DNA of 35,461 nt. Origin: Magnetococcales bacterium. GTDB lineage: Bacteria; Pseudomonadota; Magnetococcia; Magnetococcales; JADGAQ01. Position numbers and translations under genes: made by a program. The stretch is taken from contig JADGAQ010000019.1 of NCBI GenBank assembly GCA_015231925.1, positions 1 to 35,461 of the forward strand, read 5' to 3'. Under the pieces are notes generated by a model. It did not search any database. It had not been told where the DNA came from and saw only the letters and a list, made by a program, of their open reading frames with translations. This document shows positions 1 to 35,461 of this stretch, one piece after another. The stretch's first letter is position 1. The number at the start of each line of letters is the position of its first letter.

Positions 1-122
1 TCATGCTGCTGGCCCTGGTTCTCGGCGCGGGCATCGTGCTGGGGGCCATCATCAAAGGCATGCGCGAGCATCGCCGGGAGCAGGCCGCTCCCTCGGCCCC
101 GGTCAGCCTGCGGGCCGCTTGA
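1..122 (+). CDS. 3' end of a membrane protein (partial)
   Basis: The reading frame enters from outside the window and ends at TGA 120-122. The visible 39 residues (in frame from position 3) begin with a hydrophobic stretch rich in Leu, Gly, Ile and Val (about 17 residues). A basic segment (KGMREHRREQ) and an Ala/Pro-rich tail follow. This is the pattern of a last transmembrane helix with a short cytoplasmic tail under the positive-inside rule. The family cannot be told from this fragment, and an ATG at position 3 could in principle start a tiny protein. A repeat block follows directly. Confidence 0.55.
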   Translation, partial: MLLALVLGAGIVLGAIIKGMREHRREQAAPSAPVSLRAA

Positions 123-147
123 AAAGACCAGGGGTATATCTGTCCGC

Positions 148-320
148 GTATACCAGGGTTCGGGGGGGATTATCCCCCCCGACGGGTCCAGGGCAGCGCC
201 CTGGGACTATTCCTTTCGTTGTTGACGTACCGACCCCATGGGGTCCAGGGGGCACCCCTGGGACTTTTCCTTTCGCGGTTGATACCATCGCGCCGTGTTA
301 TGCAGGTTCTGAATAATTAC
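148..320 (+). repeat. GC-hairpin repeat block, copy A (two stacked units)
   Basis: The block starts with a G-run/C-run hairpin (GGGGGGG ATTAT CCCCCCC). Two tandem units follow, each with a stem of the type GTCCAGGG..CCCTGGGAC and then a TTCCTTTCG..GTTGA tail. The second unit uses the variant loop CCAGGGGGCACCCCTGG. The block ends in the conserved box CTGAATAATTAC. Related copies lie at 1236, 11714, 18369 and 19928. It sits between a stop codon and the next start, so it may terminate transcription, but no function is shown. Confidence 0.8.
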
Positions 321-337
321 GACTGGGGAAACAGACC

Positions 338-1204
338 ATGGAACTGACCCTGCCCTTGACGAGAGAGGCGCTCCACCCCGAAACCGGGGCGGAAATCCTC
401 GACTTTCTCGCCTTCAAACGGCTCAAACGGGTCGACCCCTCCCCTCCGTGGCAAACCTGGGAAGAGCCCCTCACCGGCATGGCCTTCGTGGCCATTCCGG
501 CGGGGACTTTTCTCATGGGGGCTACCGAGTCGGAGAGCGATATCCTGTTGGAAACCTTGGGAGAGCGGAAATTCGCCCGCCACTTTCGCCATGAAGGACC
601 ACGGCACGCGGTCAGCCTCGATGGCTTTCATCTGGGGCGACATCCCGTCACCCAGGCCCAATGGCAGGCCATGGGCATGGAAAACCGTAGCGGCTTTGCC
701 AAGGGCGGCGACTATCCGGTGGAGAACTGCTCCTGGAAGGAGGTCCAGGAGTTCATCAAGCGGCTGAACCGGCAAACCGGACGCAAGGCCTTTCGCCTGC
801 CCACGGAAGCGGAGTGGGAGTACGCCTGCCGTGCCGGCAGCCGCACGCCTTTCGCCTTCGGGGAGTCGCTTACCTCGCAACAAGCCAACATCCATGACAC
901 CCCCGGTCTGTTTCGCAACGCCACCACGCCGGTGGGATCCTTCGCGCCAAACGCCTTCGGCCTCTACGACATGCACGGTAACGTGTGGAACTGGTGCGCC
1001 GACTGGTTCGACGCCGGCTGGTACGCCAAACCCGCCGCCCAGCACGGCAACCGCCCCTGCGGCCACTGGTGGACCGGCAAAAAGGTGCTGCGCGGCGGCT
1101 CCTGGTGCCACGGCTCCGCTTTCGCCCGCTCCAGCTGCCGCGACGCCCTGGCCCCCCATCTCAAAGATACCGACATCGGCTTTCGTTTGGTCCGCACGGA
1201 CTGA
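338..1204 (+). CDS. Formylglycine-generating enzyme (SUMF1) family protein
   Basis: The 288-residue protein has the FGE-sulfatase/SUMF1 fold signature: an AIPAGTFLMG segment near residue 53, FRLPTEAEWEYACRAG in the middle, a GLYDMHGNVWNWCADW box, and a C-terminal RGGSW at 252-256 ending in DIGFRLVR. True enzymes of the family convert a sulfatase Cys to formylglycine using two active-site Cys five residues apart in the RGGS region. Here Cys257 follows RGGSW, but the partner position is Phe/Ala and the next Cys is at 267, so catalysis of that type is doubtful. No signal peptide is visible and no sulfatase gene lies nearby. The ATG at 338 has GGGGAA about 7 bases upstream. The gene stands alone between two repeat blocks. 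The family call is firm; the role is unknown. Confidence 0.88.
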   Translation: MELTLPLTREALHPETGAEILDFLAFKRLKRVDPSPPWQTWEEPLTGMAFVAIPAGTFLMGATESESDILLETLGERKFARHFRHEGPRHAVSLDGFHLGRHPVTQAQWQAMGMENRSGFAKGGDYPVENCSWKEVQEFIKRLNRQTGRKAFRLPTEAEWEYACRAGSRTPFAFGESLTSQQANIHDTPGLFRNATTPVGSFAPNAFGLYDMHGNVWNWCADWFDAGWYAKPAAQHGNRPCGHWWTGKKVLRGGSWCHGSAFARSSCRDALAPHLKDTDIGFRLVRTD

Positions 1205-1235
1205 ACCCACTCCCCGTTTATCCCTATCTGTTCAG

Positions 1236-1464
1236 GTATACGGGGGTTCGGGGGGGATTATCCCCCCCGACGGGTCCAGGGCAGCGCCCTGGGACTTTTG
1301 CTGTTGACGTCCAACCCTATGGGGTCCAGGGGGCACCCCTGGGACTCTTCCTTTCGCCGTTGAGGCGATCATGCCGCTTAATGTGATTTTATCTTTATTC
1401 AGGAAAAGACACGTCAAAGAACAGAACATTTCCTTTTTTTGATACTTAAAGACAAATATTGAAA
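1236..1464 (+). repeat. Composite repeat, copy B (GC hairpins plus AT box)
   Basis: The GC part (1236-1374) has the same G-run/C-run hairpin and two stacked CCAGGG..CCCTGG hairpins as copy A. An AT-rich box follows at 1413-1464 (GTCAAAGAACAGAACATTTC, then a T-run, GATACTTAAA and TATTGAA). The AT box is nearly the same as boxes at 11834-11886 and 20127-20180, and in inverse orientation at 19835, 21253 and 33803. It fills the space between the convergent ends of the SUMF1-like gene and an mgtE gene. A bidirectional terminator role is plausible but unproven. Confidence 0.8.
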
Positions 1465-1500
1465 GGCAGCCGCCGGGGATCTCCCCCCGGCTGCCCGTTC

Positions 1501-2892
1501 CTAAAACCCGTAGACCAGAAAAGCGATGACCAGATAGTTGGTCGAACCCACCAGATCGATGAAGGCCAGGGCCAGCGGACCCGCCGCCACCGCCGGATCG
1601 GCCCCCAGCCGTTTGAAGAAGAAGGGCAGCGACAGGGCGATGAACGACGAGGCGGTGATGTTGGCCACCAACGCCGGCCCCACCACCATGGAGAGTTGCA
1701 CGTTCTGGAAGATGAGATAGGCCGCCACCGCCAGGGCAAATCCGTAGACGCTGCCCTGAACCACATTGGCCCCCAACTCCTTGGCCAGCAGCTTGAAATA
1801 GTGACTCGGATTCACCAGCCCCAGCGCCAGACCCCGCACCACCACCGCACCGGTCTGCGAACCGGCGTTGCCCGCCATGCCGATGACGATGGGGAAGAAG
1901 AAGGACAACTGCACCACCTTCTCCAGGGTCTCCTCGAATCCGCCCAGAATGGCCGAAACCAGCAGATAGGCAATGAACGCCGTCACCAGCCAGGGCACCC
2001 GGGTCTTGAATATCTGCAACGGGGTCTGGGACATGACATCGGAAGCCTTCTTGTCCACACCCGCCATCTTCATCAACGACTCGGTGTGCTCCTCCTGAAT
2101 GACATGCACCAGATCGTCGATGGCAATCTGCCCGATCAACACCCCGTCGTCATCCACCACCGGCACCGCCAGCAGACGGTATTTGGAAACCTGATTGGCC
2201 ACCTCCCCCTGGGGGGTGTCAATGTGGACCTTGATCAGACGCGACTGGGCGAACTCCTTCAGAGGCTTGTGCGGATCGGAGAGAATCAGCTTGCGAATGG
2301 AGCAAACCCCGGTCAGCCGTTTCAGATCGTCCACCATATAGAGATAAAAGACCGAATCGTGGTCCGAAAGATCCTGAATGGCGTCGATGGCCTCGGCGGC
2401 GGTGGTCATCTCCGGCAAGGCGAAGATGCTGGTGGTCATCAGGGAGCCGGCGGTGCCCTGCTTGTACTGCAGCAGATCCTCGCCCTCCTCCTGAGGCTCC
2501 TGGCGCATGGCCTCCATCAGGCGCTTGGCCGACTCCTCGTCCATGCCGCTGATGCACCGGTTGCGCTCGTCCCGCGACAGGTTCTCCATGACCGCGAGAG
2601 CCTTTTCCAGCTCACAATGGGTCAGCAGATGGTTGCGCAGCCCATCCGTAACCAGCATCAGCACCCGCGCCGCCAGCTCCGGAGCCTTGACCAGGGCGAA
2701 CAGCGCGTTGGACTTGTGTTCGGGAAAGTCGTTCAGAACCTGGGCCAGCTCCAACGGCTTCAACTTGCCCAGCAGTTGGGTCAGATGAAAGGTGGAGCCT
2801 TTGCGATAGAGGCGGTTGACCGCATCGACGATGCGCGAGTTGGTGGTCGGCTGATCGGCTTTCTTCTCGTCTTCCAGTATCATCATGCTCAT
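1501..2892 (-). CDS. mgtE: MgtE-family magnesium channel, paralogue 1
   Basis: MgtE proteins are homodimeric inner-membrane Mg2+ channels gated by a cytosolic N domain and a CBS pair that bind Mg2+. This protein (463 residues from the ATG) has the helical N domain (about 20-145), two CBS motifs (about 150-275) and five C-terminal membrane segments starting near residue 298. It keeps the pore signature GNAGSQ at 341-346 and the TM5 aspartate of the IDLVG motif (D446), which corresponds to the Mg2+-binding Asp of the family. The TM5 region reads GPLALAFIDL rather than the usual Thr-rich form. I chose ATG 2892. An in-frame TTG at 2913 overlaps the upstream stop as TTGA and would add seven residues, but has no clear ribosome site. 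It lies directly downstream of a second mgtE and is probably cotranscribed and translationally coupled. Confidence 0.93.
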   Translation of the reverse strand: MSMMILEDEKKADQPTTNSRIVDAVNRLYRKGSTFHLTQLLGKLKPLELAQVLNDFPEHKSNALFALVKAPELAARVLMLVTDGLRNHLLTHCELEKALAVMENLSRDERNRCISGMDEESAKRLMEAMRQEPQEEGEDLLQYKQGTAGSLMTTSIFALPEMTTAAEAIDAIQDLSDHDSVFYLYMVDDLKRLTGVCSIRKLILSDPHKPLKEFAQSRLIKVHIDTPQGEVANQVSKYRLLAVPVVDDDGVLIGQIAIDDLVHVIQEEHTESLMKMAGVDKKASDVMSQTPLQIFKTRVPWLVTAFIAYLLVSAILGGFEETLEKVVQLSFFFPIVIGMAGNAGSQTGAVVVRGLALGLVNPSHYFKLLAKELGANVVQGSVYGFALAVAAYLIFQNVQLSMVVGPALVANITASSFIALSLPFFFKRLGADPAVAAGPLALAFIDLVGSTNYLVIAFLVYGF

Positions 2893-2909
2893 GGCTGTAT
2901 CGTCCGCTC

Positions 2910-4301
2910 TCAAAGGCCATAAACCAGGGTGGCGATGATCAGGTAGTTGATCACCCCCAGCACATCCACCGTGGTCAACACGTAAGGACCGCCCCCGACG
3001 GCGGGATCATGCCCCAGGCGTTGCAGCAGCAGGGGCAGCGAAGCGGCGATGACACCCGAATAGACGATGTTCGACAGAATGCTGATTCCCACCACGAAAG
3101 CCAGCGTGGTGCTGTGAAACACCACGATGGCGTAGGTGGATAAGGCAATGCCGTAAAACGAACCGATCAACAGGCCGGACAGGGTCTCCTTGGTGAGCAG
3201 TTTCAGGAAATCACTGACCTGAATGGCCCCGGTAGCCAAACCGCGCACCGCGACGGTCGCCGTCTGACTGCCGACATTACCCGCCATGCCGAAGATCATG
3301 GGCATGAAGAAACTCAACTGAATCACCGCCGCCATGGTGGCCTCGTATTTGCCCAGGATATAGGCCGCCACCAATCCTCCCAGAAACGGCCCCACCAGCC
3401 AGGGAATACGCCCCTTGGCCACCTTGATGAAGGATTGGGCCATGATGCTGAGGTTGGAGTCAGCGTCCACACCGCTGGCTTTCAACATCGACTGGGTGTG
3501 AACGTCCTGAATCACATGGATCAGATCGTCCACGGTGATGATGCCCCGCAGCACCCCCTGATCATTGACCACGGGCAGGGCCAGCAGACGGCTGCTGCTG
3601 ATCAGATTGGCCGCCTCCTCCTGAGTGGCGGAGACGTTCACCGACATCACCCGGGGATCCATGATCTCCCGAAGGGGTTTCTCCGCCGGAGAGAGCAGCA
3701 GTTGCCGCAACGAGGTCACGCCGGTCAGGCGCTGCTCCTCGTCCAGGACATAGACGTAAAATACGAACTCGTGGAACGGCAGACTGCGCACCGTCTGAAT
3801 GGCGGCCCGGGCGGTAATGCCCTCCTCCAGGGCGAAAAACCGGGAGGTCATCAGACTGCCCGCGGTGTTGGGCAGGTACTGCAACAGATCCTGGATCTCC
3901 TTGCGGATCTCCTGGGAGAGGGCATTCATCAGCCGGTCGCCAACCTCATGGCTCAACTTGCCGATGAGATGGCTGCGGGTGTCCGGAGCCAGGCTTTCCA
4001 GAATGGCCACGGCCCGATCCTGGGAGCAACTGGAAACGATATGGACCTGAAAATCGTCCGTCAGCTCCTTGAGGGTCAAGCCCGCCTGCATGGGGCTCTG
4101 GATCAGTTCGAAGAGATCCATGGCCTCTTCGAGGCTGTTGGAGGAGTTGATGACCTGGGCCACGTCTGCGGGCAGCAGCTTGCCCACGACCCGGGCCAAT
4201 CGGGCCTGGGATCCCATCTGATAGAGGCGGTGAATGGCTTCGGCATACTTGGACGGAATGGCGGAATCGGCGGACTTCCCGGTTTCGATATCGACTTGCA
4301 T
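2910..4301 (-). CDS. mgtE: MgtE-family magnesium channel, paralogue 2
   Basis: This is a second full-length MgtE (463 residues) with the same order of N domain, CBS pair and five membrane segments. The pore motif GNVGSQ at 341-346 and the TM5 Asp446 (TTVDVLG) are both intact, and their numbering matches paralogue 1 exactly. That argues for an old tandem duplication, since the sequences themselves have diverged widely. ATG 4301 has AGGTG about 8 bases upstream; an in-frame TTG at 4349 would only add residues unlike the family. The stop at 2910 abuts the start region of paralogue 1, so the pair forms an operon. Having two adjacent copies could allow hetero-oligomers or different Mg2+ thresholds (inference). 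Confidence 0.94.
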   Translation of the reverse strand: MQVDIETGKSADSAIPSKYAEAIHRLYQMGSQARLARVVGKLLPADVAQVINSSNSLEEAMDLFELIQSPMQAGLTLKELTDDFQVHIVSSCSQDRAVAILESLAPDTRSHLIGKLSHEVGDRLMNALSQEIRKEIQDLLQYLPNTAGSLMTSRFFALEEGITARAAIQTVRSLPFHEFVFYVYVLDEEQRLTGVTSLRQLLLSPAEKPLREIMDPRVMSVNVSATQEEAANLISSSRLLALPVVNDQGVLRGIITVDDLIHVIQDVHTQSMLKASGVDADSNLSIMAQSFIKVAKGRIPWLVGPFLGGLVAAYILGKYEATMAAVIQLSFFMPMIFGMAGNVGSQTATVAVRGLATGAIQVSDFLKLLTKETLSGLLIGSFYGIALSTYAIVVFHSTTLAFVVGISILSNIVYSGVIAASLPLLLQRLGHDPAVGGGPYVLTTVDVLGVINYLIIATLVYGL

Positions 4302-4981
4302 TCTCACGACACCTGTTTTGTGATGAGAGGTTTGTCCCCTTGAAAACAATTAAGAATGGCCACGTTCCCAATACGGCCACGGCCCGGACGATGCCCTGCC
4401 CGGAGGGGACTCCATGGGGCAGTCATCGAAACGGAAATCCGGCCGGGAGGTTGCGACAGAAACCCCATCGGATCGCAAAGGATCGCTACGGCCTCAAAGC
4501 AACCTTGGGCAAGACAGGAATACGACTGGAACGGCCAACGACAGATTATCCCCAGGGGGTAGCGGCTGGAGCCGCGCCTGCGGGAAGGTCCCGGGCGGGA
4601 GAGCGATTCGGTGGGAAGGATAGCGGGGGTCGGAACGGCCCTCGGAACGGTCTCACCGGCTCACGCCGCACCAGAACAATGACTGTGAGTGTCCATATAT
4701 CCTCCGGTTGAAGGTGGCAACCTGCACGTTGCAAACTGCCATTGTTCGACCACGGCAGTGTTGTAGGTTGCAATTTCCCGATCATGCGATATCGGATTCA
4801 TCCAAGTCAAGGCAAAAAAAGTGGGACTATGGCGGCTATTTTTCCCATTCGCAAGTGGGAAAGGGCGGTGATTTACATGTGCATTATGCACATTGCAATT
4901 TGCCTTGAACTCCTGCCGCCAAAAGCTCACAATTTTCCTATTTCTTCGTGAAACGCCAATTGCCTGAGAGGTTGTCGAACC
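4302..4981. promoter_or_regulatory. 680-bp divergent intergenic region between mgtE-2 and uspA
   Basis: I see no convincing gene here. The half next to mgtE-2 (4350-4690) is GC-rich and holds a possible 11-codon leader ORF on the minus strand (4696-4661). The half next to uspA has three copies of a TTGCAA-centred motif (4728-4740, 4767-4779, 4892-4904). It also has an inverted repeat TTTCCCA/TGGGAAA at about 4841-4862 and a 17-base palindrome at 4877-4893. Divergent promoters for the two genes must lie within it, but no strong -35/-10 pair stands out. Confidence 0.5.
4877..4893. promoter_or_regulatory. Palindromic operator candidate upstream of uspA
   Basis: ATGTGCATTATGCACAT is a perfect dyad around a single central base. 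Its 13-base core, GTGCATTATGCAC, recurs exactly at 7880-7892 upstream of the third mgtE. It ends 88 bases before the uspA ATG. A weak TTTACA lies just before it (4872-4877), so a bound protein could block or activate a promoter there. The binding protein is unknown. Confidence 0.5.
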
Positions 4982-5809
4982 ATGGGTCACATCACGTCGT
5001 CGAACGCCGGCCCGGTCAAGTCCCTGCTGCTGACCACAGACGGTTCCGAGTACAGTCGAGGCACGGAGCGGGTGGCCATCGACATGGCCAGGCAGCATGG
5101 TTCGCATGTTTATGCTTTGCGCCTGCTCATGTCTCCGAGCGGAACGGACGACGCCCTTCTGGAAGCGGAGGAGATTGCCCGGCAGATGGAGCTGCTTCAG
5201 GAGAGCTGCGCCGCGCATCATATTCCCTTCACACCGCTGACCCGTTCGGCGACGGATCCGGCCAAGGGTATTCTGGAGGTGGCTGCCGAGACGGAGACCG
5301 AGTTGATCGTGGTCGGGCGGCGGGGACGGCGAGGTTTGGCGCGTCACAAGGTGGGTGAGGCCACCACCACCATTCTGGAGGAGGCGGTCTGTCCGGTTCT
5401 GGTGGTGCCGCGTCTGGTTTCCATCTGGAGCAACGGGGTGTTGGCCGTCACCACGGCTTCCGAGTCCGCCGCGCCGCGTGCCGCAGCCCGCATGGCGATA
5501 CATGCCGTGGTGCCCATGACATGTTTGATGGTGATTGACGAGGATGCGGAGGATGCGGCTCGGGAGGAGGCCAATCGACTGCTGGCCATTCAGGTGGAAG
5601 AGGCGGAAAAAATGGGTCTGGCCGCTGCGGGGGTTCTGCAGGCGGGAGCCTTTGATGAAACCGCCATGGATCTGGCCCGGCAGCGTTCGGCAGATTTGTT
5701 GGTGTGTGACTATTTTGATGACCGCTCCCTGCTGGAGAAGCTCTTTCACCCCAGCTCGCTGATCAAGCTGATCGGGCAGGCGCACTGTCCCGTCCTGGTG
5801 GTCAAATAA
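4982..5809 (+). CDS. uspA: Universal stress protein with two UspA domains
   Basis: The 275-residue cytosolic protein carries two tandem Usp domains. Domain 1 (about 12-144) opens with SLLLTTDGSEYS and has the nucleotide-binding pattern G-2x-G-9x-G at 112-125 (GRRG, then nine residues, then G125). The Ser/Thr that normally follows is Glu126, so ATP binding may be altered. Domain 2 (about 150-275) ends with CPVLVVK but lacks the glycine loop (CDYFDDRSLLEKLF) and is probably non-binding. ATG 4982 has GAGAGG about ten bases upstream. The gene lies between mgtE genes, and its upstream palindrome is shared with mgtE-3. A stress role tied to ion balance is inference from this context. Confidence 0.9.
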   Translation: MGHITSSNAGPVKSLLLTTDGSEYSRGTERVAIDMARQHGSHVYALRLLMSPSGTDDALLEAEEIARQMELLQESCAAHHIPFTPLTRSATDPAKGILEVAAETETELIVVGRRGRRGLARHKVGEATTTILEEAVCPVLVVPRLVSIWSNGVLAVTTASESAAPRAAARMAIHAVVPMTCLMVIDEDAEDAAREEANRLLAIQVEEAEKMGLAAAGVLQAGAFDETAMDLARQRSADLLVCDYFDDRSLLEKLFHPSSLIKLIGQAHCPVLVVK

Positions 5810-5811
5810 TG

Positions 5812-6286
5812 AATACGGGGGTCCGGGGGGGGATTATCCCCCCCGGCAGGGTTCGGGGCCGCGCCCCGAGGTGTTGACCTGGCCTTTGGCGGGTCGAAGC
5901 CCTGAAAGAAAGCGCACCAACCCGGCCCACCGCACAATCCTGTTGAACACTTCGACCCGCCGGAGAGGGCACGGGGAGGGACTCATCCTCCCCATCCTTT
6001 TGAAACACGCCAACTCATCCCCGGTTTGGACTTTCAGAAAAAAGGAACCTCCCCTCTCCGAACAGCCCCGGCTTTGTCCTGGTGGGGCGTTCAAGGATGG
6101 GGAGGATGAGGCCCTCCCCTAACCCCCTCCAGGCGGGTCGAAGTGGTGACGGGGTTCGGCAGCGGTGCGACGTTGGGAATTTCACCCTTTGGCTTCGACC
6201 CGCCACGTCAACGGCTAAAACCCTGGGGCTCCGCCCCAGACCCCGCCAGGGGGGATAATCCCCCCCGGACCCCCGTATTAATTTAA
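5812..6286. mobile_element. Nested palindromic MITE-like element (~475 bp)
   Basis: The two halves are imperfect inverted repeats of each other. Both ends read AATACGGGGGTCCGGGGG (the right one in reverse complement). Inside each arm follow a CCCC hairpin, the 12-mer GGCGGGTCGAAG, its inverse, and a GGGGAGGG..CTCATCCTCCCCATCC stretch, with the centre near 6050. The 12-mer occurs four times in alternating orientation, at 5888-5899, 5950-5961, 6132-6143 and 6193-6204. No ORF of interest is present. It fits a miniature inverted-repeat element or a large terminator-like structure between uspA and mgtE-3. No target-site duplication could be confirmed by eye. Confidence 0.65.
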
Positions 6287-7681
6287 CTACAGCCCGTACA
6301 GCGCGTTGGCCACCAGGAAGTAGGTGCCAACGCCCAGGAGGTCGATCGCCGTCAGGACAAACGGCCCCGAAGCCACCGCCGGGTCGGCGCCGATCCTCTG
6401 GAAAAACAACGGCAGACTCGCCGCCAACATGGCCGCCATGGTCATATTGAGCAGTATGGTCGCCACCAGCGTCTGACTCAATGCCAAGTCGCGATAAAAC
6501 ACATAAGCAATCACACCCAGCAAGACCCCGTAAAACCCTCCCAACAACAACCCCACCCGCAGCTCCTTGAGCAGCAAAGGCAATAGCTGATTGAGTTTCA
6601 CCGCACCCGTGGCCAACCCCCGCACCGCCACCGTGGCCGCTACATTGCCCACATTGCCGGCCATGCCCAGAATAATCGGCAGAAAGGCCCCCAAGGCCAA
6701 CACCTTGCTCAAGGTGGTCTCGAAAGAGTTGATCACCAGACTGGCCCCCAGCCCCCCCACGAAGGCGGCGATCAGCCAGGGCAGCCGGATGCGGAAAATC
6801 TTGAAGGCCGAGGTGGCCAGGATTTCCGAACTGCTGGTCCCGGCGTGCTTCAACACCTCGTCGGTCACCTCCTGCTCCAAAACCCCGATCACATCATCCA
6901 CCGTCACCAGCCCGACCAGAACCCCCTGTTCATCCACGACCGGCACGGCCAGCAGCCGGTATCGCCGGGCGATTTCCGCCACCTCGTCCTGGGGTGAGCT
7001 GGTGCGCACCTTGACCACCCGCCGGTTCATCATCTGCGCCAGGGTATATTCGGGCTTGGCCAGCAGCAGCTGCCGCAACGAACTCACTCCCGACAACCGC
7101 CCCTCCCCGTCCACCACATACAGATAGAATACCATCTCGTAGGTCGGCAGATTGCGCACCGACTCGATGGCATTTTGCACGGTCGTGGCTTCGTTCAGGG
7201 CGAAAAACTGCGTCGTCATCAACCCGCCCGCCGTATCGGGATGATACTGCAGCAGGTTCTCCACGTCCTTCTGGGCCTCCTTGTTGAGGCTCTCCAACAG
7301 GCGTTGAGCCAGCTCGGCATCCAGATGGCCGAACAGATCGGTGCGGGCATCCGGCGCCATCTTTTCCAGAATGGGAATGATTTTTTGCATCTCCCCGTCC
7401 TTCAGAATCTCGTTCTGCAGGGAGACGCTCACCTCTTTGAGTACGGAAGCGGCCGTGGCTGAGGCTGGAATCAGATAGAAGATTTTGGCCGCATCATCCT
7501 CGGGAAAGTGGTCCAGAATCTGAGCCATATCCGCCGGGAGCGTCTTGCCAAGAATCTTTTGTAATGGAGTAAAGGATTGTTTATTATATAATCGGCTAAT
7601 GGTTTGAGCAAACATCTCAATCTGCGTGCGTTCGCTGCCCTTTCGAGTCTCTCCATCGGTACTGATCATCATTCCACTCAT
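6287..7681 (-). CDS. mgtE: MgtE-family magnesium transporter, paralogue 3 (variant pore motif)
   Basis: The 464-residue protein has the MgtE N domain, a CBS pair (VDEQGVLVGLVTVDDVIGVLEQ near 249-270) and five membrane segments from about residue 300. TM5 keeps GADPAVASGP and Asp447 (TAIDLLG). The pore motif differs from the other two copies: GNVG at 342-345 is followed by NVA instead of SQT, so the conserved Ser-Gln is lost. Ion selectivity or gating may therefore differ. ATG 7681 is preceded by a strong purine-rich site (GAGAGAGG, about 6 bases); longer in-frame readings upstream are unlike the family. The gene has a ~200-nt leader with hairpins and the palindrome shared with uspA, so it is probably regulated apart from copies 1 and 2. 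Confidence 0.93.
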   Translation of the reverse strand: MSGMMISTDGETRKGSERTQIEMFAQTISRLYNKQSFTPLQKILGKTLPADMAQILDHFPEDDAAKIFYLIPASATAASVLKEVSVSLQNEILKDGEMQKIIPILEKMAPDARTDLFGHLDAELAQRLLESLNKEAQKDVENLLQYHPDTAGGLMTTQFFALNEATTVQNAIESVRNLPTYEMVFYLYVVDGEGRLSGVSSLRQLLLAKPEYTLAQMMNRRVVKVRTSSPQDEVAEIARRYRLLAVPVVDEQGVLVGLVTVDDVIGVLEQEVTDEVLKHAGTSSSEILATSAFKIFRIRLPWLIAAFVGGLGASLVINSFETTLSKVLALGAFLPIILGMAGNVGNVAATVAVRGLATGAVKLNQLLPLLLKELRVGLLLGGFYGVLLGVIAYVFYRDLALSQTLVATILLNMTMAAMLAASLPLFFQRIGADPAVASGPFVLTAIDLLGVGTYFLVANALYGL

Positions 7682-7877
7682 GGCAAGCCTCTCTCTCTCG
7701 CTAAAGAAACAGCCAATCGTTTGCCGTCGAAACGACAAACCCGGTATGCAGGCAATTGACGAACGTTTGGGGAATCGAGTCGGGACAACCCATCCGGAGG
7801 CGCGCGACCGGCACACCGGATGAGAGAAGCCTGCCAGGGCCTTGCATGGAAAAACGCAAATGAGCTGCGGCAAGCCG
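7682..7877 (-). promoter_or_regulatory. Structured leader of mgtE-3
   Basis: The ~200 bases between the palindrome and the mgtE-3 start can form at least two hairpins. One is CATCCGG/CCGGATG at 7791-7822. The other is an 8-bp stem with one G-U pair at 7719-7740, with a six-base loop, close to the ribosome site. A long folded leader before a Mg2+ transporter suggests cis-regulation, but I do not recognise an M-box or another known riboswitch. Confidence 0.35.
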
Positions 7878-7894
7878 GAGTGCATTATGCACTC
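7878..7894. promoter_or_regulatory. Palindromic operator candidate upstream of mgtE-3
   Basis: GAGTGCATTATGCACTC is a perfect dyad around one central base and contains the same 13-base core as the site at 4877-4893 before uspA. Read on the minus strand it includes TGCATAAT, which resembles an extended -10, so it may overlap the mgtE-3 promoter. A second short palindrome, GGTTTAAACC, lies at 7913-7922. Confidence 0.5.
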
Positions 7895-7959
7895 GGCTGA
7901 GAAAATTGGACAGGTTTAAACCGTGGCAATCTCGGGATGCCTGGTTTTTCCGCGCATAT

Positions 7960-8001
7960 GGGGCAGCGGGGGTATCATCCCCCCGAACACCCCTGTGCAC
8001 C
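7960..8001. repeat. Degenerate GC-hairpin repeat fragment
   Basis: CGGGGGTATCATCCCCCCG followed by AACACCCCTGTGCA is a short remnant of the G-run/C-run hairpin seen in the larger repeat blocks. It directly follows the stop of the DUF47 gene on the minus strand, where a hairpin could end transcription. Confidence 0.45.
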
Positions 8002-8673
8002 TCAGCGCAGCAGCCGCAGTCGCACCCCGATTTTGGCCGCTAGATCGGCCAGATCGCCGATCCATCGCAACAGGTGGTACCAGAAGACCACCGTGGTGGG
8101 TTTATGATCATCCTCGTGCAGAAAGAGATCCCGCGCCAGATCGCGCACCATGGCGGCGGCCTCCTTTTCGGTTTGGCTCAAACGGGCCACCCGCTCCATC
8201 ACATCCTTCGACTCCCGCCCTCCGAAGCCCATCTCCACCAGCTGTTCCATCTCGCCCTGGATGTCGAACACCTGCTCGCAGGCGGCAACCCCCTTGTTGG
8301 CCAGGGCGATGAGGGAGTCGGCCATCACCGGCAGCATCTCCATCTCCCGCACCAGGATGAATCCGGCAATCTCCTGGGACTTGTCGGCGATATCGTCCTG
8401 AAGTTCCCAGATCTCCAGGAGATCCCGACGATCCACCGGCATGAAGACGCTCTTGTGCAGCCGGTTGCGCATCTCGTTTTCCAGCGAGTCGGCCTCCGCC
8501 TCCAAGGCATCGATGCGGGCCACCAATTCACCGCACCGCGCCGTATCCCGGTTCTTCATCGCCTCCAGAAGCTCCGGCACCAGACGAGCGCAGGCAATCA
8601 CCGTCTGCATATGGTGGCGCAACGGTTTGCACGGCGACTTGCCAAACAGCGTGGTAAACGGGCTGGTCCCCAT
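8002..8673 (-). CDS. DUF47 / PhoU-like family protein (TIGR00153 type)
   Basis: The 223-residue, nearly all-helical protein matches the DUF47 family of PhoU-like cytosolic proteins. Features include an N-terminal MGTSPFTTLFGKSPCKPL, LEAEADSLENEMRNRLHKSVFMPVDRRDLLEIWELQDDIADK in the middle, and a final segment WIGDLADLAAKIGVRLRLLR. Family members usually sit beside a PiT phosphate transporter and are thought to regulate it. No PiT gene is visible here; instead the gene is divergent from trkA-trkH. ATG 8673 has GAGGGAG about 7 bases upstream and beats the in-frame ATG at 8727. A role in phosphate or cation transport control is inference. Confidence 0.85.
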   Translation of the reverse strand: MGTSPFTTLFGKSPCKPLRHHMQTVIACARLVPELLEAMKNRDTARCGELVARIDALEAEADSLENEMRNRLHKSVFMPVDRRDLLEIWELQDDIADKSQEIAGFILVREMEMLPVMADSLIALANKGVAACEQVFDIQGEMEQLVEMGFGGRESKDVMERVARLSQTEKEAAAMVRDLARDLFLHEDDHKPTTVVFWYHLLRWIGDLADLAAKIGVRLRLLR

Positions 8674-8854
8674 AAAAGCTCCCTCTTCGGCCTGGAATGT
8701 CAGGAAGATGTCAACACATCCCAACATCTTGTAAGGTTTTTATAAATATCTCCCTTGCGTCCCCCGCCAGATTTGTCACAATTTGCACTGCACAATCAAG
8801 TGCTGTCCATTTGCTCTCCTTTTTTCGGCGCCCTCCGTCCTTCGGGAGATTGCC

Positions 8855-10225
8855 ATGCAAACCGAGGTCATGCACGTCGTCATCTTTGGCGCGGGACTTG
8901 TGGGGGCCGCGCTGGGACGACACATCGCCGATCAGGGGCACGATGTCTGGTTCATCGAATCCAACCCCGAAACCGTGCGCAAACTGCGGGAACGCTACGA
9001 CGTGCAGATCGTCCAGGGCTCGGCGGAAGACCCGGAAACCCTTCAGGAGGCCGGCGTGTCCCGGGCCGATCTGATCCTGGTGGTCACCAACCTCGACAAG
9101 ACCAACATCATCCTCACCCTCATCGCCCGTTCCCTCAATCCGAGCGCCCGCATCATCCTGCGGGTCAAGGGGGAAGAGTACCTCAACAACAAACTGCTGT
9201 GGAAATCGGCCAACCTGGCCGACACCGTCATCATCTCCCCGGAACACTCGGTCATCGACAAGGCCATGGCCATCCTGGAGGTGCAGCAGGCCTTCGATGT
9301 GGCCGAATTCGCCGACGGCGAGATCCGCGTGGCCGGGTTCCGCCTGGAAGAGGGCTCCCCCCTGATCGGCAAGCCCCTCAGGGAGGTCATGCCCAACTAC
9401 GACCGGCGCATCCTGGTGGTGGCGGCGGACCGCGACGGCCAGGTCTTCACCCCCAAGGGGAGCAGCGTTCTGCAACTCGGCGACCGGGTCTTCGTCACCG
9501 TGCTGGCCGCCGTCGACATGGACGCCCTGCTCTCCCTCTTCGGCAAAACCTATCGCCACAATCCCAAATTCGTCCTGGCCGGCGGCAGCCCCATCGGGGA
9601 ATCCATCGCCCGGGAACTGGAACATCGCGGTCACAAACCCGTGCTGCTCGAACCCGACTTCAACCGCTGCCGTGAGCTGGCCGGACTGATGAAACACACC
9701 GTCGTCCTGCACGGCGATGTGGCCGACGCCGCCCTGTTGCAACGCATCATCGACGAAGACACCATCTTCCTCTCGGTCACCACCTCCCAGGAGGTCAATT
9801 TCCTGGTCTCCATGCTCTCCCGCAAACTCGGCTCGGTGCGGGCCATCACCATGATGGACAACGAAGCCTATCTGGCCATGGCCCCCTCCCTGGGGGTCGA
9901 CGCGGTTCTGAGTCCGCGCATCTCCGCCGTGGGCGCCATTCTGCGCTATGTGCGCATGGGCCGCATCCTCGATTCCGCCATGCTCCTCGACGGACAGATC
10001 AACCTGCTGCTGGCCGAGGTGGAGCCCCGCTCCCACCTGGACGGCATCGCCGTGCGACAAGCCAGCTTCCCGCCGGGAGTCCTCATCGCCGCCGCCATCC
10101 ACAACAACCGCGCCGTGGTGCCCGACGGCGACATGGTGCTGCATGCCGGGGACAGGGTGTTGCTGGCCACCCCCATGCTGAAATCCCTCTCCACCCTGGA
10201 CGAGTTGATCGCCCCCAAACGGTAA
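8855..10225 (+). CDS. trkA: Trk potassium uptake regulatory subunit TrkA
   Basis: TrkA is the cytosolic NAD(H)/nucleotide-binding ring protein that gates the TrkH K+ channel. The 456-residue protein has the classic double layout: RCK/TrkA-N domain 1 with GAGLVG at 12-17 and acidic E35 at the end of strand 2 (FIESNPE), a TrkA-C domain (about 150-220), a second Rossmann domain (AGGSPIG near 242-248, LLEPDFNRC), and a second TrkA-C domain to the C-terminus. ATG 8855 has GGGAG six bases upstream; in-frame readings further up have no such site. The length is normal for the family. trkH follows after 24 bases, so the two form an operon. Confidence 0.95.
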   Translation: MQTEVMHVVIFGAGLVGAALGRHIADQGHDVWFIESNPETVRKLRERYDVQIVQGSAEDPETLQEAGVSRADLILVVTNLDKTNIILTLIARSLNPSARIILRVKGEEYLNNKLLWKSANLADTVIISPEHSVIDKAMAILEVQQAFDVAEFADGEIRVAGFRLEEGSPLIGKPLREVMPNYDRRILVVAADRDGQVFTPKGSSVLQLGDRVFVTVLAAVDMDALLSLFGKTYRHNPKFVLAGGSPIGESIARELEHRGHKPVLLEPDFNRCRELAGLMKHTVVLHGDVADAALLQRIIDEDTIFLSVTTSQEVNFLVSMLSRKLGSVRAITMMDNEAYLAMAPSLGVDAVLSPRISAVGAILRYVRMGRILDSAMLLDGQINLLLAEVEPRSHLDGIAVRQASFPPGVLIAAAIHNNRAVVPDGDMVLHAGDRVLLATPMLKSLSTLDELIAPKR

Positions 10226-10249
10226 TCCGCCCTCCGAAAGGCCAACGGC

Positions 10250-11686
10250 ATGAACCTCCTCATGAACATCCGCATTCAGGCGGTCATCGCGGCCATGCTG
10301 GCGGTCTTTCAGCTCCCCTCCCTGATGCTGGCCTATGCTCGCGGGGAGCCGAGCCATTATCATCTGCTCTCCATCGCCTTCGCCACGGGGATGGCTCTGA
10401 CCTATCTCCTCACCTTACGCGCCCGCGTCGACCTCTCCGCCCGGGACGGGGTGCTTTCCGTGGCCCTCGGCTGGGCCAACACCATCTTTCTCGGGGCCCT
10501 GCCCTACATCTTCGCCGACAAGCTGGGCTGGATCGACGCCATTTTCGAATCGACCTCCGGCTTCACCACCACCGGCAGCTCGGTGCTGACCGATATCGAA
10601 GCCTGGCCCCAGTCCCTGCTGCTGTGGCGCTCCACCACCCAATGGCTGGGGGGCATGGGCATGCTGCTGCTGGCCACCGCCATTCTGCCCTTCCTCGGGG
10701 CCGGCGGCATCCAGATCATGAAGGCGGAAGTGCCCGGTCCCAGCAAGGACAAACTGGTGCCACGGGTGGCCTCCACCGCCCGCCTGCTCTGGGGCATCTA
10801 CCTTTTTCTCACCGTGCTCTGCGTCATCGCCTACCATCTTTCCGGCATGACCTGGCTCGACGGGGTGAACCACGCCTTCTCTTCCATGGCCACCGGCGGC
10901 TTTTCCACCCGCAACGCCAGCATGGCCGCCTTCTCTCCGGCAGCGCAATGGTGGGCCACCTTCTTCATGGCCGCCGCAGGCGCCAACTTCGTGCTGCACT
11001 ACCGCCTGCTCCTCAGGGGAGACGGTTCCATCTTCAAGGATGACGAACTGCGCTGGTACCTGGCCATCATCCTGGTGGTGGGGCTCTTCTGCTCCTGGGT
11101 GGCCTATCCCCTCACGGCGGAACGCGACCTCGAAACCGCCTTGCGTCAGGGCTTCTTCCAGGTGGTCACCATCATCACCACCACCGGGTACGCCAGTACC
11201 GACTGGGAGACCTGGCCCCTCTTCGCCCAACTGGTGCTGGTGGGCATCATGATCCCCGGTTCCATGGCCGGCTCCACGGCGGGCGGCATCAAGGTGGTGC
11301 GCCTGGTCATCATCGTGCGCATCTTCTCCGCCGTGGTCAACCGTCTGTTGATGCCGGAACGGGTGGTGGTGGTCAAACTCAACGACAAGGAAGTCCCCTT
11401 CGACATCGTCGAGTCGACAGTGGCCCTGGTCTCCGCCGCCGCCGCCGCCGTGGTCATCGGCACCATCATTCTGGTCGGACTGGGCATGGACCCCGGCAGC
11501 GCCTACTCCGCCGCCCTCACCGCCTTTTCCAACGTCGGCCCCGGCATAGGCTCCGTCGGCCCCATGGACAACTTCTCCGCCGTTCACGACATCGGCAAGG
11601 TGCTGCTCTCCTTCCTGATGGTGCTGGGCCGACTGGAGATCTTCACCCTGATCATGCTCTTTCTGCCCCGCTTCTGGAAACCGTGA
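10250..11686 (+). CDS. trkH: Trk potassium channel subunit TrkH
   Basis: TrkH is the membrane K+-translocating subunit. The 478-residue protein shows all four P-loop selectivity-filter segments of the TrkH/KtrB superfamily with their glycines: TSGFTTTGSS (102-111), ATGGFS (214-219), TTTGYAS (310-316) and SNVGPG (427-432). Many membrane helices lie between them. The intramembrane-loop region GSMAGSTAGGIKVVR is also present (337-351). ATG 10250 has AAAGG about 8 bases upstream and lies 24 bases after the trkA stop. The length matches the family. Together the two genes encode a complete Trk system. Confidence 0.95.
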   Translation: MNLLMNIRIQAVIAAMLAVFQLPSLMLAYARGEPSHYHLLSIAFATGMALTYLLTLRARVDLSARDGVLSVALGWANTIFLGALPYIFADKLGWIDAIFESTSGFTTTGSSVLTDIEAWPQSLLLWRSTTQWLGGMGMLLLATAILPFLGAGGIQIMKAEVPGPSKDKLVPRVASTARLLWGIYLFLTVLCVIAYHLSGMTWLDGVNHAFSSMATGGFSTRNASMAAFSPAAQWWATFFMAAAGANFVLHYRLLLRGDGSIFKDDELRWYLAIILVVGLFCSWVAYPLTAERDLETALRQGFFQVVTIITTTGYASTDWETWPLFAQLVLVGIMIPGSMAGSTAGGIKVVRLVIIVRIFSAVVNRLLMPERVVVVKLNDKEVPFDIVESTVALVSAAAAAVVIGTIILVGLGMDPGSAYSAALTAFSNVGPGIGSVGPMDNFSAVHDIGKVLLSFLMVLGRLEIFTLIMLFLPRFWKP

Positions 11687-11713
11687 ACCGGCTGACATGG
11701 CATCTGTCCAGTC

Positions 11714-11886
11714 ATACGGGGGTTCGGGGGGGATTATCCCCCCCGACGGGTCCAGGGCAGCGCCCTGGGACTTTTCCTTTCGCCGTTGACACGATCATGC
11801 TGCACCATGCAGGGGTCTGAATAGTTACAAAAAGTCAAAGGACAGAACATTTCCTTTTTTTGATACTTAAAAGATAAAATATTGAA
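11714..11886 (+). repeat. Composite repeat, copy F (one GC unit plus AT box)
   Basis: ATACGGGGGTTCGGGGGGG and its C-run partner are followed by a single CCAGGG..CCCTGG hairpin, TTTTCCTTTCGCCGTTGAC, the box CTGAATAGTTAC (11818-11829), and the AT box at 11834-11886. It separates the convergent ends of trkH and the acyltransferase gene. This is the cleanest single-unit copy and is useful for defining the consensus. Confidence 0.8.
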
Positions 11887-11897
11887 GGTCAAAAAAT

Positions 11898-13070
11898 TTA
11901 GAATATCTTCCCGCCATTGACGGCTTTGCCCAGACGGATGCAGGGCAGCTCGACCCAGCGGTAGAGCCATTCCGACAGCCACAGGGTCAGCGGCAGGGAG
12001 ATGAGGAAGCCGGTCAACCACGCCCCGTCAACCGGCATCCCGGCTGCGACCAGGCGCTGCAGCAGCCAGGGCGTGAAAGCGAGCAGCACGGTGACATGGC
12101 ACAGATAGAGGCCGTAGGAAACCCGCCCCAGAAACCGCACCGGCTGGCTGACCAACCAGCGCTGCAACTCCGGCATACCCAGCACGGAAACGAGAATCAG
12201 CGCCGCACCGCAACCGGTGACCAGCCGCATGACCGGATTGGTGACGAAATCGCTCACCTCGAAGAACCTCTCGAACCACACGCCCACCAGGGTGTTGCGC
12301 CCGCTGTACAACAGCAGCCCCACCCCCAGCATGAACCAGCGCACCAGGGACGGCATGGCGAGAACGCGGCTCTGAACCTGCTGGAAGTGTCTGGCCAACA
12401 GCACCCCCAGGGTAAAGTGCAGCAAGGCCGGGGAGACCCCCGCCACCAATCCGGCAAGGCAAAAGGCCACCAGCCAGGCCGTGCCACGAAAAGCCAGCAG
12501 CACCATGAAGGGAATCAGAAAAGAGAAGTGCATCTCCAGACGCAACGACCAATCCTGGAAGAGCAAGGCCTCCGGCGGTCTGCGAAAAATCAGCGCGGCC
12601 TGCCACAGGAAGGAGGTCAGATCCACCTCTTTCTGCCACAAACCCCGATACCAGATCGACACCGACATCGGCAGCTCCCGCACCTCGAACAGGTAGTGCC
12701 GCACCAGCCAGGAGAGCGCCAGCACCACCAGAAACGGGCCGCCGATGCGCACCACCCGGGCCAGGTAAAATCCCGCCAGGCTGAACCGCTCCGCTGAAAA
12801 ACGCTCCTGCCGGGCGAAATATTTGCGCGTCAGCACCAGCCCGCTCAAAACGAAGAACAGGGAAACCGCCGCAAACCCGTCCCACACCATATGCAGCGGC
12901 GAGGAGACAAACATCTTTTTTACCAGCGCCGGGGTCATCTGTGGAAACCCGAAGAACCCCAGATAGTGGTCGCAGAAGACCACCAAGGCGGCCACGCCGC
13001 GCACCCCGTCCAGGTAATCGATACGCTCCGACGATTCGCCGCCGGCGGGGATGGCGTTCGGGAGGCTCAT
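11898..13070 (-). CDS. Acyltransferase 3 family (OafA-like) membrane protein
   Basis: The 390-residue polytopic protein belongs to the acyltransferase-3 family, which moves acetyl or other acyl groups onto surface glycans. The N-terminal DYLDGVRGVAALVVFCDHY box carries the family R-X10-H motif (R24 and H35). A SLFFVLSGLVLTRKYF box follows, then many membrane helices, with FLGRVSYGLYLCHV near the C-terminus. ATG 13070 overlaps the stop of the upstream Wzt gene as ATGA, pointing to translational coupling. It is the last gene of the minus-strand polysaccharide operon, so the exported glycan is the likely substrate (inference from context). Confidence 0.9.
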   Translation of the reverse strand: MSLPNAIPAGGESSERIDYLDGVRGVAALVVFCDHYLGFFGFPQMTPALVKKMFVSSPLHMVWDGFAAVSLFFVLSGLVLTRKYFARQERFSAERFSLAGFYLARVVRIGGPFLVVLALSWLVRHYLFEVRELPMSVSIWYRGLWQKEVDLTSFLWQAALIFRRPPEALLFQDWSLRLEMHFSFLIPFMVLLAFRGTAWLVAFCLAGLVAGVSPALLHFTLGVLLARHFQQVQSRVLAMPSLVRWFMLGVGLLLYSGRNTLVGVWFERFFEVSDFVTNPVMRLVTGCGAALILVSVLGMPELQRWLVSQPVRFLGRVSYGLYLCHVTVLLAFTPWLLQRLVAAGMPVDGAWLTGFLISLPLTLWLSEWLYRWVELPCIRLGKAVNGGKIF

Positions 13071-14347
13071 GCCCGCTGATCCGCTTCGACCTGCCACAGC
13101 AGCAGGGGGCGCAGACTACCCGGCATCTCGCCGGCGTATCCGCAACGGGTCGGGCAACCCTCGATCGGATCGCGCACCGAAAGGCACAGGGCCCCGTACT
13201 CCAGAACGTGATCCCGGATCAGGGAATGGAAAGAGGAGATGGCCAGATCGATGAAGTAGGGTCCGTCGTTGAAGAAGTTGCCGGGAATATGGCACACCGC
13301 CCGATGCACCCCCGGCTCCTTCGGAGGCGGGGCGGAGCAGATGGAAAAGAAGGCCATGCTGCCATCGGAGCGATTGACGCGGATATTGGGATGGAGTTGA
13401 CCGGGGGAATGTTTCAGTATCTCGTAGGTCAGGGTGACGGTGAAGGGTTTGTCGATATCGACCTCCGGGGCGATGTCGCCATTTTCATCCCGCACGGCGG
13501 CGTGGAGCAGGCGCACCGTATCGTTGCCGGCGGGGCGCTCCCGGCGGGTGAAGTCGCAACTGGCGGCCCCCTGGCCGTCGTCACTCTTGTAGTAACTCAG
13601 CACCACGTCGCCGGGACGACCGTCGGCGACGATACGCCCCCGCTCCAACAACACCGCGCGACTGCACAGGGAGAGAATCATGGACATGCTGTGGCTGACG
13701 AAGAGGACGGTACGTCCTTCCTGACTGACCTCCTGCATGCGACCCAGGCACTTCTTCTGGAAACGGGCGTCCCCCACCGCCAAAACCTCGTCCACCAGGA
13801 GGATTTCCGGGTCGAGGTGGGCGGCCACCGCGAAGGCCAGACGCACGTACATGCCGCTGGAGTAGCGTTTGACCGGGGTATCCAGAAAGGTTTCCACCTC
13901 GGAGAAGGCGACGATTTCGTCGAACTTCCGGGTAATCTCCCGACGCGACATGCCCAATACGGCGCCGTTCAGGAAGATGTTCTCCCGGCCCGTCAGTTCC
14001 GGATGAAAACCGGTACCCACTTCCAGCAGGGTTCCCAGACGGCCCCGGACTTCGATGCGACCGCAGGTGGGCTCGGTGATGCGGCTGATGACCTTGAGGA
14101 GGGTGCTTTTGCCGGCGCCGTTGCGTCCGATGATCCCGACCACTTCTCCGGGAGGGATGTCGAGATCGATCCCCTGCAGGGCCCAGAAGCGGCGCGAGGC
14201 CTCCTCCGAGGGGCGTTGCCCCGTCAGCAGACGCCACGGCGCGGTGACCAGCCGGGTCAAAGCGCTACGGAAATCTTCCGCGTGGCGGGTGCCCAACAGG
14301 TACTCCTTGCCGACGCCACGCGCCTTGATGGCCAGATTGTCCAACAC
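13067..14347 (-). CDS. wzt: Wzt-type polysaccharide ABC transporter ATPase, copy 1
   Basis: This is the cytosolic ATPase of a Wzm/Wzt O-antigen-type exporter (426 residues). The nucleotide-binding domain has Walker A GRNGAGKST (74-82), signature YSSGM (162-166), Walker B ILLVDE (182-187) and the H-loop His219. A C-terminal Wzt_C-like beta domain (about 275-410) follows, which in the family binds the glycan to be exported. The start is GTG 14347 or the adjacent TTG 14344; GGAGG lies just upstream and the TTG gives better spacing. The Wzm permease gene ends 11 bases upstream, and the acyltransferase start overlaps this stop. Residues about 89-273 are encoded by DNA identical to copy 2. Confidence 0.93.
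   Translation of the reverse strand: MLDNLAIKARGVGKEYLLGTRHAEDFRSALTRLVTAPWRLLTGQRPSEEASRRFWALQGIDLDIPPGEVVGIIGRNGAGKSTLLKVISRITEPTCGRIEVRGRLGTLLEVGTGFHPELTGRENIFLNGAVLGMSRREITRKFDEIVAFSEVETFLDTPVKRYSSGMYVRLAFAVAAHLDPEILLVDEVLAVGDARFQKKCLGRMQEVSQEGRTVLFVSHSMSMILSLCSRAVLLERGRIVADGRPGDVVLSYYKSDDGQGAASCDFTRRERPAGNDTVRLLHAAVRDENGDIAPEVDIDKPFTVTLTYEILKHSPGQLHPNIRVNRSDGSMAFFSICSAPPPKEPGVHRAVCHIPGNFFNDGPYFIDLAISSFHSLIRDHVLEYGALCLSVRDPIEGCPTRCGYAGEMPGSLRPLLLWQVEADQRA
13527..14083 (-). repeat. 557-bp exact duplicate within wzt copy 1
   Basis: Compared base by base with 18991-19547, this stretch shows no difference that I could find. The sequences on both sides are homologous but clearly diverged. It covers the ATPase core from just after Walker A to the linker before the Wzt_C domain. 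Recent gene conversion explains it best. Confidence 0.85.
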
Positions 14348-14358
14348 GCCCTCCGGGA

Positions 14359-15201
14359 TCAGATCAGGTCGGCCAGTTGCCGCTCCAGACGTTTGAACAA
14401 CCACGCCCCGGCCAGAAAACACAACAAAGCCACGGCCATGGAGATCGACAACCCCGTCCAATCGAAGGCCTTGCCGAGAAAGGCGGAACGGAACCCCTCC
14501 ACCAAACCCGCCAGGGGATTGAGATGGAGCAGCCACTGCCACTCTTCGGGTACCAGAGACGCCGGATAGACCACCGGCGTGGCATACATCCACAACTGAA
14601 GCGTAAACGGCACCACATAACGAAAATCGCGATAGCTGACGATCAGAGCCGAGAACATGGCCCCCACCCCCGCCGCGGTCACGATCACCGCCAGGGTCAG
14701 AAAGGGTACCGCCAGCAGATTCAGGCTCCAGGGCACCCCGTACCAGAGGGTGAGCAGCAACAACACCGCCATGCTCAAGGCGAAATCGACCAAGCCGATG
14801 CCCACCGCGGAAAGCGGCATGATCAGGCGCGGAAAGTAGACCTTGCTCACCAGCTGCGAGGCCCCCACCATGGCATTGGAGCAGTTGCTCACCGCGTTGG
14901 AAAAGAAGAGCCAGGGCAGCAGCGCCGCAAAACAGAAAACCGGATAGGGATAGCCGTCGGAAGGCAAGGCGGCCAGTCGCCCGAAAATGACCGCGAAAAC
15001 GGCCATGCCCGCCAGCGGTTGAAGTATGGCCCACAACACACCCAGCACGGTTTGCCGGTAACGCACCTTGAGATCGCGCTGGGTCAGCACCCACAACAGC
15101 TCACGATAGGCCCACAACTCCCGCCAGTCCAAACTTCGCCAACCGGAGGAGGGTTCGATCACCCGCAAGGGTGGCAGCGACGTAGGGGAGGGAGCGGTCA
15201 T
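14359..15201 (-). CDS. wzm: Wzm-type polysaccharide ABC transporter permease
   Basis: The 280-residue inner-membrane protein is an ABC-2 permease of the O-antigen/teichoic-acid exporter type. It has the typical cytosolic start (WRELWAYRELLWVLTQRDLKVRYRQT), then LGVLWAILQPL, six hydrophobic segments, and the family motif LNPLAGLVEGFRSAFLG near residue 230. ATG 15201 has GAGGA about 10 bases upstream; an in-frame extension to 15300 would overlap the amidotransferase gene and lacks family similarity. It pairs with the Wzt genes: one stop lies 11 bases from wzt copy 1. It is the only permease in the window, although there are two ATPase genes. Confidence 0.93.
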   Translation of the reverse strand: MTAPSPTSLPPLRVIEPSSGWRSLDWRELWAYRELLWVLTQRDLKVRYRQTVLGVLWAILQPLAGMAVFAVIFGRLAALPSDGYPYPVFCFAALLPWLFFSNAVSNCSNAMVGASQLVSKVYFPRLIMPLSAVGIGLVDFALSMAVLLLLTLWYGVPWSLNLLAVPFLTLAVIVTAAGVGAMFSALIVSYRDFRYVVPFTLQLWMYATPVVYPASLVPEEWQWLLHLNPLAGLVEGFRSAFLGKAFDWTGLSISMAVALLCFLAGAWLFKRLERQLADLI

Positions 15202-15265
15202 GAATGCACGGTCCTCAAGGCAAACAGGTTCGTTGATCGGAGATTGCCGAAATCCGGGCGGAGCG

Positions 15266-17164
15266 TCAACTCGCTTCAGCATACCCCCCGGCTTGGCCAC
15301 TTACACGGTGGAAGCCGGAAACATGCTGCCGCCACAGGAAGATATCCACCGGACCCCAGTAACGGAAGCTCTCCCCCCATTGTGGCCGCTGACACCAACG
15401 CTGGAAATCGTCGCGCAGAAAAGGCCCGTCGAAGGCGGGATCCTGGAGAAAGAGGCTGCTGGACATGATATCGCTCATCATCTGCCGCAACGGCCCCAGG
15501 AACCACTCCACCGTCGGCGCATTGAAACCGATCTTGCGACGGTCCGTGCGAATGAAATCGGGCACGATGTCGCGCACCGCATGGCGCAATATGCGTTTAC
15601 TGAAACCGCGACCGACCCGGCTGTCGTTGGGCAGGGCCATGACGAACTCCACCAGGCGGTAGTCCATGAAAGGCATGCGGTTTTCCACACCGTGGGCCAT
15701 GGAGCAACGGTCGAAGTGTTGCAGAATGGGTGGAATGGAATCCTGCATCAGGGCCCGATAGAGCGCAAGGCGAAAGGGATCGGTCTCTTCCGCAGGCAGG
15801 GAGTGGCTGAACCGGGAGCCGTTCTCCGGCCCTGGGGAGATCGCCCCCCCGTCGGCAGCCGGGAGAAAGCGTCGTTTCAACAGGGAAAGCGCCACCCGCG
15901 AGGCGGAGGCGAAGCGGCTGTCAAAAGCGTTTTCACCCTGTCTGGCGTAGGTGCGCCAGAGATCCATGAACCGCAGAGGGTCGAAGGGACGCAATGCCGA
16001 CTCCAGGGCCGGCTGCAAGGCGCTGAAATAACCACCCATGATCTCGTCCGGACCCTGCCCGTCCAGGGTGACTTTGACTCCGTGGCCGCGGATGAATTCG
16101 AAGAGTTTCCAGATCGGATACTGGCCCAACACCGACACCGGGCCATCCTGATCGGCGATCATGCCCTGGATGTCGTCCGGCTGGGGCGGTTCGACCTCCA
16201 GAACCCGCAGGTCGATGTGGAGATGGCGGGCCAGTTGGCGGGCCTTGTCGACCTCGTCCAGGGTGGTGCCGGGAAAGGAGACGCAAAAGGCGGCATACTC
16301 CCCCTTGGCGCTGCGGGCCATGACCCGTTGGCGGTGGTTGGCGACCAGGGCGGTGATGGTCGACGAGTCGAGCCCCCCCGAAAGGCAGGTACCCAGCGGC
16401 ACATCGCTTTGCAGACGAAGCTGACAACTCTCTTCCAACAGAACACGCAGGTGTCGGGCCTGACCCTCGAAATCCGCCGGGATGGGATCCTGCGGGGCCC
16501 GCAGACGGTACCAGACCCGCTGCTCCGCACGGCGTCCGTCCCAACGCAGGCAGCAGCCTCCCGGCAGGGTGGAAACCTGGTTGAGGTAGGTCTCCGCGGT
16601 GCCGTGCCAGTCGGAAACCACCTGTCCGATGCGGCGCACCACGGCTTCGTTGACGGAGAAGAGACCGGGTTGCCAGCGGTGCAGCGCCTGCACCTCGGAG
16701 GCAAAAGACAGATTTCCCTCCCGGTGGTGGAAATAGAGGGGCTTCTTGCCGTAACGGTCGCGGGAGAGAAACAGAATCTTGTCGCGGGTATCCCACAGGG
16801 CAAAGGCCCACATGCCGTTGAAGCGATGCTGGCAAGCCTCTCCCCAACGGTCGAAGGCGGCGGCGATCACCTCGGTGTCGCTTTCGCTGCGAAAGACGTA
16901 GCCGACGTCTTCCAACTCGCTCCTCAGCGCAAGAAAATTGTAAATTTCGCCGTTGAAAACCACCTGGTAGCGATGGTCCAGGCAAGACATGGGTTGATGC
17001 CCCTTGGGCGACAGATCCAGAATCGCCAGACGACGATGCCCCAGCCAAACGCGATCCGCGGAGCTGCGCCACTCACCCCGGGCATCGGGCCCTCGATGCG
17101 CCAAGGCGTGGAGGGGAAAGGGAAGATCGTAATCCTCTCCGCAGACACCCGCGATTCCACACAT
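15266..17164 (-). CDS. asnB: Asparagine synthase (glutamine-hydrolysing) family protein
   Basis: The 632-residue protein has a class II glutamine amidotransferase domain with nucleophile Cys2 (MCGIAG), HRGPD (23-27), GHRRLAI (42-48), NGEIYN (71-76) and SDTEV (95-99). A synthetase domain follows with the pyrophosphatase loop SGGLDSS (262-268). All catalytic elements are intact. It could make asparagine from aspartate, glutamine and ATP. AsnB-like proteins in polysaccharide clusters are often thought to amidate sugar acids instead, and the position between a methyltransferase and wzm favours that (inference). ATG 17164 encodes the obligatory Met-Cys. The next gene downstream starts 64 bases after its stop. 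Confidence 0.93.
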   Translation of the reverse strand: MCGIAGVCGEDYDLPFPLHALAHRGPDARGEWRSSADRVWLGHRRLAILDLSPKGHQPMSCLDHRYQVVFNGEIYNFLALRSELEDVGYVFRSESDTEVIAAAFDRWGEACQHRFNGMWAFALWDTRDKILFLSRDRYGKKPLYFHHREGNLSFASEVQALHRWQPGLFSVNEAVVRRIGQVVSDWHGTAETYLNQVSTLPGGCCLRWDGRRAEQRVWYRLRAPQDPIPADFEGQARHLRVLLEESCQLRLQSDVPLGTCLSGGLDSSTITALVANHRQRVMARSAKGEYAAFCVSFPGTTLDEVDKARQLARHLHIDLRVLEVEPPQPDDIQGMIADQDGPVSVLGQYPIWKLFEFIRGHGVKVTLDGQGPDEIMGGYFSALQPALESALRPFDPLRFMDLWRTYARQGENAFDSRFASASRVALSLLKRRFLPAADGGAISPGPENGSRFSHSLPAEETDPFRLALYRALMQDSIPPILQHFDRCSMAHGVENRMPFMDYRLVEFVMALPNDSRVGRGFSKRILRHAVRDIVPDFIRTDRRKIGFNAPTVEWFLGPLRQMMSDIMSSSLFLQDPAFDGPFLRDDFQRWCQRPQWGESFRYWGPVDIFLWRQHVSGFHRVSGQAGGYAEAS

Positions 17165-17200
17165 ACCGCCCCTCTCCCTGGCAAGACGAACGGACCGGCG

Positions 17201-18109
17201 CTACCGGCCAGAAACACTGGATGGTTTGTGGCCGTAGGCATAGAGCGCGTGGCCAAAACGCGCCGTGATGCCATCCTGGACAGAGACGGAAAGATGTCGG
17301 GCGACGAAGTTGCGAATGCCGAACCGGCTGGGTACCAGGATCAGGGCGGTCTCGCGTTCGGCGTGATGGGAAAAACGCTCCACCACCAATGGCGCCAGCA
17401 GACGTCGCATGCCCCGACGGCTCCACGACCGGGCCAACGGCGCTCCCCCGTGTTCGGCCCCGTCGCTGTACCGGCTCTGCAGTTCGTTCCAACCCGGATG
17501 ACGCCACAACCGGCCCTGAAGTATGCCCAACCGGATCAGCACATACAGCGAATACATGGACCAGGTGTAGTAGATCATGATGCCGAACTCCCCACCCGGC
17601 TTGAGCAACCCGCCGATCTTTCGGGCGATCTGCTCGGTATCCGGCGAGTGGTGAATCACCCCCCAGGACCAGATGAAGTCAAATGGCCCGTCGATGGCGT
17701 CGATGCCTCGGGCATCCATCTGCCGCAGATCGGCTTTCAGCCCGGCCAGTTCGAGTCGCTTGCCCGTCATCTGAATGGAATGGGGGGCCAGGTCGATGGC
17801 GGTAACATCGCAGCCCCATTCGGCGAACGTTTGGGTCCAGAAACCCATGCCACAACCGATTTCCAGCACCCGTTTCCCGGCCACCCGTTCGCGGCAGAGC
17901 AGGAGGTCTCCCGCATACGCCGCATTCGGGGAGGTTACCAGACAACTGTTCCGCCACCATCCGGCATCGGCCTGGCGAAAGAATTCCCGATAGTCGTCAT
18001 CGGTTTGCGGGAGGTACCGCACATACCCCTGATAATTCATCGGGTGCTGATCCCACCAGTCGCGAACCGATGAGATGACCGCATGGTCCGAAGCTTTACA
18101 GAAGGCCAT
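17201..18109 (-). CDS. Class I SAM-dependent methyltransferase
   Basis: The 302-residue protein has motif I VLEIGCGMG at 81-89, the acidic end of strand 2 (AIDLA, D106), and FDFIWSWGVIHHSPDTEQIARKI followed by LLKPGGEFGIMIYY. This is the ordinary class I SAM fold of small-molecule methyltransferases. The substrate is not evident; in this cluster a sugar of the exported glycan is likely. ATG 18109 is chosen over GTG 18175 because a promoter-like pair on the minus strand (18148-18177) would start transcription downstream of that GTG. It lies 36 bases before asnB and is probably the first gene of the asnB-wzm-wzt-acyltransferase operon. Confidence 0.88.
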   Translation of the reverse strand: MAFCKASDHAVISSVRDWWDQHPMNYQGYVRYLPQTDDDYREFFRQADAGWWRNSCLVTSPNAAYAGDLLLCRERVAGKRVLEIGCGMGFWTQTFAEWGCDVTAIDLAPHSIQMTGKRLELAGLKADLRQMDARGIDAIDGPFDFIWSWGVIHHSPDTEQIARKIGGLLKPGGEFGIMIYYTWSMYSLYVLIRLGILQGRLWRHPGWNELQSRYSDGAEHGGAPLARSWSRRGMRRLLAPLVVERFSHHAERETALILVPSRFGIRNFVARHLSVSVQDGITARFGHALYAYGHKPSSVSGR

Positions 18110-18147
18110 CAGATCATTCCGCAACAAAATAGGGTTCAATTTGGGAC

Positions 18148-18177
18148 AGTATAACTCAGCCGAAATTCGGGGCACAA
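18148..18177 (-). promoter_or_regulatory. Candidate promoter of the polysaccharide operon
   Basis: On the minus strand TTGTGC and TATACT are separated by 18 bases, about 39 bases before the methyltransferase ATG. The -10 is a good match and the -35 partial. The DNA just upstream (18180-18240) is strongly AT-rich, as promoter-proximal DNA often is. Confidence 0.35.
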
Positions 18178-18368
18178 GATGATTGTCAATAATATTTTAA
18201 TTATTTATTGATAGATATTTATGCGGAGGTCATTATTTAATGTCCATCAGCTCACGACAACATCCAACCGGAACAGGCGCGAGAAATCTTAATTATGGAC
18301 GAAAAAGCCAAAAAATATAACCTTTTATTTTTTGATTTCCAGGAGATTAAATATAAGCATCTCTTCAG

Positions 18369-18484
18369 GTATACGGGGGTTCGGGGGGGATTATCCCCCC
18401 CGACGGGTCCAGGGCAGCGCCCCGGGACTCTTCCTTTTGCTGTTGACACGATCATGTCGAACTGTGCAGGAGCATGAATAGTTA
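18369..18484 (+). repeat. GC-hairpin repeat block, copy G
   Basis: The G-run/C-run hairpin, one CCAGGG..CCCGGG unit, a TTCCTTTTGCTGTTGAC tail and the end box ATGAATAGTTAG follow the same order as copy F. The AT box is missing or unrecognisable. The 436-bp gap 18110-18545 otherwise holds only an AT-rich stretch (18180-18366) in which I see no gene. Confidence 0.75.
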
Positions 18485-18545
18485 GAAACATTAAACGTCA
18501 AGAGACTTAAGGAATACACAAAACGGGTTGCAGCCCCTCCCCTTC

Positions 18546-19811
18546 TCACACGATATCCCAATGCAGCAGGGGTCGCAGACTCCCCGGCATCTCCCCGGCA
18601 TAACCACAGCGAGTCGGGTTGCCCTCGATCCGATCCCGAACCGAGAGACAAAGCACACCAAACTCCAGAACATGGTCTTCAAAAAATCCGTGATAGGTGG
18701 AAATGGCCAGGTCTATGAAATAGGGACCATCGTTAAAGAAGTTGCCAGGAATACAACAAACAGCCTGATGCACTCCGGACTCCTCCGGTGGCGCAACGGA
18801 GCAGATGGAAAAGAAAGCCATGACGCCATCGGCGCGCTTGACCCGAATATTGGGAAAATAGATGCCTGCCAATGGTTGCCGGATTTCGTAACTCATGGTT
18901 ACGGTAAATGGTTTGTCAATATCGATTTCGGCAGCCACAGCCCCCCTGTCGTCCCGCACGACGGCATGAAGCAGGCGGACTTTGTCGTTTCCGGCGGGGC
19001 GCTCCCGGCGGGTGAAGTCGCAACTGGCGGCCCCCTGGCCGTCGTCACTCTTGTAGTAACTCAGCACCACGTCGCCGGGACGACCGTCGGCGACGATACG
19101 CCCCCGCTCCAACAACACCGCGCGACTGCACAGGGAGAGAATCATGGACATGCTGTGGCTGACGAAGAGGACGGTACGTCCTTCCTGACTGACCTCCTGC
19201 ATGCGACCCAGGCACTTCTTCTGGAAACGGGCGTCCCCCACCGCCAAAACCTCGTCCACCAGGAGGATTTCCGGGTCGAGGTGGGCGGCCACCGCGAAGG
19301 CCAGACGCACGTACATGCCGCTGGAGTAGCGTTTGACCGGGGTATCCAGAAAGGTTTCCACCTCGGAGAAGGCGACGATTTCGTCGAACTTCCGGGTAAT
19401 CTCCCGACGCGACATGCCCAATACGGCGCCGTTCAGGAAGATGTTCTCCCGGCCCGTCAGTTCCGGATGAAAACCGGTACCCACTTCCAGCAGGGTTCCC
19501 AGACGGCCCCGGACTTCGATGCGACCGCAGGTGGGCTCGGTGATGCGACTGATGACCTTGAGAAAGGTGCTTTTGCCGGCGCCGTTGCGACCGATGATCC
19601 CGACCACTTCTCCGGGAGGGATGTCGAGATCGATCTCCTGCAGGGCCCAGAAGCGACGGGAAGCCCCCCCGGAGGGGGAACGACCGGTCAGCAGACGCCA
19701 TGGCGCGGTGACCAGACGGGTCATGGCGCTACGGAAGTCTTCCGCATCGCGGGTGCCCAGCAGGTACTCCTTGCCGACGTTGCGCGCCTTGATGGCCAGG
19801 TTGTCCAACAA
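18546..19811 (-). CDS. wzt: Wzt-type polysaccharide ABC transporter ATPase, copy 2
   Basis: This is a second 421-residue Wzt-like ATPase with Walker A GRNGAGKST, signature YSSGM, Walker B ILLVDE and an H-loop His. Its C-terminal domain resembles that of copy 1 but differs at many positions (for example IRQPLAGIYFPNIRVKRADGV against ILKHSPGQLHPNIRVNRSDGS). That domain senses the glycan in the family, so the two copies may recognise different chain ends. It probably starts at TTG 19811 (or TTG 19808), with GGAGG just upstream, as in copy 1. No permease gene adjoins it. It may share the single Wzm or be a spare copy. Confidence 0.92.
   Translation of the reverse strand: MLDNLAIKARNVGKEYLLGTRDAEDFRSAMTRLVTAPWRLLTGRSPSGGASRRFWALQEIDLDIPPGEVVGIIGRNGAGKSTFLKVISRITEPTCGRIEVRGRLGTLLEVGTGFHPELTGRENIFLNGAVLGMSRREITRKFDEIVAFSEVETFLDTPVKRYSSGMYVRLAFAVAAHLDPEILLVDEVLAVGDARFQKKCLGRMQEVSQEGRTVLFVSHSMSMILSLCSRAVLLERGRIVADGRPGDVVLSYYKSDDGQGAASCDFTRRERPAGNDKVRLLHAVVRDDRGAVAAEIDIDKPFTVTMSYEIRQPLAGIYFPNIRVKRADGVMAFFSICSVAPPEESGVHQAVCCIPGNFFNDGPYFIDLAISTYHGFFEDHVLEFGVLCLSVRDRIEGNPTRCGYAGEMPGSLRPLLHWDIV
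18991..19547 (-). repeat. 557-bp exact duplicate within wzt copy 2
   Basis: Partner of 13527-14083. The first differences appear at 19548 (A against G in copy 1) and just before 18991. See the copy 1 entry for the interpretation. Confidence 0.85.
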
Positions 19812-19834
19812 ATCCTCCGGTGTAGCCTTTTTGG

Positions 19835-20180
19835 CCTTTTAATATTTTGACTTTAAAAAATAAAAAAATGAGATGTTCTATCCTTTGACTTTATTAGTAT
19901 TATTTTGGCCAATCAGTATCTGTTCAAATATACGGGGGTTTGGGGGGGATTATCCCCCCCAACGGGTCCAGGGGGCACCCCTGGGACTTTTCCTTTCGCC
20001 GTTGACTTCGTCATATCGCGCTGCGCGGGATCCTGAATAGTTACAGAAAAATGACGCATTCCAAAGTGGACGCGGTATAGTTACGCCTATCAACAATACT
20101 GAAAAAATATTTCTGATAAAGAATACATCAAAGGACAGAACATTTCCTTTTTTTGCTACTTAAAAAGATAACATATTGAA
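19835..20180. repeat. GC-hairpin block flanked by inverted AT boxes, copy H
   Basis: An AT box in one orientation (19835-19889) is followed by the GC part (19928-20044, single hairpin variant CCAGGGGGCACCCCTGG and the box CTGAATAGTTAC), and then an AT box in the opposite orientation (20127-20180). The two boxes act as imperfect ~54-bp inverted termini around the hairpins, which looks like a miniature mobile element. It fills most of the 493-bp gap between wzt copy 2 and the epimerase gene. No ORF of note is present. Confidence 0.65.
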
Positions 20181-20304
20181 AGTCAAAGGATTTAACCTAT
20201 ATCCCCCCCTCGATCGCACCGCACCTCGCCAGGAAACTTGCCCGCCGAGGGCAGATTGCCGTAATAATAGCGGAGCGTCAACCTGCTTTGGGATCTCTCT
20301 TGCC

Positions 20305-20874
20305 ATGCCCTTCATCCGTGAAGCCACCCCCCTTCCCGATTGTTTCATCGTGCGCCAGCAGGTCTACCCTGACGGACGCGGATTTTTCACCGAGGTCTGG
20401 CGCAGCGACTTCTTCGCCGAGTTGGGTCTGCCCGCAAACTTCGTGCAGTTGAACCACTCCGGATCGGTGGGCGGCGTGGTGCGGGGCCTGCATTTTCAAT
20501 GGGATCCCCCCATGGGCAAGCTGATGCGGGTCGCCGTGGGCCGCGCCATGCTGGTCGCCGTGGATATTCGCAAGGGCTCGCCAACCCTGGGACAAGCCTT
20601 CACCCTGGAGTGCGACGCCTCCGACCGGGTACAACTCTGGGCTCCGCCGGGATTCGCCCGCGGCTTTTGCGTGCTGTCGGACTTTGCCGAAATCAACTAT
20701 CTGGTCACCAACTGCTACAACCCGAAAGGGGAATCGGGTATTCTTTGGAACGATCCCGCCCTCGGCATCCACTGGCCGGTGAGCGACCCGATCCTGTCGA
20801 AGAAGGACGCCACGGCGCAAACCCTGGCGCAGTGGCTGGACAATCCCCTTTCCGACCACTTCACCTACCCATGA
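20305..20874 (+). CDS. dTDP-4-dehydrorhamnose 3,5-epimerase family protein, copy 1
   Basis: The 189-residue cupin protein is RmlC-like. It has RGLHFQ with the catalytic-type His63, the phosphate-contact Lys72 (MGKLMRV), VDIRKGSPTLG, Tyr132 (EINYLVTNCY) and Asp150 (WNDPALGIHWP). One conserved box deviates: the usual AHGF is ARGF (118-121), so a His is replaced by Arg119. RmlC epimerises C3 and C5 of 4-keto-6-deoxy sugars; single-site 3-epimerases occur in the same family, so the exact reaction is open. ATG 20305 has only a weak ribosome site (GGGA). An ArsR-type regulator gene follows after 4 bases, probably in one transcript. Confidence 0.88.
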   Translation: MPFIREATPLPDCFIVRQQVYPDGRGFFTEVWRSDFFAELGLPANFVQLNHSGSVGGVVRGLHFQWDPPMGKLMRVAVGRAMLVAVDIRKGSPTLGQAFTLECDASDRVQLWAPPGFARGFCVLSDFAEINYLVTNCYNPKGESGILWNDPALGIHWPVSDPILSKKDATAQTLAQWLDNPLSDHFTYP

Positions 20875-20878
20875 CGCC

Positions 20879-21244
20879 ATGATGACACCCGATGCCCTGC
20901 TCAAGACCCTGGTGGACGAAACCCGCCTGCGTTGTCTGTTGCTGCTTCTGGAAGAACGGGAGCTTTGCGTCTGCGAACTGGGGCATGCCCTGGAGGAGAT
21001 CCAACCCAAGATCTCCCGTCATCTGGCCTTGCTACGCAAGGAACAGGTGGTTCAAGACCGTCGCGCCGGGCAGTGGGTCTACTATCGCCTTCACCCGGAA
21101 CTGCCCGACTGGGCCATGACCGTTTTGCAGGCCCTGGCCCGGGGAGGCCGCGAGACCGCCTTTTTCCGCCAGGATCATCAACGCCTGCTGCACATGAAAG
21201 ACCGTCCGGACCGCTGCGCCCCCGGAGCCTGCGGAGAAAAGTAG
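20879..21244 (+). CDS. ArsR/SmtB-family metalloregulator
   Basis: The 121-residue protein has the ArsR winged-helix pattern: DETRLRCLLLLLEEREL, then the recognition helix QPKISRHLALLRKEQVV and the wing RRAGQWVYYRL. The metal-site motif ELCVCEL places Cys30 and Cys32 in the As(III)/Sb(III)-type position, but the third Cys of the classical CVCDLC is absent. Two more Cys sit at the C-terminus (C113 and C118, CAPGAC). No ars efflux or reductase gene is near. The start at 20879 or 20882 (ATGATG) lacks a ribosome site and lies 4 bases after the epimerase stop, so translation is probably coupled. Its target and ligand are unknown. Confidence 0.88.
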   Translation: MMTPDALLKTLVDETRLRCLLLLLEERELCVCELGHALEEIQPKISRHLALLRKEQVVQDRRAGQWVYYRLHPELPDWAMTVLQALARGGRETAFFRQDHQRLLHMKDRPDRCAPGACGEK

Positions 21245-21252
21245 TCACAGCC

Positions 21253-21308
21253 TTTCAATATGTTATCTTTTAAGTATCAAAAAAAAGGAAATGTTCTGTC
21301 TTTTGACT
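21253..21308 (+). repeat. AT box, isolated copy
   Basis: TTTCAATATGTTATC, TTTTAAGTATC, an A-run, GGAAATGTTCTGTC and TTTTGAC repeat the AT box in the plus orientation, 9 bases after the ArsR stop and between convergent genes. No GC hairpin part adjoins it, so the AT box can exist alone. Confidence 0.7.
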
Positions 21309-21343
21309 TTTCTGTTATATTGACAGACCGCCCATCTAAATAG

Positions 21344-21874
21344 TCAACGGTAATCGGGAAAGCTGGCATCCCGCTCGGACAGAATCACCTCGTTCGGCAA
21401 AGGCCAGGCGATACCAAAGGCCGGATCGTTCCACCGAATCCCCCGAGCCGCTTCGGGGACGTAAGAAGTCGACATCTGGTAAAAGACCTCGGTATCGTCA
21501 CTCAAGGTCTGAAACCCATGCGCCAAGCCTTCCGGAATATAGAGCCCCCGACGACTCCCGGCATCGAGTTCCACCGCGTGCCATCGCCCGTAACAAGGGG
21601 AGTCGCGCCGCAAATCCACCACCACATCCCAAATGCTCCCCCGAATACACCGCACCAACTTGATCTCGCCATGAGGCGCTTCCTGCCAGTGCAGCCCCCT
21701 CAGCGTACCCCGCTTGCGATTCCACGAGAGATTGCACTGCACCAGATCCCCCGACAAACCCCGCTCCAAAAAAGCCTGCCGACACCAGCTGCGGGCAAAC
21801 AAGCCCCGTTCATCTTCCAGAGGCTCCAATTCCACCCGCCAAACGCCGGGCAGCGGCGTCGGCAAGAAGATCAT
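21344..21874 (-). CDS. rfbC: dTDP-4-dehydrorhamnose 3,5-epimerase family protein, copy 2
   Basis: The 176-residue RmlC-type cupin keeps all landmarks: RGLHWQ with His62, Lys72 (EIKLVR), DVVVDLRRDSPCYG, the intact IPEGLAHGF box (113-121), Tyr132 and Asp150 (WNDPAFGIAWP). It acts on the C3/C5 centres of a dTDP-4-keto-6-deoxy sugar or a close relative. The ATG at 21874 overlaps the stop of the upstream C-methyltransferase gene as ATGA, so the two are cotranslated and very likely act on the same nucleotide sugar. It differs strongly in sequence from the epimerase at 20305, so this is not a recent duplicate. Confidence 0.9.
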   Translation of the reverse strand: MIFLPTPLPGVWRVELEPLEDERGLFARSWCRQAFLERGLSGDLVQCNLSWNRKRGTLRGLHWQEAPHGEIKLVRCIRGSIWDVVVDLRRDSPCYGRWHAVELDAGSRRGLYIPEGLAHGFQTLSDDTEVFYQMSTSYVPEAARGIRWNDPAFGIAWPLPNEVILSERDASFPDYR

Positions 21875-23103
21875 CCCAACACCTCAAGTCGGGGAATCGG
21901 CACGACAAACTGCCCACCCCACTCCCGAATCCAAGCCAATTGGCTCATGACCTCCTCCCGAAGATTCCAGGGCAAAATCAGTACATAATCGGGTTGAGCC
22001 GGTCGCAGCGCCTCCACCGGTTGAATGGGCACCCGCACCCCTGGAATGAAACACCCCTGTTTGTACGGATTCCGATCCACGGTAAAGGGCAGCAGATCCG
22101 CGCCAATCCCGCAATAATTGAGCAGGGTGGTGGCCTTGGCGGGAGCGCCGTAACCAACCACCCGTTTATCGAGGCGCCGCGCCTCGGAGAGAAAGCCTCG
22201 CAAAGCCTCCCGAATCCCCTGCACCCGCTGCCCGAAGCCCTGATAGGCCTCCAGGGAGTCAAGCCGGGCCTCGATTTCCTGCCGCAACACCCTCTCCACC
22301 CCCGCTTGTATCCCCCTGCCCGACGAAACAGGTGCAAAATAGAGCCGTAACGAGCCGCCGTGGGTGGAAAGCTCCTCCAGGTCAAAAATCGTCAGACCGT
22401 GGGCTTCCGCTACTTTCCGCAGAGTCATCAGGGAAAAGTAGGAAAAATGTTCGTGATAAATGGTATCGAACTGATTGTTTGCCAGCAAACGCAACAGATG
22501 CGGCACCTCCACGGTAAGACACCCGTCGGGCTTGAGCAGCGCGGCCAAACCGGCAACGAAATCGTTCAGATCGGGCACATGCGCCAGAACGTTGTTGGCC
22601 ACCACCAGATCGGCCTGCCAACCCTTGGCCAACAATTCCCGAGCCAGGGAGAGTCCAAAAAATTCACAAACGGTCTCGATACCCCGGGAGCGTGCCACCT
22701 CGGCCACGTTTCGCGCCGGCTCCACCCCCAGACAGGGAACGCCCCGCTCCTTGAAATAACGCAAGAGATAACCGTCGTTGCTGGCGATCTCCACCACCCG
22801 ACTTCCTGCCCCCAAAGCGAGTCGCTCACTCACCTCCGCCACATAGCGGCGGCAATGTTCCAACCAACTGTCGGAATAGGAAGAAAAATAGACATACTCC
22901 TGAAAAATGGTCTGAGGGGTCTGTAACGGGGGCAATTGAGCCAGGAAACAGACCTCGCAAACCATGGGGTGCAAAGCAAAGACGCTCTCCCGCTCCGCCA
23001 AATCCCCGGGTTTGAGCAGGGAATTGGAGAGGGGGGAACTTCCAAGATCAACCATACTGCTTCTTAATGGACTATTGCAAAATCTGCAACAATATTCAGC
23101 CAT
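21871..23103 (-). CDS. NDP-sugar C-methyltransferase (NovU/TylC3-type)
   Basis: The 410-residue protein has the three-part layout of sugar C-methyltransferases. First comes an N-terminal zinc-type domain with Cys5/6, Cys9, Cys49 and Cys52 (CRFCNSPL, CEVC). A SAM fold follows with VVEIASNDGYLL at 103-114. A C-terminal Methyltransf_14 domain (GYGAPAKATTLLNYCGI, VDRNPYKQGCFIPG) ends it. The YHEHFSYFS box at 216-224 carries the Tyr and His typical of the active site. Family members methylate C3 of 4-keto-deoxy sugars. ATG 23103 has AGGAG 8 bases upstream; GTG 23112 overlaps that site. The gene is coupled to the RmlC-like gene, implying a branched-chain deoxysugar (inference). Confidence 0.92.
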   Translation of the reverse strand: MAEYCCRFCNSPLRSSMVDLGSSPLSNSLLKPGDLAERESVFALHPMVCEVCFLAQLPPLQTPQTIFQEYVYFSSYSDSWLEHCRRYVAEVSERLALGAGSRVVEIASNDGYLLRYFKERGVPCLGVEPARNVAEVARSRGIETVCEFFGLSLARELLAKGWQADLVVANNVLAHVPDLNDFVAGLAALLKPDGCLTVEVPHLLRLLANNQFDTIYHEHFSYFSLMTLRKVAEAHGLTIFDLEELSTHGGSLRLYFAPVSSGRGIQAGVERVLRQEIEARLDSLEAYQGFGQRVQGIREALRGFLSEARRLDKRVVGYGAPAKATTLLNYCGIGADLLPFTVDRNPYKQGCFIPGVRVPIQPVEALRPAQPDYVLILPWNLREEVMSQLAWIREWGGQFVVPIPRLEVLG

Positions 23104-23368
23104 ACAATACACTCCTATAGCAAACCGGTATTTTCATTTTTTAGGGAAGAACAAACAGCAATCCACATTCCCCGGTTACTGACCGCCCCTCGCATGCAAG
23201 AGGGTCACTCCGACCCCAATCCGGAGGAGAAGAAATCGTTCCCCTCGTAAATCTGTACCGATGCAAGGCGAGGTCGATCCCGCCAACGTTGCCATCTCGG
23301 AGGGCATTGTTCACCGCCGGCATCCCCAGGGTCCGGAATTCCACTCATCCTTCCGTCGAATGATCGCA

Positions 23369-24301
23369 TCATGAGGCCTCGGAAATGGTCAATCCCTGCA
23401 CGGAAAGCAGATGACGCAGCCCCTCTTCCAGCGTCCGCAGCGGCACAAAACCAATCGTTTGCATCCGTTGGGTATCGGCCACCAGACAGGGGGGGTCACC
23501 GGCTCGAACCGGAAGCGCGCCAAGACGGATTAAAGAAGGCTTACCCGCCAGATGGCCTAACAGCCGGGCTGCCTCCGCTACGGAGGTTCCCTTGCCGGTA
23601 CCGATGTTGACATCCCCCTGCAGATCGCTATCCAACAGGATGGCCAGGGCCCGTCCGGCATCCCGGGCTTCGATGAAATCCCTCTTCTGTTGACCCGATG
23701 TCACCAATACCGGCTCATTCCTCGCCAAAGCGCCCGCCACATGAGAGAGCAATTTTCCTTCAGGTTCCCCTTCCCCGTAAGGCTGAAACACTCGCCCCCA
23801 GGCCATGCTCAGATGCAGATGAGCGGAAAGATGGTGCAACATTCTGCCAAGACCATGTTTTGCCTGTCCATACGCCGTATGAGGCACAAGTGGCGTCACA
23901 TCCTCCCGACAGGGTTCGCCTCGCAGCAAGGCGGCATCGAAGATATCGTATTCGACACACGTCCCCACAGCCACCAGTCGTTTGCCTCCGCAGGCGGCAA
24001 AATTTCGCGCCAGAAAGAGACTGGCCGCCACCCAATCCCAATTTTCGGCAGCCGACCAGAAATGACCTGGAGTGGTAATCCAGGCGCAATGCAACAAGTG
24101 ACTCGGTCGGATGTTCTCCAGCACGCGCTGCATGGACCTGGGATCCAGTATATCCCCCTGAACCCAGGTCACCCCGTGATCCGCCGACACCACCTCCCGA
24201 CTCAGGGCAAAGACCTCGTAACCTCTGTCTAGCAACGAGGGAAGAGTTTGACTACCCAGAAAACCTCTTGCACCGGTCACCACGACCCGCTTTATCGCCA
24301 T
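23369..24301 (-). CDS. NAD-dependent epimerase/dehydratase (extended SDR) family protein
   Basis: The 310-residue protein begins with the Rossmann motif TGARGFLG (9-16) and has the extended-SDR active site: Thr114 (VGTCVEY) and Tyr144-x3-Lys148 (YGQAK). The later SGQQKRDFIEARDAGRAL and VNIGTGKGTSVAEAARLLG boxes are typical of nucleotide-sugar epimerases, dehydratases and 4-ketoreductases. With the neighbouring C-methyltransferase and epimerase, a 4-keto-reductase that finishes a deoxysugar is the best guess. ATG 24301 is the natural start. About 265 bases of non-coding DNA separate its stop from the C-methyltransferase gene; I found no convincing gene in them. Confidence 0.9.
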   Translation of the reverse strand: MAIKRVVVTGARGFLGSQTLPSLLDRGYEVFALSREVVSADHGVTWVQGDILDPRSMQRVLENIRPSHLLHCAWITTPGHFWSAAENWDWVAASLFLARNFAACGGKRLVAVGTCVEYDIFDAALLRGEPCREDVTPLVPHTAYGQAKHGLGRMLHHLSAHLHLSMAWGRVFQPYGEGEPEGKLLSHVAGALARNEPVLVTSGQQKRDFIEARDAGRALAILLDSDLQGDVNIGTGKGTSVAEAARLLGHLAGKPSLIRLGALPVRAGDPPCLVADTQRMQTIGFVPLRTLEEGLRHLLSVQGLTISEAS

Positions 24302-24427
24302 GGTTTTCTGCGCACCTCATCGATCACGAATTCGTTTCCCACATCCGCTTTCACATCTCCGCCCCGATAAAGGGCCAATGCCACGAACACCAAAGCGCCC
24401 CACCTCTCCGGCAGGAGTGAAAACCAA

Positions 24428-25105
24428 TCACGCGGGATCGCTGCAGGAGGTGTTTTCACAAGCCAGAACCATTTCGATATACTGAAAATTCGCCTCTTCG
24501 TCACCTTCACGTCGTTCACCGGAATAATGGTTCACCCCATCGGCGGTTATTTCCCGGTAGAGCCTTTCACGATTAATTTGACGGAAACCAAGCCGTTCGT
24601 AAAGGATTATCGCCCTGCTATTACTTGAAAGAACATGCAAGTTAATCGTTAAGATTTTCAATTCACCGCAGATCCACCTCAGCAGTGCCTGTGCGGCATA
24701 ATAGATCAGTTGGATGTCCCCCCCCACTTCCCCCCTGACCAGATTATCCAGTTCCGCCCGCTCCGGGCTCAGACCGCACACGCCGATATGCCCTACGGGC
24801 ACTCCGGCCTCGGTATGAATCAGAAACAGAACCCGCTCGTCGGAAGGCAACACCACCCGCTCCAGCCACTTGGCCGTTCGCGAGGGCGTCGCGGCAAATT
24901 GGGTCAGGAAACAGTGCATCCATCGGCTGCGCCAGGCGGTCAGTTTGGCGATTAGGTCACCCTCGCCGAGCGTGGCCGGCCGCAGTGGAGAGAGGCGGCC
25001 AATCACTTTCCCGTCGGAACGCCGCACCAAAATGTCAAAGTCGCACTGGCCGCCATCCACCTGTTTGATGGCGCGAACCTTCCGGGCGAGTTGAATCCTG
25101 TCCAT
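24428..25105 (-). CDS. GNAT-family N-acetyltransferase
   Basis: The protein has a GNAT core. VLFLIHTEAGVPVGHIGVCGL forms the central strands, and TINLHVLSSNSRAIILYERLGFRQ is the canonical C-terminal strand-helix with the xxNxxAxxxYxxxGF pattern. The acyl-CoA loop is degenerate (LIYYAAQALLRW). It lies directly downstream of a DegT aminotransferase, so N-acylation of the amino sugar that enzyme makes is likely (inference). The start is uncertain: ATG 25105 gives 225 residues, GTG 25159 gives 243, and the frame is open to TTG 25180, which overlaps the DegT stop. None has a clear ribosome site at the usual spacing. Confidence 0.85.
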   Translation of the reverse strand: MDRIQLARKVRAIKQVDGGQCDFDILVRRSDGKVIGRLSPLRPATLGEGDLIAKLTAWRSRWMHCFLTQFAATPSRTAKWLERVVLPSDERVLFLIHTEAGVPVGHIGVCGLSPERAELDNLVRGEVGGDIQLIYYAAQALLRWICGELKILTINLHVLSSNSRAIILYERLGFRQINRERLYREITADGVNHYSGERREGDEEANFQYIEMVLACENTSCSDPA

Positions 25106-25161
25106 CTTTCCCGCAGCCCTCTCCGAAACAATCCCCTTCTCTGCTGCCAACTCGTTCACGG

Positions 25162-26274
25162 TTACCCATCCGAAAGCCAACGGATGACCAACTCGGCAAT
25201 GCGCCCAACATCGTCCGCCGACAGATCATGATAGGAGGGCAGATTGACAGCCCTGGAATACAATGAATGGCTGACCCGATGCTGCGGATGCGGAGAAAAG
25301 GACGGCAACTCGCTCAGTGGCCAGAAGAAGACCCGGGCATCGACCTGCTCCTCACGAAAGATCGCCAGCAACTGGTCCCGTTGAAAAGGCTCCGTTCGAG
25401 GAAAGACCAGTGTCGGCATCCAATATCCGTTCACCGTACCGACCGGCTCCGGATTCATGGCGATTTGCGCCGCAACCGGGGCCAGCGCCTCGACATACCC
25501 TTCGAAAATGGCTCGTTTGCGGGCAATCAACTCGTCCACCCGCTCCAACTGTCCACAGCCGATGGCCGCCTCCAGATTGGACATCTTGTACTTGAAACCG
25601 ATGGTATCCGGATAAAATTGTCGGGACTGCCGTCGGGAACGACCATGATTGCTCAAGGTGAGGACCTTTTCGTACAGATCCTCATCCTGGGTCACGAAAA
25701 GCCCGCCTTCACCGGTGGTCAGGGTCTTGCTGCCGTGAAAGGAAAACACGCCGAAACGTCCCAGGGAACCGGCCCGCTGGCCTCGCCATTGCGATCCGAT
25801 GGCTTCCGCGGCATCCTCGACCACTGGAACGCCATGCCGACGACCGAGATCGAGCAGCGCATCCATATCGGCCATGTTGCCGTAGAGGTGTACGGCGATG
25901 ATGGCCTTGGTCCGAGGGCCGATCTTCCGCTCCACCTGTTGCGGATCCAGACACCAGGTATGCGGCAGCACATCCACCAGAACGGGTCTGGCTCCCAGAT
26001 AGGTTACGGGAGCCACCGTGGCGATCCAGCTCAGATCGGGGAGAATCACCTCATCACCCGGCCCCACCCCGAGTGCGGCCAATCCCATATGGAGAGCCCC
26101 GGTGCAACTCGACGTGGCAATGGCGTGTTTCACCCCCAGATGCTGACAAAACAGGGCTTCGAAGCGTTCGATATAGTCGTAGCACCGCGCACCCCAACCA
26201 TGAAGGGCCGCATCTTGTGCATAGCGGACTTCGCGTTCGGTGATGCTTGGTTTTGTATAATAAATGCGAGTCAT
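25162..26274 (-). CDS. DegT/DnrJ/EryC1 family sugar aminotransferase
   Basis: The 370-residue PLP-dependent enzyme has the Schiff-base Lys183 in FSFHGSKTLTTGEGG, the ring-nitrogen Asp154 (VVEDAAEAIGS), the SSCTGALHMGLAALGVGPGDEVILPDLSW segment and the GFKYKMSNLEAAIG box. These enzymes transfer an amino group from glutamate to a keto-sugar nucleotide. The sequence around the lysine looks most like perosamine synthase-type 4-aminotransferases, but the sugar cannot be fixed from sequence alone. ATG 26274 has GGATAG upstream. It leads a minus-strand group with the GNAT and SDR genes and is divergent from the glycosyltransferase gene at 26525. Confidence 0.92.
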   Translation of the reverse strand: MTRIYYTKPSITEREVRYAQDAALHGWGARCYDYIERFEALFCQHLGVKHAIATSSCTGALHMGLAALGVGPGDEVILPDLSWIATVAPVTYLGARPVLVDVLPHTWCLDPQQVERKIGPRTKAIIAVHLYGNMADMDALLDLGRRHGVPVVEDAAEAIGSQWRGQRAGSLGRFGVFSFHGSKTLTTGEGGLFVTQDEDLYEKVLTLSNHGRSRRQSRQFYPDTIGFKYKMSNLEAAIGCGQLERVDELIARKRAIFEGYVEALAPVAAQIAMNPEPVGTVNGYWMPTLVFPRTEPFQRDQLLAIFREEQVDARVFFWPLSELPSFSPHPQHRVSHSLYSRAVNLPSYHDLSADDVGRIAELVIRWLSDG

Positions 26275-26524
26275 CGACTATCCAAACACACCCAGATACC
26301 AACGAAGACCACCTTACCAAACAACACGTTACACCACCTCGCCCAATTCCCCTTACAGCCACAACCTAACAAAAGAGGCAAGGTTTAACAATATATCTGT
26401 ATTATACTTCCGATTGTCATTTACAATCGCAAATGCCTCCTTGCCCCAAGGTTTCAGCCATCGTACCCTTATCCGGTCCGATAGAACCCGTCCCAGTCAG
26501 CCACCCTGATTTCAGGAGCAATTG

Positions 26525-27394
26525 ATGATCCGGAATCCGCCCTCTGTCAGCATCGGAGTTCCTGTTTATAATGCCATGCCCTACATCAAGGCAAGCCTGG
26601 AATCCCTGCTGTCCCAAGACTATGTCAATTATGATCTGATCATTTCCGACAATCAATCCACTGACGGCACCTTTGAATGGGTCGAACAGAGGGTCCGGAA
26701 CGACCCCCGTGTCAGACTTATTCGTCAGAATACCAATATCGGCGGATTGGCCAATTTCAACTTCGTCCTCTCCGCAGCCAAAGGAGACTATTTCATGTGG
26801 GCTGCTGGGGATGATCTCTGGTCGCCTGACTGGATCTCTTCGATAATGTCCCGTATTGCCTTAAATCCGGATTCCATAGGCGGGTTCGGCATCAAGACCT
26901 TCATCGATGCCCATGACAACCCACATCCGACGCCCTCGCGACTGGACGTCGCCCTCCTCGAAACCAGCAATGCCTATCTGCGCCTCTGGAGATACTGGTG
27001 TATTCCCTGGATCGCCGATGATTCTATATATAACGGAATCTACAAGAGAGATATTTTAAATGGTCATTATGCACAACCTCACTTTTTTACTCGCTATTAT
27101 ACCAGCGCAAGCGATTCCTATTGCTGGTATCTGGTCTTCTGCGGCCCCATCGTCAAAGCGGAGGGCATCATGAAATACCGCATTCACGACACGTCCGCTT
27201 CCGGGAAAAAACGTCCTCTCCATGAAGAGGTTATCGATATTCTCAACAGAATCCACTTTTCCGAACGCGCCCTGCAAAAGGCCGGTATGCCCCTCCTCTT
27301 TCGCGCCCCCTTCATGCTGCTGTTCACCCTGAAGCAGATCGCCTTCGCCGCCTATTTCGGAGGACGCCTCGCCCTGGGTCTGCCCAGACGCTGA
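26525..27394 (+). CDS. Glycosyltransferase family 2
   Basis: The 289-residue protein has the GT-A fold landmarks of family 2: VSIGVPVYNAMPYIKASLESLLSQDY at the start, DLIISDNQSTDGTFEW, and the metal/nucleotide DXD-type box WAAGDDLWSPDW near residue 97. It transfers a sugar from a nucleotide donor to a growing glycan at the cytosolic membrane face; the C-terminal hydrophobic stretch (FRAPFMLLFTLKQIAFAAYFGG) may anchor it. ATG 26525 has AGGAG about 7 bases upstream. The adjacent TTG 26522 is a poorer start. Its base composition is more AT-rich than most neighbours, which could mean a different origin. The 250-bp gap to DegT holds divergent promoters that I cannot pin down. Confidence 0.9.
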   Translation: MIRNPPSVSIGVPVYNAMPYIKASLESLLSQDYVNYDLIISDNQSTDGTFEWVEQRVRNDPRVRLIRQNTNIGGLANFNFVLSAAKGDYFMWAAGDDLWSPDWISSIMSRIALNPDSIGGFGIKTFIDAHDNPHPTPSRLDVALLETSNAYLRLWRYWCIPWIADDSIYNGIYKRDILNGHYAQPHFFTRYYTSASDSYCWYLVFCGPIVKAEGIMKYRIHDTSASGKKRPLHEEVIDILNRIHFSERALQKAGMPLLFRAPFMLLFTLKQIAFAAYFGGRLALGLPRR

Positions 27395-27523
27395 TCCGCG
27401 CCGCCATCCTGATTGATTTTATTTTTATTATGAACTTTACCATTCATAGCCAGTCTAACCCTCAAGTCGACGTCTATGCCACAAGCGAAACCATGGGCTC
27501 TTTGACACAGGGAGGAGATGGGG

Positions 27524-27997
27524 ATGAACGCGCTCTGGGCAGGAATCGGTCTGGCTACACTGTTGGCCGTCACCCCGATGACAAGCTTCGGTGCGGAAGA
27601 CCTGGCGACCGATGCGGAGGGTTGCGGTGGTATCTGTCATGTGCCCATGGCCTGGAGCGGCGGCGAAAGCGCCATGGCCTGGGAAGGTCTGGGACCGCGA
27701 CAAGGGGGACTGGAGGCCATGAAACGCCGCCTGGGCATCCTCGAAGAGCAGTCTCAGGCCTGGGAAGCCTTCCAGAAATTGGTGCTGGCCACCCGCGACA
27801 TGCGCCCCATACCACCTTTCCATCAAGAGGGACTGCTGCCCCTCCCTCAGGAGGAGGTCTCCCAACGCGCCTGGGAAACCTTCTGGCAACATCAACTGGA
27901 GGTCAAGCAGGGATTCCGCGACCTCTTCAACGTCCTGACCCCGCCTCAGCAAGCTATCGCCGGTCGTGTTTCCAGCCTTTGCGAACACAAACACTGA
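27524..27997 (+). CDS. Small periplasmic LTXXQ-like protein with CX3CH motif
   Basis: The 157-residue protein has a Sec signal peptide (cleavage likely after SFGA, residue 24). A helical region follows with LGILEEQSQAWEAF and FNVLTPPQQ, similar to the LTXXQ motifs of Spy/CpxP/ZraP-type periplasmic chaperones and metal sensors. Near the mature N-terminus, Cys34-Gly-Gly-Ile-Cys38-His39 forms a CX3CH motif, one residue longer than the c-type haem motif. The C-terminus reads CEHKH. Metal binding or atypical haem binding is possible. ATG 27524 has GGAGG 8 bases upstream; ATG 27518 is too close to that site. It is convergent with a diheme cytochrome gene. Function unknown. Confidence 0.75.
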   Translation: MNALWAGIGLATLLAVTPMTSFGAEDLATDAEGCGGICHVPMAWSGGESAMAWEGLGPRQGGLEAMKRRLGILEEQSQAWEAFQKLVLATRDMRPIPPFHQEGLLPLPQEEVSQRAWETFWQHQLEVKQGFRDLFNVLTPPQQAIAGRVSSLCEHKH

Positions 27998-28025
27998 ACG
28001 ACTGTCCGCTTCGGCAAGGCCGATC

Positions 28026-28051
28026 GTTCCGGGGGATGACTCCCCCGGAAC
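28026..28051. terminator. Bidirectional hairpin terminator
   Basis: A perfect 11-bp stem (GTTCCGGGGGA with its complement) and a TGAC loop lie between the convergent stops at 27997 and 28067. No long T-run follows on either side, so it may work as a simple barrier or with Rho. Confidence 0.6.
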
Positions 28052-28066
28052 ATCCCCGCCTCGTGG

Positions 28067-28792
28067 CTATTTGTCCTTGGGAAGCGTGACTGCGTAGGAG
28101 AGGATATCCACAGAAACCTGGGTATCCAGCGCACGCAACGCCGGCATCTTGGCTCCAGGCTCCCCGTTGAGAATCTTGTGCAACGTCTCCCACGGATTGT
28201 CCGACGCCACCTTGCCTACCGGCGGCATCTCCTTCACCATGCGGCCATCCTTGCCGTGACAGTTGGCGCAAATGGTGTTGAACAACCCCTGCCCCCGCCC
28301 CGCATCGCCCTTGACCGCCTTGGTGGCCCGATCGATCCAGAGATCCATATCCACCTGCCCCTGGGTGACGAAAAGCGCCAAATCCCCTTGATCCACCTCG
28401 TTCAGGTTTTCCCCATAGCGATGGTTGGCGTCGGAGAGGATCGTTCGAACCTTGGCCGCATCCCCCCCCTGGAACCGGGCCAGACCCACGATTCCCGTGG
28501 CGTGTTTCCCGGTGGCATAGGCCCCCTCCTTGCCCCGATAGTCCCAGCCATGACACTCCTTGCAGCGCCAGGTGTCCTTGGCCTTGTCGGCATAGCCCCC
28601 CGAGGGAGGATAGGCCGGATGGGCCACGGCAGGAGCCTCCACATCCAAAACCTCGAACCACTTGTCGTAAAGCTGACCTCCCCGGGCTATTTTCGAGACA
28701 ACCTCCCCGGCGCTCAGACTCAACGGAACCGTTGCTACGCCCATAACGAGACCTGCAACCAGAACCAGCATGTGTTGTCTTTTACCTGCCAT
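28067..28792 (-). CDS. Diheme c-type cytochrome
   Basis: The 241-residue protein has an N-terminal signal peptide (basic start, long hydrophobic run, cleavage near LSAGE) and two haem c sites. These are CKECH (77-81) in an N-terminal domain and CANCHGKDG (175-183) in a C-terminal domain of ordinary class I type, with Met216 (GAKMPAL) as the probable axial ligand. It is an electron carrier in the periplasm, possibly membrane-anchored if the signal is not cut. ATG 28792 has GGAGG 8 bases upstream and replaces an in-frame start at 28807. The partner oxidase or dehydrogenase is not in the window. Confidence 0.92.
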   Translation of the reverse strand: MAGKRQHMLVLVAGLVMGVATVPLSLSAGEVVSKIARGGQLYDKWFEVLDVEAPAVAHPAYPPSGGYADKAKDTWRCKECHGWDYRGKEGAYATGKHATGIVGLARFQGGDAAKVRTILSDANHRYGENLNEVDQGDLALFVTQGQVDMDLWIDRATKAVKGDAGRGQGLFNTICANCHGKDGRMVKEMPPVGKVASDNPWETLHKILNGEPGAKMPALRALDTQVSVDILSYAVTLPKDK

Positions 28793-28957
28793 GAAATGTC
28801 CTCCCAACGTAGCGCGTTTCGATAGGGGCCGGCGGGCAAGGTGTCCGCTTCATTTTTTTAATATACTTCCATTCTCTTATCGTCAACGCATCTCCGGAAG
28901 AATCGCACCACCGCACCCGATCCGGAGGAGGGCTCACCTCCCCGGATGGGCTGATTT

Positions 28958-30997
28958 TCACGACATCAGCAGCAACTCCTTCTCCAAAGCCGCCTTGCCG
29001 TTCTCCAGCTCCTTGCGCAGCTTCTCCATCTGGGCCAGCACCCCCTCGATGCGATTTTCCACCGCATCGAGCTTTTCCAACATGCGGGAGTGGAAACGGC
29101 TGTCACCGGGCGCCGTCTGCAGATTCTCCCGCAAACGCCCCTGCTCCTGTTCCAAACGCTGCAACTCCTCCTGCTGCACCTTCAGGCGCGCCTCCACCTC
29201 CCCCAACTCCCGGCGTTTGGCCAGCAGCCCCTCCAACCCCTTGCGCACCGAGGCCTCCATGCCCTCCTCCGCCACCAGCAGGCTCAAAGAGGCCTCATTG
29301 CTGGTCAACAGGGCCACCTGCTGGCTTTGCAAACGCTCTTCCACCACCTCCAAGGGCGCTTGCGCCCCGGCTGCCACCGTCATCGGCAAACGCCAACTGC
29401 GTCCCGTCTCCTTGCGCGTCGCGGGAGAGACCATCTCCCAGCCCGCCTCCCGTGGCTGGATCACCACCACCTGACGCGCCTCCTTGCCCCGATTGCGCAC
29501 GCTGTAACGCTGCACCCGCTTCTCCCGACGGGAGAGTTCCAACACCCCCTTGACCATCTTCACCGATTCCAGCCGACGCTGGGTGGGACCACCCTGGCGC
29601 ACCACCTCCACGTCCAGGTCCAAGGCGTAGGACAAGAGCTGATCCGCCCCCGCCGACAGATGCTCGAAACGGGCCTCGCCGGCATAGAGATCCCCGTCGT
29701 AGAGGGTCACCGGTCCGGGAGGCAAGGCGCCGCCGGTGGTGTTGACCACCTTCAGGGCCCGCATGCTGCGTCCGCCGCCCGCCATGCCGGTATCGAAGAG
29801 GGTCAGCCGCTCCACCTCCAGCGGCGCCGAGACGATGGGCAGCATAGCGCCCTGACCCCGTTCCAGATTGACCCCCTCCACCTTGAAGACGAAAGTCTCT
29901 CCCGCCTGCTCCCCGCTGGCCAGAATCGCCTCCGGTCCCGGATCGGGCAAGGCCGTCTCCCAGGCCTGCTCCCGTTCCGCCGCCACCTCGTTGTCCATCA
30001 TCAGGTTCCGCCCGCCGCCGGCCTTGGCCAGGGCGGCCGGCGCGGCGGAACGCAGCATCTGCCGCTGCGCCTGACCGCGATTCTGCATCTCCAGCTCCCG
30101 CTCCTGCGCCGCCCGCAGTTGCAGGGGATCGACGATGCGCTGCCGGGGGCGATACCAGGGTTTGGAAAGCTCCTCGATGAAGGAGATCGGCCTGCCGGAG
30201 GCCAGGGTCAGACGCACGTCCTTCCAATCCTGACCACTCTGATTCTCCACGATGGCCCACCCCTGCAGGCGGCTCTTGCCGCTTTTGGCCTCGACGGCGG
30301 GCAGGCTCAGGCGCCAGGCGCTCTTCCACACCGGGCTCTCCATCACGTAACCCAGACGCACCCGTTTGGCCCCCTGACCCGGAATGGGAATCACCACTTC
30401 ACGGCGCTCCTTGCCCCGGTTGCCGTCGAGGATCTCCAGAGCCCGCCCCAGATCCTGCCGCACCCGCTCATCCAGAACCTGCAGGCCACGCACCTCCCGC
30501 CAGGGCAGGCTGCGCAACATGCCCTCCTCCCCGGCGAGATTGACCACCCAGTCGTTGCCGGCCTCCCCCTTGGCGTCCATCACCACCGGTCGCTGTTCCG
30601 CACCGGTGATGCGTCCTTTCAACACCTCGCCCTGAAAGGTAACGGAGACTCGCGCCCCCCGCAAACGGGTCAACAGCTCCCCGACCCCCGGATCGTCGGA
30701 GAGATCGACCTGCAAGCCCGCCAACAGCCTCTCCAGCGGCTCCCGCGAGGGATAGACCGCCTGCAGCGCCGAGCCCCCGTCCACATCCTCCACCACCAGG
30801 GACTTCAGCAGATCGTCGATCTGCTCCTCCTTGAAGGAGAGGCGCACCGCATCCGGGGCCGTTACCGGACCGGCATGCTGAAAATAGCCCACTCCCGAGG
30901 CGAAGAGGGCCACCGCCCGCATCGGCACTTCCGCCGCCATCACCGTGCCGCAACAGAGCAACAGAGACCCTCCAAGACCGATACCCGCCTTTTTCAT
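28958..30997 (-). CDS. DUF4139 domain exported protein
   Basis: The 679-residue protein has a clear signal peptide (MKKAGIGLGGSLLLCCGTVMA), followed by an ALFASGVGYFQHAG segment and a VWKSAWRLSLP..GWAIVENQSGQDWKDVRLTLASGRPISF region, which is typical of DUF4139 proteins. The C-terminal ~120 residues are Glu/Leu/Arg-rich heptads (RRELGEVEARLKVQQEELQR) and form a coiled coil. A Cys-Cys pair in the signal region could suggest a lipoprotein, but the lipobox fit is poor. The function of the family is unknown. The ATG at 30997 follows AAGGAAAAGGAAG. It is divergent from the TPR glycosyltransferase gene, 75 bases away. Confidence 0.85.
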   Translation of the reverse strand: MKKAGIGLGGSLLLCCGTVMAAEVPMRAVALFASGVGYFQHAGPVTAPDAVRLSFKEEQIDDLLKSLVVEDVDGGSALQAVYPSREPLERLLAGLQVDLSDDPGVGELLTRLRGARVSVTFQGEVLKGRITGAEQRPVVMDAKGEAGNDWVVNLAGEEGMLRSLPWREVRGLQVLDERVRQDLGRALEILDGNRGKERREVVIPIPGQGAKRVRLGYVMESPVWKSAWRLSLPAVEAKSGKSRLQGWAIVENQSGQDWKDVRLTLASGRPISFIEELSKPWYRPRQRIVDPLQLRAAQERELEMQNRGQAQRQMLRSAAPAALAKAGGGRNLMMDNEVAAEREQAWETALPDPGPEAILASGEQAGETFVFKVEGVNLERGQGAMLPIVSAPLEVERLTLFDTGMAGGGRSMRALKVVNTTGGALPPGPVTLYDGDLYAGEARFEHLSAGADQLLSYALDLDVEVVRQGGPTQRRLESVKMVKGVLELSRREKRVQRYSVRNRGKEARQVVVIQPREAGWEMVSPATRKETGRSWRLPMTVAAGAQAPLEVVEERLQSQQVALLTSNEASLSLLVAEEGMEASVRKGLEGLLAKRRELGEVEARLKVQQEELQRLEQEQGRLRENLQTAPGDSRFHSRMLEKLDAVENRIEGVLAQMEKLRKELENGKAALEKELLLMS

Positions 30998-31072
30998 CTT
31001 CCTTTTCCTTTGTCGCCGACACTATCATGGATGGTTTGCACGTTGGTTCACTCCAGCTCTTCGGGGCCGCCC

Positions 31073-32872
31073 ATGTCCGGGGAAAACCTCAATTCCGCTC
31101 TCAACCCCAGCCTGCTCTTTCGCGAAGCGGCCGAGGCCCATCAACAGGGCCTCCTGGAACAGGCCGAAAAGGCTTATCGCAAAGTACTCACCCTGCAGCC
31201 GACCCATGCCCAGGCCTTGAACAATCTGGCCGTGCTGCTGGAATCGTGGGGGCGTTTCGAGGAGGCCCTGCCCCTGATGGTGAAGGCCCAAACCCTGCGC
31301 CCCGAAGATGCCGAGCCCCTGAACAATCTGGGCTCCCTCTATCTGCGCATGGGCCGGATCAAGGAGTCCGCCGACGCTCTGACCCGGGCGCTCACCCTGC
31401 GGCCCCATTACACCGAGGCGCTGCACAATCTGGGCGCACTCATGGAACGCATGGGGCGTTTCGACCTGGCCCTCGACGCCTATCGCCAGGCACTGGCCCT
31501 GACGCCCCAGGATGCCGAACTATACAACAACATCGGCTCGCTGTTGCTGAAGATGCAGCAAACCGCCCTCGCTGTCAGCTCTTTTCAGGAGGCGGTGCAA
31601 CTCAACCCCTCCCTGTTGCCCGCCTGGAGCAACCTGGGCATCACCCTGGGCAAGCTCAAACAGCACGCCGCCGCCGTGGAGGCCAATCGCGTGGCCGTGC
31701 AACTGGCGCCTCGGGCCCCGGCCTTTCATCTGCTGCTGGGCGAGGCCCTGTTTGCCGCCGACCGGCTGGAGGAGGCCATCGCCGTCTTTCAGGAGACCCT
31801 GGCCCTGCTGCCCAAAAACCCCGTCGACGCCGAAAGCCGCGATCTGGCCAAGGAGACCCACCACAATCTGGGGGTGACGCTGCTGGAGCTGGGACAGTTC
31901 GAAGCGGGGATGCGCTCCCTGCGACGCGCCCTGGGTTTCGATGCCGAATACCAACCCGCCCAACTGGCCCTGGCCCTGGCCCTGCTGGCCACCGGTCGCT
32001 TCACCGAGGGCTGGGAGCGTTTCGAATACCGCATCACCACCCCCGGCCCGGACGGAAAGGCCCGCGTTTTCCCACAACCCATCTGGAAGGGGGAACCTCT
32101 CGCCGGGCGCACCCTGCTGGTGGCCACGGAACAGGGTTTCGGCGACATGCTGCAGTTGGCCCGCTTCATGCCCATGCTGGCGGCGCGGGGCGGTCGGGTG
32201 GTTCTGGAAGTGCCCATCGGTCTGCTGACCCTGTTGCACGATCTGCCCGGCACGGTGCAGGTGGTGGCCTACGGCACGCCGTTGCCCGAATTCGACCTGT
32301 GGATTCCCGCCCTGAGCCTGTTGCGGGTGTTGGGCATCGAGGATCGCGATCTGCCCGCCGCCGGGGGTTACATCACCGCGCCCGCCCCCCTGGAGCCGCC
32401 GCTGCCGAGGGAGGGCGTCAAGGCCCTGATCGGCCTCTGCTGGCAGGGCAACACCGACCACGCCCGGGACCAGTACCGCTCCATTCCCTTTGCCTCTCTG
32501 GAACCGCTGCTGGCGCTGCCGGGACTGCGTTTCGTCTCGCTGCAGGTCGGGCCGGGCAGCGAGGCCCCCGGCAACCACCCCTGGGCCGAAAGCATGCTGC
32601 GTCCCGCGCTGCCCGATTTCGCCGCCACTGCACGGGTGGTGGCCCAACTGGATCTGGTCATCACCCCCGACACCTCACCCGCCCATCTGGCCGGAGCCAT
32701 GGGTCGTCCGGTATGGACCCTGCTCTCCTACGTCCCCGACTGGCGCTGGCGTCTTTCCGGGGAGTCCACGCCCTGGTACGCCTCCATGCGTCTGTTCCGC
32801 CAGGCGCAACGCAATGACTGGCCGGAGTTGGTGCAACGGGTGGTTGCCGCGCTGCAGGAGCGTTTTCCCTGA
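31073..32872 (+). CDS. TPR-repeat glycosyltransferase family protein
   Basis: The 599-residue protein carries about eight TPR units in its first half (repeated A..NLA/NLG...G....A..A...AL.L.P patterns from residue 15 to about 320). A C-terminal glycosyltransferase-B-like half follows, with WKGEPLAGRTLLVATEQGFGD, QYRSIPFASLEPLLALPG and the GT9/GT41-like donor box TPDTSPAHLAGAMGRPVWTLL. Such proteins are common in proteobacteria; some glycosylate proteins such as flagellins and others have no known substrate. ATG 31073 has GGGG 7 bases upstream; an in-frame ATG at 31031 has no ribosome site. The gene is tightly linked to the GNAT gene behind it. Confidence 0.88.
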   Translation: MSGENLNSALNPSLLFREAAEAHQQGLLEQAEKAYRKVLTLQPTHAQALNNLAVLLESWGRFEEALPLMVKAQTLRPEDAEPLNNLGSLYLRMGRIKESADALTRALTLRPHYTEALHNLGALMERMGRFDLALDAYRQALALTPQDAELYNNIGSLLLKMQQTALAVSSFQEAVQLNPSLLPAWSNLGITLGKLKQHAAAVEANRVAVQLAPRAPAFHLLLGEALFAADRLEEAIAVFQETLALLPKNPVDAESRDLAKETHHNLGVTLLELGQFEAGMRSLRRALGFDAEYQPAQLALALALLATGRFTEGWERFEYRITTPGPDGKARVFPQPIWKGEPLAGRTLLVATEQGFGDMLQLARFMPMLAARGGRVVLEVPIGLLTLLHDLPGTVQVVAYGTPLPEFDLWIPALSLLRVLGIEDRDLPAAGGYITAPAPLEPPLPREGVKALIGLCWQGNTDHARDQYRSIPFASLEPLLALPGLRFVSLQVGPGSEAPGNHPWAESMLRPALPDFAATARVVAQLDLVITPDTSPAHLAGAMGRPVWTLLSYVPDWRWRLSGESTPWYASMRLFRQAQRNDWPELVQRVVAALQERFP

Positions 32873-33795
32873 CCACCACCCCGACCGATGCGGCGGTCGC
32901 GGTTGCCTTCCGCCTCTATTTCGGCCCCTGGATCGTGGCGCGTCCCCGTCTGAAGGTGGTGGTGCGGGAACCCTCTTCCGAGGCGATTCTCTCCAATCGG
33001 GAGGTGCCCTTCCCCCCGGAAAGCGGGGCGCTGCTGCTGCGCTCCTGGCCCCTTGAGGCGGAGACGCCGCGTTTTCGACTGGAGGGCGGGCGGCTGCACT
33101 ATCTGACGCAACGTTACCCTCGTTACGGCGTGGCCCTGGGGGGTACCTTCGAGGCCTATCTGCAGAACCATTTCTCCGCCAAAAGCCGTTCCACCCTGCG
33201 GCGCAAGGTCCGGGCCGCCCTCGACGCCGAACAGGGGGGGCTGCGTTTTCAGTGCTGTCATCGACCGGAGGAGGTGGATGACTATCTGCGCGCGGCGGCG
33301 ATGGTTTCGGAACGAACCTATCAGGAGCGGCTGCTGGATGCGGGGCTGCCCCGGGATGAGGCGTTCCGGCAAACCACCCGCGCCCTGGCTGAAGCGGGTC
33401 GATGGTGGGGATTTCTGCTGTGGCACGGACAAAGACCGGTAAGTTACCTCTACACGCCCTGGCAGGAGGGTGCGTGGCGTTATGCCTGGCTGGGTTACGA
33501 TCCGGAGTATGCCCGCTGGTCCTGCGGCACGGTTTTGCAGTGGCTGGCGCTGGAGGAGCTGTTCCGGGGGAACGTGGCGGACTGGTTCGACTTCACCGAG
33601 GGGGAAGGCGACCACAAACGGCTATTCGCCACCAATCGCCGCGAGTGCGGCACGGTGTGGATTCTGCCCGTGGGGATGCGCAGTATGACGCTTGTCGGCC
33701 TGCACCGGCTTCTGGAGGGGCTCTCGTCCGGGTTGAAACGCCTGGCCGCCTGGGGAGGCGTGGCGGCAAGGCTGCGACGCTGGGTGAGGCGATAA
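32869..33795 (+). CDS. GNAT / BioF2-like (CelD-type) acetyltransferase domain protein
   Basis: The protein has the Acetyltransf_6 (CelD/BcsL-like) fold: HFSAKSRSTLRRKVRAALD, SERTYQERLLDAGLP, GFLLWHGQRPVSYLYTPW and the family end motif WFDFTEGEGDHKRLFATNRREC. These proteins are linked to polysaccharide or peptide-type acyl or aminoacyl transfer. The start is unusual. The only standard candidate, GTG 32935, has no ribosome site, while CTG 32869 has AGGAG 8 bases upstream and overlaps the TPR gene stop as CTGA. I chose the CTG, giving 308 residues; the GTG would give 286. The gene is coupled to the TPR glycosyltransferase and likely shares its pathway. Confidence 0.78.
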   Translation: MTTTPTDAAVAVAFRLYFGPWIVARPRLKVVVREPSSEAILSNREVPFPPESGALLLRSWPLEAETPRFRLEGGRLHYLTQRYPRYGVALGGTFEAYLQNHFSAKSRSTLRRKVRAALDAEQGGLRFQCCHRPEEVDDYLRAAAMVSERTYQERLLDAGLPRDEAFRQTTRALAEAGRWWGFLLWHGQRPVSYLYTPWQEGAWRYAWLGYDPEYARWSCGTVLQWLALEELFRGNVADWFDFTEGEGDHKRLFATNRRECGTVWILPVGMRSMTLVGLHRLLEGLSSGLKRLAAWGGVAARLRRWVRR

Positions 33796-33802
33796 ATCCG
33801 CC

Positions 33803-33980
33803 TTTTAATATTTTAAGTATCAAAAAAAGAAAATGTTCTGTCCTTTGACTTTTTGGTTTTTTCTTTGAATCTCTTAAAGAAAAAATAATTATATTTATTA
33901 AGTCAACTTCAAAACCTCAATAAAATTAAAAAGTCAAAGGAAAAGTCCTGAGGGGGCAGCAGAGCTCCCCCTCAGACTCC
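33803..33980 (-). repeat. AT box plus degenerate GC hairpin, copy J
   Basis: The AT box (33803-33850) follows the GNAT stop after 7 bases. After ~80 AT-rich bases comes AGTCAAAGGAAAAGTCC and a 9-bp hairpin CTGAGGGGG/CCCCCTCAG (33948-33975). The order matches the other composite repeats read in reverse. The GC part is strongly degenerated. Confidence 0.65.
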
Positions 33981-34012
33981 CCCAACCCTTTTTATAACTA
34001 AAAGATAAAACA

Positions 34013-34038
34013 GATAAAGCCATTTTCATGGCTTTATC
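34013..34038 (-). terminator. Hairpin terminator of the carbonic anhydrase gene
   Basis: A perfect 11-bp stem (GATAAAGCCAT and its complement) with a 4-base loop lies 14 bases past the minus-strand stop at 34052. On that strand it is followed by TGTTTTATCTTTT, as expected for an intrinsic terminator. Confidence 0.7.
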
Positions 34039-34051
34039 AAAAAAACAAAAC

Positions 34052-34759
34052 CTACAACCACTCCACCGTTCCGGTTTCCAGGTTGTACACCGCGCCGACC
34101 ACCCGCAACCGACCCGCCTGAATCAAATGCTCCACCTCCGTGGAACGCCGCACCAGATCACTCATCGACTGCCGCACGTTCTCTTTGATGGCATCGGCAA
34201 TCAGGGCCTCCCCGGCCAGACCCTTGGACTTGATGCGATTGGCCGCCGGCACGATGTTGTCCACCAGCAGGGGAATCTGCCCCCCCACCTTGTCACCCTT
34301 GACCACCGCCGTCACCGCCCCGCACTTGGTGTGACCCAGCACCAGCACCAGCGGCGTGCCCAGATGCCCGGTGCCATACTCGATGGTGCCGATCTCATCG
34401 ATGTCGGAGACATTGCCCGCCACGCGAATGACGAAGAGATCCCCCACCCCCTGATCGAAAATCAGCTCCACCGGAACCCGTGAGTCGGCGCAGGAAAGTA
34501 CACTCACGAAGGGATGCTGCCCATCCTTGACCGTCTCCTGCAAGCGGGCCAGCGAGGTGTTGGGATGCATCGACTTGCCGGACACGAAACGGGCATTGCC
34601 CTCCTTGAGACGCTGCAACGCCTGCTCCGCCGTCACCGCGCTCACCGGCGGGACATGCCCCGGATCCCTGGCCCCGGCCAATACCGGCAGCGCCGCAACC
34701 ACCGAACCCGCCGCCAGGCCCGTCAACACGCCCCGCCGTGTCAAGCCGCACTCACACAT
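34052..34759 (-). CDS. Beta-class carbonic anhydrase with Tat signal peptide
   Basis: The enzyme interconverts CO2 and bicarbonate with a zinc ion. The 235-residue protein has the beta-class zinc ligands and dyad: Cys90, Asp92 and Arg94 (SCADSRVP) and His143 and Cys146 (GHTKCGAV), with the normal VIRVAGN box between. The N-terminus holds a twin-arginine signal (LTRRGVLTGLAAGSVVAALP, then AGA), so the folded enzyme is probably exported to the periplasm, where it could supply bicarbonate or help pH control. ATG 34759 has GGAAGGGGG about 6 bases upstream. In-frame codons to 35002 overlap the divergent sensor gene and are not protein-like. It is a single gene with its own terminator. Confidence 0.92.
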   Translation of the reverse strand: MCECGLTRRGVLTGLAAGSVVAALPVLAGARDPGHVPPVSAVTAEQALQRLKEGNARFVSGKSMHPNTSLARLQETVKDGQHPFVSVLSCADSRVPVELIFDQGVGDLFVIRVAGNVSDIDEIGTIEYGTGHLGTPLVLVLGHTKCGAVTAVVKGDKVGGQIPLLVDNIVPAANRIKSKGLAGEALIADAIKENVRQSMSDLVRRSTEVEHLIQAGRLRVVGAVYNLETGTVEWL

Positions 34760-34950
34760 GTCAGCCCCCTTCCGAAAGAACAACCACCCGTAAAAGTCTC
34801 GATTATCCCCCAAACTCCCCTCCGAATGCGAGCCCTTTTTACCCTCTCCACAGCGGGCCCTTCGGTGACACCAAGGCAAATCGGTGGCTTTCCGTCCGAA
34901 GAGAGGGCAAAATGCCGTAAACTTGAACACCGCCACAAGGATACAGGCCG

Positions 34951-35461
34951 ATGCCCGATCAACGCGATACAGCACCGCCTTCCGATAAGCAAAAGAGGTC
35001 AATAAGCATTACCATAAGAGTTATTTTGGCGACCGCGTCTCTTCTGCTTTTATCTCTTACTTTTATCATTCTGTTTTTTATCGATCACCAGAAAAACACC
35101 ATCCTGGCGCAGAACGAACGCGCCATGAGCCTGATGGTCGGCAATATTCGCAGCGGTCTGGGAACCATCATGATGGCGGGTTATGCCAATATCGCCCGGG
35201 ATTTCATCCAGGATATCCGTCGTGATCCGGCGATTCTGGAGTTTCGCATTTTGCGTCCCGACGGAGGGGAGGCTTTTCTGGACAACAACACCATTCAAGA
35301 GGTGAACCGACGCCTGGGAACGGAGGAGTTCCTCCCCCGGGACAAGGAGCGCCACATTCAGATCCTCGACGAATCGAACCCGGAATTGGCCAAGGTGGTG
35401 TCGGGAGGTACGGTTCCGCCCTACCAACACCGGGAAGAGGGCCTGGCCCAGGTGACTTTTC
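34951..35461 (+). CDS. Membrane sensor protein, 5' part (partial)
   Basis: From ATG 34951 the frame is open to the window end (170 codons). The protein starts with a polar Lys/Arg-rich segment, then one long transmembrane helix (VILATASLLLLSLTFIILFF, about residues 24-43). An extracytoplasmic region follows (SLMVGNIRSGLGTIMMAGYANIARDFIQDIRR, then EFRILRPDGGEAF) that resembles the sensor part of chemotaxis receptors, histidine kinases or diguanylate cyclases. The output domain lies outside the window, so the class is open. The ribosome site is weak. The first ~30 codons are AT-richer than the rest. Confidence 0.75.
   Translation, partial: MPDQRDTAPPSDKQKRSISITIRVILATASLLLLSLTFIILFFIDHQKNTILAQNERAMSLMVGNIRSGLGTIMMAGYANIARDFIQDIRRDPAILEFRILRPDGGEAFLDNNTIQEVNRRLGTEEFLPRDKERHIQILDESNPELAKVVSGGTVPPYQHREEGLAQVTF

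Follow-up and report, generated by a model that had tools for sequence, protein, structure and literature searches.

A nested palindromic composite element dispersed in a Magnetococcales genome, with probable ancestry in the IS66/ISBst12 group

A gap between two convergent genes of a Magnetococcales bacterium is occupied by DNA that folds back on itself, which raises the question of what kind of element lies there, how it was assembled and what could have moved it. The window, the whole stretch of 35,461 nucleotides that was analysed, is contig 19 of the host genome (G000), a 4.5-Mb MAG of 358 contigs that is 97% complete. The protein encoded at 8783-10225 had its nearest named relatives in Magnetococcales MAGs (best identity 79%), and three named relatives (L043-L045), compared for an empty site at the element's own locus, aligned with the window only for genes from 8.8 kb on. 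The answer that we favor, at a probability of about 0.7, is a decayed, recombining, nested composite MITE, non-autonomous and non-coding, of IS66/ISBst12-group ancestry.

The composite is a nested inverted repeat dispersed through the host genome

The element is an imperfect 466-bp inverted repeat at window positions 5812-6279, in which two arms of ~187 bp face each other around a centre of ~89 bp. The first-pass annotation had described the whole ~475-bp gap, 5812-6286, as folding back on itself. The inverted repeat was borne out by the complementarity of the arms and by a strong fold, and the right limit was revised, the element proper ending at about 6279 and 6280-6286 being flank. The left end lies 3 bp past the stop codon (5807-5809) of the upstream gene and the right end 8 bp short of the stop codon (6287-6289) of the convergent gene, and the space between the two is filled almost entirely by the composite. 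Its parts are as follows.

5812-6279, no strand: whole composite palindromic element (conserved part 5813-6278)
5813-6000, + strand: left arm with modules A, B, D and E (profile match E = 6.7e-48)
5823-5846, + strand: hairpin A of the left arm (CCGGGGGGGGATTATCCCCCCCGG), common across the order
5852-5869, + strand: hairpin B of the left arm, with paired columns in the arm alignment
5888-5899, + strand: 12-mer, 5' stem of hairpin D, left arm
5950-5961, - strand: inverted 12-mer, 3' stem of hairpin D, left arm
5962-5999, + strand: module E of the left arm, with the CTCATCCTCCCCATCC stretch at 5982-5997
6001-6089, - strand: centre, 89 bp, polarity label 'ba'
6090-6278, - strand: right arm, inverted (profile match E = 3.9e-46)
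6093-6130, - strand: module E of the right arm, with CTCATCCTCCCCATCC inverted at 6095-6110
6132-6143, + strand: 12-mer, stem of hairpin D, right arm
6193-6204, - strand: inverted 12-mer, stem of hairpin D, right arm
6246-6278, - strand: hairpin A and end of the right arm

The outer arms (5818-5875 and 6217-6274) were 79% complementary, the segments 5962-5999 and 6093-6130 were 87% complementary and two 14-15-bp pairs matched perfectly; terminal inverted repeats are present, with arms 79-100% complementary segment by segment. Folded as single-stranded DNA, the composite reached -164.9 kcal/mol compared with -95.9 (sd 5.1) for 100 dinucleotide shuffles (z = -13.6). Four 12-mers of alternating orientation (GGCGGGTCGAAG / CTTCGACCCGCC) were found where they had been reported, at 5888, 5950, 6132 and 6193, and the ends do resemble G-run/C-run repeats elsewhere in the window (150, 1238, 11714, 18371 and 19930). 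The label 'ba' denotes that the half of the centre similar to GCAGCCGGGGTTGTTC adjoins the right arm.

Other repeats were also observed in the window: a 1.26-kb direct duplication with 88.5% identity (13099-14356 and 18563-19820), a separate 50-77-bp repeat family (1404-1468, 11814-11900, 20128-20194, 21250-21329 and 33800-33855), and three related genes (1501-2892, 2910-4301 and 6287-7672) with DNA 65-67% alike in parts, which by eye we take to be MgtE-type transporter-like.

The suggested genome-wide searches recovered 78 copies of the 12-mer in the host genome (reversed control, 1) and 60 copies of the CTCATCCTCCCCATCC stretch with at most one mismatch (control, 0). The end motif ATACGGGGGTYCGGGGGG was present in 434 copies with at most two mismatches (reversed control, 0), and the composite query gave 119 matches in the host genome, from 40 of 413 candidates scored. 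A unique element, the outcome that would have spoken against a mobile one, was not what was found. In 1,004,746 bases read, made up of stretches enriched for element matches and 40 stretches picked by contig order, a profile search yielded 160 arm matches (85 complete), 28 two-armed composites, whose centres measured 61-161 bp (80-90 bp in 17 cases), and 29 solo arms, including 12 at stretch ends. Bacterial MITEs are short, non-coding, dispersed, intergenic sequences with inverted ends. The composite is like them in each of these features, being short, multi-copy and dispersed and carrying no transposase gene, but differs in that nearly all of its 466 bp are palindromic and that it contains separate hairpins with alternative paired stems.

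Among 60 relatives, the composite query matched 34 of the 47 that belong to the host's order and none of the 13 from the wider phylum. Among the matches listed, those outside the host genome covered essentially the outer 60-80 bp only (hairpins A and B), with the exception of a longer half-arm match on contig 253 of G008. That contig (L153) carries a half-composite and smaller elements like those of the host, either through lateral transfer or because the contig was misplaced. At another locus (L038), a 79-bp hairpin unit occurs three times in direct tandem, at 1509, 1588 and 1667; at L128 (G000:C236:4524-5235), three arms spaced 279-293 bp apart all have the same orientation, probably through tandem amplification. 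Many contigs (e.g., C7, C8, C13, C18, C48, C64, C65, C69, C77, C80 and C85) carry the end motif in roughly their first 60 bp, so the family probably accounts for part of the assembly fragmentation. No title on these repeats in Magnetococcales, nor on an ISBst12 MITE, was found among open-licence PMC papers.

Empty sites in relatives, which had been proposed as a check, were seen at one locus, at the level of gene order. The composite on C85 lies between genes that we take to be pilB and pilC by sequence recognition, with a stop-to-start gap of 525 bp; in the 22 relatives with both genes readable, the gap ranged from -1 to 173 bp (median 11). These represent 22 of 29 relative loci, as 7 of 30 loci were dropped with one gene of the pair unreadable.

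Placement between genes and paired changes in the stems

Genes were called by an in-house hexamer script instead of a standard gene finder. In the window and 40 stretches, none of 34 end-motif clusters lay within a predicted gene; 12 were in convergent gaps, 17 in tandem gaps, 3 in divergent gaps and 2 at edges, compared with a convergent background of 65 of 573 gaps (Fisher p = 0.0002). None of the 19 composites with both neighbours lay within a gene or in a divergent gap (8 convergent, 11 tandem), and 9 more were at edges; the convergent background was 80 of 657 gaps (Fisher p = 0.0014). Insertions that disrupt genes or promoters may have been selected against, which would account for a location just past stop codons and in convergent gaps.

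The alignment of 75 arms contained conserved pairs in hairpins B, D and E. The commonest stem D, CGGGTCGAAG/CTTCGACCCG, occurred in 36 copies, and four variants were also fully paired: CGGTCCGCAG/CTGCGGACCG in 8 copies, CGGTCCGAAG/CTTCGGACCG in 5, and CGGTCCGCCG/CGGCGGACCG and CGGTCCGCTG/CAGCGGACCG in 2 each, together with rarer and partly unpaired forms. Three variable pairs of stem D were paired in 73/75, 74/75 and 73/74 arms, where shuffles averaged 41.2, 57.8 and 46.2; such counts are inflated by kinship of the sequences.

Judged from sequence, such hairpins could end or insulate transcripts, and the host might have adopted the element, whatever its mobile origin, as a bidirectional terminator, an insulator or a 3'-end stabiliser. 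The excess of composites in convergent gaps and the several fully paired forms of stem D are in keeping with this, yet the same placement would be expected if copies simply avoided genes and promoters, and template switching in palindromes can, as is generally known, yield paired changes without selection. Copies flank many unrelated genes, terminator-like hits numbered 3 in 5600-6500 versus 1.5 in shuffles, and an Rfam scan of the window returned no family at gathering score. The data suggest that host adoption is rather unlikely, and the element did not prove to be only a conserved, gene-coupled RNA structure, the second outcome named in advance as counting against mobility. It is also unlikely that the nested hairpins themselves are selected, with paired stems kept by repeated compensatory change, in which case the element would be a domesticated foldback MITE. 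No description of such a foldback MITE for IS66 was found in the open-licence PMC literature. The further idea attached to it, that the folded single strand or its RNA would be needed, be it for the element's own spread or to block transcription on both strands between convergent genes, is improbable to the same degree.

Smaller elements and the IS66/ISBst12 group

Smaller related elements (type 2), with a TTCGG end and bounded by GTATCTGTTCAG and CTGAATAGTTAC, are present in the window at the following positions.

137-295, + strand: type-2-like element
1225-1376, + strand: type-2 element, smaller and related, with TTCGG end
11700-11831, + strand: type-2 element with right end CTGAATAGTTAC
18357-18488, + strand: type-2 element
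19912-20043, + strand: type-2-like element

Exact 8-bp duplications (TCCTTCTT and CCGCTATA) flanked 2 of 16 type-2 candidate pairs, the others showing partial duplications or, in several cases, none, and a tandem type-2 pair carried CCGGAACT on both outer sides. The GTAACTATTCAG end, with at most one mismatch, was counted 150 times in G000 (control, 0), 118 in G020 (control, 3), 102 in G028 (control, 11) and 54 in G008 (control, 1). In G020 and G008, 20 paired-end loci (GTAACTATTCAG...CTGAATAGTTAC), taken from listed sites with ends close together, enclosed similar double hairpins; 8-bp duplications were exact at 9 and within one mismatch at 11 of the 20, the best end pair being used at each locus, which slightly favours duplications.

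ISDge4, a member of the ISBst12 group of IS66, is bounded by GTGACTACTCAGCA / GTAACTGCTCAGCA and has a direct repeat of 8 bp (PMC12898284). A GTAACT..TCAG-type end and an 8-bp duplication are common to the group and to the type-2 and G020/G008 elements. For a parent transposase with similar ends, sought at the suggestion of the first-pass annotation, the candidates are remnants: four IS66 remnants have GTAACYRTTCAS-like ends (G000:C51, G008:C283, G028:C223 and G028:C90), and no intact IS66 transposase was found. By their coordinates, the end lies ~180-210 bp beyond the conserved IS66 domain in the first three, and the remnant at G028:C90 is flanked by two such ends. Remnants on C183 and C246 were rejected as parents, their ends being GTAAGCG-like; no GTAACYRTTCAS-like end was found at the remnants on C58 and G008:C299 (L216). 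G020, the genome with the cleanest duplications, gave no PF03050 match at E 1e-5. An IS66/ISBst12 ancestry of the small elements is well supported.

The composite is tied to this group by a common A-B core and by a TTCAG relic, which was present at offset -9 in 15 of 61 type-1 ends; between -14 and -6, none of the eight remaining offsets showed it. The relic was absent from 46 of the 61, and the window composite has it at neither end. The composite keeps an end relic of the ISBst12 group but differs from it in having no transposase gene and no visible duplications and in being filled by nested hairpins. From the core and the relic, we infer the same ancestry for the composite.

The two kinds of element also meet physically. 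One type-2 copy is lodged within a type-1 arm, and at five loci in G000 (C85:1669, C83:294, C122:330, C108:12055-12714 and C173:320) the apex of a composite, or of an arm with its centre, holds a type-2 end. At C108 the 8-bp duplication is exact. Either target preference or common descent could account for these positions. IS elements are known to insert into REP palindromes, and five families are named in one account, IS66 not among them (PMC1525189). The apex loci resemble that situation, but the inserted element is itself MITE-like and of the same group as the composite.

In 17 two-ended rows, two of which join type-1 to type-2 ends and leave 15, no convincing target duplication of the composite was found within 55 bp of either end. 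Duplications could have been lost by recombination or decay, and their absence does not exclude transposition. A RAYT (Y1) transposase that moved two inverted REP-type palindromes as one hairpin of single-stranded DNA would leave no duplication, and REPINs are described as inverted palindrome doublets that form hairpins (PMC3116915). The composite shares with REPINs and BIMEs the inverted palindrome pair, the long hairpin, the intergenic sites and the hundreds of related units, but it is far longer, its smaller relatives have 8-bp duplications and IS66-type ends, and the host lacks Y1/RAYT: the 97%-complete genome gave no match to Y1_Tnp (PF01797), while the same search was positive in 6 of 14 control genomes. 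A REP/RAYT origin was rejected on this search, and a REPIN-like element is quite unlikely.

Spread of the composite and exchange of arms

The original proposal had offered two origins, a composite MITE or two smaller elements inserted head-to-head. The former is supported by the dispersal, the intergenic sites, the one empty-site case and the transposase remnants with matching ends. The latter fails as a series of separate events, one per locus, and may hold as a single ancient event. Neighbouring arms 30-260 bp apart (n = 31) faced inward in 28 cases and were direct in 3, with none outward, which indicates that the composite spread as a unit rather than by fresh head-to-head insertions. The centres were homologous between composites; their polarity could be assigned from the two halves in 20 of 28 and not in 8, the label presuming that the two halves have opposite sense. 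Although solo arms do exist, the idea that each locus received a small element twice, independently and head-to-head, is contradicted by the constant inward orientation, the homologous centres and the many solo arms that run on into centre sequence, and is highly improbable. The pattern fits one ancestral composite that then spread.

Arms were examined as separate lineages by centre polarity, and this division was rejected, the tree having 13 label changes compared with a shuffled mean of 14.7. Sorting the tree by genomic strand gave no information on arm lineages. The identity of an arm to its own partner (0.744) was no higher than to arms of the same label (0.766) or of the other label (0.758). 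Since arms are mixed across polarity labels and partners are no more alike, the mixing is read as arm exchange by recombination between copies. A shared outer extension (CATCTTGGGATGTTGA-like) was present at five arm ends only (G000 C106, C138, C238 at two ends, and C308).

For the nested composite MITE of IS66/ISBst12-group ancestry, the following course is proposed. The composite would have arisen once, in an ancestor, when two hairpin-rich arms were joined head-to-head; an IS66-type transposase acting in trans would have moved it via its ends, and it would then have spread as a unit. Recombination among the copies would afterwards have shuffled the arms and, together with decay, removed the outer ends and the target duplications.

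It seems that the element in the window is one member of a broader family, whose small elements are parasites of a single known family of transposases. In this way the G-run/C-run palindromes that abound in Magnetococcales genomes would be tied to a named transposase family and no longer be anonymous repeats, and the composite would represent a case of a bacterial MITE grown into a nested, almost fully palindromic structure whose hairpins have been kept through paired changes.
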